From positions 1 to 45,745 of IMG/VR virus record IMGVR_UViG_3300017917_001970: a stretch of 45,745 nt of DNA, one strand, 5' to 3'. Positions 1 through 45,745 of the stretch are shown in pieces (within the stretch, counting starts at the first letter, position 1; the number at the start of each line of letters is the position of its first letter). The notes below the pieces were generated by a model. That model made no database searches. It saw nothing but the letters and a program-made list of their open reading frames with translations, and was not told the DNA's origin. The position numbers and the translations under genes were made by a program. The stretch comes from a virus.

Positions 1-2660
1 CCACCAGAAATTTGAACATTACTTGCAAAAACTCTACCAGTTCTATCAACTGCAAACTGTGTAGTATCTCCACCAGCAGTGGTGCTGCCAGACCAGAACT
101 TATATAATCCTGTTGATGACATACCAGCATATTTACCAGATGTTGGATCTAATTTTTCTATTTTTGATGTATGAATAATCCAGTCAGCAATATTACCAGC
201 ATTTGCAGTTATAGCTCCATTAGTGGTATCAAGAGATACCTGATTTGTACCTTTACGAATTAACAATCCATCTTTATTAAATATAAAACCATCACCAGTT
301 AGATTGCCTGGGCTAGTAGTAACATCTCCATTATAAATAGATGCACCAAGAGTTGAAAGCTCAATATTGCCAGAAAATGATCCGCCTCTTGCAGTTATAT
401 TACCATCAATTGTAAAGTCTGCGCCATCCCAAAGTAAATAGTTACTTGTAGATCCACCAACCTTAAGTCTCGCACTATCTGATGCATTTAAAAACCAATA
501 GTTGCTATCATCAAAAAATAATCCTCGCTTAGTTCCAGTAATACCAGTTATATCACTTGGATCTACACCAACACCAAACTGAAAATTACCAGCAGTTATA
601 TAGTCTGTAATTGCTGGAGTTCCAGTAATTGTTGTATCGGCAAATGAAATATAATCTGTAGATGTATTATTATATTGATCATATGTAGCAATTGATACTT
701 TATATGTTGCTCCTACTGCTAAACCTTGAAGTCTATATGTTAATGATCCAGTTGGAATATTTGTTTGATCTATTGGATAGTCTACATAAGAATACACGTC
801 GTTTGACTCTGTAGTTGTAAACCTTATTTTATATCCACGCAAACTAGATTCTGTAACTGCGTCCCAAGAAAGATTTATATATCCATTAAATCCTAAAGTT
901 CCACTACTATCAATTCCTGCAGATGTTGACATTCCTACTGGAGATACGTTACCTGGACCAGTAACGTCTACTGATGTTGGAGATAAAGGAACAACTGCCT
1001 GTTCTGCAGAGTAATTTGATGCATTTCCAAAATCATCATAATATCTTATAATTATGTATGTATCTTCATATATTGTAGAGGATATATTAGCAGGGCTAGA
1101 TCCAGAATATACTAAGGCATATCCTGTAATAGTGCCAGATACCTGTGATGTAAAGTTATTATTAACAGTTATTTGATTTCCAGATACTGATGTTATATAT
1201 GTATTGTTTGGTATACCGTTCCCAATAACACGGTATCCAGAAATTGGTGATACTGTAGCTCCAGTATTAGATGTAATACCAGATAAAGTCACAGTATTAG
1301 TTCCAGAAGCACCTCCAGAAAGATATGTTCCAGTAAATGAATCTATTGGTGTTATTGAATCCCAGCTACTATACTTTTGATATATTTCAGCATAGGATGC
1401 GCCAGATGGCTTATCAAATGATATTGAATATCCATTAACCAGTGCAACCGATGTGAATGTCGGTGTTATTCCAGCAAGTGGATTTGGCCTAGCTCCTACT
1501 GAAAATGATACTCCAGAAGATTTATTATCAGCTGCGTCAATGCTTTTTATGACTCCAGAAAATGAAGAATAATATGCACCAAACTGTGCAAACAAGTCAG
1601 CTTTTGTTATTGTAGCAGTTTGATTTAAAGATACGCCAGATGGGAATACATAAAAATATCCAACTGAGGAATTAGGCGCAGTCAATGCTATTTGAAATCT
1701 AGCTCCTGGATCTGTTGCTGGAAGTGTATAACTTACAACAATATTGTCTCCAGACCAAGCTGCTGATACTGCAGTAACTTCATTTGGTGGAACTATATCT
1801 GCTGAAATGGGATTTGTTGGTGTAACTTTTACAGCAGTTGAATATGGCCCATATGTTCCAGCATTATCTGTAAACCTAGCCTTAACCCATCTAGGATCTG
1901 TTGTTGGTGTAAGAACTGTTGCTGGCTTTATATTACTTAAATAAACTTGTTGATATCCAGTACTAGGAGCAGTACCTGCATCAGATACTACCTCTTCTAT
2001 AGATATATATTGATATACTTGTGAAATTGTATTCCAATCAACAGCATATCCCATTGGAATACTTGTTACTGTAATTACTGGAGCTGGTAAATCATTATTA
2101 TAAACTGGTATATCTGTTAATACTGCTTCTTCTCCAACAATACCAGTTTTATCATGGGCAGCTACTCTAAATTCTGTAAAGGTACCTTGAAACTCTCCAA
2201 AATACTTTGTATTATCTGAATAATAAAATATAATTTCTTGTGATGGAGAAGCCTTATTTAATTTTTTATACAATAACCCTGGAGTAATGGCAACGCCATC
2301 TGAAAGAGTATATTCAAAACTATCAACTGTATCGTTGTCTGGAAGCGTTAGATCTATATCAAAAGTAAAGATTAGTGCTGGATACCCTTCAATATTTTGC
2401 CAATATGCAGCCAAGTTTGTTATAGTTCCTGGAACTTTTCCAGTAAAGCCTTTTGGAGCCTGTGTTTTAAGAACCCTTGGTGTTGCTACAAAAGATGATC
2501 CTAGTAAAGCACCACCTTCTGAATTAACTACAACAATTTCAGATCCCGCTCTAGCTGCAGAAATTCCAGCCTTGTATCCACGAATGCGTGGATCATTAAC
2601 ATCTAAAAATAATGTCTGCCTTTTTCCTATAGAAAATGGTGAATTATACTTAGATGTCAT
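1..2660 (-). CDS. Tail fibre / tail-tip protein with FN3-like domains (3' end outside window)
   Basis: My own reading of the minus strand gives one open frame of 886 codons from the ATG at 2660 to the left edge, so the C-terminus is missing. It begins MTSKYNSPFSIGKRQT. Several beta-rich stretches look like fibronectin type III repeats: alternating Val/Thr/Tyr strands, Pro-rich linkers, and phrases such as SLRGYKIRFTTT and LQGLAVGATYKVSIATYD. The part nearest the edge changes to a Gly/Asn/Thr-rich style (FTIDGNITARGGSFSGNI) seen in the distal parts of phage tail-tip and fibre proteins. An AAGG lies about 10 bases before the ATG, and the gene follows the lectin-like gene by 9 bases. It sits last in the tape measure-distal tail-hub series, so a host-contact role at the tail tip is likely. 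The exact receptor function is not visible. Confidence 0.8.
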   Translation of the reverse strand, partial: MTSKYNSPFSIGKRQTLFLDVNDPRIRGYKAGISAARAGSEIVVVNSEGGALLGSSFVATPRVLKTQAPKGFTGKVPGTITNLAAYWQNIEGYPALIFTFDIDLTLPDNDTVDSFEYTLSDGVAITPGLLYKKLNKASPSQEIIFYYSDNTKYFGEFQGTFTEFRVAAHDKTGIVGEEAVLTDIPVYNNDLPAPVITVTSIPMGYAVDWNTISQVYQYISIEEVVSDAGTAPSTGYQQVYLSNIKPATVLTPTTDPRWVKARFTDNAGTYGPYSTAVKVTPTNPISADIVPPNEVTAVSAAWSGDNIVVSYTLPATDPGARFQIALTAPNSSVGYFYVFPSGVSLNQTATITKADLFAQFGAYYSSFSGVIKSIDAADNKSSGVSFSVGARPNPLAGITPTFTSVALVNGYSISFDKPSGASYAEIYQKYSSWDSITPIDSFTGTYLSGGASGTNTVTLSGITSNTGATVSPISGYRVIGNGIPNNTYITSVSGNQITVNNNFTSQVSGTITGYALVYSGSSPANISSTIYEDTYIIIRYYDDFGNASNYSAEQAVVPLSPTSVDVTGPGNVSPVGMSTSAGIDSSGTLGFNGYINLSWDAVTESSLRGYKIRFTTTESNDVYSYVDYPIDQTNIPTGSLTYRLQGLAVGATYKVSIATYDQYNNTSTDYISFADTTITGTPAITDYITAGNFQFGVGVDPSDITGITGTKRGLFFDDSNYWFLNASDSARLKVGGSTSNYLLWDGADFTIDGNITARGGSFSGNIELSTLGASIYNGDVTTSPGNLTGDGFIFNKDGLLIRKGTNQVSLDTTNGAITANAGNIADWIIHTSKIEKLDPTSGKYAGMSSTGLYKFWSGSTTAGGDTTQFAVDRTGRVFASNVQISG

Positions 2661-2669
2661 TTTATATTA

Positions 2670-3152
2670 TTACCTTGGACCTATTGCTAACCAGTTTACT
2701 AAAATATCTGTATTTAGCTCCTGTGTACCCTGAGCCCCAGCTCTCATTAGCCTGATTGTAAATCCAGTAGTAGTAACACCATGCACAGAAGCAATAAAGT
2801 CCAGCTGAGTATTATAGCTACGTTCAGAGTTATCTACAGTTAGTATTACTCTCGGTGGCTGAGAAAAAGAAACACCAGAGCCAAATGTTACATCTCTGGC
2901 ATAAAACTTTTTATTACCTGCAGTTTCATCCTCATCATTATCTCTTATTTTTCTTTTACCATATGCAATAGTTGTTGTAGCTAAATCATTAATAGCGTCA
3001 AAGTCATCGGCAGTCCAATTTGGAATATTATTTATACCAAGTTTATTAATTAAAACATTTAAATAATCACTATGCTGATTAACAACATTAATAATCTGCT
3101 GTATACCAGAAAGATCCATAATTGCTGGATCTGAGATTTTTACGTAAGCCAT
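2670..3152 (-). CDS. H-type lectin-like tail protein (probable host glycan binding)
   Basis: This 160-residue protein has an N-terminal helical/linker half (residues 1-80). The C-terminal half (about 85-160) resembles the H-type lectin fold of Helix pomatia agglutinin: a VTFGSGVSFSQPPRVILTV opening, a central strand pair with a Thr-Thr-Gly-Phe turn, and a closing NWLAIGPR strand (the family pattern ends W-x-A-x-G). Such domains form trimers that bind N-acetylgalactosamine-type sugars, and they occur in phage tail proteins. It lies between the hub gene and the FN3 fibre gene, so it is probably a receptor-binding tail component. Its own TGATATAAT promoter and an AAAAGGAG ribosome site precede the ATG. 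The match is by eye and the sugar ligand is unknown. Confidence 0.65.
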   Translation of the reverse strand: MAYVKISDPAIMDLSGIQQIINVVNQHSDYLNVLINKLGINNIPNWTADDFDAINDLATTTIAYGKRKIRDNDEDETAGNKKFYARDVTFGSGVSFSQPPRVILTVDNSERSYNTQLDFIASVHGVTTTGFTIRLMRAGAQGTQELNTDILVNWLAIGPR

Positions 3153-3172
3153 TTATTCTCCTTTTGTATATA

Positions 3173-3181
3173 ATTATATCA
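3173..3181 (-). promoter_or_regulatory. Extended -10 promoter (TGATATAAT) for the lectin-like gene
   Basis: On the minus strand the 9 bases read TGATATAAT. Counting seven bases on puts the start of transcription near 3166, a 14-base leader that holds the AAAAGGAG site before the ATG at 3152. No good -35 box is seen, as is usual for extended -10 promoters. Confidence 0.6.
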
Positions 3182-3192
3182 TTCTGGCTAGC

Positions 3193-6100
3193 CTAAAAAG
3201 CTACACCTTTATCAATGATATTCAAAGTAATACGGGTTGATAGCCCATTATCAAAACTTTGGGATACTGAGTGGACCATATATTTTTGTTCATTTAAACC
3301 ACCCAAATTATAGCTTAGCTCTACAATATCACCTACCTGAATCAGTGGGTTACCAAAAATTTCAATAGAGACGTCTTTAGAGAATATGTCTATTCCTCTT
3401 GCCATTGTGTTTATGAGCTTATTAGCTGCATCTTTAGACTGTATCCAATTAGAGTCTAGCTGGACAACCTCAGACATGTTTGCTGGATCTATGACCTTTT
3501 CCAAAATTTCTGGGTCAGATGGGGCTATGATTTCTTGTGTCCATAGGTTTAAAACTGATACACCTTGTAGTAACTCTGTAGGGTCTTTTTTAAGAAATAC
3601 CATATGTGATGAGTTATTGGCAATAGCAAACTTTGCTCTAAAGCCTGTATTAAGAACAGTTGAATATGATAAAGAATAATCATCTACTAACTTTTTTTGT
3701 GCATATTGTTGATCAACAACATCAGTCCCAGGTATATATTTAAGTAGGTACTCTATTGGCCATACATCAACAGATACAGCTGCTGGAGTTGTATACTGAA
3801 CGTCATATGTATTAATTCCAATAACTTCTGGCTTAGTTTGCATCATATATGATTTAGATCGGCTAAATACATTTTGGTTTTGTATCATACCATTTAAAAA
3901 TTCTCTATCTTGGAAATAGTAGCTAACACTTCTTTCTACTAATGGTTTTTGTGTAGCATATATTTCTCTTATTCCTCCAACAGTAGATGTAACTTGTGTT
4001 GGATACTCAACTCCAACTAACTCTATTGGATCTCTAGAGATAAAAGTACCAAATATAGATCCAGCAACTATATTATGTGTTAAATGTACTTTTTTTGGTA
4101 ATCCAGTTACTGTATTAAGATCAATTGGAACCCAAGACCCCGATTCTATAACGCTCCACCCAGTTACTTCTTGGTTGTTTAAAAATACACATAAAGCATT
4201 TACTACTGACTGGCTTTCTCCATCATCTCCAGTTGTCTTATATGTGGCTGCACGAAGATTAAATGAGGCATATCTATAGTCGTTAGCTACAGTATATGTT
4301 GTATCATTTCCACTTCCAGACTTAACTAATACTTTTTCAAAATTATCAATAATAGAATTTGCTATTGTTGTTACATCTGAATATGCTAATATTTCTGGAT
4401 TATTCCCTCCAACACGATATACTGCTAGTGCATATTTATATATTGGTGGTGAGTTCCAGTTATCACTTTTATCTTTTGTATTATAGCGAATAAGTTCAAT
4501 AAAAAATGCACCATTTGCATCTAACTCATCATTATCCATATTAAAGAATATTCCCCCAGAACAGGTTTCTATACCGTCTTCAAAATTAAATTTTCCAGAG
4601 TATGTTTGATAAGGCTTATCTCCATCTTCTGTCGTAGCGATACTTCTTTCATTTGTTGGATAAAATACTACTTTTCCAGTAGTTGTTGCAGTTGGAGTAA
4701 ACTGATTAAATGATGCAGCTGAAAACGTACCATCTCCAGTGATATTATAGTTTGATGATAAGTTCTTACATGTAATATTTTTAGTAGACTGGTTTGATGT
4801 TGTTAAAACTGTATGAGCAGAAACTTTGGTTCCAAACATTCCCCTCTGTATATTTGCAATTTTTCCTGTTGGAGTAATTGTAGTATTAAACTCTATTGGT
4901 GTTTCTCCACTACTAACTGGCAGTCCAACAGTATACTTCCTATTAAATCTGTCTATTTCTCCAGATAGTTCTATATCATTTTTGACATATACCGTTGCAG
5001 AGTTACTGCTCTGATCTGTAAGGGTATACTCTTTATACAAAAATGAAACTATTTCATTTTCAATAAAAGCATAGCCACTATTATTAAGATTATATGTATG
5101 AAAAATATCAAGTGCATCATTCTTATCTAGCATAAAATAATTTTGTGTTTCATCCATGTCGGCATTAAGATAATTCATGCCAACTGAGTCTGATGTCTGC
5201 TGAGACCAAACAATATCATTAGATGTTGTATAAATAAATGATGGAGAGTTTGCATCTAAAGAAAGATTTTGCATTGATAAAGACTGTTTAATCTTTGGTG
5301 ACTGATATCTTAGAGAAATTTTTCCAGGCTTAGCTTTATTACTAACTGAATATCCATTGTCTAATATATTAGATTCATCAATTAATAATTCACCATCAAC
5401 CGCACCAACAATTTCAGCCAGACTTAAAAACTTCATAACGCCATATTCATCAATATATGCACCTATTTGATATGGTAAAAATATTTGATTTAAAGCTTCT
5501 ATGATTGTAGTATCTTTTGAGTTAACATAGAAAAATGCCAAATCTAAAGGAACACTTTTATTATTACAAACCTCATACAGGGAATTATAGTCATAGTCTG
5601 TATAGCCAGAAAGATCTAACATGTTTGATATAACATCTATAACTGTACGTAGATTTGATACATAGTCAGATACCTGTGTAGATTGTAAATATCTTCCTGT
5701 ATCATAAAGCTGAATCTTTACTTCATTTACATCTGATTCATCCCATGTATCTGAATAAAATATACCGCCTGGGATTAAAGTATTTGGCGATATTAATGTT
5801 TTAGTGGCATCATCAAAATAGTTATCAAGATTATAATTCAGATAAAACTTAATATTTTTTGTATACATATTTTTTAACATCAAACTTGATTTATTGCTTT
5901 GACTAGAAAATAGGGCAACTGGAGAACTTATTGTTCCTAGCGGTATGCCAGATAATATGAGAGATGCATCATCTGAATTTATTGAAGAAATAGGAAGGTA
6001 TGTATCCTTACTATCTAAAGACTTGTTTATAGAAAAATTTATAACATAGGATGATAGATCTACCTCAACTCTTGGAGATATTTCTATAATCTGCATTCTG

Positions 6101-7317
6101 TCAATATCAGAGTCTAAAGATGGAGAATCATATGATGAAAACTCAGTGCGAACAGAATTTGAAACCTGATCAACACGTATTTTATTTAGACTAACTATTT
6201 TATCAACTGTTCCATCAGAATTAAATTTAGGCATAGCAGACCATTTAGATCTAGTCCATGCTGATCCAGTCCAATATAAAACCAAAACTCCAGCATCTTC
6301 TCTGACTCCGCCGTTTTCTTTAGAAATGTTTTTTGACAGATCAATAGAAGTAGACCCATCTACTGAAATAATATTTCCATCTATATATATATTTATGGTT
6401 GGCACTGCCATTAATGTATTAAATTTTAATACAAGTTTATTTGTATATATACCAGACTTATCGTATAATCCTGTTATAGATCTATTATTTATATCTGAAA
6501 CAAAATATTTATACTGGTTCATGTCACTTAATAATCCATTTTTATAAAATGGTACTGGTGGAGCAATATTAATTAATTTAGGATTTTGAATAATTGGGCT
6601 AACTGGCATATAAATGTCAGAGGTGTAGCCATTGATTATTTCTTTGGTTAGCTTTCTAAATTCAGATGGGAATGAAAATTTAGAGCTACCAGTATTTACG
6701 TATGATTCACCAGGTCTAAAGTTTGTAAAAACAGCATCGGCATTCCAAACAGAATTATATTGATAATCAAAATAACTTATAGCATATACTTCTGGTACCG
6801 TAAATAAAATATTTATTGGAAGAAGATCTTGCGTGTTTAATCTATTTAAAGTAATATTATAATCAAAACTAGTTATAGTATCCAGCGAAGATGATCCACC
6901 TATATAAGTTTCTACTTTTGTCCATCCAAATGAGTTGATCTCAAGACTAGATGATCCGAATTGACTTGAGGCCCCCTTTGCATATATATTAGCCATAATT
7001 GGATAATCTTTATTTGTTTTAATATATGTAATTATTTTGAATGCAGCACTTGTTGCAGTAGGAGTAACATTATAAGTTATTGTATTTTTATCTGCCGTCA
7101 TTGAATACTGCTTTGTTGTAAACCCTGGTTTAGCAGCAGATCCAGTTACATCTGTTAGTGTATTAAGAGTAGATATATTTGTTTGTAGAGTTCCATCTCC
7201 AGCAACTGTTGCATATACTGGATTAAAAATATTTTGATTCCATTCAGCAGATACGACTGGTGTCATTTTTATTGACTTTGAAGTGGAAAAAATGGATGAG
7301 CTAACGTTTGTGAGCAT
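3193..7317 (-). CDS. Large tail hub / minor tail protein
   Basis: This 1,374-residue protein has the size and position of the siphovirus tail hub (tail-associated protein that closes the tube and carries the fibres). It lies directly after the distal-tail-type gene, whose stop it overlaps as TAATG. The last ~80 residues (SIEIFGNPLIQVGDIVELSY ... TRITLNIIDKGVAF) match the style of the OB-fold/gp27-like hub domain that ends many such proteins. The N-terminal part is beta-rich with repeated Ser/Asn/Tyr segments. A central segment (about residues 830-1080) looks like an inserted jelly-roll or LamG-type sugar-binding module, with phrases such as SGGIFFNMDND and AFFIELIRYN. No peptidase or lysozyme motif was recognised. 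The general role is well supported, the domain borders are not. Confidence 0.75.
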   Translation of the reverse strand: MLTNVSSSIFSTSKSIKMTPVVSAEWNQNIFNPVYATVAGDGTLQTNISTLNTLTDVTGSAAKPGFTTKQYSMTADKNTITYNVTPTATSAAFKIITYIKTNKDYPIMANIYAKGASSQFGSSSLEINSFGWTKVETYIGGSSSLDTITSFDYNITLNRLNTQDLLPINILFTVPEVYAISYFDYQYNSVWNADAVFTNFRPGESYVNTGSSKFSFPSEFRKLTKEIINGYTSDIYMPVSPIIQNPKLINIAPPVPFYKNGLLSDMNQYKYFVSDINNRSITGLYDKSGIYTNKLVLKFNTLMAVPTINIYIDGNIISVDGSTSIDLSKNISKENGGVREDAGVLVLYWTGSAWTRSKWSAMPKFNSDGTVDKIVSLNKIRVDQVSNSVRTEFSSYDSPSLDSDIDRMQIIEISPRVEVDLSSYVINFSINKSLDSKDTYLPISSINSDDASLILSGIPLGTISSPVALFSSQSNKSSLMLKNMYTKNIKFYLNYNLDNYFDDATKTLISPNTLIPGGIFYSDTWDESDVNEVKIQLYDTGRYLQSTQVSDYVSNLRTVIDVISNMLDLSGYTDYDYNSLYEVCNNKSVPLDLAFFYVNSKDTTIIEALNQIFLPYQIGAYIDEYGVMKFLSLAEIVGAVDGELLIDESNILDNGYSVSNKAKPGKISLRYQSPKIKQSLSMQNLSLDANSPSFIYTTSNDIVWSQQTSDSVGMNYLNADMDETQNYFMLDKNDALDIFHTYNLNNSGYAFIENEIVSFLYKEYTLTDQSSNSATVYVKNDIELSGEIDRFNRKYTVGLPVSSGETPIEFNTTITPTGKIANIQRGMFGTKVSAHTVLTTSNQSTKNITCKNLSSNYNITGDGTFSAASFNQFTPTATTTGKVVFYPTNERSIATTEDGDKPYQTYSGKFNFEDGIETCSGGIFFNMDNDELDANGAFFIELIRYNTKDKSDNWNSPPIYKYALAVYRVGGNNPEILAYSDVTTIANSIIDNFEKVLVKSGSGNDTTYTVANDYRYASFNLRAATYKTTGDDGESQSVVNALCVFLNNQEVTGWSVIESGSWVPIDLNTVTGLPKKVHLTHNIVAGSIFGTFISRDPIELVGVEYPTQVTSTVGGIREIYATQKPLVERSVSYYFQDREFLNGMIQNQNVFSRSKSYMMQTKPEVIGINTYDVQYTTPAAVSVDVWPIEYLLKYIPGTDVVDQQYAQKKLVDDYSLSYSTVLNTGFRAKFAIANNSSHMVFLKKDPTELLQGVSVLNLWTQEIIAPSDPEILEKVIDPANMSEVVQLDSNWIQSKDAANKLINTMARGIDIFSKDVSIEIFGNPLIQVGDIVELSYNLGGLNEQKYMVHSVSQSFDNGLSTRITLNIIDKGVAF

Positions 7318-7823
7318 TAGATCTCCGTAAACTCTAAAGTAATATCCCAGAAGTCAGTTACAGGATTTCTCTTCCTAATTACTTTTGAAAATCCAGTCAT
7401 GAATACCTGATATGTTTTTTCTCCTGTTGATGCAGAAACATAGGTATTATCTACTGGTACAGCCCCCGTTGCTGGATCTGTATGTTTTGCAGATACTATT
7501 TTTACAAATATAGGAATACCAACATTGGCATTATAAAATGACTGTATCCATGAACCAGCATAGTTAGAATCAACTATATCAAATTTTGCATCATTTGTTG
7601 CATTTCCAGTGTTAGCTGGCTTTGATGGTAAAAAATCCCACGATACAGAAATAACATCTTTTTTAGCAACTACAAATTTTCTTAATGTGCCATTTGCCAT
7701 ACGCTGCTCTTTTTCTATTAAGGTTGGAGAAATACTAATCTCACCTCTATTATGGTCTGTTAGCTTATACCACGTGGTTCCATTAATAGAAACATGTAGT
7801 CCAGACTGTAGTGCGTATGACAT
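7317..7823 (-). CDS. Distal tail-type / minor tail protein
   Basis: This 168-residue protein lies between tape measure and hub, the usual place of the distal tail protein that forms the ring between tube and hub. Its N-terminus (LHVSINGTTWYKLTD) and the central KKDVISVSWDFLPS stretch are beta-rich, as expected for a tube-like or Dit N-terminal fold. The protein is much shorter than two-domain Dit proteins, so it would be a minimal version without a carbohydrate-binding extension. Both ends are joined to neighbours by TAATG overlaps, which suggests translation coupled to the tape measure and hub genes. The assignment is mainly by position and length. Confidence 0.6.
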   Translation of the reverse strand: MSYALQSGLHVSINGTTWYKLTDHNRGEISISPTLIEKEQRMANGTLRKFVVAKKDVISVSWDFLPSKPANTGNATNDAKFDIVDSNYAGSWIQSFYNANVGIPIFVKIVSAKHTDPATGAVPVDNTYVSASTGEKTYQVFMTGFSKVIRKRNPVTDFWDITLEFTEI

Positions 7824-10800
7824 TATTTATTCACCTTATTAGTTTTATTATTTTTATTCTCTGTAACTTTTAGTTTTGCCATAACCTTATTAGCTATTTC
7901 ATCAGAGTTGCTTCCAGTTACATTCATTGTTATATTATACACTGCCCCACCAATATTTGTTCCAGCTTCTCCAATTGTCCCAGACTTTGCCCCAAAACCA
8001 ATATTAGGAGTAGTTGGCATTGGGACTAGGCTGCTATAGTTTCCAGATCTTAGTTTTTTAAGAAAGGCTGTATCTCTTGATGTAAGCTTTTTGGTGTCTG
8101 AAACAATACTGCTTCTTTCCTGAGCCATATTTATTAGTCTATCCATTTGAACAACTTTACTTTCTCTAGTAAATTGTCCTGCCTCAAACATAGACTGCTG
8201 CTGTAGTGAAGCTGCCTCTAAATAGTTACCAGTCATTTTTGCTCTTGCTGCCTGATTTATTAAATCCATCTGTTTCATTTGGTACTGATTTTGACGATTT
8301 AATTCATCATTAACATCTTTTAGTGCATCACGCTTTTGATTTAATAATTTAATTTCTTTATCATATGGATTGACAAACTTTCCATCTTTAGTTCCAACCC
8401 CAACATTATTATTGCCCTTATTAAACTCATCAATAACAGATGTAACAACTTTTAGTCTTTCTTGAATTTGTTTTTCAATATTTGCTCTAGTATTTTTAGC
8501 ACCGTATGTAAAACCTTCTTTTTCTGCCAAAACATCAAGTTGTACTGCTGATATTGCAACTCCAAGAGCTGAAGCCTTAAGAATTAATAGTTGGTCTGAT
8601 ACATTTTTAATATTTTGTGCAGATTTAGCAAGTTCACTAGGAAGTGTTTTTAGTATATTTTGCATTAAGAATAGCGATGCTGGTTGAGGCATATTAGTAA
8701 TTGAATCTGATAATGTATTGAATGATTGGTTAAATTGTTTTGCATTTATAATACCATTTGCAAATCCATTAGATATAGCGTCTAGTGATGCAGCCAAAGA
8801 GTTTGCAGTTGTTGCAGCAGTTTTTTTAAGATCTTTAGATATAATCTCAGTAAATACAGTATTTGAAAACTGTACGCCCCCTCTAGATGTGCTATATGTT
8901 CTAGCTGATTTTGTATACCCATCTTGGAATTCTTTAGCAAATGTATCTCCAAGAGCTTTTGCACTTTTAGCTAGATCAGCCTGTCCCTTTTCTGTTTTTA
9001 AGGTTAGTGAGCTAAAGTCAATTTTTAGGTCTGTTCTACCTGCAACCTCTTGTAAGGCAATTATTATATTTTTTATAGCTTCTTCTGGGGCACCGCTTCC
9101 CTCAAGCTTTAACGCCATTCCTCTAAATATAATGTCTGCTTCTTGTTTAGTTGCAGTAGCCAAAGCCTTAGCATTTTGCTTAAACTCTTTATCTGTTGAC
9201 ATTAACTGCTTAGTCTGCTCAACTGCTGTTCTTTGAACTGGATTTAGAGCAACTGTTGGCTTTGCAGTAGCTAGTGGGCTAACTGTTGGGTTAAATCCAT
9301 ATATATCACCAAGCTTTTTAATTTGTTCTGCACTTAAATTAGCAGCTCTTCCAACACCCTCAATAGCAAGACGCTCTTTTTCTCTTGCAGCGTTTAGAAG
9401 CTTAAACCCGCCATAAACTAATGCAGCTGCACCCGCAACAAGTTTTAGCTGTGGTGGTAACACAGTGAATATTGATTTTAGTGCTTGTCCTGCAAAAACA
9501 AGACCTGTTAAACTTCCAGCAACCTCACCAATTTTTCCAGGTAGCATAGATAGTCCAAACATTAATCCAGAAAGCCCGAACCCTCTGCCTGCGCCTGCAA
9601 TCCTTCCTACACCTTTTGCTACCATGCCACGAGCTCTAGCAAATCTTGTAGTCTGTTGTTGTGGAATCTGAACCCCTGCAGACTCTGCTATTGATCCTAC
9701 CTCTGTTTGAGAAACTCTTCTTAGTCCTGCAATTTCTTGTTGTGTAAATGGCTTTCCAGTGCTAGGATTAATGAGTCCGCTTGCTGCATTTGATAAGTTA
9801 TCGGCCATAGCCTTTGTTTCATCAATCTGATTAGCCATGCCAACCTGCAAGCCACGAGCAATATCCTCTCCAATTGAAATTGTTCTACGTGATGGAGATT
9901 TTGTTTGAGCTGTTTTTGCTACAGAACTTATTAATTGATTTGTTACAGCTGCTGCCTGCATATTCATAACTTCTGCAGCTTTTCTAACAGATGAAGATGC
10001 CATAGGATCTTGTTGTAGTTGTGTAATATCAGCAAGTTTTGGTTTATATACATGGCCCATTTGTAAGTTTGCGCCAGAAGTTTTAGTTATTCTTCCATAT
10101 AAGGCTTTAATTGATGGCCTTAGACCAGTATATGATCCAATGCCAAATTTTCCTCTTCTGAATGCTCCCTGCCTTGCTCTTTCTGGAACATTACCGCCTT
10201 CATTTCTTGGCATAGTTGGAATTGTTGAATAGATATCTGGATCTAAACCAAATGTTCTTCTTACTACGCCTCTATCTATATCAGAAGATATTGCATTTAC
10301 TTCTGACTCTATATCACGTCCAGCTTTAGTCCAAGATGAAGCAAATCTTTCATTTGAATTTGATATATCTCTATATGTACTATCAAAATTTTCATTTACT
10401 TTAGAAACAAACATTTCTACAATACTCTTGTATTGTTCAACTATAGGGTCTAGTTCTCCAGTATTAATTCTTTTAATAGATGGATTAATACCTCTAGCTT
10501 CACTAATTCGTGCTACAAGTGGAGCAAGAACATTTGCAAGTGAGGTTGTACCAGCTCTTTGTTTCATATTTTCTATTGGATCTTGTAATCTCATTGCATA
10601 TTCGCCAAAAATAGGAATATTTCTTGACAAACTTGATCCTAGTTGTGCTTCAAGACCGCTTTCAAATCCTGGTATATTATCATTAATCATTCCATTAATT
10701 AATCCACCATATTTTTGTGCCATCTTAGCTGGGATGATTGCCTCACCTGGCGATACCATAGCAGGGACTACATCTCCAGCACCCTTTGGTCCTGGAACAC

Positions 10801-12814
10801 TAACTATTCCCTTAGCATATCCCTTTGGCTTAAATCCTGGAGCCATCATTCCTGGGAATCTTGTAGCAGCTAAGTTTTGTGCATTTATCATTCTTTGATA
10901 TTCTGCAATTAGCTGTCTAACTGCTGCAGCTTCTCCAGTAAACGCTTGCTGAAGCTTCATGTGTGACTGCTCTAAAGATGCAGCAGCTGCAACAGCATTT
11001 TGCTGCTCTACAGTTAAGAACTGTGTTTGTTCTCCTAAGATCTGTGATTGTCCTGTTAGCCTTAAGAAACCATTTCTTAATAGCATTAATCCTTTTATTC
11101 CATTAGCAACAAAGTTTGCCATCAAACCTATTGTCATAAGAATAATTGGAGCTAAACCACCTAAATATAATATTACTTTAGTTATAACTTTTTTGCTTGT
11201 ATCTGATAGACCATTAAACCACTGCAGCAAACTATTAAGTTTATCTAGCATTGGAGTTATGGTTTGCAAAAATACCTCTCCAATTGGCACAAGGGCAGCT
11301 TTTAATTGTTCAACTGATGCTCTAAATTTATTCATTGCAGAGTCAGCGGTGATTCCAAGCTCTTTTTCTGCAGTTGAGGCTAGATCTGCAGATGATGCGC
11401 CAGCCAAATCAAGAACACGTGCTGCCTGATTTCCATCCCTAATTACGTTATCAAACAATGCAGACAAACGTGCTTGCTGGAATTTACCAAATAGTTGTTC
11501 AATAGCTCTTTGTCTTTGAAGATTAGATAGTCCATCAAGGGCTTTAGCAAAATCAATAACAGTAGCTTTAAGATTTCCAACATTGCTTTCTACAATTCTA
11601 TCAATATTAACGCCCATATCCATGAGCATTCCTTTAGCCTTTTCTGTTGGATTAATCAAAGATGCAAGACCTGATTTTAATGCATTTGCGCCTTCAGATG
11701 CATTAATTCCACCCTCTTTCATTGCAGCCATAAAGAATGCTAAATCTTTAACACTTCCACCTAATTCTTGAACAATAGGAGCTGCTTTAGGAATAGCTGT
11801 TGTAATATCGTCAAGAGAAACAACAGTCTGGTTTTCTACTGCGTTTAAAAAGTTAATTGCGTCAGCTAGGTCTGCTGATGACATTCTAAAAGCATTTTGT
11901 AATGATATGGTTGTTTCAAGAGCTTTTTGTTGATCAAGTTGTCCGAGAATCTGAAGTCTTGTTGCTTCTGTTACCTGTCTTTGAAGATCAATACCTTGGA
12001 AACCTGCAGCTGCTGCGTCTGCAGCTAAGCTTACTGTATCTGATACAGCAATTCCATAAGCTGTAAATTGATCACCAAGTTGCTTTACAGAATCAAGAGC
12101 AGCCTGTGTTTCTTCAGCAGGAGTAAATAAATCTCCATAAACCTTTTTAAATTTAATAGCAGCTGTTTCCATATCCATGAATGTTTTTGCTGCTACTGAT
12201 CCAAGACCAGCTAGTGGTAGTGTAAAACCAACCATAAGCTGACGACCAGCCCATTGTGTATTTTTACCAAAGTTCAAAAGGTTTGTTGAGCCTTGTTTTA
12301 CCAACTGATTAAATATTGCTTGTTTTTGAGCTGCCAGTTGTGTTTGTGTAGATAAATTGGACATATCTAGCTGTGTTGGCATTACAGCTATTGCTTTCAT
12401 GGCTCCGTTAGCATCACGGCCCATCTTTATATATTGAGTCTGTAATCTTTTTACATTTTCTGTTGCTACTTTATTTACTGTATCTAACTCAGCGCTAAAT
12501 GCTCTACCGAATGTTTTTGTTGATGCCATGGAATACCTAAAGTATTCCCGCATTGAGAACTTATTGCGTTCTAATGAATCTGTAAAATTTTCAGCAGTTG
12601 TTTTTACTGTTCGTAATTCTGCAGAAAAACCCTGAATAGCATTAATGCCATTTATAAAGTTCTTCTGCAGATCACGTTGAGCTAGCGCAGCTGCATCACT
12701 GCTTTTTGCTACTGATGTGTGAAATCTTGCAATCTCTCTTTGGAGAGCCTTTAGCTGTGCTAATGCATTAGACGTATCAATATTTACGCCAATTTGGGCA
12801 TTTACATCAGCCAA
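7823..12814 (-). CDS. Tape measure protein (TP901 family)
   Basis: At 1,663 residues this is the longest gene. It sets tail length and is delivered through the tube at infection. Residues about 200-480 are the TP901-type core (MDMETAAIKFKKVYGDLF; AADAAAAGFQG; EGGINASEGANALKSG). Two hydrophobic stretches follow: about 545-575 (VILYLGGLAPIILMTIGLMA) and about 1075-1135, rich in Gly/Ala/Leu. Between them lies VPGPKGAGDVVPAMVSPGEA, a motif often seen in tape measures of phages of Gram-positive hosts. At the usual ~0.15 nm per residue the tail would be near 250 nm. The start is a TTG at 12814 preceded by GAGGTGA; the next ATG would cut conserved residues. The gene ends in TAATG with the next gene. 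Confidence 0.95.
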   Translation of the reverse strand: MADVNAQIGVNIDTSNALAQLKALQREIARFHTSVAKSSDAAALAQRDLQKNFINGINAIQGFSAELRTVKTTAENFTDSLERNKFSMREYFRYSMASTKTFGRAFSAELDTVNKVATENVKRLQTQYIKMGRDANGAMKAIAVMPTQLDMSNLSTQTQLAAQKQAIFNQLVKQGSTNLLNFGKNTQWAGRQLMVGFTLPLAGLGSVAAKTFMDMETAAIKFKKVYGDLFTPAEETQAALDSVKQLGDQFTAYGIAVSDTVSLAADAAAAGFQGIDLQRQVTEATRLQILGQLDQQKALETTISLQNAFRMSSADLADAINFLNAVENQTVVSLDDITTAIPKAAPIVQELGGSVKDLAFFMAAMKEGGINASEGANALKSGLASLINPTEKAKGMLMDMGVNIDRIVESNVGNLKATVIDFAKALDGLSNLQRQRAIEQLFGKFQQARLSALFDNVIRDGNQAARVLDLAGASSADLASTAEKELGITADSAMNKFRASVEQLKAALVPIGEVFLQTITPMLDKLNSLLQWFNGLSDTSKKVITKVILYLGGLAPIILMTIGLMANFVANGIKGLMLLRNGFLRLTGQSQILGEQTQFLTVEQQNAVAAAASLEQSHMKLQQAFTGEAAAVRQLIAEYQRMINAQNLAATRFPGMMAPGFKPKGYAKGIVSVPGPKGAGDVVPAMVSPGEAIIPAKMAQKYGGLINGMINDNIPGFESGLEAQLGSSLSRNIPIFGEYAMRLQDPIENMKQRAGTTSLANVLAPLVARISEARGINPSIKRINTGELDPIVEQYKSIVEMFVSKVNENFDSTYRDISNSNERFASSWTKAGRDIESEVNAISSDIDRGVVRRTFGLDPDIYSTIPTMPRNEGGNVPERARQGAFRRGKFGIGSYTGLRPSIKALYGRITKTSGANLQMGHVYKPKLADITQLQQDPMASSSVRKAAEVMNMQAAAVTNQLISSVAKTAQTKSPSRRTISIGEDIARGLQVGMANQIDETKAMADNLSNAASGLINPSTGKPFTQQEIAGLRRVSQTEVGSIAESAGVQIPQQQTTRFARARGMVAKGVGRIAGAGRGFGLSGLMFGLSMLPGKIGEVAGSLTGLVFAGQALKSIFTVLPPQLKLVAGAAALVYGGFKLLNAAREKERLAIEGVGRAANLSAEQIKKLGDIYGFNPTVSPLATAKPTVALNPVQRTAVEQTKQLMSTDKEFKQNAKALATATKQEADIIFRGMALKLEGSGAPEEAIKNIIIALQEVAGRTDLKIDFSSLTLKTEKGQADLAKSAKALGDTFAKEFQDGYTKSARTYSTSRGGVQFSNTVFTEIISKDLKKTAATTANSLAASLDAISNGFANGIINAKQFNQSFNTLSDSITNMPQPASLFLMQNILKTLPSELAKSAQNIKNVSDQLLILKASALGVAISAVQLDVLAEKEGFTYGAKNTRANIEKQIQERLKVVTSVIDEFNKGNNNVGVGTKDGKFVNPYDKEIKLLNQKRDALKDVNDELNRQNQYQMKQMDLINQAARAKMTGNYLEAASLQQQSMFEAGQFTRESKVVQMDRLINMAQERSSIVSDTKKLTSRDTAFLKKLRSGNYSSLVPMPTTPNIGFGAKSGTIGEAGTNIGGAVYNITMNVTGSNSDEIANKVMAKLKVTENKNNKTNKVNK

Positions 12815-12840
12815 TTACTTCACCTCATCTTAAGTTATTA

Positions 12841-13164
12841 TTAGTCTTCTGAGTTTAGAAGATCTGGCATTGCGTTTAGTGTCATTCCAGATGCTGCTTC
12901 AACAATCTTATAAACTGTTGGAAGATCTAAAAGATCCTCAAGTTTAGACAGATCGTCAGCAATCTCTGGCTTATATTGCTTCATTGCAATTTGAGCACAC
13001 TCAACAAGAAGTGTCATTGACTTCTCATTATCTTCCGCCACTGCCGCAACTCCCTCAAACTTCTTCAAAAAAGGACGAAGAAGAGAGATTTTTAGAGGAC
13101 GTACCTTAATCTCTGTTCCATCAATTAGAACAAGGGTCTTTTCCTCATGAATTGTTGTTGCCAT
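12841..13164 (-). CDS. Tail assembly chaperone, short paralogue
   Basis: This 107-residue acidic, helical protein lies directly before the tape measure, the standard place of the tail assembly chaperone (lambda gpG-like). It is a clear paralogue of residues 1-95 of the next gene upstream. The two share the start MAT, the DGTEI core, PLKI, EC, AMKQY, PEI and a helical end, and align with a single-residue gap. There is no second frame to slip into, because the tape measure begins 27 bases after the stop. Its codons are more GC-rich than those of the paralogue: isoleucine is read by ATT/ATC, not ATA. That suggests strong expression. It has its own TGGTATAAT promoter and a GGGAGG ribosome site. 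Confidence 0.75.
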   Translation of the reverse strand: MATTIHEEKTLVLIDGTEIKVRPLKISLLRPFLKKFEGVAAVAEDNEKSMTLLVECAQIAMKQYKPEIADDLSKLEDLLDLPTVYKIVEAASGMTLNAMPDLLNSED

Positions 13165-13190
13165 TATTTCCTCCCATTTAGGTTATATAA

Positions 13191-13199
13191 ATTATACCA
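13191..13199 (-). promoter_or_regulatory. Extended -10 promoter (TGGTATAAT) for the short chaperone and tape measure
   Basis: TGGTATAAT on the minus strand lies in the gap between the two chaperone genes. The predicted start near 13184 leaves a ~20-base leader with GGGAGG. It would let the short chaperone and tape measure be made independently of the long chaperone. Confidence 0.6.
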
Positions 13200-13205
13200 T
13201 AGTAG

Positions 13206-13898
13206 CTAGGTTAAATTTTCATACTCAAGCCCCATACCAATGCCAAAACCATATCTTTTTGCATTTTGACCTTGTAGGGATAGTACATCATTTGAATCTT
13301 TTGCTGTGCCACCGCTAAATACTCTTGCTTTTAAATCTTCCCATTCTTTCTGGCCTCTATCTGAATTCTCTTCAAGATCTACCCCTTGTATTGCAGCTAA
13401 AAACTTTTTTTCCTCATAATCTAATTCTCGCTTACTTGCTAGGATTGCCATTAATTCTGTTAGAGATAAATATGACTCTAGCTCTTCATAATTTTTCCAT
13501 ATTCCAAGGGTAAAAACCTCTGATTCTAGTTTTGCCAAATCTATATCATCCCAGGAGCTTTTAGACTCATTTTGCATAGCTTGCTTTGATACTGTTTCTT
13601 CAGACTTTTCATTTATTTTTATACCGCCAGCAAATTCAAGTATTTCATGAATTGTAGGCATATCTATATTATCTTCTATATCTGATATTGATTTTGATAT
13701 TTCAGGGCAATATTGTTTCATAGCTACCCTTACACACTCAAGCAACAGCAATATTGATTCATCATCATTTGTAACATTTTTGATTAGTGAAAATGTGTCC
13801 ATAAATTGGCGCATATATTTTATTTTAAGTGGAGATATTTCTATCTCAGTACCATCAAATAAATAAATGCTTTTTGTTGAATATATTTTAGTTGCCAT
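13206..13898 (-). CDS. Tail assembly chaperone, long paralogue (G-T-like in one frame)
   Basis: The first ~95 of 230 residues are homologous to the 107-residue short chaperone (MAT, DGTEI, PLKI, AMKQY, PEI). An extra ~130 residues follow. They are acidic and helical, with LSLTELMAILASKRELDYEEKK, and a C-terminal region rich in Gly/Asn. This is the layout of the classical long chaperone product (gpGT), but here it is encoded without frameshift. It is transcribed before the short form. Its codons are AT-rich with many ATA isoleucines, unlike the short form, which fits a lower dose. A GGGATAAC precedes the ATG, and a TGCTAAAAT element lies just upstream, directly after the tail-tube gene's terminator. 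Confidence 0.75.
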   Translation of the reverse strand: MATKIYSTKSIYLFDGTEIEISPLKIKYMRQFMDTFSLIKNVTNDDESILLLLECVRVAMKQYCPEISKSISDIEDNIDMPTIHEILEFAGGIKINEKSEETVSKQAMQNESKSSWDDIDLAKLESEVFTLGIWKNYEELESYLSLTELMAILASKRELDYEEKKFLAAIQGVDLEENSDRGQKEWEDLKARVFSGGTAKDSNDVLSLQGQNAKRYGFGIGMGLEYENLT

Positions 13899-13912
13899 GT
13901 TATCCCATAACT

Positions 13913-13921
13913 ATTTTAGCA
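13913..13921 (-). promoter_or_regulatory. Probable extended -10 promoter (TGCTAAAAT) for the long chaperone
   Basis: TGCTAAAAT differs from the window's consensus TGnTATAAT by one base in the -10 hexamer. It lies between the hairpin terminator and the ATG at 13898 and would give a short leader of about 8 bases containing GGGA. Confidence 0.45.
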
Positions 13922-13929
13922 TACAACAA

Positions 13930-13953
13930 AGCCCACCCCCGAAGGGATGGGCT
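13930..13953 (-). terminator. Rho-independent terminator after the tail-tube gene (UUCG loop)
   Basis: The minus-strand RNA forms a 10-bp stem (one U-G wobble, otherwise Watson-Crick) closed by a C(UUCG)G tetraloop, one of the most stable hairpin loops known. UUGUUGU follows. The hairpin begins 21 bases after the tail-tube stop codon. Confidence 0.85.
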
Positions 13954-13973
13954 AGTTGTAATCTAATTCTAGA

Positions 13974-14609
13974 TTATGAACCTGGTGTCCAGGTACGATC
14001 TACGATCTTACCATAGGAGCCAGATGTATCTTCTGGAAGAAGACGGAAAGAAACTTCAAACATTGAAGGCTCATCACGCTTTGCAGAAACGGTTACATTC
14101 TCAATTGAGAGAGCACGATATGCTGTGTAAACACGCTCAACATTAGCAGAGTCTTCGCAGTCACCAGTTCCTGGTCCAACCGCAACGATACCACGCTCAA
14201 CTGGACATTCTCCAATGTCTCCAGCTGAAAGATTCAGTACCTGTCCTGCGGAACTTGACTTTGTTCCTGATAGCTTATCATTGCTGTAAGCAAGAGCCAA
14301 GAGAAGGTTCTCAAGGGTAGCTTCAGCAAAAGCAGTAGCAAGATTTACTTGCATACCCTGCTTATAAAGTTTAGCAACGTCAAGAATCTGGTCAACCTGT
14401 ACTTCGCCGAAGTCTGGCTGGAACTGCAATTCTAGACCGTTCATGGTGTAACCCACGTTTGTATAATCTGCCTCATCAGAAAGAGTGTCTCTGAAGGACT
14501 CGTTAGATACAAAAGACTCCAATGTTGCTGGAGTAAGGGTTGTGTCTGCTACGAAAAGAGCAGCAGCACCAACGATAATGTTGGTTGACGTACCACGACT
14601 ATATGCCAT
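13974..14609 (-). CDS. Major tail (tube) protein
   Basis: This 211-residue protein lies between the neck genes and the tail assembly chaperones, where siphoviruses keep the tube subunit. The sequence is beta-rich and starts with GAAALFVADTTLTPATLESF. A central segment (TNVGYTMNGLELQFQPDFGE) resembles the tube-fold strand and loop of this protein class. The C-terminus (MFEVSFRLLP ... GKIVDRTWTPGS) fits as well. The codons are more GC-rich than in neighbouring genes, and a strong UUCG terminator follows directly; both fit a very abundant structural protein. The ATG has GAGGTGA upstream. Assignment rests on length, order and fold style. Confidence 0.8.
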   Translation of the reverse strand: MAYSRGTSTNIIVGAAALFVADTTLTPATLESFVSNESFRDTLSDEADYTNVGYTMNGLELQFQPDFGEVQVDQILDVAKLYKQGMQVNLATAFAEATLENLLLALAYSNDKLSGTKSSSAGQVLNLSAGDIGECPVERGIVAVGPGTGDCEDSANVERVYTAYRALSIENVTVSAKRDEPSMFEVSFRLLPEDTSGSYGKIVDRTWTPGS

Positions 14610-14667
14610 ATTTTCACCTCTACTTTCAAATAAAGTATATTAAGTTTTGGCGTGTTTCCTCAGGATA

Positions 14668-14676
14668 AGTATATCA
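14668..14676 (-). promoter_or_regulatory. Extended -10 promoter (TGATATACT) for the tail-tube gene
   Basis: TGATATACT lies 7 bases before the upstream gene's stop codon in coordinate order, and transcription would start near 14661. A second TATACT sits about 30 bases closer to the gene but lacks the TG. The leader contains GAGGTGA before the ATG at 14609. Confidence 0.5.
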
Positions 14677-14682
14677 GCATTT

Positions 14683-15312
14683 TTATATTGTTATTTTACC
14701 ATCACCAGTCAACTTAGGCTCTGGAGCCCAGTCATGGCCTGTTAGTTCTGGCATTTGGTGATACTCAAAGTCAATAATAATCTTATTTCCAGCATAGGTT
14801 CTAGCTGTACCAAAATCAATAATATCTCTTACCTCTTCTAGCTGGTATACCTTAAAGTTATGGAAGTAGAACATATTATCTACGGCTCCATCTGTACCGC
14901 CTAGATTTACCCTTCTGTTTGAGCACCAGGAGTTAACCTCTTGAGCTGACTCATCTCCTCTATCTAGAAGACGATAAATTTGTTCACTAACGCTAATCAT
15001 TGATGGAATTGCTCCATCCTCTGTAGCATAAAAATAGTACATTATTTGCTCAGACTTAACATGTGGAAAGGTTTTTCTATTCATTCTAAACATTCTGTCC
15101 CATGTAGCCATAACTCCAGCATAAGGAAGTCTTTCTAAATTATAGTCATTATTTGGATTAGCTACAGTAATCCACTGCTCTGTTAAAGCATCAATGGTTG
15201 ATGGCATAGTTGGGAAAAATGGTACCCCAATACCAACATTTAGCCCTAGCTTAGACTGAAGATATTTATTAATCCATAAAACAGGAGTATTTAGTGCTGT
15301 ATCATTTGCCAT
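14683..15312 (-). CDS. Tail terminator / tail completion-type protein
   Basis: This 209-residue protein is the last neck gene before the tail tube, the usual position of the tail terminator that caps the tube. I place the start at the ATG at 15312, which overlaps the previous stop as TAATG like several pairs here. An ATG ten codons upstream would overlap the neighbour by 31 bases and looks spurious. The protein starts MANDTALNTP and carries PFFPTMPSTIDALTEQWITV. Its C-terminal strands (FGTARTYAGNKIIIDFEYHQ) are compatible with the small alpha/beta fold of this class, but the protein is longer than the usual ~130-170 residues. Function is inferred from order. Confidence 0.55.
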   Translation of the reverse strand: MANDTALNTPVLWINKYLQSKLGLNVGIGVPFFPTMPSTIDALTEQWITVANPNNDYNLERLPYAGVMATWDRMFRMNRKTFPHVKSEQIMYYFYATEDGAIPSMISVSEQIYRLLDRGDESAQEVNSWCSNRRVNLGGTDGAVDNMFYFHNFKVYQLEEVRDIIDFGTARTYAGNKIIIDFEYHQMPELTGHDWAPEPKLTGDGKITI

Positions 15313-15989
15313 TATGCTGTATAACCTGCCTTTGTAATCCAAGAATATCCTGTTGAAACTCCAGCAGACTTGCCCATCCTCTTACCCTTAGGGAGATTCT
15401 TTTTATATATTACAGGATTTTTTAAATAGTCTCTTATACCGCTTGCTTTTAAAAAGGCTTGTGTAAAATACCTACTAAAAAATATATCAAATGTTTTTTG
15501 AAATGATCCCTCAACTTGTCTACCACCAGGATCATTTATTTGTACTGGCAACCTTGTAAAAACTTGTTCTCCATTATCCTCAAATGCTAAAACTTCAGAC
15601 CTTACTGGCTTAATTGTTACTGGAATTCCCTCTTCCATTATTTTTGCCTTATTATAAAATGGAACGTTGGAGCCATTCTTAATAGACGTTGATTGTTTAA
15701 AGTTTGAATAAAAAGAAAGTCCTGCACTTCCTACAGTATAATTAATATCATAGAGTCTAGCTTCTGGGCTTCCAGTTTTATGCCATTCATAAACATGGTG
15801 AAGAATCTGTGGATTTGACCTTGCACTTGCATCAATATATTTTTCTAAAAGCTCTTTTGTAAACTTACCAACATTTGTTAAAAATACACTCTTTCCCTTT
15901 TTTACACCATCTACAAAACCTAAAGAATATAGAGCTATATTGTTTAAATCAGAAGTAAGTTTTTTTGAGTTTAACTTTACCGTTATCAT
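15312..15989 (-). CDS. Neck / minor tail protein, HK97-gp10-like
   Basis: A 225-residue basic protein between the head-closure-type and tail-terminator-type genes. Residues 70-80 contain HHVYEWHKTGSPEARLYDI. The C-terminus is basic with LPKGKRMGKSAG. This matches the general look of the gp10-type tail-joining proteins that connect the neck to the tail, but I found no decisive motif. It overlaps the upstream gene by 4 bases (ATGA) and the downstream gene by TAATG, so the three are probably translated together. Confidence 0.5.
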   Translation of the reverse strand: MITVKLNSKKLTSDLNNIALYSLGFVDGVKKGKSVFLTNVGKFTKELLEKYIDASARSNPQILHHVYEWHKTGSPEARLYDINYTVGSAGLSFYSNFKQSTSIKNGSNVPFYNKAKIMEEGIPVTIKPVRSEVLAFEDNGEQVFTRLPVQINDPGGRQVEGSFQKTFDIFFSRYFTQAFLKASGIRDYLKNPVIYKKNLPKGKRMGKSAGVSTGYSWITKAGYTA

Positions 15990-16429
15990 AGATCTGTTGC
16001 CTGATTTTCTGATCTTCTTATAACTACCTTATAATATTCAATACTACCAAATGGTCCAACTATTGGTTCATTAGAAGCAACTTCAAAAATTGTTGATTTT
16101 CCAGATCTTGGTCCAGCAGTTTCAACATATACTGGAACATCACTTGCTGTTCTTATGTTTGTAATAATAATGTTTACTATAGAATCTTTAGCATCCATGG
16201 AGCTTATTCTTAAGTCATCACGGGTTCTACCAAGCAGACTCATCTCTATATTTATTTTAGGATTAGGTTTTACATCTTCAGAGCTAGCTGACCCAGCTGG
16301 AGCAAAATTACATGCTATTGTTCTATCAACAATCCATGTCTTTTGCACATTTCCATATGCGCCCTGCTCAACTATTGGATAGTAAACATCTGCCTTCAGG
16401 GGATATAAAAACTCTGAGTCGCATAGCAT
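15986..16429 (-). CDS. Head closure / head-tail connector-type protein
   Basis: This 147-residue protein fits the size and place of the head-closure ring subunit (SPP1 gp16-like). Such proteins follow the adaptor gene and have a small beta-barrel. The sequence is beta-rich: FLYPLKADVYYPIVEQGAYG at the start, then NIIITNIRTASDVPVYVETA, and SIEYYKVVIRRSENQ at the end. Overlaps are TAATG upstream and ATGA downstream. Identification rests on gene order and length. Confidence 0.55.
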   Translation of the reverse strand: MLCDSEFLYPLKADVYYPIVEQGAYGNVQKTWIVDRTIACNFAPAGSASSEDVKPNPKINIEMSLLGRTRDDLRISSMDAKDSIVNIIITNIRTASDVPVYVETAGPRSGKSTIFEVASNEPIVGPFGSIEYYKVVIRRSENQATDL

Positions 16430-17340
16430 TAAATCATACCTATCTTTGTTATAGTCTTAGCATATGTTTCAAGTATTTTATCAACAATAAGATTTCCTGT
16501 GCCACCCAAAACTGATTTATCAAACTGAATTCTAAACTGATCAGTATTATATGCTGTTACATATCTCTTATAATAATCAAGTTTTCCACATTTTAAATCT
16601 TCAATTAAAAGCTTAGTAGCATATTCAATATTTGGTGGAACAGCTTTATAGCCAACATCTACTACGAAAAGAAAATCGCATGTTTTCGGAAATGCAATAC
16701 CACTATCAGTAATAGTAACGATATCTCCCATTGATCCAGGAAGTTCCAGTGGAGCTGATTGATAGCGATCATACTCTCCACTTTCTACACGGATAATCGC
16801 AGAGTTGTCAAGAGTAATAGTATAGGTTGCCTCATTTGTTGATGGATCTTCTGCGTCAACATCAAAAATTAAAACATTATCTTTATAAACTTTAAGAACC
16901 TTATTTACATCTTCCCATACTGGGAAATAGTCCGAACCAGATCCGTTAGTTTCAATTATATGCTTATTGTTATAAAATCCATCGGTAACAGCAGAGTCAA
17001 TTAAAGATCTTGCTACAAGCTCAAGCATTTTGTATTCTTGAATCTCTGACGCAGTTGTTCCTAAAGTACGATAATCAATATATGGTCTCAATACATCAAG
17101 GTTGCTGTCTACAACAATACCGCCATTTTCATTAAGCACTCTAAATAAAAATTGTCTATCAAACTGTGCTTTTGCCTGACTTATCTCATATGTTATTTTT
17201 GCAAAATCATCTGAAACAACATTTTGAGTTTCAACTGAGTGATCAATTAGATCTTCAATATATAATGTATAGTTTGTATTTGGCTCTGGAACATCCCAGG
17301 TAGTTATAATTGGATAGGGTGGTAGTCTTAGTACTTCCAT
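16429..17340 (-). CDS. Head-tail adaptor-like neck protein
   Basis: A 303-residue protein between the capsid-proximal gene and the head-closure gene. The N-terminal part is beta-rich with a YTLYIEDLIDHSVETQ segment. The C-terminal ~70 residues (PPNIEYATKLLIEDLKCGK ... KILETYAKTITKIG) are helical and resemble the helix bundle of head-tail adaptors of the SPP1 gp15/HK97 gp6 type. It is clearly longer than those (~100-150 residues), so an extra domain at the N-terminus is likely. Joined to both neighbours by TAATG overlaps. Confidence 0.5.
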   Translation of the reverse strand: MEVLRLPPYPIITTWDVPEPNTNYTLYIEDLIDHSVETQNVVSDDFAKITYEISQAKAQFDRQFLFRVLNENGGIVVDSNLDVLRPYIDYRTLGTTASEIQEYKMLELVARSLIDSAVTDGFYNNKHIIETNGSGSDYFPVWEDVNKVLKVYKDNVLIFDVDAEDPSTNEATYTITLDNSAIIRVESGEYDRYQSAPLELPGSMGDIVTITDSGIAFPKTCDFLFVVDVGYKAVPPNIEYATKLLIEDLKCGKLDYYKRYVTAYNTDQFRIQFDKSVLGGTGNLIVDKILETYAKTITKIGMI

Positions 17341-17699
17341 TATTTTTTAACCTTATAGTGTTTTGCCACTTCATCAGGAGTTGCTATGCGAACTGCCTTA
17401 TGTGACAACCACTTTTCGGATGCCTCCTTTGGTAGTATAGTATATCCTCGGTTTAGCTCCCCAACACCATTCCAAAATAAATTTCTAGATGAAAAAACTG
17501 CAACCTTTTCGTCTAGACCTTCTCGCTCTCTTCTTTGCTTAATTTCAACTTGTTCTGTAGTTGGAATAAAAGAAAATATTACTTCTAATATTTCATTCTT
17601 AGTATTTACACCAAATAAGTCTATATTATTTTTCTTTGCATATGATCTTAATTGAGGTACTGTTTTTTTCTTTAAATCTTCTATTAACTCTAATGACAT
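17340..17699 (-). CDS. Small head-region protein with SAP/HeH-like N-terminus
   Basis: This 119-residue protein begins MSLELIEDLKKKTVPQLRSY. Residues about 13-45 (TVPQLRSYAKKNNIDLFGV followed by TKNEILEVI) look like a two-helix SAP/HeH-type nucleic-acid-binding motif, often found in small proteins next to phage capsid genes. I place the start at the ATG at 17699, with GGAGG eight bases upstream. A GTG at 17714 would place the start inside that ribosome site. It is the first gene after the capsid terminator, under its own TGATATAAT promoter. The exact role is unknown. Confidence 0.6.
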   Translation of the reverse strand: MSLELIEDLKKKTVPQLRSYAKKNNIDLFGVNTKNEILEVIFSFIPTTEQVEIKQRREREGLDEKVAVFSSRNLFWNGVGELNRGYTILPKEASEKWLSHKAVRIATPDEVAKHYKVKK

Positions 17700-17718
17700 T
17701 TTAATTTCCTCCACTGCT

Positions 17719-17727
17719 ATTATATCA
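17719..17727 (-). promoter_or_regulatory. Extended -10 promoter (TGATATAAT) for the neck operon
   Basis: TGATATAAT lies directly after the capsid terminator. Transcription would start near 17712, with the GGAGG site in a ~12-base leader. It restarts transcription for the neck genes behind the capsid gene. Confidence 0.6.
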
Positions 17728-17739
17728 GAATATGAATAA

Positions 17740-17765
17740 GGAGGGTAGTTTTTACGCTACCCTCC
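17740..17765 (-). terminator. Hairpin terminator after the major capsid gene
   Basis: A perfect 9-bp GC-rich inverted repeat (arms 17740-17748 and 17757-17765, 8-base loop). In the minus-strand RNA it is followed by UUAUUC. It lies about 25 bases past the capsid stop. The U-run is short, so partial read-through is possible. Confidence 0.75.
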
Positions 17766-17787
17766 CTATCAATTTATGGGTTAATGA

Positions 17788-18924
17788 TTACTCAGAAACG
17801 CCAGATGCATCTGCCCAAGCAACTGCATCAAGCTCTTCCCATTGTAGACCAAAGCGTACGAATACTGTGTACTCAATTGTATCTTTCTTTGGCTTGTACT
17901 CACGGTTTACTGTGATGTCTCGCTGGAAGCCCCATACACGGTTAGCAGGGAATGTTAGATCAACATAATCTGCTGGGTAGTAAGGTACTTCCATAACATC
18001 TACACCGAGAACACGGGTTGTGCGGGCACCGCCAAGTGTCTGACCGACACCATCAAGATATGCTTGACGCTGTGGGTTAGCACCTGCTGGAGTACCTGCA
18101 AAAGCTTCTGCAATTGCATCAGCTAGTGTACCGTTGTTGCGAACGATACCCTGGAATGCATCTGTACCTGCATAGAACTTAAGATTGCTCTTAACTGCAC
18201 GATACTTACGTGGCATTGCAAGGATAATGTCCTGCATTACGACTGGAGTCCAGTCATTGTTGGAAACAGTAACAAGTGCCTCATGAGCATCGCTGCCATT
18301 TGTAACCTTGTGTACGAAACCTTCCATGATTGAGAGGAATGCTCCTGTTGAACCATCACCATTAATGGCTAGGTCTTCAATATCGTTAGCAAATGCATTG
18401 GTCATCAAGCGAACTAGATGATCTTCCAACGCACCTCCTTCAATATTGTCTTCTAGAGATTCTGTAGATACTTCCCAATCAAGACGAATCTTCTTGGTTG
18501 TGAGCTCCACCTTTGTAAAGGTTGCGCCAGCGTTTGTGTATGTGTTGTCAGCCTGAGCTGCTGCACGGATAACACGCTCACCAACGTTTACCTTTTCAAT
18601 TTCCATTGTGTTTGCTCGCATAGTAACTCTGCGTCCATCTTTGGCGAGAACTGTTGCATCCCACACATAGTCAATGAAACGACGAGCCTGCTCTGGGAGC
18701 AGAATACCACCTGGTGTACCAGATGGATTAACAGCGTTAGGACCACTTGTTACACCAAAGTTTGCTGTAGCAATATTACCTAAAGATGCTGCTGGAGAAA
18801 GATTACCTTCAGGGCCTGTTGTGGTAGCACCACCGATAGCACCAGATGCAAATGCACCCTGACCATCATGATTGTGACCTTCAGTAGTTCCTGGATAATT
18901 CTTTACGATTTCTTGTTCCGACAT
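17788..18924 (-). CDS. Major capsid protein (HK97 fold)
   Basis: A 378-residue protein directly after the protease-scaffold gene and before the neck genes. A Gly/Ala/Thr-rich N-terminal arm (to about 70) precedes ILLPEQARRFIDYVWDATVL, then the beta-rich E-loop/P-domain region (VTMRANTMEIEKVNVGERVI; KIRLDWEVSTESLEDN), and a helix with ANDIEDLAINGDGS that is typical of HK97-fold capsids (spine helix followed by NGDG). The C-terminal part (GVDVMEVPYYPADY; NREYKPKKDTIEYTVFVRFG) fits the A-domain. The ATG at 18924 has AGGAGGTGA eight bases upstream; a GTG at 18933 overlaps that site and is rejected. The codons are GC-richer than average, as expected for the most abundant protein. Confidence 0.92.
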   Translation of the reverse strand: MSEQEIVKNYPGTTEGHNHDGQGAFASGAIGGATTTGPEGNLSPAASLGNIATANFGVTSGPNAVNPSGTPGGILLPEQARRFIDYVWDATVLAKDGRRVTMRANTMEIEKVNVGERVIRAAAQADNTYTNAGATFTKVELTTKKIRLDWEVSTESLEDNIEGGALEDHLVRLMTNAFANDIEDLAINGDGSTGAFLSIMEGFVHKVTNGSDAHEALVTVSNNDWTPVVMQDIILAMPRKYRAVKSNLKFYAGTDAFQGIVRNNGTLADAIAEAFAGTPAGANPQRQAYLDGVGQTLGGARTTRVLGVDVMEVPYYPADYVDLTFPANRVWGFQRDITVNREYKPKKDTIEYTVFVRFGLQWEELDAVAWADASGVSE

Positions 18925-18951
18925 ATTGTTCACCTCCTAGTGATTTTTCTG

Positions 18952-19521
18952 TCAATTAAATAGGTCGGTATTTGTGAGGAAACGACCGCCCCATAGGGAT
19001 TTTTGAACTGGCACTTCTGCCAATTCCTGTACGATCTCGCCTAGATCGCCAGACTTGCGGAAAGCTGTATCTTTTTCAACCATATCTACACGCTTTCCAA
19101 ACTCATTAAAAGTACCCTTTACTTGGCTAACCTCACTTGCTACAGACTTTACTTCACCTGTAACGGTTTCAAGGGACTTTGTGATTGCATCAACATTGGC
19201 TTGCATAGCCTTAACTGTATCTGCAAGATTGCTCAAGGCATTAGTTAGAGATTCATTAATTGCAGCAACAGACTTTGCAATTTCTGCAGTTGTATCAACA
19301 ACGGCATCAACTGATTTCTCTACTGCTTCTTCAGCAACTGGAGCAACTTCTTCAGCTACTGTCTCTGCCACAGGCTCAACTGATTTTTCTACAGCTTGTG
19401 CCTCTGCTACAACTTCGGCAACTGCCTCTGCTGGAGCCTCTGGAGCAACCTCAACATTTTCAACTGCTACTGCATCAGACTTTTCTAGAGTCTCAACAGC
19501 AACTGTGTTTTCTTCTGTCAT
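18952..19521 (-). CDS. Nested scaffold protein (internal start in the protease-scaffold gene)
   Basis: Within the protease-scaffold frame, Met249 (ATG at 19521) is preceded by AGGAGG with an 8-base gap, better than the ribosome site of the full gene, which has none. Translation from here gives 189 residues: the Ala/Val/Glu-rich part with repeated EKS and VAEE units, the coiled coil, and a C-terminus SLWGGRFLTN that could contact the capsid. This mirrors lambda, where scaffold Nu3 is made from an internal start in protease gene C. The prediction is that free scaffold is made in excess over the protease fusion. Confidence 0.7.
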   Translation of the reverse strand: MTEENTVAVETLEKSDAVAVENVEVAPEAPAEAVAEVVAEAQAVEKSVEPVAETVAEEVAPVAEEAVEKSVDAVVDTTAEIAKSVAAINESLTNALSNLADTVKAMQANVDAITKSLETVTGEVKSVASEVSQVKGTFNEFGKRVDMVEKDTAFRKSGDLGEIVQELAEVPVQKSLWGGRFLTNTDLFN

Positions 19522-20265
19522 AGGATTTTCCTCCTTTGTAATCTTAATTGTACTAATGCCTTTTGCACTATCAACTAAGAACTTTACTGCATCTACGTTA
19601 TCATCGCCTTTTTCAACAAATCCAATATTTTTCATTGTAGTATTACATGAAGGACAAGACTCTTCTGAAACATCAGAAAGTCTTACGATATCATCTGTGT
19701 TGCACCAATATACATTATCTACAACAGCTTTTGATAGATATCCACCTAATTCGCCTTTTTCAATTGATATAACGTTAGCAAATTGATTTGCTGGGCTATC
19801 AACAAGCGATAGTTCATGTAGCTCATATTCTTTAATAATACGCACTGCTTTATCTATTGACTCATCGTACATATCATCAGCTTTTTTAATATTCCCGCCG
19901 ATTGAAAAACCTGTTAGTGTACCATCAAGAACTTTTTCCCAGGTATCTTGTGCACCTTTAGAAACATATGCGGAAACATATACTCCGCTATAAAACTTTT
20001 TTGTTTGTGGATCAAAGTAGCGATCTTCTTTAAATGATACTACCTTACCTACAGCAGTTGGCTGATGCATTTCTCTTAAATTACCACGGAATTTTTTAAA
20101 TGCTTCTAAGCTTGCTTCTGTAGTTACTATATCATTTTGTCTATCAATATTGTCAAGAGTAGCAAATCCAGATACAATACGGCGCTCTTGGTCAACCTTA
20201 CCAATAGGCATTGAAAAACGAACATTGTCTCCATCAGTGACCCAATGGGCCTTATTTATATTCAT
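18952..20265 (-). CDS. Prohead protease fused to scaffolding domain
   Basis: This 437-residue protein has an N-terminal prohead protease (about 1-170): IVSGFATLDNIDRQNDIV, a probable catalytic His at 67 (REMHQPT), a Ser at 121 in TGFSIGG, and ELSLVDSPANQFA at 151-163, the family's closing signature. A linker at 184-220 has Cys188, Cys204 and Cys207 (WCN ... CPSC). The region 250-340 is Ala/Val/Glu-rich and repetitive, followed by a coiled-coil-like stretch (about 330-400), as in scaffolds. An internal start at Met249 would give the scaffold alone. The gene starts at an ATG only 9 bases from a TGATATAAT element, without a Shine-Dalgarno. Confidence 0.9.
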   Translation of the reverse strand: MNINKAHWVTDGDNVRFSMPIGKVDQERRIVSGFATLDNIDRQNDIVTTEASLEAFKKFRGNLREMHQPTAVGKVVSFKEDRYFDPQTKKFYSGVYVSAYVSKGAQDTWEKVLDGTLTGFSIGGNIKKADDMYDESIDKAVRIIKEYELHELSLVDSPANQFANVISIEKGELGGYLSKAVVDNVYWCNTDDIVRLSDVSEESCPSCNTTMKNIGFVEKGDDNVDAVKFLVDSAKGISTIKITKEENPMTEENTVAVETLEKSDAVAVENVEVAPEAPAEAVAEVVAEAQAVEKSVEPVAETVAEEVAPVAEEAVEKSVDAVVDTTAEIAKSVAAINESLTNALSNLADTVKAMQANVDAITKSLETVTGEVKSVASEVSQVKGTFNEFGKRVDMVEKDTAFRKSGDLGEIVQELAEVPVQKSLWGGRFLTNTDLFN

Positions 20266-20274
20266 GGCAGATTA

Positions 20275-20283
20275 ATTATATCA
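20275..20283 (-). promoter_or_regulatory. Extended -10 promoter (TGATATAAT), near-leaderless, for protease-scaffold and capsid
   Basis: TGATATAAT lies 9 bases from the ATG at 20265, so the mRNA would have a leader of only about 3 bases (GCC) and no Shine-Dalgarno. No separate promoter was found directly before the capsid gene, so this element probably serves both genes. Confidence 0.55.
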
Positions 20284-20307
20284 TTCCTTTATAATACTTT
20301 GTGGATA

Positions 20308-21927
20308 TTATGTGGATGACCTACCCTCTCCCTGTGGATTTCTTCCAGAAATTGTGGATGGAGAGTCAGAATTATTATTTGTTCTTTCTGCATCCCGTTG
20401 ACGATTTCCATTAGCTCTAGCATCTGCAGCCTGTCTAGGACTCATTACAAATGGAGAATCTCCATCTGGTCTTTGTGGGAGATCTAGTCTTTCACGAGCT
20501 TCATTAGGTGTCATAACCTGAGTCTTTACATATCTTTCAATAATCTGAGACTGGGCTATTTCATCGGTTAGAGTTAGCTCATTAAACTTAAGCTCTAGAA
20601 TATCTGTCTTTTCCTTGATAATTTTATTCACAATTTTTTCAAGATCTCTTTGAGCTGGTCTAGATACCTGCTCTTTAAATGTACGATCCTGTGACAAAGC
20701 TGCTGCTATAGCTGCTGAATCACTGCCACCAAGTTTTGAAATAGGGACCTGATGAGCTATCAAAATATCATCACGGTTTTGCTTACGATATTCTTTAAAT
20801 GATCCTTCTTGGATACCGTTTTCAATTGGCTCCATTTTAAAGTCAACTTTATTGTTATCTGTATCGCCAGGAAGAGGGATATATAGAGTTCTATGATTCT
20901 GTCCCTTTAGACCAGTCTGCAAAAACCTAAACATCTTATCTTCAGCATCACCAGATAGCTTTGCACCCTTAGTAACAATAACATATCTTGGTACAGCCTT
21001 ATTTTGGAAATAATCAATATTATACTGAGATGCAAGCTGATCTCCAACTAAAGAAGGCATAGCAGAAATAATGTCTGGAATACCATAATAAGTATTTAGT
21101 GGAGAGTATGATTTAATATGAATAATTTCATTTGGTCTCGGATCATCTGTAACTGGATTTTTATTCTTTGCACCAAAGTTACGGAAATAAACAACCTTGT
21201 GTCCAATGATTTGTAGATATCCATCACGAAGCCTTCTTACACGAATTGTTGTAGCTGGTATATGGCCTATATATCCAATTTCTCCAGAAACTGTGCGACC
21301 TACCTCTATATATCCATTACCAGTTGCTTCTACATCAGTATAAACTTTTGTCATTGTAGATGTAAAGCTATCATCATCATTTAATGACTCTAGCCAATCA
21401 CGCATTGCAATCTTGCCACGCTCAATTCTATTTCTTGCTCTATCTACTTTACCAGCATCTTCAGCCATCTCAAAACTTAGCAATGTTCTATCTGTGATAT
21501 CAAAACGATATCCAAGTCCAACAATATTTTGTACCTTAGCATCAATAGCAGCATGGTTTGCAAAAGATGTATCATAATAATTTGCTAATTCATACATATT
21601 GTATGGAGGTGTAATTACATCAAATAATCCATATCCATTTCTATAAACTGATCCAGGATTAATTGCTTTTGATTCTGCATTCTGACCTACAGAAATTGCA
21701 CCAGCAGAATCAAGATACTGCTTATCATCTGCTTGAACATACTTACTAATATTTCTGCTTGTACGCCGTTTAAAATTTTGATCTATTCCAGAATAATCTT
21801 TTAAAGATTCCCATGACTTGCTAAATGGATCATGATTTTTAAAAGGATTTTCGTCATCTGATTGTGTATTCAGTGAAGCCTGAATATACTCATATTCATT
21901 AGTCAATTTCGTAAGCATCCCTTCCAT
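20308..21927 (-). CDS. Portal protein
   Basis: This 539-residue protein matches phage portals (PBSX/SPP1-like group): DVEATGNGYIEVGRTVSGEI (about 195-215), IPATTIRVRRLRDGY, NEIIHIKSYSPLNTYYGIPD, an LASQYNIDYFQNKAVPRYVI segment, and a C-terminal helix with PNEARERLDLP before a polar Asn/Ser/Arg tail. It forms the dodecameric DNA gate at one capsid vertex. The order portal, protease/scaffold, capsid is standard. The start is uncertain: ATGs at 21927 and 21918 both overlap the upstream gene and neither has a well-spaced Shine-Dalgarno, so translation is probably coupled to the neighbour. Confidence 0.93.
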   Translation of the reverse strand: MEGMLTKLTNEYEYIQASLNTQSDDENPFKNHDPFSKSWESLKDYSGIDQNFKRRTSRNISKYVQADDKQYLDSAGAISVGQNAESKAINPGSVYRNGYGLFDVITPPYNMYELANYYDTSFANHAAIDAKVQNIVGLGYRFDITDRTLLSFEMAEDAGKVDRARNRIERGKIAMRDWLESLNDDDSFTSTMTKVYTDVEATGNGYIEVGRTVSGEIGYIGHIPATTIRVRRLRDGYLQIIGHKVVYFRNFGAKNKNPVTDDPRPNEIIHIKSYSPLNTYYGIPDIISAMPSLVGDQLASQYNIDYFQNKAVPRYVIVTKGAKLSGDAEDKMFRFLQTGLKGQNHRTLYIPLPGDTDNNKVDFKMEPIENGIQEGSFKEYRKQNRDDILIAHQVPISKLGGSDSAAIAAALSQDRTFKEQVSRPAQRDLEKIVNKIIKEKTDILELKFNELTLTDEIAQSQIIERYVKTQVMTPNEARERLDLPQRPDGDSPFVMSPRQAADARANGNRQRDAERTNNNSDSPSTISGRNPQGEGRSST

Positions 21928-22309
21928 GCGTTTTCAATGTCTGCTGTGCAGCATGAATAGCACCAAGATCGTTCATAGATGGAATTAGTCCATTTTTAAA
22001 TCTTTCCATCTGCTCTGTATATTCCTCATCAGATATTCTTGTGAGACCTGGCACAAATACTGCCTCACCTTCTCCATCGTCTCCATAATATTTAGCTGCG
22101 TCTTTTAACTGTGCTATCTTAGTTAAATCTCCACGTACTGCAGGAATATTTAAAACATTTCCTTCTCCATCAGTAAACCACTTACCGTTAGATTTTTTAT
22201 AAACGTATAGACCCCAGTTATACTTTTTCTCAATAACCTGACGGCGAACATTTTTTACAATAGGCTCACCAGTTTTTGGATTAATAAAAGGATTGATGTT
22301 ATTGCTCAT
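21899..22309 (-). CDS. Small unknown protein before portal, leaderless start
   Basis: This 136-residue protein is not recognised. It begins MSNNINPFINPKTGEPIVKN and has KKYNWGLYVYKKSNGKWFTD, then an acidic stretch (AAKYYGDDGEGEAVFVPG) and a C-terminal helix. The style is that of a compact globular virion or head protein. I chose the ATG at 22309 over one six bases upstream. A TGCTATACT element ends 7 bases before it, so RNA synthesis would begin at or next to this ATG, and there is no Shine-Dalgarno. It overlaps the portal start. The position between ribonucleotide reductase and portal is the only functional hint. Confidence 0.6.
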   Translation of the reverse strand: MSNNINPFINPKTGEPIVKNVRRQVIEKKYNWGLYVYKKSNGKWFTDGEGNVLNIPAVRGDLTKIAQLKDAAKYYGDDGEGEAVFVPGLTRISDEEYTEQMERFKNGLIPSMNDLGAIHAAQQTLKTHGRDAYEID

Positions 22310-22316
22310 AACCATA

Positions 22317-22325
22317 AGTATAGCA
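22317..22325 (-). promoter_or_regulatory. Extended -10 promoter (TGCTATACT), leaderless, for the head operon
   Basis: TGCTATACT ends 7 bases before the ATG at 22309, which puts the +1 at or one base from that ATG. No -35 box and no ribosome site are present. Confidence 0.55.
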
Positions 22326-22359
22326 TATAATAGTAATTTTGTGCCCCTACTTTACCAAA

Positions 22360-24390
22360 TTATCCTATTTTTATCTCACAACTGTCCGTGGTGCAGTAGG
22401 CCTCACCAACAGAATCAAGATTACCTACACCATCATAAATAGCAGACCAGTTAATCTTTTTAATCTTGCCAATATATGACTCATATTCATCTTTTGTTAT
22501 TTGAGTATAAGGCTGCTGTGGATAGACAGTATTTCCCATTGGTAGGAACGATACCGCCTTTAGCTGGCCCTCATACATGTGTAAAGCTGGAGCAACATGC
22601 TTAGACTCTGTTTCCTTATCAAATGAAAGTGTAACAGAAACGCCATTATCAGACCAATATTTCTGAGCAGTAGCAGCAAGCGCAATCTTTTCAAATAATG
22701 TTACATCCTTTTCAGATCTTGGATGTCCAGAATGTACTGGGAAATATACTACAGATGTATTTGCTGATACGATATCTTTTTCAATCTTATACCCCGCAGC
22801 TTTAAAAAGATGAAGCATTGGATCTGTATCTCCAAAGCGAATAGCTCTTAGGAAATAGTCTCCACCTGGAGCCCAGTGAACTCCTGGAGTTGCTCCAGAA
22901 AGAATTGAAACTGATCCTGATGGCTTTACAGTTGTCACACGAATTGACTCACGAACACATAGCCATTCAGAATATTTATGATCATATCTACGAATTGTAT
23001 TATAGCCTTCGTCCATCCACTCACGAACTGCTGGCAAGCCTTTCTGGTCAGCGAATGATGCAATTCCAGTTAGAGATGTTCCGATACGACGATTGCGCTG
23101 CATAATTCCATTTGTTTGCTGCCAATGTGTGGGAACCAGGGTTACAGTTTTTCCATAAAGATATGCAAACTTTAATGTACGCAAAAAGTCTTCTTTAGAT
23201 TCGTGACGATTTAGGTGCACCTCTACTAGAGTACATAGTTCATAAGATTCTAGTGGCTGCTCAGCACATGGGTTAAATCCCATAACACGATAATCTTTAT
23301 AATCTGGAGCATCTTTTAGTCTTCCATAATTTCTTGCAACATCAAGCCAAATAAATCCTGGCTCTCCATTATTCACAATTAAATCAACATACTGATTATA
23401 ATCTGTTCCTACTGTTGCAGAAATAGAATTATTAGACATCCATGCCCATCCTGGATTTTCTGGATCATATGAATTTCTATCAGGAAATACTTCTGCATTT
23501 TTTAGATTAATAAAATCTTCATCTCCAGAAGCTCCTAATGCAAGGGTAGCTGAACGACGAACATTACCAGAAACAACACATGTTCCAATTAGATTTACTA
23601 TATCTACAATAGCACGTGAATCTAGTGTTTCTCCTGCTCTACCGCCGATTACATTGCGGATACGGTTATGGAGATCAATTAGTGGTTGTGGACCGCTTGC
23701 AACGCCACCAAAGCCCTTAATCGGTGCTCCTAGAGGACGGATCAAATCATAGCTAAAATCTTGAATTGCCTGATTTGGTCTTAAGTAAGAATTTAGTAGC
23801 ATTCTTACTGATTCTACCCATCCTTCACGAGTATCTGGAATTTCATAAATAAATGCTGGTTCCGTAGGAGAATATATTAAGAATTCTTTTTCTGCCCCTA
23901 CAGTATCAAATCCAACACCAATGCCTAGCATAAGTGCATCCATTACCCAAGCAAATAGTGCACCTGGATCATTTTTATCTAAATCACGAGTTGAAACCAT
24001 AGCACAATTTTGAAGTGCTGCGGAATTCTTTTTTTCCATAGTCATTGGAGTGCCAAATGCCCACATACCACGTCCTGGCGGAGTCCATTTTAAATTAAAC
24101 ATACGATCAAAAGCTTCTTGTGCAGATTTTTGAGCTTTGTTATCATTCCAAGGTAGGCGATTTTCTTTAGCATGATTTTTCTGTACAGAATACATACCTT
24201 CAATTACACGCTTGCATACTTCATACCAGCGTTCTTTTGTACCGTCCTCTTTTACTCTAGAATAGGTTCTAATGAATGTAATTTCTCCAAGAGAGTTCCC
24301 ACCAGCATCTGAAAAACCAAATGGTGGCTCAACATTTTTATACTTAGCAATAAAATCATCTACAAGACGAAAAGAAAATACATCTGACAT
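22360..24390 (-). CDS. nrdJ: Class II (adenosylcobalamin-dependent) ribonucleoside-triphosphate reductase, monomeric
   Basis: This 676-residue enzyme makes deoxyribonucleotides from ribonucleotides using a coenzyme B12 radical. The catalytic pattern of the Lactobacillus leichmannii enzyme is intact: an active-site Cys129 (LQNCAMVST), the NPCAEQPLESYELC segment with Cys375, Glu377 and Cys386 (the same 11-residue spacing as C408/C419), and a C-terminal pair Cys666/Cys671 (the same spacing as C731/C736) that re-reduces the active site. RGMWAFGTPM and VVSGNVRRSA are further family signatures. It is ~60 residues shorter than the Lactobacillus enzyme. It sits alone between fibre and head operons with its own promoter and operator-like palindrome. 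No partner subunit is needed, and oxygen does not limit this class. Confidence 0.97.
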   Translation of the reverse strand: MSDVFSFRLVDDFIAKYKNVEPPFGFSDAGGNSLGEITFIRTYSRVKEDGTKERWYEVCKRVIEGMYSVQKNHAKENRLPWNDNKAQKSAQEAFDRMFNLKWTPPGRGMWAFGTPMTMEKKNSAALQNCAMVSTRDLDKNDPGALFAWVMDALMLGIGVGFDTVGAEKEFLIYSPTEPAFIYEIPDTREGWVESVRMLLNSYLRPNQAIQDFSYDLIRPLGAPIKGFGGVASGPQPLIDLHNRIRNVIGGRAGETLDSRAIVDIVNLIGTCVVSGNVRRSATLALGASGDEDFINLKNAEVFPDRNSYDPENPGWAWMSNNSISATVGTDYNQYVDLIVNNGEPGFIWLDVARNYGRLKDAPDYKDYRVMGFNPCAEQPLESYELCTLVEVHLNRHESKEDFLRTLKFAYLYGKTVTLVPTHWQQTNGIMQRNRRIGTSLTGIASFADQKGLPAVREWMDEGYNTIRRYDHKYSEWLCVRESIRVTTVKPSGSVSILSGATPGVHWAPGGDYFLRAIRFGDTDPMLHLFKAAGYKIEKDIVSANTSVVYFPVHSGHPRSEKDVTLFEKIALAATAQKYWSDNGVSVTLSFDKETESKHVAPALHMYEGQLKAVSFLPMGNTVYPQQPYTQITKDEYESYIGKIKKINWSAIYDGVGNLDSVGEAYCTTDSCEIKIG

Positions 24391-24433
24391 TTAAAAAACC
24401 TTTCAATGATAAAAAATATTATGAGAGCTTTGC

Positions 24434-24445
24434 ACTTTGCAAAGT
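24434..24445. promoter_or_regulatory. 12-bp palindrome at the start of the reductase transcript
   Basis: ACTTTGCAAAGT is a perfect 12-base palindrome. It spans about +2 to +13 relative to the start predicted from the TGGTATACT element, and a further CTTTGCA-like half lies beside it. This is a typical place for a repressor to block transcription. It does not resemble the NrdR box I know. Confidence 0.45.
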
Positions 24446-24452
24446 ACTACTT

Positions 24453-24461
24453 AGTATACCA
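24453..24461 (-). promoter_or_regulatory. Extended -10 promoter (TGGTATACT) for the ribonucleotide reductase
   Basis: TGGTATACT on the minus strand, with transcription predicted near 24446, right at the palindrome. The leader of about 55 bases carries AAAGG before the ATG at 24390. A TATAAT just upstream, after the terminator's T-tract, is a second candidate. Confidence 0.55.
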
Positions 24462-24480
24462 CAATTATATACAAAACAAA

Positions 24481-24506
24481 AACACGCCCCTTGTTAGAGG
24501 CGTGTT
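24481..24506 (-). terminator. Rho-independent terminator after the largest fibre gene
   Basis: An 8-bp perfect stem (arms 24481-24488 and 24499-24506, 10-base loop with extra pairing possible). In the minus-strand RNA it is followed by a U-tract (UUUUUGUUUU). It starts about 22 bases after the fibre stop and is a textbook intrinsic terminator. Confidence 0.9.
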
Positions 24507-24528
24507 AATGTATTATTAATTTATTTTA

Positions 24529-27500
24529 TTATACGATATCACCAATAACTGTGAATGTATTTGTTCCTGTACATATCATAGTTGCTGATGAGTATCTTGT
24601 TCTTATCTTTGGAGCAGATATTGTAGCACCTGCGGAGGTGATTGTTACGCCAGAACCTTGTGCAAAAGTTACTTGGCCAGTATTTGTTTGTTGGAATATT
24701 ACAGAGTCTCCAACTGAGAATACTGAAGGTGGTAATGTTAGAGTTATTGCACCAGTATTATCAAGTGTAACAAGTCTATTTGATGCATCTGTTAATACTG
24801 GGGTATATGATGTACCAGTTTGTGAATTTATTGACATCTGAACTCTTGGGGTAACAAGAAGTGGAGAATTATTAAATACTACCAAGCCTGTTCCAGTATC
24901 ATCTGTTAACGCTGAGAACAAGTTTGCAGATGATGGAGTTCCCAAGAATGTTGCAACTCCAGAACCTAATGATGTTATTCCAGTACCACCGTTTGCTACT
25001 GGCAGAGTTCCAGTTACACCAGTTGTTAATGGAAGTCCTGTAGCGTTTGTTAATGTAGCTGAGCTTGGAGTTCCAAGAGCAGGAGTTACAAGAGTTGGGC
25101 TATTTGAAAGAACAACACTTCCTGTACCAGTTGAGGATGTCACTCCAGTACCACCGTTTGCTACTGGCAGAGTTCCAGTCACACCTGTTGTTAGTGGAAG
25201 ACCTGTCACATTTGTCATCACACCAGATGCTGGGGTTCCAAGAGCTGGAGATGTCAATGTTGGGCTAGTTAATGTCTTATTTGTTAATGTTTGAGCAGTA
25301 TTAAGATCTACAGTTGTTGCTGTATTAATGCTAAATATAGATCCAGTTAATGTTAATCCAGTACCAGCTAAATAAGTACCAGCACCAGAGAATTGTGTAA
25401 ACTCAATATCATCTGTACCTAGTGTTGTAATGCTATTTACTTGTATCCAGCCTGTTTTACCATTTGTAGTACCGCTTTCTACGAATATAAAGTCACCAGC
25501 ATCAACTTCAGCAACTTCATTATAATCTGCAGCACGAGTAGGAGCACCAGATGCAGAAACTACATAAACACCATTTTGTGATTTTGTAGTCTGATTCTTT
25601 ACAAGAATTCTATTGCCTGTTGCAAGAGTTACTCCATCAAGAGTATCTCCATTTTCTACATCTGTTGACAGATTTATATTTGCAGTTGTTGCTGCTTTTA
25701 CAGAAGCATGAACGTTTAGTCCTGAGGTTGCTGCATCAACATAAGCTTTTGTTGCAGCATCTTGAGCTCCCGTTGGATCAGCCAAAGAGGTAATTCTTCT
25801 GCTATTCATATTAAGTGCAACATTTGGAACTGCCATCTGATCTAGACGGCTAGTACGAACCTGTGTATCAAAGTCTGAGATAGTTGAGGCTAGTTGTGTT
25901 CCAGTATGATTCGCACGAGCTAGTGGATCTGTAGCAAGCTTGCTTAGAGCAATTGCTGCAGTACCAGATATGTCGCCATCTACAATTGTTCCATTAGCAA
26001 TCATAGTTGATGTAACAGTTCCAGTATCAGTTGTATATACAATCTTTGTTGTATCAGCTATACCATGTATATTTGTAGTATCTGACTCATGGTTTGATAA
26101 GTCTGTTGTACTTGCCTTTGAATTTAACTGTGTCTGAATTGCTGATGTAACACCATCAAGGTATCCAATTTCTGTATCTGATACATTTGCTACTCTTGCC
26201 TGAATTACAGATGTATTTACTGATATTGCTCCAGTTGAGTCATTGTATTGTAATCCTGATCCAAGGGCATTTCCAACAGCATCTTGTGCTTGCTCATCAG
26301 AATATCCTGGTGCTGCCTCTATATTTATAGTTCCAGCAGCATCATTATAGGTAACAGTAATATTTGTATGTGTACCGCTTGTTAGTGCATTTGCAGCAGC
26401 ATCAACAGAGGCCTCTACAAAGTCAGTTACATTAGCTGATGTTACAGTAATTGTATTATTAGCAGCATTAATTGTTTTATTTAGAAAAGTTTCAGTTCCA
26501 TCAAGTGTAGCAAAGTCTGTCCCAGCTAAGGCTGCATTAAATTGTGAAATTGTGCCTGTTATTGTATTATTTGCTAAGTTAATGGTTTTATTAAATATCT
26601 CTTCAGTACCTGCAATTGTAGCAATATTAGCATCAGTAACTGCAGCATTGAGTTGTGCTATAGTTGCTTCTACTGTATTGTTAGATAAACTAATTGTTTT
26701 ATTACTTAGTGTTTCATTACCTTGTAATGTTACAAAGTTTGCATCAGATAATGCTGAATTAAACTGAGCTATTGTACCACTAACTGTATTATTTGCTAAA
26801 TTAATAGTTTTATTTTTTAAAGTCTCAGTTCCATCTAATGTTGCAAAATCTGCATCAGATAATGCTGAGTTGAATTGTCCAATTGTTCCACTTATATTAT
26901 TATTAGATAGGTCAATTGTCTTATTTGTTAAAGTTTCATTTCCTGTTAGTGTAGCTAAGTCTGCATCAGACAAAGCTGAATTTAGCTCAGATAGTGAAGC
27001 TGAAAGTGTATTGTTTGATAAATCAATTGTTTTATTTGTAAGTGTTTGCGTATCTGCAAGAGTTACAACATTTGAATCAATGCTAAAGACAAATGTGTTA
27101 GCAAGAACATCAAATGTTCTATCTATTCCATCTCCAGCCAATACCTTATCATTAATAACATTTTGTGATGCTAAAGTAAAATCTGAAACATTTGTAGATG
27201 TTACTGTAATTGAATTATTTCCTGTAACAGAAATTACTTTATTTGTTAAAGTCTCAGCTCCGTTTAAAGTAGCGAAATCTGCATCAGACAAAGCTGCGTT
27301 AAATTGTGATATATTTCCAGATACTGTGTTAGTTCCAAGAGAAATTGACTTATTGGAAAGTGTTTGCTCTTCATCTAATGTAACTACACTATTTCCAATT
27401 GCAAATTCATTACCAGTTAAAGTAAGTCCAGGACCTGCTATATATGTGCCAGCTCCTGAGAACTGTGTAAATTCAATTGGATCTGTTCCAATAACTGTAA

Positions 27501-28725
27501 CAGAGTCTGTTACCTGTACCCATCCAGTATCTCCATACAAAGTTCCACTATTAACGAAAATAAAATCTCCGCCATCAACTTCAGCTGGTTCATCAAAATC
27601 AGTAGCACGAACTGCAGCTCCTGAAGCCTGAACTACATAAATACCATTTTGTGCAGCATTAGTTTGTTCTTTAACAAGAATGCGGTCTCCTTGTGCAAGA
27701 GTTACGCCGTCTACAACATCTCCAGGCTCTAAGCCTGTTGAAAGATTTACATTGGCTGTTGTAGCTACCCTTGCTGATTCATGTATATGAAGTCCTTGTG
27801 ACACAGCATCAACATATGATTTAGTAGCAGCATGTAAAGCATCTGTTGGTTCGGCATGCAGAGTTAAGAATCCACTTAGAGTACCACCAGATGTTGGGAG
27901 AATATTATCATCGGAAATTGCGGTATTAAACTCAGCAAGTGTGCCAGATATAGTATTATTTGCTAAATTAATTGTTTTTCCGCTTAAAGTTTGTGTATCT
28001 GATGTTCCAACAATGTCTCCACTAACTCCATGGACACCAAAAGTTGAGTCAGAGTGTTGAGAAACTGCATAATTTAATTCATCAGTGCTTGTAAAGTTTC
28101 CATCAGTCATAGCAGCATTAAACTGATCAAGAGTACCTAGCAGTGTGTTATTTGCTAAACTTATAGTTTTATTTGTTAAGGTTTGTGTATCTGATAGAGT
28201 TGCTACTGTATTATCAATAGATAGTGTTACTGTGTTTGCACTATCATTATAGCTTTTTGATATACCGTCTCCAGCTACCAAAGCATCATTTACTGAGTCC
28301 TGTGCAACTTCTGCAAGCTCAGCCTTTGTAGCGATTACTGAAGTATCAACAGATAATGTAATAGTATTTCCATTATCATCATATGATTTTGTAACACCAT
28401 TACCTGCAACCAAAACTCCGTTCATAGTATCTGATGTTATTTCTGAAATATCTGGTAGTTGGGAGGATTCAAGAACACCTGATGAATTAAGTGTGGCAAC
28501 ACCATTAGCTACTCCGAGAAGATCTACATCAACATAGTCTCCTAGTTGGGTTGTTAAAGTTGTCTGATCAATAAAATATGGCAGGTCATTCCAGTGATTT
28601 GTTCCATCACCTATTTTAAATTGATTTGTATTTGATTCCCAACCGATTTCACCAGCATTCAGAACGGGATTTGCGGTCTCCCATTGTGTTGATGTTCCAC
28701 GGCGTTGTTGCATTCTTGTTGCCAT
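24529..28725 (-). CDS. Giant repetitive tail fibre
   Basis: A 1,398-residue fibre. The N-terminus (MATRMQQRRGTSTQWETANP and GEIGWESNTNQFKIGDG) is a module often found at the start of phage fibres, probably the attachment end. About ten copies of a ~37-residue unit follow, with the core LTNKTI-x-L-x-NNT and QFNxALSDADFATL. Two copies of a ~145-residue beta domain (around 285-430 and 960-1110; both contain GDRILVK or GNRILVK and IEFTQFSGAGTY) are interspersed. Then comes VTGTLPVANGGTG twice, and a C-terminal VIFQQTN/GSGVTI beta domain. It is encoded before the structural block with a GGAGG site and its own promoter. Repeats suggest growth by unequal recombination. The receptor is unknown. Confidence 0.85.
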   Translation of the reverse strand: MATRMQQRRGTSTQWETANPVLNAGEIGWESNTNQFKIGDGTNHWNDLPYFIDQTTLTTQLGDYVDVDLLGVANGVATLNSSGVLESSQLPDISEITSDTMNGVLVAGNGVTKSYDDNGNTITLSVDTSVIATKAELAEVAQDSVNDALVAGDGISKSYNDSANTVTLSIDNTVATLSDTQTLTNKTISLANNTLLGTLDQFNAAMTDGNFTSTDELNYAVSQHSDSTFGVHGVSGDIVGTSDTQTLSGKTINLANNTISGTLAEFNTAISDDNILPTSGGTLSGFLTLHAEPTDALHAATKSYVDAVSQGLHIHESARVATTANVNLSTGLEPGDVVDGVTLAQGDRILVKEQTNAAQNGIYVVQASGAAVRATDFDEPAEVDGGDFIFVNSGTLYGDTGWVQVTDSVTVIGTDPIEFTQFSGAGTYIAGPGLTLTGNEFAIGNSVVTLDEEQTLSNKSISLGTNTVSGNISQFNAALSDADFATLNGAETLTNKVISVTGNNSITVTSTNVSDFTLASQNVINDKVLAGDGIDRTFDVLANTFVFSIDSNVVTLADTQTLTNKTIDLSNNTLSASLSELNSALSDADLATLTGNETLTNKTIDLSNNNISGTIGQFNSALSDADFATLDGTETLKNKTINLANNTVSGTIAQFNSALSDANFVTLQGNETLSNKTISLSNNTVEATIAQLNAAVTDANIATIAGTEEIFNKTINLANNTITGTISQFNAALAGTDFATLDGTETFLNKTINAANNTITVTSANVTDFVEASVDAAANALTSGTHTNITVTYNDAAGTINIEAAPGYSDEQAQDAVGNALGSGLQYNDSTGAISVNTSVIQARVANVSDTEIGYLDGVTSAIQTQLNSKASTTDLSNHESDTTNIHGIADTTKIVYTTDTGTVTSTMIANGTIVDGDISGTAAIALSKLATDPLARANHTGTQLASTISDFDTQVRTSRLDQMAVPNVALNMNSRRITSLADPTGAQDAATKAYVDAATSGLNVHASVKAATTANINLSTDVENGDTLDGVTLATGNRILVKNQTTKSQNGVYVVSASGAPTRAADYNEVAEVDAGDFIFVESGTTNGKTGWIQVNSITTLGTDDIEFTQFSGAGTYLAGTGLTLTGSIFSINTATTVDLNTAQTLTNKTLTSPTLTSPALGTPASGVMTNVTGLPLTTGVTGTLPVANGGTGVTSSTGTGSVVLSNSPTLVTPALGTPSSATLTNATGLPLTTGVTGTLPVANGGTGITSLGSGVATFLGTPSSANLFSALTDDTGTGLVVFNNSPLLVTPRVQMSINSQTGTSYTPVLTDASNRLVTLDNTGAITLTLPPSVFSVGDSVIFQQTNTGQVTFAQGSGVTITSAGATISAPKIRTRYSSATMICTGTNTFTVIGDIV
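26455..27060 (-). repeat. Tandem ~111-bp coding repeats in the giant fibre gene
   Basis: Five to six consecutive units of about 111 bases (37 codons) are visible, marked by the recurrent plus-strand TTGTTTTATTT-like block at roughly 26470, 26582, 26693, 26804, 26913 and 27023. Units are diverged in DNA but well conserved in protein, so this is an old, selected array and not a recent duplication. Confidence 0.75.
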
Positions 28726-28753
28726 TTTATCCTCCGTATGACATTATGTTCAT

Positions 28754-28762
28754 ATTATAACA
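28754..28762 (-). promoter_or_regulatory. Extended -10 promoter (TGTTATAAT) for the giant fibre
   Basis: TGTTATAAT on the minus strand, with transcription predicted near 28747. The ~22-base leader carries CGGAGG seven bases before the ATG. Confidence 0.6.
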
Positions 28763-28767
28763 GATAA

Positions 28768-29226
28768 TTAATTAAAATTATCTATTGCTATCCCGCCATC
28801 CCATGTTGCCTCAAATATATTTGTATTATAAAGTCCAGCGCTAACTAGTGATCCTGGCTCATTATATGTTCCGCCACTTACGAAAACACTAACAATAAGG
28901 CCATTTCCATCAATTGAGGTGTCATGAATATGATCCTGTAGGACTTCTGCATCTGCTAGGTTAGCAATAGCTGACCAGATGCCATTATAGTAAACGTAAA
29001 CTCTTTCAGTTATAGTATCAAACCATAAATTTCCATTTGCTGCATTTTCTGGTGCAGTATTTGATACTGGAACAGTAGGAGAACCAGTGACAGAATCAAC
29101 ATAGTCCTTGGTTGTTGCATGGTTTCCAAGAGTTGGAGTGGCAACACTTACAGTACCTATAAATGATCCACCACCTCCAACAATCAAACCATTCTTTACC
29201 TTAAAGTCTTTATTGACCGTATTCAC
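28768..29226 (-). CDS. Short tail fibre-like protein
   Basis: This 152-residue protein shares its N-terminus (TVNKDFKVKNGLIV) with the 843-residue fibre encoded just upstream, so both probably dock at the same place or partner. Then come TTKDYVDSV (a fibre repeat motif) and WFDTITERVYVYYNGIW, a short motif common in phage fibre and neck-appendage proteins. The C-terminus is a small beta module. The start is a GTG at 29226 with AGAGGAG upstream. It is probably translated from the same mRNA as the 843-residue fibre, because no promoter is seen in the 20-base gap. Confidence 0.75.
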   Translation of the reverse strand: MNTVNKDFKVKNGLIVGGGGSFIGTVSVATPTLGNHATTKDYVDSVTGSPTVPVSNTAPENAANGNLWFDTITERVYVYYNGIWSAIANLADAEVLQDHIHDTSIDGNGLIVSVFVSGGTYNEPGSLVSAGLYNTNIFEATWDGGIAIDNFN

Positions 29227-29246
29227 TGGTTCTCCTCTATTTCAAA

Positions 29247-31778
29247 CTATGCTAGTAGTGTTCCAACTACGGTAACTACTGAGTTATTATTTAGGGTTGT
29301 TACTCTTAGTCTTACATCGCTACCACTGACATCTGCAGAGATAGAGGAAGCAGAACCATTTGTTCCAACTATTGCATATTCTGTAATTGCAATATTATCA
29401 GCTGAATCTAGAGTCAAGATAACCTTAGATACTTCTGTATGTGTACTGTAAGCAACTTTTACCAAGAACTCAGCAGATCTATAAGATTCTGCTGGCCATG
29501 AGTATGCTGTAACCTGGCTTGCAGTTGCAACATTGCCAGTAGTTGCAGCAACTTGAGTTGCAACACTATTAAGGTCAATTTCAACAAAGTTTGGAGTTAC
29601 AGCTTCAAGAGCAGCAACTGCACGAGCGTTTGTGAAATATAGATTACTTGTACCTTCAACTAGATCATCTGTATCTGAATCTGCTACACCATTTTCAGCA
29701 ACAAAATCATATGTACCAGATAAAGCATCGTAGCTTACTGTGATATTTGTCTGTGTACCTGTTGTAAGAGGTGTAACCATTGCAGCTTGAGCACGAGCAT
29801 TTGTGAAGTATTCATTATTTGAACCTTCAGAAATATCATCAGTATCTAGAGTTAAGCTTCCACCAAGAGATAGAGAGCTACTATTAATTGTAACTGATGA
29901 ATTAGCTAATGATCCATTTGCAATGTTTGACAAGGTATTTAGTGAACCGTTAATTGTCTTATTTGTCAAAGTCTGAGAATCAGATGTTCCAACAATATTA
30001 CCAGTTACACCATGAACACCAGTTGTAGCATTTTCATGTGTTGTTAAATCTCCAGCAACACCAGATACTTCTGTGTCAACATAGTATTTAGTTGCTGCAT
30101 CTTGGTTTGCTGTAGGATCTTCAAGATTTGTAATCTTGTATCCAGCAGCATCAAGATTTGCAGAAAGATCTGTGTTAGAGCCAAGAGTCTTATTTGTAAG
30201 AGTTTGCGAATCTGTTGTTCCAACAATATTTCCAGATACACCGTGTGCTGAAGTTGCATTAGTATGTGTATCAAGATTATCCTGTACTGCACCTGCTTCA
30301 GAGGCTGCTGTTCCTGCAGCATCATACCAAGTATCAACGGTGGTACGATCAACAGAAACTTCAAGACCATTTACTGTTATACCTGTTCCTGCTGTTACAG
30401 TACCTGCACCAGAGAACTGTGTCCAGTTTTGTCCTGTAAAGTCAGTTATATAGTGGTTTGACTGTACCCAAGAAGATCCACCATACTGTGTACCTTCCAT
30501 AACATAAACTGCTGCACCAATTAGTTCAGTATATGCATCGGCGTCTGTTGCACGAGTAAGTGTCCAAGATCCACCAACGCTATTATAAACGTAAATACCA
30601 TCAGTTGATGTTCCACCAGCCAAAAGAATTCTGTATCCGCTATCAGCATCTCCTAGTGGATCATGTCCATCAACTGCAAGCTGTGTTGCTCCGCTGCCAG
30701 ATAGAACTGGGATTGCTGCGTCATAAAGAAGATGTACTGCATTTTTCCAGTCAAGACCAGAAACAGCATTATCAACATATGAATTTGTTGCAATTTGATT
30801 ACCTGCTGAAGCAGATCCAACATAGGCATTTCCATCTGGATTAAGGACTATATCACCATTGCTAGTAGAAAGCTCTAATGTTCCATTTGCTGAAACAGTT
30901 AAGTCACCTGCAGCATCTTGAATATATGAACCATTTGTTCCAAATGAAACGCTATCGCCAAATGTCTTATTTGTAAGTGTTTGTGTGTCTGAAGTTCCTA
31001 CTACATCTCCAGTTACTCCGTGGACACCTGTTGTTAAATTACTGTGTGTTGACACTGCATCTGTAACATTTTGATCTGTAGCAACAACATTATCATCAAT
31101 CTGTATTTGTCCATTTAGACCAATTTCAAGACCGTTTCCAATATGAGCAGAAAAAATGCCATTTGCTGAGTTATAGTTTAATCCATCTCCAGCACCAATT
31201 GCATCACGTACACGAGTATTGCTGAAATATAGATTTGTCAATCCTTCAGAAATGTCATCAGTATCAATAGAATCATTAATATACTGGTCTACACGTGCAT
31301 TGGTGTAGTAAAGATTTGTTAGACCCTCATCTAGGTCATCAGTTGTAGAATCATCTACGCCATTCTCAGCAACAAATGAGAATGTCTTAGACAAGTTATC
31401 ATATGTTACAGAAATGTTTGTTTGTGTACCGCCAGTAAGAGCTGCACCAGCAGCATCCTTAGCACGATCACTTGTAAAATATAGGTTTGTTCCTTCAGCT
31501 AGATCTCCTGTATCATGGTTTGAGATATCAGAAACCTGACCAGTTACATCACCAATAAGATCTGCTGTTATTACGTTAGCAGAAAAGCTTGCATTTGCAT
31601 TACGAAGAACAACTGTGTTTGCAGTTGCATCTGGTGTTGCAGAACCGCCAATCAAACCAATAATATAATTTTGGTCATCCTGGTCTTTTGTAAGAATATC
31701 ATATCCGTTGATGGTACCATTTGCACCTTCAACGATAAGACCATTCTTAATTTTAAAGTCTTTGTTGACTGTAGCCAT
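29247..31778 (-). CDS. Large tail fibre
   Basis: An 843-residue fibre starting MATVNKDFKIKNGLIVEGAN. It is built from repeats such as DDLxEGxxNLYFTNARxxAA (several copies), TDSQTLTNKT and NATTGVHGVTGNIVGT, and one copy of the ~145-residue domain that ends WTQFSGAGTVTAGTGI, also present twice in the giant fibre. The last ~110 residues form a beta module related to the C-terminus of the next protein upstream (148 residues). AAGGAG precedes the ATG. The gene lies 18 bases after that 148-residue gene. It is probably a trimeric side or tip fibre. Confidence 0.85.
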   Translation of the reverse strand: MATVNKDFKIKNGLIVEGANGTINGYDILTKDQDDQNYIIGLIGGSATPDATANTVVLRNANASFSANVITADLIGDVTGQVSDISNHDTGDLAEGTNLYFTSDRAKDAAGAALTGGTQTNISVTYDNLSKTFSFVAENGVDDSTTDDLDEGLTNLYYTNARVDQYINDSIDTDDISEGLTNLYFSNTRVRDAIGAGDGLNYNSANGIFSAHIGNGLEIGLNGQIQIDDNVVATDQNVTDAVSTHSNLTTGVHGVTGDVVGTSDTQTLTNKTFGDSVSFGTNGSYIQDAAGDLTVSANGTLELSTSNGDIVLNPDGNAYVGSASAGNQIATNSYVDNAVSGLDWKNAVHLLYDAAIPVLSGSGATQLAVDGHDPLGDADSGYRILLAGGTSTDGIYVYNSVGGSWTLTRATDADAYTELIGAAVYVMEGTQYGGSSWVQSNHYITDFTGQNWTQFSGAGTVTAGTGITVNGLEVSVDRTTVDTWYDAAGTAASEAGAVQDNLDTHTNATSAHGVSGNIVGTTDSQTLTNKTLGSNTDLSANLDAAGYKITNLEDPTANQDAATKYYVDTEVSGVAGDLTTHENATTGVHGVTGNIVGTSDSQTLTNKTINGSLNTLSNIANGSLANSSVTINSSSLSLGGSLTLDTDDISEGSNNEYFTNARAQAAMVTPLTTGTQTNITVSYDALSGTYDFVAENGVADSDTDDLVEGTSNLYFTNARAVAALEAVTPNFVEIDLNSVATQVAATTGNVATASQVTAYSWPAESYRSAEFLVKVAYSTHTEVSKVILTLDSADNIAITEYAIVGTNGSASSISADVSGSDVRLRVTTLNNNSVVTVVGTLLA

Positions 31779-31796
31779 TTATTATCTCCTTGTAGT

Positions 31797-32243
31797 TTAT
31801 GCCTTCAAACCAATTCGTGCATAACGAACGGTAACAGGCGTAATACCCACCACTGGCGTAACAGTTAAATTAACTGTATTAGCCACACGAGAGACAGTAA
31901 CGGTGCCAATATTCCCATCATTGTCTATTGTTCCATACTCTGATACAGAAACATTCTGTCCATCTACGAGTATAGTCAATTCTGTTGCATAAAAATAATT
32001 ATCTCCTTGGCTTGTTTTTGCTATTGAGATAATGTATTTAACCATTCTCCATACCGTTGCATCAAAATTATCAATAACGGTAGCGCTTTCAATTCCTGAT
32101 ATAGTGTTTTCATTATTGCCCATTGTTCCAAGATCTGTGGACTGGGCTGATAAACTATCAATTAAATCTACATAGTCTTGTTCTGTTGGCCTATCGCCTG
32201 TTTGAAATTTACTTTTTACTGTTGAAAGTGGTAGTCTGGCCAT
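31797..32243 (-). CDS. Small fibre/tip protein with shared C-terminal beta module, leaderless start
   Basis: This 148-residue protein has an N-terminal helical part with MARLPLSTVKSKFQTGDRPT and QDYVDLIDSL, a common start in small phage fibre proteins. Its C-terminal ~100 residues (KYIISIAKTSQGDNYFYATE ... VSEYGTI ... VTVSRVANTVNLTV) align in pattern with the end of the 843-residue fibre. A TGATATAAT element ends exactly 6 bases before the ATG and there is no Shine-Dalgarno, which implies leaderless mRNA. It is the first gene of the fibre operon running to 24529. Confidence 0.7.
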   Translation of the reverse strand: MARLPLSTVKSKFQTGDRPTEQDYVDLIDSLSAQSTDLGTMGNNENTISGIESATVIDNFDATVWRMVKYIISIAKTSQGDNYFYATELTILVDGQNVSVSEYGTIDNDGNIGTVTVSRVANTVNLTVTPVVGITPVTVRYARIGLKA

Positions 32244-32249
32244 GCCAAA

Positions 32250-32258
32250 ATTATATCA
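32250..32258 (-). promoter_or_regulatory. Extended -10 promoter (TGATATAAT), leaderless, for the fibre operon
   Basis: TGATATAAT is followed by exactly six bases and then the ATG at 32243, so +1 coincides with the start codon. There is no ribosome site. Confidence 0.65.
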
Positions 32259-32315
32259 TATTTTATTGATATTACATAATATTATTATAGTAGACTTATA
32301 CGGACAAGACTAGTT

Positions 32316-33029
32316 TTATCTAAACCAGTATGTACCTGCATGTATTACTTTTACATATGGAGCAAGGTATATTTTTCCACCATGACTTTTCCATAATTTG
32401 CAGAAATTATAGTCCTCTGACAAAAGCCTTCCCGACTCTTCATCAACTTCTGTCCTCCAGAAATTATAAATTTCTTCTCCATACTGAATGCCACCTGAAG
32501 AGTCTTGGTCTGATCTATATGATGTAGTAGATTTTTTTAGTGTTTCAAATACGCTTCTATGTATTAGCATTAGACCTGATCCTATATAGTCAACCTCTAC
32601 TTTTTGCCCTGGATTATTGCGGAGTTCTTCTTTTTGTTCAGGAGATATATTAACATTATATATAGCAGTAAATCTAGATAGATCTTCTTTGTCATTTTTT
32701 GCAGCATTCCTTACTCTTTCCCAGTTTATACCTTTCATTGGAACTGCAGCACCAATCAGCATTTCATTTTCTTCTATCATTTTAATAACTGAGTTATGAT
32801 CAAAGCCTTGATCTGCATCTATAAAAAGAAGATAGTCATTGTCTGTTCTTAAAAATATCTCTGTCAAAGTATTTCTTGCACGAGTAATTAGTGATTCATT
32901 TGATAACTCTGAATATGTTACCTCATACTCTTTTTTTGACATGGCATTTACAAGAGTTAACATACTTTTTAAATATGCTCCGTGGCAAACTCCACCATAC
33001 ATTGGTGTTGCAATCATTATTTTTTTCAT
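32316..33029 (-). CDS. GT-A-type glycosyltransferase
   Basis: This 237-residue protein opens with KKIMIATPMYGG. At about 66-78 it has DYLLFIDADQGFDH, a DxD motif (Asp71-Ala-Asp73) that binds the metal and nucleotide-sugar in GT-A enzymes. The middle (ERVRNAAK) and DYIGSGLMLIHRSVF (about 146-160) and SEDYNFCKLW fit the acceptor side of the fold. It would move a sugar from an activated donor to a protein, wall polymer or base. The genes around it are fibres and an oxygenase array, so glycosylation of virion proteins is a reasonable guess, not shown. GGGG lies before the ATG. The fit to the general fold is strong, the substrate unknown. Confidence 0.85.
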   Translation of the reverse strand: MKKIMIATPMYGGVCHGAYLKSMLTLVNAMSKKEYEVTYSELSNESLITRARNTLTEIFLRTDNDYLLFIDADQGFDHNSVIKMIEENEMLIGAAVPMKGINWERVRNAAKNDKEDLSRFTAIYNVNISPEQKEELRNNPGQKVEVDYIGSGLMLIHRSVFETLKKSTTSYRSDQDSSGGIQYGEEIYNFWRTEVDEESGRLLSEDYNFCKLWKSHGGKIYLAPYVKVIHAGTYWFR

Positions 33030-33040
33030 TATTACCCCTA

Positions 33041-33268
33041 TTATAAAATGTAGTTGCTATATCCAATAACCTGAAGAGGAATAGCTGGAACATTAGTTGG
33101 ACTATACCCTGGTATTTGAATACTAGTAAATCTAACCCTAAATGGCAAGGTGCTATTAATTTTAACACCACGGACATTAGTCTTTATTACTGGTCTTCCC
33201 TTTATTTTGCTTTCTATAAAAACTGTTTCTATTTTATTTTCTTCTATAATTACCGCTTTGGCAACCAT
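33041..33268 (-). CDS. Small beta-rich unknown protein
   Basis: A 75-residue protein not recognised. It is supported as real by a TAATG overlap with the upstream adapter-like gene and by its tight fit before the glycosyltransferase (11 bases). The sequence is beta-rich and Ile/Val/Pro-rich, with TLPFRVRFTSIQIPGYSPTN, which suggests a small virion or fibre-associated domain. There is no membrane segment or cysteine. Confidence 0.5.
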   Translation of the reverse strand: MVAKAVIIEENKIETVFIESKIKGRPVIKTNVRGVKINSTLPFRVRFTSIQIPGYSPTNVPAIPLQVIGYSNYIL

Positions 33269-33681
33269 TATGCAGTAACATCCTCAAGTATTGACATTAC
33301 TCCTTGAGCAACAGTCCAAACAATTTCATTTTGTGGCAAAGATAATTCTATATCAAATATATCATTTGTCTGCAGTAGATTTGACTGCTCAGCTGTTAAA
33401 GAAACAGTAAATTCTCCAGGGGCATCGTCAACATCTTGTGCTGGAGTAAGATTTAAAATTAATATAGCATTGTCTGTCATAACTCCAGGAGTGACTGGAG
33501 ATGACGGCCTTTTAATCTGCATCTGGATTGTCCAGTCTGGAATATTTAATGGATTCTTTGCATCGTCCGTTACATAAACACGAAATGATGCTGTATCACC
33601 ACGAACTACTGTCCACTTAACATATGGAGGCCTTTCTCCAATGTCATATCTATCTGATCCAGATCCTCTATAGGTTGCCAT
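33268..33681 (-). CDS. Beta-rich baseplate/adapter-like protein (copy 1)
   Basis: This 137-residue protein begins MATYRGSGSDRYD. Its core WTVVRGDTASFRVYVTDDA and DWTIQMQIKRP resembles the N-terminal domain of BppU-type baseplate or fibre-base proteins (pattern W-x-V-x-RGD-T, then a D-W-T strand). It is a paralogue of the protein at 44585-44998, which has the same length. I place the start at the ATG at 33681 with AGAGGA upstream; a TTG at 33696 would start inside that ribosome site. A TGATATAAT promoter precedes it. A role as a fibre attachment base is an inference. Confidence 0.6.
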   Translation of the reverse strand: MATYRGSGSDRYDIGERPPYVKWTVVRGDTASFRVYVTDDAKNPLNIPDWTIQMQIKRPSSPVTPGVMTDNAILILNLTPAQDVDDAPGEFTVSLTAEQSNLLQTNDIFDIELSLPQNEIVWTVAQGVMSILEDVTA

Positions 33682-33715
33682 TAATTCCTCTTTCAAAAAT
33701 AAATTAAGCTTTTAT

Positions 33716-33724
33716 ATTATATCA
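33716..33724 (-). promoter_or_regulatory. Extended -10 promoter (TGATATAAT), leftward
   Basis: TGATATAAT on the minus strand, with a start near 33709 and a ~28-base leader with AGAGGA. It is back to back with the rightward lysin promoter, so the ~115-base gap is a divergent control region. Confidence 0.6.
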
Positions 33725-33734
33725 TCAAATGAAG

Positions 33735-33764
33735 TTGACTTATGAATAATTTTTATGTTATACT
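33735..33764 (+). promoter_or_regulatory. Sigma-70 promoter for the lysin gene
   Basis: TTGACT (33735-33740), an 18-base spacer and TATACT (33759-33764) preceded by TGT make both a -35 and an extended -10. Transcription would start near 33771, at the foot of the hairpin. Confidence 0.7.
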
Positions 33765-33769
33765 AGGTG

Positions 33770-33793
33770 TATGACACCGTTTATGGTGTCATA
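33770..33793. promoter_or_regulatory. Inverted repeat at the lysin transcription start
   Basis: A perfect inverted repeat of 9 bases (arms 33770-33778 and 33785-33793, 6-base loop) begins exactly where transcription should start. It could be a repressor operator, or a 5' RNA hairpin that stabilises the message. Confidence 0.5.
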
Positions 33794-33812
33794 TGCATTT
33801 TAGGAGGAAAAC

Positions 33813-34373
33813 TTGACAAAAAATAAAATGCTTGTGGGGTTAATTAGTAGTACTGTAGCTTTAGTCCATATTTTAGGGGCTATACCTTCATATGCTACTG
33901 ATAATAGTTTATCTAAACAGGAAGTCCTAGATACCGCCACCCCAGAGGTGGCTTTTCTGCTTTCTGAAGATAAAAATAAGAAAATACTGAGCAAGTATGA
34001 AAATGCGACAAGTTTAACTGACAGCCAGTTGGTTGAATTACTTAAGGCAGTAGGGTTCAAAGGAAAAGCTTTAAAAACCGCTTGGGCGGTAGCTAAGGCT
34101 GAATCCAATGGTCGTCCATTTGCTTTTAATGGAAACACCAAAACTGGAGACTCCTCATATGGAATCTTTCAGATTAATATGCTTGGCGTATTAGGTCCAG
34201 ACAGACGAGATAAGTTTGAACTTGATCTTAATGCTGAGCTATTTAGCCCTGTCAGGAATGCTGAGATTGTGTATCACATGACTCAAGGCGGTACTGACTG
34301 GAGTTCATGGTCATCCTATAATAAGGGTGCTCATTACAAATGGTTAAATAAGTTTGATGATTTAAATCATTGA
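33813..34373 (+). CDS. Secreted lytic transglycosylase / lysozyme-like lysin
   Basis: The only plus-strand gene in the window. Translation starts at a TTG, placed by AGGAGG five bases upstream; the next ATG is 15 bases further. Residues 1-28 are a Sec signal peptide: basic start, hydrophobic LVGLISSTVALVHILGAIP, and an SYA cleavage site before TDN. Residues about 85-186 form a lysozyme-like lytic transglycosylase domain, with the probable catalytic Glu97 (AWAVAKAESNGRPFAFN), TGDSSYGIFQIN, and a tail with GTDWSSWSSYNKG. It should cleave wall glycan outside the membrane, either for lysis or for export without a holin. Its last codons overlap the stop of the converging dehydrogenase gene by 7 bases, so no terminator fits between them. 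Confidence 0.85.
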   Translation: MTKNKMLVGLISSTVALVHILGAIPSYATDNSLSKQEVLDTATPEVAFLLSEDKNKKILSKYENATSLTDSQLVELLKAVGFKGKALKTAWAVAKAESNGRPFAFNGNTKTGDSSYGIFQINMLGVLGPDRRDKFELDLNAELFSPVRNAEIVYHMTQGGTDWSSWSSYNKGAHYKWLNKFDDLNH

Positions 34374-35035
34374 AACTTGCAATTGTTGATATGGCTGATT
34401 TCTAATTCGTTAATATTAACATGAGGTGGCAAAGAAGCTACCCAACGAATAGATTCGGCCATATCTTCTGCTGTTAATGCATTATCTTTTTTTTCTATTT
34501 GAGTATCTATTGTTCCTGGACATATTTCTGTAACTTTTATATTATATTGGGGAAATTCCATTCTCATAGTATCTATTAACCCTCTTTGCCCTCTTTTAGC
34601 ATTGGTATAATTACCACCACCACGGAAAGGGACTTTGCCAGAAAGTGAATTTATAAAAATTATTGTTGGAGAGCCTGACTTTTTCAAACATGGGACAAAA
34701 AGCTTAGATAAATACATTGGGCCAGAAACATTTATATCATAAGCTGTTCTAAAATTTTCTGGATCCTCATCTATAATATGTCTTGGCGATGCCCCACCAC
34801 CAGCATTATTTACTAAAAGGTCAAGAGCTATATCTTTATAGTATTCATAAAATTTTTTAATACCAGCAAAGTCTGTGATATCTAAATAGTATGACTCTAG
34901 GTTAGGATTATTAATCTCTTTAATATTTGTAAGATTTCTTGAAACTGCTATTACTTTATATCCATCATTTAATAACAATTTTACAGTAGCTAATCCAACA
35001 CCCTTGCTAGCTCCTGTAACTATTGCAGTTTTCAC
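34367..35035 (-). CDS. Short-chain dehydrogenase/reductase
   Basis: This 222-residue enzyme has the complete classical signature: TGASKGVG at 7-14 (NAD(P) binding), NNAG at 76-79, Ser130/Ser132 in INSLSG, catalytic Tyr143 and Lys147 (YTNAK), and ICPGTIDT at 171-178. It should oxidise or reduce a hydroxyl/carbonyl group with NAD(P). The start is a GTG that overlaps the upstream oxygenase's stop as TAGTG, so it is the last gene of the oxygenase operon. A dehydrogenase acting on a hydroxylated product of the oxygenases would be logical but is not shown. The substrate cannot be read from the sequence. Confidence 0.9.
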   Translation of the reverse strand: MKTAIVTGASKGVGLATVKLLLNDGYKVIAVSRNLTNIKEINNPNLESYYLDITDFAGIKKFYEYYKDIALDLLVNNAGGGASPRHIIDEDPENFRTAYDINVSGPMYLSKLFVPCLKKSGSPTIIFINSLSGKVPFRGGGNYTNAKRGQRGLIDTMRMEFPQYNIKVTEICPGTIDTQIEKKDNALTAEDMAESIRWVASLPPHVNINELEISHINNCKFQ

Positions 35036-35766
35036 TACATGCTCTCATTACGATTCATATTCATATTATTATGAATCCAATGTCCTGGAACCATATACTT
35101 TATCCCTGACTTCACTGTATGTGCAGTATGAAAATATGGAGCAGAAGCTGGGAAAATAATAACACTGTTTGCCTTTGGCTTTACACCAAAATCTATTGCT
35201 TTATTTTTAACAGCCTCATCATAATCTAAGTTAACTGGTGGAGCCCCATGGGTCCAACCATCTTTACTATTCCATCCACCATCATACTCTTTTAACTGAA
35301 ATGATATTTCTCCACCTTCGCAGTCATCATTTAAATACATAACCAAGGAATATCTTAGGGTTTGATCTCCATCTAACTGATCAAAATGTGCACCCATGGC
35401 CATCCCAGTATAATATTTCTTAATATTAAATGTTGGGAAAAGTCTTGGTTCGTCAAAATCGCCTAGCGAGGTAGCATAGTCCTTACAGACATTATAAAAT
35501 GTAGTCATTATGGCATTATATATATATTTACTTTTTTCGCCTATCTCATTGTTCAGCTTTTCTATTGCATTAATATCAAAGGTTTTTGTTTCTCCATAAA
35601 TAAAGTTTTTGTCGTTAGAGGATGTCCATTTATTCCAAACGTTTATATCTGATCCATCTACCCCTCCAAGATCATCCAGTTCTTTCATTGTTTGCTGAAA
35701 GATATCAAAATTATCAATTGCATCAGTATAGTAGTAAACTTTTGGATCTAGTATTTCTTTATTCAT
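35035..35766 (-). CDS. 2OG-Fe(II) oxygenase 1 (prolyl hydroxylase-like)
   Basis: A 243-residue enzyme of the prolyl 4-hydroxylase-like 2OG-Fe(II) class. Iron ligands are His127 and Asp129 (GAHFDQ) and His213 (FHTAHTV); Lys223 (SGIKY) would hold 2-oxoglutarate. The window's common YLNDDCEGGE motif follows the first ligands. It has an insert between motif and distal His (about 160-195, Trp/Gly-rich) not present in the others. The start is the ATG at 35766 with CGGAG upstream; a longer frame beginning 23 codons earlier has no ribosome site and overlaps the neighbour. It would hydroxylate a protein, amino acid or other small molecule; the substrate is unknown. Confidence 0.87.
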   Translation of the reverse strand: MNKEILDPKVYYYTDAIDNFDIFQQTMKELDDLGGVDGSDINVWNKWTSSNDKNFIYGETKTFDINAIEKLNNEIGEKSKYIYNAIMTTFYNVCKDYATSLGDFDEPRLFPTFNIKKYYTGMAMGAHFDQLDGDQTLRYSLVMYLNDDCEGGEISFQLKEYDGGWNSKDGWTHGAPPVNLDYDEAVKNKAIDFGVKPKANSVIIFPASAPYFHTAHTVKSGIKYMVPGHWIHNNMNMNRNESM

Positions 35767-35779
35767 GACATACTCCGTA

Positions 35780-36439
35780 TCAGTATTTGTTATCCTTATA
35801 AAAGTCAGGAACTTTAATAAAACCAACAAGAACATATCTTATTGGTCCATCACCAACATGTTTAACTCCGTGCTCATATTCTTTTGTTCCTGGAAAAATC
35901 AATAAAGACCCTGGTTTTGGTTTTAATTGTATATCCTTATTAGGGAAAAACAACTCTCCAGCAACATAGTCTTCATTAAGATATAAAATTGTAGCATATC
36001 TAATTGATGGATCTGTGTCTTGGTCTGTATGAGATTTTAATTCTACGCCATTTTGCATTCTTTGAATTGTTGCAAAGCCACTTAGTACAAGACCTGGATT
36101 AGATTGTATGATTATGTTATTTAATCTACTGTATATTTTTTCTTGTATTGGATAAGACTTTATATTAAAGTTTTTATCTTCCCAGTTTTGTGTTATTTCA
36201 AACTTACCCTCAGCTACAAGATTTTCAACATCGTCTCTACCAAATTTTTCCATACAAAATGTTTTTAAATTAGAGATATACTCAATCTTCCAATCATCCT
36301 CATTTATTGAGTTAATTATATCTTTTATAGATTGAATCTCTTCTTCTGATAGATAGTTTTCAACCAATAAAATATCTTGATATATTTCTTTTACACTAAA
36401 GCCATTATTAATTAGCTCATCATGTAAAAAAGCTGACAT
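35780..36439 (-). CDS. 2OG-Fe(II) oxygenase 2
   Basis: A 219-residue enzyme: His137 and Asp139 (KSHTDQD), His190 (YEHGVKHV) and Arg201 (PIRY) as the 2-oxoglutarate anchor, with YLNEDYVAGELFFPN between them. The N-terminal half is helical with SEEEIQSIKDIIN. The ATG at 36439 follows a GGAG; a TTG nine bases upstream lies too close to it and is rejected. It uses Arg as anchor, as in DNA- and protein-modifying relatives. The start lies one base after the previous gene's stop. Confidence 0.87.
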   Translation of the reverse strand: MSAFLHDELINNGFSVKEIYQDILLVENYLSEEEIQSIKDIINSINEDDWKIEYISNLKTFCMEKFGRDDVENLVAEGKFEITQNWEDKNFNIKSYPIQEKIYSRLNNIIIQSNPGLVLSGFATIQRMQNGVELKSHTDQDTDPSIRYATILYLNEDYVAGELFFPNKDIQLKPKPGSLLIFPGTKEYEHGVKHVGDGPIRYVLVGFIKVPDFYKDNKY

Positions 36440-36440
36440 T

Positions 36441-37190
36441 TTATCCAAGCTCCTCTATTTTATACTTATTACCATCTTTATCTATTTTATACCCTTCCTT
36501 AAGAAGCTCTTGCCACTCTGCCTTTTCTTTCTTCTGAGCCTCACGAATTTTTTCCATTTCTTCTGCCCAAGCTTTTCTAGTTTCTTCAGGATATGCGGAC
36601 TCTTCTCTATCGTCCCAAAATGAACCCAAAGTATATCTTGTTCCTTTAGTAATCATTGTAACTTCATGCATATTTTTAAATCCGCCATCAAAAGCTGCGA
36701 GCATTCCCACTTTTGGCTGTATTTCAACTTCTCTATCTGGAAACCTTAACAAACCGCCTTCAAAATCATCATTTAAATATAAAAATGCTGCATAACGACT
36801 TCTTGCAAATGGTCCAGAATTTCCATGTTCATCAGTATTATCTGAGTGTATTCTTGCATATGCCCCTGGTTCCCATTTTTGAGTATGATATCCAATCTGA
36901 ACCACTGTTTCTGGGTCAATATCATGAACAGATGCTACTGCATTGATAAAACCTTTTCTTATATCAGAAAATGCTGTTGATGGCAATCCAACTTCTTCTA
37001 TCTCTGGATCTCCATCTTGGGGCAATACAGAAGAATAGGACTCATAAAAAGATATAGGAGTCCATTCAAGCTTAGCAGATCCTGCCTGCTTTTCTATTGC
37101 TTCTATAACTTTTTGTGACTCTTCTGGTGTTAAAAAATTTTCATATACAACTAGGTCTTCATTTATTCTTTTTTTATTAGAAAGATTCAT
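36441..37190 (-). CDS. 2OG-Fe(II) oxygenase 3 with charged C-terminal helix
   Basis: A 249-residue enzyme: His115 and Asp117 (ARIHSDNTD), LYLNDDFEGGLLRFPD, His175 (NMHEVTM) and Arg185 (GTRY). After the catalytic domain comes a ~50-residue Glu/Lys-rich helical extension (about 200-249, EEMEKIREAQKKEKAEW) found in no other copy except, in weaker form, oxygenase 4; it may hold a partner. The start overlaps the upstream stop as ATGA. Confidence 0.87.
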   Translation of the reverse strand: MNLSNKKRINEDLVVYENFLTPEESQKVIEAIEKQAGSAKLEWTPISFYESYSSVLPQDGDPEIEEVGLPSTAFSDIRKGFINAVASVHDIDPETVVQIGYHTQKWEPGAYARIHSDNTDEHGNSGPFARSRYAAFLYLNDDFEGGLLRFPDREVEIQPKVGMLAAFDGGFKNMHEVTMITKGTRYTLGSFWDDREESAYPEETRKAWAEEMEKIREAQKKEKAEWQELLKEGYKIDKDGNKYKIEELG

Positions 37191-38056
37191 TGTATTCTTA
37201 TTCCCCCTTCTATCTCTGTTCTTTGTGGATGCTCCATTCTAAACTTTTCTTCTAGCTCTGGTTGCATTGCAGCCCACATCTCTTTACCATACTCTTTTTC
37301 TTTTGCATACCACTCATCTGTGCCCTTTTGATATTTTTGCCAATACATTCTTGATAAATATTTATTCTTATTATATGATGGCATAACTCCATGAAGATAT
37401 GGCATTCCATCTTCTGTAAGATAGTCTGGATGACCTGATGGGAAAACAAGAAGATCTCCTGCCTCTGGCTTATATTTTACAAGCTTATCCCCCATTGCAA
37501 AATCAATTTCGCCACCTTCGTAGTCATCATTAAAATATATTGTGCAAGTTATAATAAACTTATATCCTGGACGAGATGCCTGCTCTCTCATATAGTCTGA
37601 ATGATATCTCATTCCAACTTTTTGATCTTCATTGCTTACGTGGTATTTTCCTATTGTTCCACCAGTCCAACGCCAAAGAGGAACTTCGTTCCCATCATCA
37701 TCTGTAATTTTTGCATCTAAGTCTACATCAATATTATGTTTTTTTATGTAGTCAGCTGTTACTAAATGAAAATTTTTCATCATCTCTATAGCAAAATCTT
37801 TTTGATCTTGCTGAACTTGTGTTTTTGCTTCTACATTTTCTATATTTCCATATTTATCTGCCATTGAAAATCCAGGAATAATTGGATTTAGATATTCTCC
37901 AAAAATACTCCATTGTGTCCAAGGACTAAATAGCCTATCCTCTGTTTCTACCAAAGAGTCTGTTAAAATTTTATAAGATTTTGCAATATCTTTAAAAATA
38001 TTTTTATATACAACAATATTAGGATATATCTCTATTGATTCAAAGCTGTCTGTCAT
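37187..38056 (-). CDS. 2OG-Fe(II) oxygenase 4 (longest)
   Basis: A 289-residue enzyme: His152 and Asp154 (MRYHSDYM), IYFNDDYEGGEIDF, His222 (LHGVMPS), and Lys232 or Arg236 as possible 2-oxoglutarate anchor (the G before it is replaced by N). The distal His segment carries an insert (FPSGHPDYLTEDGMPYLHG). The C-terminal ~55 residues are charged and helical. It overlaps both neighbours by 4 bases (ATGA). The unusual anchor makes the activity slightly less certain. Confidence 0.82.
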   Translation of the reverse strand: MTDSFESIEIYPNIVVYKNIFKDIAKSYKILTDSLVETEDRLFSPWTQWSIFGEYLNPIIPGFSMADKYGNIENVEAKTQVQQDQKDFAIEMMKNFHLVTADYIKKHNIDVDLDAKITDDDGNEVPLWRWTGGTIGKYHVSNEDQKVGMRYHSDYMREQASRPGYKFIITCTIYFNDDYEGGEIDFAMGDKLVKYKPEAGDLLVFPSGHPDYLTEDGMPYLHGVMPSYNKNKYLSRMYWQKYQKGTDEWYAKEKEYGKEMWAAMQPELEEKFRMEHPQRTEIEGGIRIQ

Positions 38057-38730
38057 GGTTGTTTTTCTCCAGTATGTTCTTTAATTGTCCAGAAAAATGG
38101 GCATGTATATCTTATGCCATTTTTTATTTCACTAACACCATGAATAAAGTTTTTATCTCCTGGGAAAAAATATGCAGCTCCACGTTTAGGTTTAAATTGA
38201 ACTCCTTGATTTGGAAAATATAGTTCTCCACCCTCATAGTCATCATTTAAATAAAATAAACTTGCAAGATCATACCATGGAAAGTCGTTTGGTTTTCCAG
38301 CATCTGGGCCATCGTGTAGTTCTTTGTCTGCATGAGGTCGCTGAAGCTGACCTGGCAACCAACGAACAATGGTTTGACCTGTTGGCTCAGCTTTAACATT
38401 ATAGAATGTTTCTATGATTGGCTTTAATCTTTCAACAAGATTAACAATTATTGGAACAATTTTTGGATCATTCTTATCAAGTGATGGTGCGCTGGCAACT
38501 CTATCTTTCCAGTAACTAGAATCATAAATCACTGTTCCATTTTCATTAACATGGTCTTCTGTGACATCCCATATAGTAATATTTCTTGCTGCATTGTCTA
38601 AAAAATCAATCTCTTCTTCTGTCATAAAGTTTTCTAATTCAATAATCATATCTTTGCTATCCCCAAAAAATCCAGAAGGAGTTATAGATTTTGGGGCATA
38701 TAAGTGAATATCTTTATTAGTTATGTCCAT
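38053..38730 (-). CDS. 2OG-Fe(II) oxygenase 5, leaderless start
   Basis: A 225-residue enzyme: His133 and Asp135 (QRPHADKELHD), FYLNDDYEGGELYFPN, His197 (FIHGVSEI) and Arg207 (GIRY). TIVRWLPGQ precedes the first ligands, as in cyanophage-type relatives. Its ATG is exactly 6 bases from a TGGTATAAT element and has no Shine-Dalgarno, so a second promoter inside the operon may give leaderless mRNA for oxygenases 5 to 1 and the dehydrogenase. Confidence 0.87.
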   Translation of the reverse strand: MDITNKDIHLYAPKSITPSGFFGDSKDMIIELENFMTEEEIDFLDNAARNITIWDVTEDHVNENGTVIYDSSYWKDRVASAPSLDKNDPKIVPIIVNLVERLKPIIETFYNVKAEPTGQTIVRWLPGQLQRPHADKELHDGPDAGKPNDFPWYDLASLFYLNDDYEGGELYFPNQGVQFKPKRGAAYFFPGDKNFIHGVSEIKNGIRYTCPFFWTIKEHTGEKQP

Positions 38731-38736
38731 AATATG

Positions 38737-38745
38737 ATTATACCA
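38737..38745 (-). promoter_or_regulatory. Extended -10 promoter (TGGTATAAT), leaderless, inside the oxygenase operon
   Basis: TGGTATAAT followed by exactly six bases and the ATG at 38730. It overlaps the last codons of the upstream gene (stop at 38738). Confidence 0.6.
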
Positions 38746-39466
38746 TCCCGTTTCCTTGATATTTTCTATTATCTTTAACAGAAAGTCTTAATACTTTTGT
38801 TTCATGCTGTCCTATAGACTCACCTTTTTCATTTACAGCATCCCTATACCAGTCAGTCCATTTACCGCTTTTATTAACTTCTTGAGCTGCCTCACCGTAA
38901 GACTGATGAGCCTTTTGTCTTAGACTGCCTGGATCAGCATAGTCATATACCTCAATAGAGGTATTATCTAACATTGTTAATGATACAGGAATTATTGTTG
39001 CTACTGGAGTTCCAGCTTTAATTGTTATTTCTTTATTTGGCACTCTTGCCTTTATTGCTAGAGGATAGTCATTATCGTAAAAAGATGTACTTATTAAAGA
39101 AGACATAGTTTCAAAATCTTCATTAAAATAATTTACAGGATTAATAGTTAACATACTAATATTTTGCTCTGTTCTAAATACTAAGCCAGTCATAAAACTT
39201 ATTGTTGACTGACCTCTTCCAGTATAGACAAAGTTTTGACCACTAAGTATTTTAACATTTTCTCCAGAAGTATCGTTGATACCATTCCAAATAAAAGTAA
39301 TATCTTCTTCGCAGAATAGATTCCACCCAACCATATTTGCCTGAGTTACTGGAAAACATCTATAGGCATGTTTTTCTGGAGTTACATCCATCCAATCTCT
39401 TTTTATTGACATTGGAGCAATGTTAACTTTACAATTTGGAATTCTTTCAACTGATATATTTAACAT
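38738..39466 (-). CDS. Companion-family protein A (unknown function)
   Basis: A 242-residue protein, not recognised with certainty. It may belong to a Pfam domain of unknown function such as DUF6065 (not checked). It has RDWMDVTPEKHAYRCFP (about 24-40), VGWNLF, a DITFIWNG strand, GRGQSTISF and ITIKAGTPVATIIPVS (about 148-164). The same order of motifs occurs in the 248-residue protein at 41662 and, more diverged, in the 256-residue protein at 40133, so the three are paralogues. The fold looks like a beta sandwich. All three stand next to oxygenase genes. It overlaps the upstream oxygenase stop as TAATG. Confidence 0.6.
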   Translation of the reverse strand: MLNISVERIPNCKVNIAPMSIKRDWMDVTPEKHAYRCFPVTQANMVGWNLFCEEDITFIWNGINDTSGENVKILSGQNFVYTGRGQSTISFMTGLVFRTEQNISMLTINPVNYFNEDFETMSSLISTSFYDNDYPLAIKARVPNKEITIKAGTPVATIIPVSLTMLDNTSIEVYDYADPGSLRQKAHQSYGEAAQEVNKSGKWTDWYRDAVNEKGESIGQHETKVLRLSVKDNRKYQGNGMV

Positions 39467-40122
39467 TAGTCTTCGTCTGGCCTATACATTTCTGGAGTAT
39501 GAAACTTTTTATTGTAGTCTAACATTGTCACAATAGAATATTTTGTTCCAGAGTGCACTGGCATTGCACGATGAGGATACATATAGTTTGATGGAAATAT
39601 GTACAAATCTCCTGCCTTTGGCTTTATGTTCATATCTTGTAGTCTAAAGTATAGCTCGCCACCTTCATAATCATCATTTGGATATGCTACCAAAGACACT
39701 GTACAGTTATAAGAAAATCCATGATCATGGTGCTCTTGAAAGTGTTGTCCTGGACCATACTTAATAAAATTAAATGCTTCCCAGTATTTTAAGTCCATGA
39801 TATTAAAATCTTTTCTATAGTCCTCAACTGCTGGAAACTGGGCATCGTATACATCTTGCCATAGTTCTTGCAAAGCAATTCCATCTGGACTTTTATCATT
39901 AATAATATTTTCTTTTTTATATTTAAAGTCAACACAGTCTCTATAGTCTGGCATTAATTCTTGATATCCTACATAGGCTGGCTGCCATGAATACCTATTT
40001 CCAGAATTGACTGGTGAAAGAGTTTTCTCTAGTCTTTCAATAACGTTAAGCTCTTTTTTAATAACATTTCTATAGACAACAATTCCCTGTCCAAGATTTT
40101 CTTTTTCTGTCCAAGTTTTCAT
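39466..40122 (-). CDS. 2OG-Fe(II) oxygenase 6
   Basis: A 218-residue enzyme: His131 and Asp133 (QEHHDHGFSYNC), AYPNDDYEGGELYF, His184 (YPHRAMP) and Lys194 (GTKY). It is a close paralogue of oxygenase 7; both contain RDCVDFKYK, EAFNF-x-KYG, YNCTVS, and KxGDxxxFPSNYxYxH, so they come from a recent duplication. The start is the ATG at 40122 with AAGGGGAT six bases upstream; a longer frame to 40179 would overlap the neighbour. Confidence 0.88.
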   Translation of the reverse strand: MKTWTEKENLGQGIVVYRNVIKKELNVIERLEKTLSPVNSGNRYSWQPAYVGYQELMPDYRDCVDFKYKKENIINDKSPDGIALQELWQDVYDAQFPAVEDYRKDFNIMDLKYWEAFNFIKYGPGQHFQEHHDHGFSYNCTVSLVAYPNDDYEGGELYFRLQDMNIKPKAGDLYIFPSNYMYPHRAMPVHSGTKYSIVTMLDYNKKFHTPEMYRPDED

Positions 40123-40132
40123 TTTTATCCCC

Positions 40133-40903
40133 TTACTTGTATTCTCTTCTAGTCCAAACATTTTTAATATATACCCCACCGTCTGGGACTCTATATTTTT
40201 TCATATTTTCCATCATTTTATCATAAATTTGGTTTTGATTAAGAAACTCAATTTCACTTTCCCAGTTTTCCCTTTGAAATGGAAGAAGTTGCATATATGG
40301 TGTTCCAGCTGGAATAGTTCCCTCATATCCGTCAACTATAAAAAATGGAAAGGTTCCAGATAAATAAACTTTATCATTGTCTACTATTCCTGTTGTATTT
40401 AAAAATGGTAAATCAAATCTATTCATTGGTGTCATATAAATAACACTATAGCCATCTGGAACTTCAATACCCCAGTCTGGTTGCCAAGCAAAGTGATCTT
40501 TATAGTATCCTATAGGATGTTGAAACTGTGGCATAGGTGGTCTTTTAGATACAAAATCTTTATACTTTATATCAACTATCTCAACATCTATTTTTCCATT
40601 TTTATCTTTAAAAAATTTTATATCACATGGAGTTTTAAGAACATAGCCAGTTGAAAATGAATCCATAATTGCTGGACATGCTTTCCATGTTGGAATTTTT
40701 CCGAAATCATCTACTGTGCCTTCTTTTGGAAAAGGACAAATAGCTTTTGGTGCCTTATAATATTCTCCACTGGGCATTTTTGCAAATCTGTCTGCTTCTT
40801 TATACCACTTAGGCATAACTGAATGTGTGCTAGTTGGTACCGAAGTACTATCCTTATTTAACCAAGGTCTAGATGACCTAAATATTATTTTACTTAGCTT
40901 CAT
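40133..40903 (-). CDS. Companion-family protein C (unknown function)
   Basis: A 256-residue protein, the most diverged of the three companions. It starts MKLSKIIFRSSRPWLNKD and has SVMPKWYKEADRFA (about 28-42), CPAIMDSFSTGYVLK, VIYMTPMNRFDLPFLNTTG, and TIPAGTPYMQLLPFQREN (about 210-226), which matches the IKAGTPVATIIP and FPKGMPIAFFTI segments of A and B. Several His/Trp residues lie in FQHPIGYYKDHFAWQPDWG. A role as partner or substrate-handling protein for the flanking oxygenases is an inference. It overlaps oxygenase 7 by 4 bases. Confidence 0.58.
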   Translation of the reverse strand: MKLSKIIFRSSRPWLNKDSTSVPTSTHSVMPKWYKEADRFAKMPSGEYYKAPKAICPFPKEGTVDDFGKIPTWKACPAIMDSFSTGYVLKTPCDIKFFKDKNGKIDVEIVDIKYKDFVSKRPPMPQFQHPIGYYKDHFAWQPDWGIEVPDGYSVIYMTPMNRFDLPFLNTTGIVDNDKVYLSGTFPFFIVDGYEGTIPAGTPYMQLLPFQRENWESEIEFLNQNQIYDKMMENMKKYRVPDGGVYIKNVWTRREYK

Positions 40904-41616
40904 CGTTTATGGCCAAGCTCATTTATATCTGTCATAATTACAACTGCATATTTTGTTCCAGACTTCATTGGCAAAGAGGCATGTTCATAAATATAGTTAG
41001 AAGGAAATACTGCAATATCTCCAACTTTTGGCTTATGAACATAGCTATTTAACCTTGGAAATTCAATTTCTCCACCCTCATAGTCATCATTAATATATAT
41101 AACAGCGGACACTGTGCAGTTATAGGCTGGACCATGATCTGCATGTACCCTAAAGTGTTTTCCTTCACCTTCATACTTTACAAAGTTAAAAGCTTCATAG
41201 TACACAACATTAATTCCCCAATATCTAGCATAATCGTCTATACAGTATTTTAATTTTTCATAAATTTCATTGTGAAGATCAATTAGTGGACCATTAATTT
41301 CATCTCTTGGTCCTAAGTTTTCTGGCTTATACTTAAAATCAACACAATCTCTAGCCTTTTTAATTGGTGTTGCAGAGTTTGTTACTTGTGCTTCTGACCA
41401 CTTATATCTTTTTGTGCCATCTAAATTAGACTCTAAAGTATTTATATACCTATTAGCATCATCTTTTGAAAAAACATTTTGGTAAATATTTAATCCTAGA
41501 CCAGGGTTTGATACAGTTATATTGTTACCAGCAGGTCTATCTGGCATACGATTAGTAACTGTTTCTGACCTATCTTTATTAAACCATGCATCTTGTGGAT
41601 CTTCATACTGACTCAT
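40900..41616 (-). CDS. 2OG-Fe(II) oxygenase 7
   Basis: A 238-residue enzyme: His158 and Asp160 (FRVHADHGPAYNC), IYINDDYEGGEIEFP, His212 (YEHASLPMKSG) and Lys222 (GTKY). Closest relative in the window is oxygenase 6, with which it shares RDCVDFKYK, the second His after the HxD motif (HADHG/HHDHG) and the FPSNY segment. It carries an extra polar N-terminus of ~35 residues. It has its own TGCTATAAT promoter and a GGGGGAG ribosome site. It uses Lys as the 2-oxoglutarate anchor, as collagen-type prolyl hydroxylases do. Confidence 0.88.
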   Translation of the reverse strand: MSQYEDPQDAWFNKDRSETVTNRMPDRPAGNNITVSNPGLGLNIYQNVFSKDDANRYINTLESNLDGTKRYKWSEAQVTNSATPIKKARDCVDFKYKPENLGPRDEINGPLIDLHNEIYEKLKYCIDDYARYWGINVVYYEAFNFVKYEGEGKHFRVHADHGPAYNCTVSAVIYINDDYEGGEIEFPRLNSYVHKPKVGDIAVFPSNYIYEHASLPMKSGTKYAVVIMTDINELGHKR

Positions 41617-41639
41617 GTTGCTCCCCCATGTTTATTTTA

Positions 41640-41648
41640 ATTATAGCA
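41640..41648 (-). promoter_or_regulatory. Extended -10 promoter (TGCTATAAT) before oxygenase 7
   Basis: TGCTATAAT in the 45-base gap after companion B. The predicted start near 41633 leaves a ~17-base leader with GGGGGAG. Confidence 0.55.
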
Positions 41649-41661
41649 TATTGTTTGGATA

Positions 41662-42408
41662 CTAGTATTTTATTTCAGGATCTTTTAAGACTATTTTCCA
41701 TGGCTTTTCTAAAAATTTTTCACCATTAGGACCAATTCCATGCTTATATAGTTGTGGAAAATTATAGGGGTCCTCTTTTAAAATTTCATATCTTTTATTG
41801 CCATAACTATCCATATCTTGTTTTATTTTATTGTTATCTTCTAAAGAATAAATTTCTATATCAGTTGATTCAAGTAAATTTTTTGGATAAATAGTAAAAA
41901 ATGCAATTGGCATTCCTTTTGGAAAAACTATTTCTTTATTTGGATTAGTTATTTTCCAGGACATTGTAAGTGCTTGATAATTATAATAGTCAGACCTCCA
42001 CACAAAACTTAGTGGATATGCATCTTCAAATATATAATTTGGAGGTCCTGAGAAAATTAAATAGTGATCTGGATCTGTTTCAGCAAATAAGTTTAAATAA
42101 AATGTAATCTGCCCTACACCAGAATCATTTATAGCAAGAACGTCTTCGTTATATCTTGACCCCTCCAATATTTCAACATGAGAGTTGTCTTCTCCATCAA
42201 TGCCTTCCCACTTACCATCCCATTTAACCTTAACATCTTGAGGCAGCCTTATTTCCCAACCATGTATTGTTGCATGAGTTAGTGGTGGACACAAATATGC
42301 AATTTTATTATAGGTTTTATCCATCCAGTCTCTTTTTAATTTTGACTGCTGTATATTAGGGTAGTCAGAATCTATATTTGTTTTCCAAAATTTTATTTTT
42401 GGTGACAA
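41662..42408 (-). CDS. Companion-family protein B (unknown function)
   Basis: A 248-residue protein, clearly paralogous to companion A: KRDWMDKTYNKIAYLCPPLT (about 25-44), HGWEIRLPQDVKVKWDG, GVGQITFYLNLF, IFSGPPNYIFEDAYPLSF and IVFPKGMPIAFFTIYPKN. The shared Cys (YRCFP/YLCPP), Trp and Gly positions suggest a common fold, probably a beta sandwich. Translation appears to start at a TTG (42408), with an AAGG further upstream than usual and the upstream gene's stop 3 bases away; the start is not certain. It follows the zinc-ribbon gene. Confidence 0.58.
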   Translation of the reverse strand: MSPKIKFWKTNIDSDYPNIQQSKLKRDWMDKTYNKIAYLCPPLTHATIHGWEIRLPQDVKVKWDGKWEGIDGEDNSHVEILEGSRYNEDVLAINDSGVGQITFYLNLFAETDPDHYLIFSGPPNYIFEDAYPLSFVWRSDYYNYQALTMSWKITNPNKEIVFPKGMPIAFFTIYPKNLLESTDIEIYSLEDNNKIKQDMDSYGNKRYEILKEDPYNFPQLYKHGIGPNGEKFLEKPWKIVLKDPEIKY

Positions 42409-42411
42409 GAT

Positions 42412-42651
42412 TTATTCTACCTTGCCCCATTTGCCCATAGGGCATTCTGCATTTGCTAATTTTGTTTTAAGATTCATAAAGCAACCACACTTAAGACACT
42501 GTTTTGTTGCTTGAAGTAGTTCTGGACAACCATTGCAAATATTCATTCTTTGATTAACGATATTTTCATCATCAACTAATCTTTCTGGATCTAAAAGATG
42601 CCATGGTCTGGAATCTCCTAAATTTTTTTTCCATTCGCTCCATTTAGACAT
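42412..42651 (-). CDS. Small zinc-ribbon protein (DUF6171-like)
   Basis: A 79-residue protein with Cys39-x2-Cys42, Cys52-x2-Cys55-x-Cys57 and Cys70 in a CNGCPEL ... CLKCGCFM ... ECPMGKW pattern, which I recognise as the small DUF6171-type family. It should bind zinc (or, less likely, an Fe-S cluster). The N-terminus (SEWKKNLGDSRPWHLLDPER) is conserved in style with phage relatives. It overlaps the upstream gene by 8 bases and has AGGAG before the ATG. Such proteins occur near 2OG oxygenases in aquatic phages as I recall; function unknown. Confidence 0.7.
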   Translation of the reverse strand: MSKWSEWKKNLGDSRPWHLLDPERLVDDENIVNQRMNICNGCPELLQATKQCLKCGCFMNLKTKLANAECPMGKWGKVE

Positions 42652-43087
42652 CTTGAATATCTCCTAGTTTAGTAAACTTGTTTCCATCCCAGATATCTCC
42701 TAAGTTTGTTCCTGGATGATCTGTTCCGTCTACAACAATTACTTTGCTTTCTATTGCGTGTTCATATCTTATTTCTTTTTCAGACCCTATATTAATAAAA
42801 ATAATTCCATAAATTTTATTATCTGATATTACACAAAAAATTCTATCAGTGAAAACTGTAGAGTGATCAAATTCTCCTTCTACTGGAATAAACTCTCCAT
42901 TAGACAATGTTGCACCGACTGTTAAATTTTTCATGCCAGTGCATTCCATGACATAGTTAGGCTGACTTGCTGCTAAAGACCATCTATTAACACCTTCTTC
43001 ATAGCTGGACTCTAGCATGACGTAATCAAAAACTTCATACTTTCCTAATCCGTCTTCTATTTCAACGGCAATTAGATATTTTTTCAT
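42644..43087 (-). CDS. Unknown protein, first gene of the oxygenase operon
   Basis: A 147-residue acidic protein, not recognised. It starts MKKYLIAVEIEDGLGKYEVF and ends TNLGDIWDGNKFTKLG. The latter resembles the short WxG-KF units that end some phage virion proteins (a small C-terminal beta motif). A central FDHSTVFTDRIFCVISDNKI stretch is beta-rich. It is the first gene after the strong promoter at 43113-43141, with a GGGG site. It may be a virion component modified or accompanied by the enzymes downstream, or an unrelated passenger. Confidence 0.5.
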   Translation of the reverse strand: MKKYLIAVEIEDGLGKYEVFDYVMLESSYEEGVNRWSLAASQPNYVMECTGMKNLTVGATLSNGEFIPVEGEFDHSTVFTDRIFCVISDNKIYGIIFINIGSEKEIRYEHAIESKVIVVDGTDHPGTNLGDIWDGNKFTKLGDIQDV

Positions 43088-43112
43088 TTTACCCCACTTT
43101 GTTTTCTCTTAA

Positions 43113-43141
43113 ATCATATCAAAGTTTTTTATATTTGTCAA
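43113..43141 (-). promoter_or_regulatory. Near-consensus sigma-70 promoter of the oxygenase operon
   Basis: On the minus strand TTGACA (43136-43141), a 17-base spacer and TATGAT (43113-43118) preceded by TGA. It is the leftward promoter with the best -35 in the window. Transcription starts near 43106, leader ~20 bases with GGGG. The -35 partly overlaps the end of the upstream gene's surroundings. Confidence 0.75.
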
Positions 43142-43143
43142 AC

Positions 43144-43683
43144 TTAGACTGCGCCACAGAAACCACAGTTACAGCTTGGTCTTGTTGGTGGGCATGGTGG
43201 TCTACATGGTGGACAGAATGATGGTGGGAAGAACGGTGGGAAGAATGGGAAGAATGGTGGGAAGAACGGCGGGAAGAACGGGAAGAATGGGAAGAACGGT
43301 GGAAAGAATGGTCCAAACGCTGGAAAGAATGGAGGGAAAAATGGTGGTGTAACGGCATTAGATGCAGCAGATGAATCAGATGTAGCAATTACAGTTGCAC
43401 CTTCTAAGTTTCTTAAGGTTACAGAAAATGTGTATGCTGTTCCATTTGTTAATCCAGTAACAGTAATTGGAGATGATGATCCAGTTGCAGTAATTCCACC
43501 TGGAGACGATGTAACAACATATTGAGTACCAGCTGGCTTTCCAAGATATGCTGGAGCGGTAAAAGTAACGGTTACAGAACCAGTAGTTGCATTTACTACC
43601 TGATTTACTGTTGCGGTTCCAATAGTTGGGGTTCCTGGCTTGCGTCCCCCAGATGATCCGCTGGCACCTTTGATTTTTACCAT
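43144..43683 (-). CDS. FN3 protein with Phe-Pro-Pro-rich and Cys-rich C-terminus
   Basis: A 179-residue protein. Residues 16-112 are one fibronectin type III domain (strands around VNQVVNATTGSVTVTFTAP, GTQYVVTSSP, ITVTGLTNGTAYTFSVTL). Residues 113-155 consist almost only of Phe and Pro in an FFPPFFP pattern. The end has six cysteines (157, 160, 164, 171, 173, 176) in FCPPCRPPCPP and CNCGFCGAV. The frame is clearly right: FN3 and AAAGGTAGG ribosome site agree. The hydrophobic, Pro-rich part could lie on the virion surface, bundle or insert in the wall or membrane of the host; the cysteines may form disulfides or bind metal. Secretion signals are absent. Confidence 0.8.
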   Translation of the reverse strand: MVKIKGASGSSGGRKPGTPTIGTATVNQVVNATTGSVTVTFTAPAYLGKPAGTQYVVTSSPGGITATGSSSPITVTGLTNGTAYTFSVTLRNLEGATVIATSDSSAASNAVTPPFFPPFFPAFGPFFPPFFPFFPFFPPFFPPFFPFFPPFFPPSFCPPCRPPCPPTRPSCNCGFCGAV

Positions 43684-43725
43684 TTGCCTACCTTTACAAG
43701 CTTTTTAGCTTTTACGCTATCTGTA

Positions 43726-43731
43726 ATTATA
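43726..43731 (-). promoter_or_regulatory. Possible -10 box for the FN3/Phe-Pro gene
   Basis: TATAAT on the minus strand without the TG of the other elements, 43 bases before the ATG. A small hairpin (AAGCT/AGCTT arms near 43709-43722) would lie in the leader. Weakly supported. Confidence 0.3.
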
Positions 43732-43750
43732 TACTATTTTTTTAACAAAA

Positions 43751-44488
43751 TTATGAAACACAAACAAGTATAGATTTAACAGTGATTATTGAATCATTAT
43801 CAGTCCTAATTTCGGGGTATATGCCAGAGGCTTGGGCAATATAAGAGTCAACCACAACCTTATGTTCTAAAGAAATATCATAAGAAAACTGGTATTTTAA
43901 TATACCTGCATAACTAGTTGGATAGTTATTGCTATTTTCAATATATGACCTATACCATAGTTCTGTATTATTTTGTAGGGTAGTTATTTCAATATTATAA
44001 CAAATATCAAGTATAGACCCTACTTTAATTCCTCTAAGATTTATTTTTTGTGCAGAGTCAATCCATAGCGAGGCTAAATTTTCAGTTGGTAAAAATTTTT
44101 CAATAGTGTTTTTACCTTTAGGTTGTATTTTTAATCTAACCCACCCGTCTAAGCCTCTTTGAGCACCTAAATTTATTATTTCTTTTTCATGATTGTAATA
44201 AAGTCCCCACCCAATATTTTGTCCTGATGGAGATAAGATACTAACTCCATCTTTACCGTCTTTACCATCTTTGCCATTTTTTCCAGGATCTCCCTTTAGA
44301 CCTTGTGGCCCCGCTGGTCCTGCTGGACCTGTCTCACCTTTAGGACCTTGAATACCCTGAGGTCCCTGCGGTCCTGGAACAGCAACATATGCGGTTTCTA
44401 TAGTTTGATTTACTGGTTGTTCTTCTATTGTTACTTCAGAATATTTTTTTCTTTTTGCTGCATCTGGAAAGTTCATGCTTTTAGCCAT
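43751..44488 (-). CDS. Collagen-repeat tail fibre protein
   Basis: A 245-residue protein. Residues 39-83 contain about 15 unbroken Gly-X-Y triplets (GPQ, GIQ, GPK, GET, GPA, GLK, GDP, GKN and GKD repeated), enough to form a trimeric collagen-like stalk. Before it lies a helical N-terminus rich in Lys, and after it a ~160-residue beta-rich head with NIGWGLYYNHEKE and GLDGWVRLKIQPKG. Bacterial and phage collagens of this kind serve as stalks for a host-binding head. AGGAAAG precedes the ATG at 44488. Only one triplet has Pro in the Y position, the classic place hydroxylated by prolyl 4-hydroxylases. Confidence 0.85.
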   Translation of the reverse strand: MAKSMNFPDAAKRKKYSEVTIEEQPVNQTIETAYVAVPGPQGPQGIQGPKGETGPAGPAGPQGLKGDPGKNGKDGKDGKDGVSILSPSGQNIGWGLYYNHEKEIINLGAQRGLDGWVRLKIQPKGKNTIEKFLPTENLASLWIDSAQKINLRGIKVGSILDICYNIEITTLQNNTELWYRSYIENSNNYPTSYAGILKYQFSYDISLEHKVVVDSYIAQASGIYPEIRTDNDSIITVKSILVCVS

Positions 44489-44498
44489 GATAACTTTC

Positions 44499-44585
44499 CT
44501 ATTTCTTTACCTTAAATACCTTATTTCCAATTTTAATAATTGGAGGTAAGCCCTTTTTAGGATCGGAAACCTTTATTACCGCCAT
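44499..44585 (-). CDS. 28-residue basic peptide
   Basis: A small open frame, 28 residues, that starts MAVIKVSDPKKGL and ends FKVKK. It overlaps the upstream stop as TAATG, the coupling signal used by many genes here, and its last codons precede the AGGAAAG site of the collagen-fibre gene. It is basic, with no membrane segment. It may be a real coupled gene or a spacer that helps ribosomes re-start; no homologue is known to me. Confidence 0.5.
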   Translation of the reverse strand: MAVIKVSDPKKGLPPIIKIGNKVFKVKK

Positions 44586-44998
44586 TATAAGCTACCTCCT
44601 GGAGAAACATCGCCAATTACACATATAGATCCAATTACTGGGGTCCATGTTGTTAAATCTTCTTGTCCTCCAGAATATGTATCTCCTGGAATTGTTACTT
44701 GAAGATCAAAAGGTATTTCAGCAACAACAGTTTTATACCCTGCTCCCCAGTTTGCACTTAATTCTGCTGTCACAACTATTTCTGCATAACCACTACCAGC
44801 AACTACTGGAAGGTCATCTAAAATATCGCCTGATGGGTCATATGCTGTAGCAATATACTCCCAGTCTGATGTATCAAAATAAGTCACTTCATCATCATCA
44901 AAAAATTCAATTTTTAGATTTGCGCTATCTCCACGAACTACACGCCATTGAACATTGGCTGGATCCGCTCCATGTTTTTCAATATTAGATACGCACAT
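44585..44998 (-). CDS. Beta-rich baseplate/adapter-like protein (copy 2), leaderless start
   Basis: This 137-residue protein is a paralogue of the one at 33268-33681: VQWRVVRGDSANLKIEFFDD and SDWEYIATAYDPSG match its VRGDT and DWT segments, and the two have the same length. The pattern resembles the N-terminal domain of BppU-type baseplate or fibre-base proteins. The start is the ATG at 44998, because a TGGTATAAT element ends exactly 6 bases before it; the longer frame from a GTG at 45031 would include the promoter. There is no Shine-Dalgarno. It stands at the head of the collagen-fibre operon. Confidence 0.62.
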   Translation of the reverse strand: MCVSNIEKHGADPANVQWRVVRGDSANLKIEFFDDDEVTYFDTSDWEYIATAYDPSGDILDDLPVVAGSGYAEIVVTAELSANWGAGYKTVVAEIPFDLQVTIPGDTYSGGQEDLTTWTPVIGSICVIGDVSPGGSL

Positions 44999-45004
44999 AG
45001 TGAG

Positions 45005-45013
45005 ATTATACCA
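45005..45013 (-). promoter_or_regulatory. Extended -10 promoter (TGGTATAAT), leaderless, for the collagen-fibre operon
   Basis: TGGTATAAT, then six bases and the ATG at 44998. The GC-rich inverted repeat lies directly upstream, with its near arm ten bases from this element. Confidence 0.65.
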
Positions 45014-45022
45014 TTCTATAAG

Positions 45023-45077
45023 GCTGGTCACTCTAGGGGGCAGTGGGGGTGGGTAGAGAGCAACCTAGAGTGCCAGC
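45023..45077. other. GC-rich inverted repeat with G-run loop
   Basis: Arms 45023-45037 and 45064-45077 are complementary over 14 base pairs with one bulged T. The 26-base loop contains runs of five and three G. There is no U-run after it in either direction, so it is not a typical terminator. It lies in a 290-base gap (44999-45288) that otherwise holds two promoters and AT-only sequence. Possible roles: operator, packaging or origin signal, or RNA structure. Confidence 0.6.
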
Positions 45078-45191
45078 TCTCAAATTATAACATTTATTTA
45101 TTATAAAAAGGATAAAACGGACAAATCTTTTTAAAGCCAGGGTATAAAGGTAATTGTTATAAAACTGTTATAAAGAAAAGCCTTTAAAAAC

Positions 45192-45220
45192 TTGACAAGC
45201 CAGGAATTGATGTGTATAAT
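45192..45220 (+). promoter_or_regulatory. Perfect consensus sigma-70 promoter facing right, no gene downstream
   Basis: TTGACA (45192-45197), a 17-base spacer and TATAAT (45215-45220). Both boxes and the spacing are exactly consensus. Two TGTTATAAA repeats 11 bases apart lie upstream. Downstream on this strand there is only AT-rich sequence and then the antisense of the small membrane protein gene. It may drive a small RNA, an antisense transcript, or genes beyond the window. Confidence 0.7.
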
Positions 45221-45288
45221 TTAAATATATATAAAAGAAAAGAATATAATATATATTAAATATATTTATATATTATATATATTATATA

Positions 45289-45513
45289 TTACTTACTATG
45301 ATTTTTCAAATGGTCAATCATCATATCAAATAATTTATCCATTTTATCTTCAAGACGGGTAATTTGATCTTTCATACTAGATCCGCTATTTGGCTTTAAT
45401 TCTGACACAACATCTTCAACATATCTTTTAATTATCCAGCGTACCCCAACTCCAACAACTGTAATAATTGACAAAACAGTTAAAATAAAACCTGCCCAAT
45501 CTTGTGCTGACAT
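45289..45513 (-). CDS. Small single-span membrane protein, holin candidate
   Basis: A 74-residue protein with one membrane segment (about 5-28, WAGFILTVLSIITVVGVGVRW), a basic stop (IIKRYVED), and a charged coiled-coil C-terminus (MKDQITRLEDKMDKLFDMMI). This is the layout of small phage holins or DUF2746-like proteins encoded near fibre and lysis genes. The lysin lies 11 kb away, so the assignment is tentative. A TGATATAAT element ends 7 bases before the ATG and there is no Shine-Dalgarno, so the message is predicted to be leaderless. Confidence 0.55.
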   Translation of the reverse strand: MSAQDWAGFILTVLSIITVVGVGVRWIIKRYVEDVVSELKPNSGSSMKDQITRLEDKMDKLFDMMIDHLKNHSK

Positions 45514-45520
45514 AAAACAA

Positions 45521-45529
45521 ATTATATCA
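45521..45529 (-). promoter_or_regulatory. Extended -10 promoter (TGATATAAT), leaderless, for the small membrane protein
   Basis: TGATATAAT, seven bases, then the ATG at 45513; +1 falls on or one base before the start codon. Confidence 0.6.
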
Positions 45530-45546
45530 TTATTTGATATAAAATA

Positions 45547-45745
45547 TTAGCCAACTTGGTTTACCGTCAAAATAATTGAAGGTACAGCTGGATGTAATGT
45601 TGGTCCAGATCCTATTGGTGCTTCATATTCCATAACAGTATGCTGACTATCTGAAGACCACATTAATTCATAATAATCTCCTGCAGCAGCATCTACAAAT
45701 ATATTCCATGCTGCAACATAGTATGGATTATTAGCAGTTACAGCA
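45547..45745 (-). CDS. C-terminal end of a fibre/virion protein (5' end outside window)
   Basis: My own reading of the minus strand gives 66 codons ending in TAA at 45547. The sequence contains NPYYVAAWNIFVDAAAGDYY, ELMWSSDSQHTVMEYEAP and PSIILTVNQVG. This is a beta-rich ending found in many phage fibre and decoration proteins, in which the GDYYEL strand and a closing ILTVNQ strand belong to a jelly-roll. The start and the rest lie right of the window. It stands just before the small membrane protein. Confidence 0.6.
   Translation of the reverse strand, partial: AVTANNPYYVAAWNIFVDAAAGDYYELMWSSDSQHTVMEYEAPIGSGPTLHPAVPSIILTVNQVG

Follow-up and report, generated by a model that had tools for sequence, protein, structure and literature searches.

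In collagen and plant extensins, a repeated proline tract is combined with prolyl hydroxylases. An enzyme of this type that is virus-encoded, like those described here, is the viral collagen prolyl 4-hydroxylase (P4H) of PBCV-1 (5c5t) which, together with the Bacillus P4H (5hv0, 3itq), is related to them in sequence and fold and has an iron site of the same kind. In phages, 2OG-Fe(II) oxygenases are common among aquatic representatives, with cyanophage S-SCSM1 encoding 24 of them, and their function was described as uninvestigated (PMC9602691). The cyanophage enzymes belong to the same superfamily and partly to the same Pfam family (PF13640) as those of the present locus, but are scattered over the genome.

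The window analyzed here, a stretch of 45,745 bases from an uncultured virus in IMG/VR, bears portal, maturation protease, capsid and tape-measure genes and hence derives from a tailed phage. Its capsid protein shows 43–44% identity to those of Streptomyces phages such as BillNye and LukeCage, making an actinobacterial host plausible. Close DNA relatives of the window were not found among cultured phages. What looked like an insertion in relatives' capsid genes, and was first taken for a possible intron, turned out to be a second capsid-like coding stretch.

Gene content of the oxygenase operon

A first-pass annotation had claimed an operon of seven different, intact 2OG-Fe(II) oxygenases with a dehydrogenase at its end and a strong promoter. 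The features of this region are the following.

34367–35035, minus strand: short-chain dehydrogenase/reductase (SDR; PF00106, E 6.6e-40), last gene of the operon
35035–35835, minus strand: oxygenase A, Lys type (PF13640; catalytic residues)
35780–36448, minus strand: oxygenase B, Arg type, motif YLNEDYVAG (PF13640; catalytic residues)
36441–37190, minus strand: oxygenase C, Arg type (PF13640; catalytic residues)
37187–38056, minus strand: oxygenase D, Lys type, optional among relatives (PF13640; catalytic residues)
38053–38730, minus strand: oxygenase E, Arg type (PF13640; catalytic residues)
38738–39466, minus strand: U1, DUF6065 protein (PF19541, 8e-31), predicted dUTPase-like fold (model, Foldseek)
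39466–40179, minus strand: oxygenase F, Lys type (PF13640), modeled with a prolyl hydroxylase fold (pLDDT 89.4)
40133–40903, minus strand: U2, DUF6065-related (phrog_7084; profile-profile match to U1, E 1.3e-7)
40900–41616, minus strand: 2OG-Fe(II) oxygenase G, Lys type (PF13640; catalytic residues)
41662–42408, minus strand: U3, DUF6065 paralog (PF19541, 3e-36), rare among relatives
42412–42651, minus strand: small Cys-rich DUF6171 protein (PF19668)
42644–43087, minus strand: open reading frame for a small protein with no Pfam match, first gene past the promoter-like site
43113–43141, minus strand: promoter-like site TTGACA-17-TATGAT with TG before the -10 element (11 of 12 matches, by consensus only)
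43144–43683, minus strand: tract gene T, encoding an Fn3 domain (PF00041), a C-terminal (FFPPFFPFFP)n tract and a Cys-rich tail; proposed substrate
43751–44488, minus strand: collagen-like fibre protein (PF01391), competing substrate candidate, uncoupled from the cassette

The operon itself stands as first described: oxygenases A to G all lie on the minus strand, each scores above the PF13640 cut-off (34–57 bits versus 27), and the operon genes overlap or abut, with spacings between -56 and +45 nt. In oxygenase F, the conserved start probably lies at residue 20 (MKTW), and oxygenase A may begin at a later methionine (MNKEILDP). Catalytic residues are intact in every copy, that is, HxD and the distal His as well as the 2OG-binding Lys or Arg, and the closing SDR retains TGxxxGxG, NNAG and YxxxK. 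While HxD is present in all seven copies, the YxND-type motif ascribed to all of them is found in six, since B reads YLNEDYVAG and is missed by the exact pattern. The promoter-like site at 43141–43113 is a consensus match only, and such sites are not in excess overall (64 observed versus 56.7 ± 6.0 expected). The three DUF6065-type genes and the DUF6171 gene were absent from the first-pass annotation.

The 2OG-binding residue is Lys in A, D, F, and G and Arg in B, C, and E, indicating that two oxygenase subclasses are encoded side by side. Of 871 full-length homologs, 870 retain the His of HxD, 870 its Asp, and 869 the distal His; the basic residue that binds 2OG is without exception Lys (494) or Arg (375). 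The model of oxygenase F, the one copy of A to G for which the structural comparison was made, adopts the double-stranded beta-helix (DSBH) fold of prolyl hydroxylases and matches PHD2, the Pseudomonas putida EF-Tu P4H, the PBCV-1 P4H and an algal P4H, with E values down to 5e-11. In addition, a profile search of PDB sequences with F and G finds the Bacillus P4H, PKHD, LH3, and P3H1. By sequence, and by the modeled fold of F, the oxygenases are likely of the prolyl-hydroxylase type. The PHROG names 'ferrochelatase' and 'DNA endonuclease V' attached to cassette proteins derive from mixed families and were discarded.

We know of no function assigned to DUF6065. U1 and U3 match this family directly, whereas U2 is linked to it only via the profile-profile match to U1, from which it appears to be a distant relative of the latter. 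The model of U1 (pLDDT 85.8) predicts a dUTPase-like fold (Foldseek E 5e-4, probability 1.0, TMt about 0.6). A nucleotide or DNA modification pathway was considered, in which the oxygenases would act together with dUTPase-fold DUF6065 proteins near ribonucleotide reductase (RNR). Relatives of U2 indeed adjoin RNR in halovirus HF2 and are close to it in cyanophage S-RIM4, and the cassette itself borders RNR at a second genomic site (see below). Read by eye, stretches resembling the dUTPase motifs GIVDND and AGTPxxQ are kept in U2 but not in U1, and the alignment reveals no obvious counterpart of motif III in U1. As the oxygenases, moreover, match protein hydroxylases in both PDB sequence and fold searches, we regard a role in nucleotide modification as highly unlikely.

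Conservation of the cassette and the adjacent tract gene

The operon is no local oddity of this phage. A search of IMG/VR with oxygenase F retrieved more than 590 relatives. Across the loci compared, the same gene set recurs in the conserved order T-G-U2-F-U1-E-(D)-C-B-A-SDR. When unrelated open reading frames between cassette genes are skipped, the most frequent adjacencies are F–U1 (148), T–G (141), U1–E (137), U2–F (133), and G–U2 (132). Capsid proteins of cassette-bearing genomes share from 39 to 93% identity with that of the window, hence the cassette is not confined to one narrow species. Whole-record searches established 6–13 oxygenases in most cassette-bearing contigs. Variable members are D, B, A, and SDR, some copies are duplicated, and U3 was seen only in the window and in one further locus (L065) among those compared.

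Phylogenetic analysis of 147 non-redundant oxygenases places A to G in separate clades, each represented by many loci. The clades of C, F, and G are highly supported, those of A and D moderately, and those of B and E poorly. Each of the seven copies is under strong purifying selection, with median pairwise dN/dS values of 0.07–0.16 per copy resembling those of other genes of these phages. No internal stop interrupts any of about 200 whole-record matches, in agreement with the claim that the copies are not decaying. Random gain and breakage among relatives, looked for as evidence to the contrary, was not encountered, variation being mainly due to D, B, A, SDR and extra paralogs. Separate clades, purifying selection, fixed order and the lack of broken copies thus support the proposed selection for several distinct hydroxylations.

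The most informative neighbor, tract gene T, lies just outside the range given in the first-pass annotation. In the window, it encodes an Fn3 protein ending in the tail TPPFFPPFFPAFGPFFPPFFPFFPFFPPFFPPFFPFFPPFFPP, and the promoter-like site separates it from the cassette. Across loci, the tract is preceded by up to three Fn3 domains or, in a single case, by a weak PASTA match. It comprises 8 to 72 xFP units, in which Phe makes up 52%, Pro 44%, and Tyr 2%, and is followed by a tail that is Cys-rich or reads YSSERFKHSI, or by a Hint/intein-like domain. Several genomes carry a further tract at the end of a protein of more than 1,100 residues, which contains repeated domains of Fn3-like and other surface types and is encoded tens of kilobases from the cassette. 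These architectures suggest virion fibers. An antisense frame encoding a G-x-y protein was rejected as a real gene, as the sense frame continues from conserved Fn3 domains and variation of the tract DNA is concentrated at its third codon positions.

The combination of several modifying enzymes with a gene for a short, variable and repetitive tail is also reminiscent of RiPP-like pathways, in which the tract protein would be a precursor that, upon cleavage, releases its modified tail as a small bioactive compound. The Hint/intein-like domain ending some tract proteins and a weak YhhC match of oxygenase C (20 bits versus a cut-off of 150) could be interpreted in this sense. However, most tract proteins lack the Hint domain, tracts also end the giant fiber-like proteins, and no precursor leader, maturation protease, transporter or RiPP recognition element was recognized by Pfam or PHROG in the cassette of the window, which renders this explanation very unlikely.

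The tract gene is the constant neighbor of the cassette. Among 32 loci retrieved by oxygenase F alone and having at least 4 kb of upstream sequence, it is found within 2.5 kb upstream in 31 and at 3.6 kb in the remaining one. Conversely, a DNA scan of IMG/VR for the tract only yielded 77 loci in which 3 kb or more of downstream sequence was available, and 72 of them show a same-strand oxygenase within 3 kb downstream; loci in both sets are phylogenetically related and hence not independent. The five exceptions to the latter comprise two contigs with the cassette elsewhere (L090 and L103), one with the cassette 3.8 kb away (L147), a short contig with the tract gene and no cassette (L118) and L130, where a tract is present and no PF13640 match was found in 38 kb. 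Whole-record searches of 17 tract-found contigs longer than 30 kb revealed 6–13 oxygenases in 15. When 21 records were sampled by capsid relatedness only, at least five oxygenases were present in two, both with dense tracts, and 18 had neither cassette nor tract (Fisher p about 0.014). Tract length and oxygenase number are weakly correlated (rho 0.42, p 0.002, 50 loci, uncorrected for kinship). Scanning 11.3 million contigs of cellular genomes resulted in seven matches, with a true tract gene only in L210, a contig bearing the same oxygenase cassette.

Candidate substrates and proposed function

The nearly constant position of the tract gene directly upstream of the cassette suggests that the enzymes modify the tract, and the protein next door is the leading substrate candidate. 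An obvious competitor in the window is the collagen-like fiber protein encoded just upstream, which could be modified by collagen-type prolyl or lysyl hydroxylases. The enzymes share the collagen P4H fold, and a collagen-repeat gene is located just upstream in 17–19 of the 32 oxygenase-found loci, in 17 of them within 2.5 kb. Against this, no collagen gene is present in three near-complete cassette-bearing records, G001 (112 kb), G002 (103 kb), and G009 (90 kb). Both cassette and tract are present in G001 and G009, and cassette-less relatives (G044, G046, G048, and G049) do encode collagen. Furthermore, the cassette occupies at least two genomic sites, either beside collagen-like, lysozyme-like and h335 genes, as in the window, or between a fiber gene and RNR. 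The tract gene heads the cassette at both sites, whereas the collagen gene is not found at the second. An obligatory collagen partner is thus rejected, and collagen as substrate is rather improbable.

Alternatively, the oxygenases might act on host proteins such as EF-Tu or on metabolites, affecting 2-oxoglutarate pools and nitrogen metabolism and thereby reprogramming the cell. An EF-Tu prolyl hydroxylase is among the nearest solved folds of F, and host reprogramming by cyanophage 2OG oxygenases has been put forward (cited in PMC9602691). This would leave unexplained the 6–13 conserved clades, the fixed operon beside virion genes and the association with the tract. The tract was not found in four reference viruses that were checked, three of them the cyanophages ACG-2014f, S-SCSM1, and S-RIM4. 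Host targets are accordingly considered unlikely. At least two of these three tract-less cyanophages encode several oxygenases.

On balance, the operon probably encodes a phage module for protein hydroxylation, with the Phe/Pro-repeat tails of virion fiber proteins as its targets. Its core would consist of the prolyl-hydroxylase-type oxygenases G, F, and E with the DUF6065-type proteins U2 and U1, to which oxygenases C, B, A, and D and the SDR would be added as extensions. Within the (F/Y)F-P(P) repeats, the oxygenases would hydroxylate prolines, perhaps also aromatic residues, in different registers, either co- or post-translationally. Targets would be the Fn3 protein encoded upstream and, in several genomes, also the distant giant multi-domain protein. 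In the simplest account, each enzyme would prefer another context within FFP, FPP or YFP units, a division of labor that fits the weak correlation of tract length with enzyme number. In this way, a very hydrophobic tract could become a virion appendage that is soluble, stiff or adhesive. The SDR may oxidize or reduce some of the new hydroxyls, and the DUF6065 proteins may, as a guess, serve as scaffolds or substrate adaptors. Counting against hydroxylation of the tract by the module are L118 and L130, a 34-kb record that has three tract sites but lacks any oxygenase (G036), G002, where no tract was found and the cassette begins at the contig edge, and the promoter-like site lying between tract gene and cassette in the window. 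The breadth of the P4H fold, whose members can act on various proteins, has to be counted here as well.

Comparison with known hydroxylation systems

The enzyme superfamily is known, and the new finding is the pairing of the cassette with a Phe-Pro repeat. In the open-access literature searched, neither a conserved multi-enzyme cassette with such a partner nor anything relevant on phage prolyl hydroxylation of virion proteins was found. Due to the fixed pairing with one sequence-simple, synthesizable repeat, the substrate question is directly testable. If the proposed function holds true, the cassette would represent a phage-derived set of several enzymes for protein hydroxylation and yield a new repetitive protein material, and DUF6065 would gain a context.

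The best structural matches of oxygenase F, the EF-Tu prolyl hydroxylase (4iw3) and PHD2, share 14–19% identity and act on folded proteins or a degron, where they modify one or two prolines. The PBCV-1 and Bacillus P4Hs are single enzymes, in contrast to the operon of 6–13 divergent copies with a Phe-Pro repeat partner found here. Tentatively, as a possibility still somewhat short of probable, the long FFP tails of fiber proteins might be converted by 6–13 register-specific oxygenases, two DUF6065 accessories of predicted dUTPase fold and an SDR into a densely hydroxylated tract, a new structural biopolymer that would be the phage counterpart of collagen or extensin, with a chemistry of its own. 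By analogy, the cassette would work like those two systems, albeit with a different repeat, (F/Y)FP(P).

Tract proteins with additional domains and a second tract-bearing gene

In some relatives, the tract protein, i.e., the fibronectin type III (Fn3) protein with a C-terminal Phe-Phe-Pro (FFP) repeat encoded at the head of the oxygenase cassette, carries a Hint/intein-like C-terminal domain, recognized either by a weak Pfam match or by eye:

L021:3032-4384, weak Pfam match
L107:6071-7393, weak Pfam match
L053:340-1656, by eye
L147:5250-6659, by eye
L156:3566-6481, by eye

The first Cys of this domain lies a little past the tract and an HN motif is found at the domain end, which suggests that the tail of these proteins may be self-processed. 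FFP tracts are also present at or near the C-terminus of a giant fibre-like protein encoded by a second gene far off, in four regions:

L296, region of G004
L297, region of G003
L298, region of G007
L299, region of G045

Oxygenase annotation and copy number

The window oxygenases (35035-41616) match PHROG families that go by the names ferrochelatase, DNA endonuclease and endonuclease V. In phage records, too, 2OG domains bear the ferrochelatase label; for 2OG oxygenases, these ferrochelatase and endonuclease names are likely misannotations. Enlarged oxygenase sets comprise 11 copies in locus L115 and 13 in G017.

Genomic context in relatives

A contig bearing cassette and tract gene (L210) was binned to a Chitinophagaceae MAG and is probably a phage contig within that bin. 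Many relatives have, immediately behind the capsid gene, another capsid-like stretch with 31-43% identity (L224, L230, L236), possibly representing a tandem major/minor capsid pair. Two related contigs show two TAA stops within their match to the capsid gene (G003:C1:92354-93472; G008:C1:15526-16644), which may reflect an intron, an insertion or an assembly error.

Relatives of the DUF6065-like cassette protein U2 occur elsewhere, with no oxygenase annotated beside them in Halorubrum phage HF2 (L293) and cyanophage S-RIM4 (L294). In haloarchaeal tailed viruses, such as HF2, they adjoin ribonucleotide reductase, and in S-RIM4 this enzyme is likewise encoded close by.
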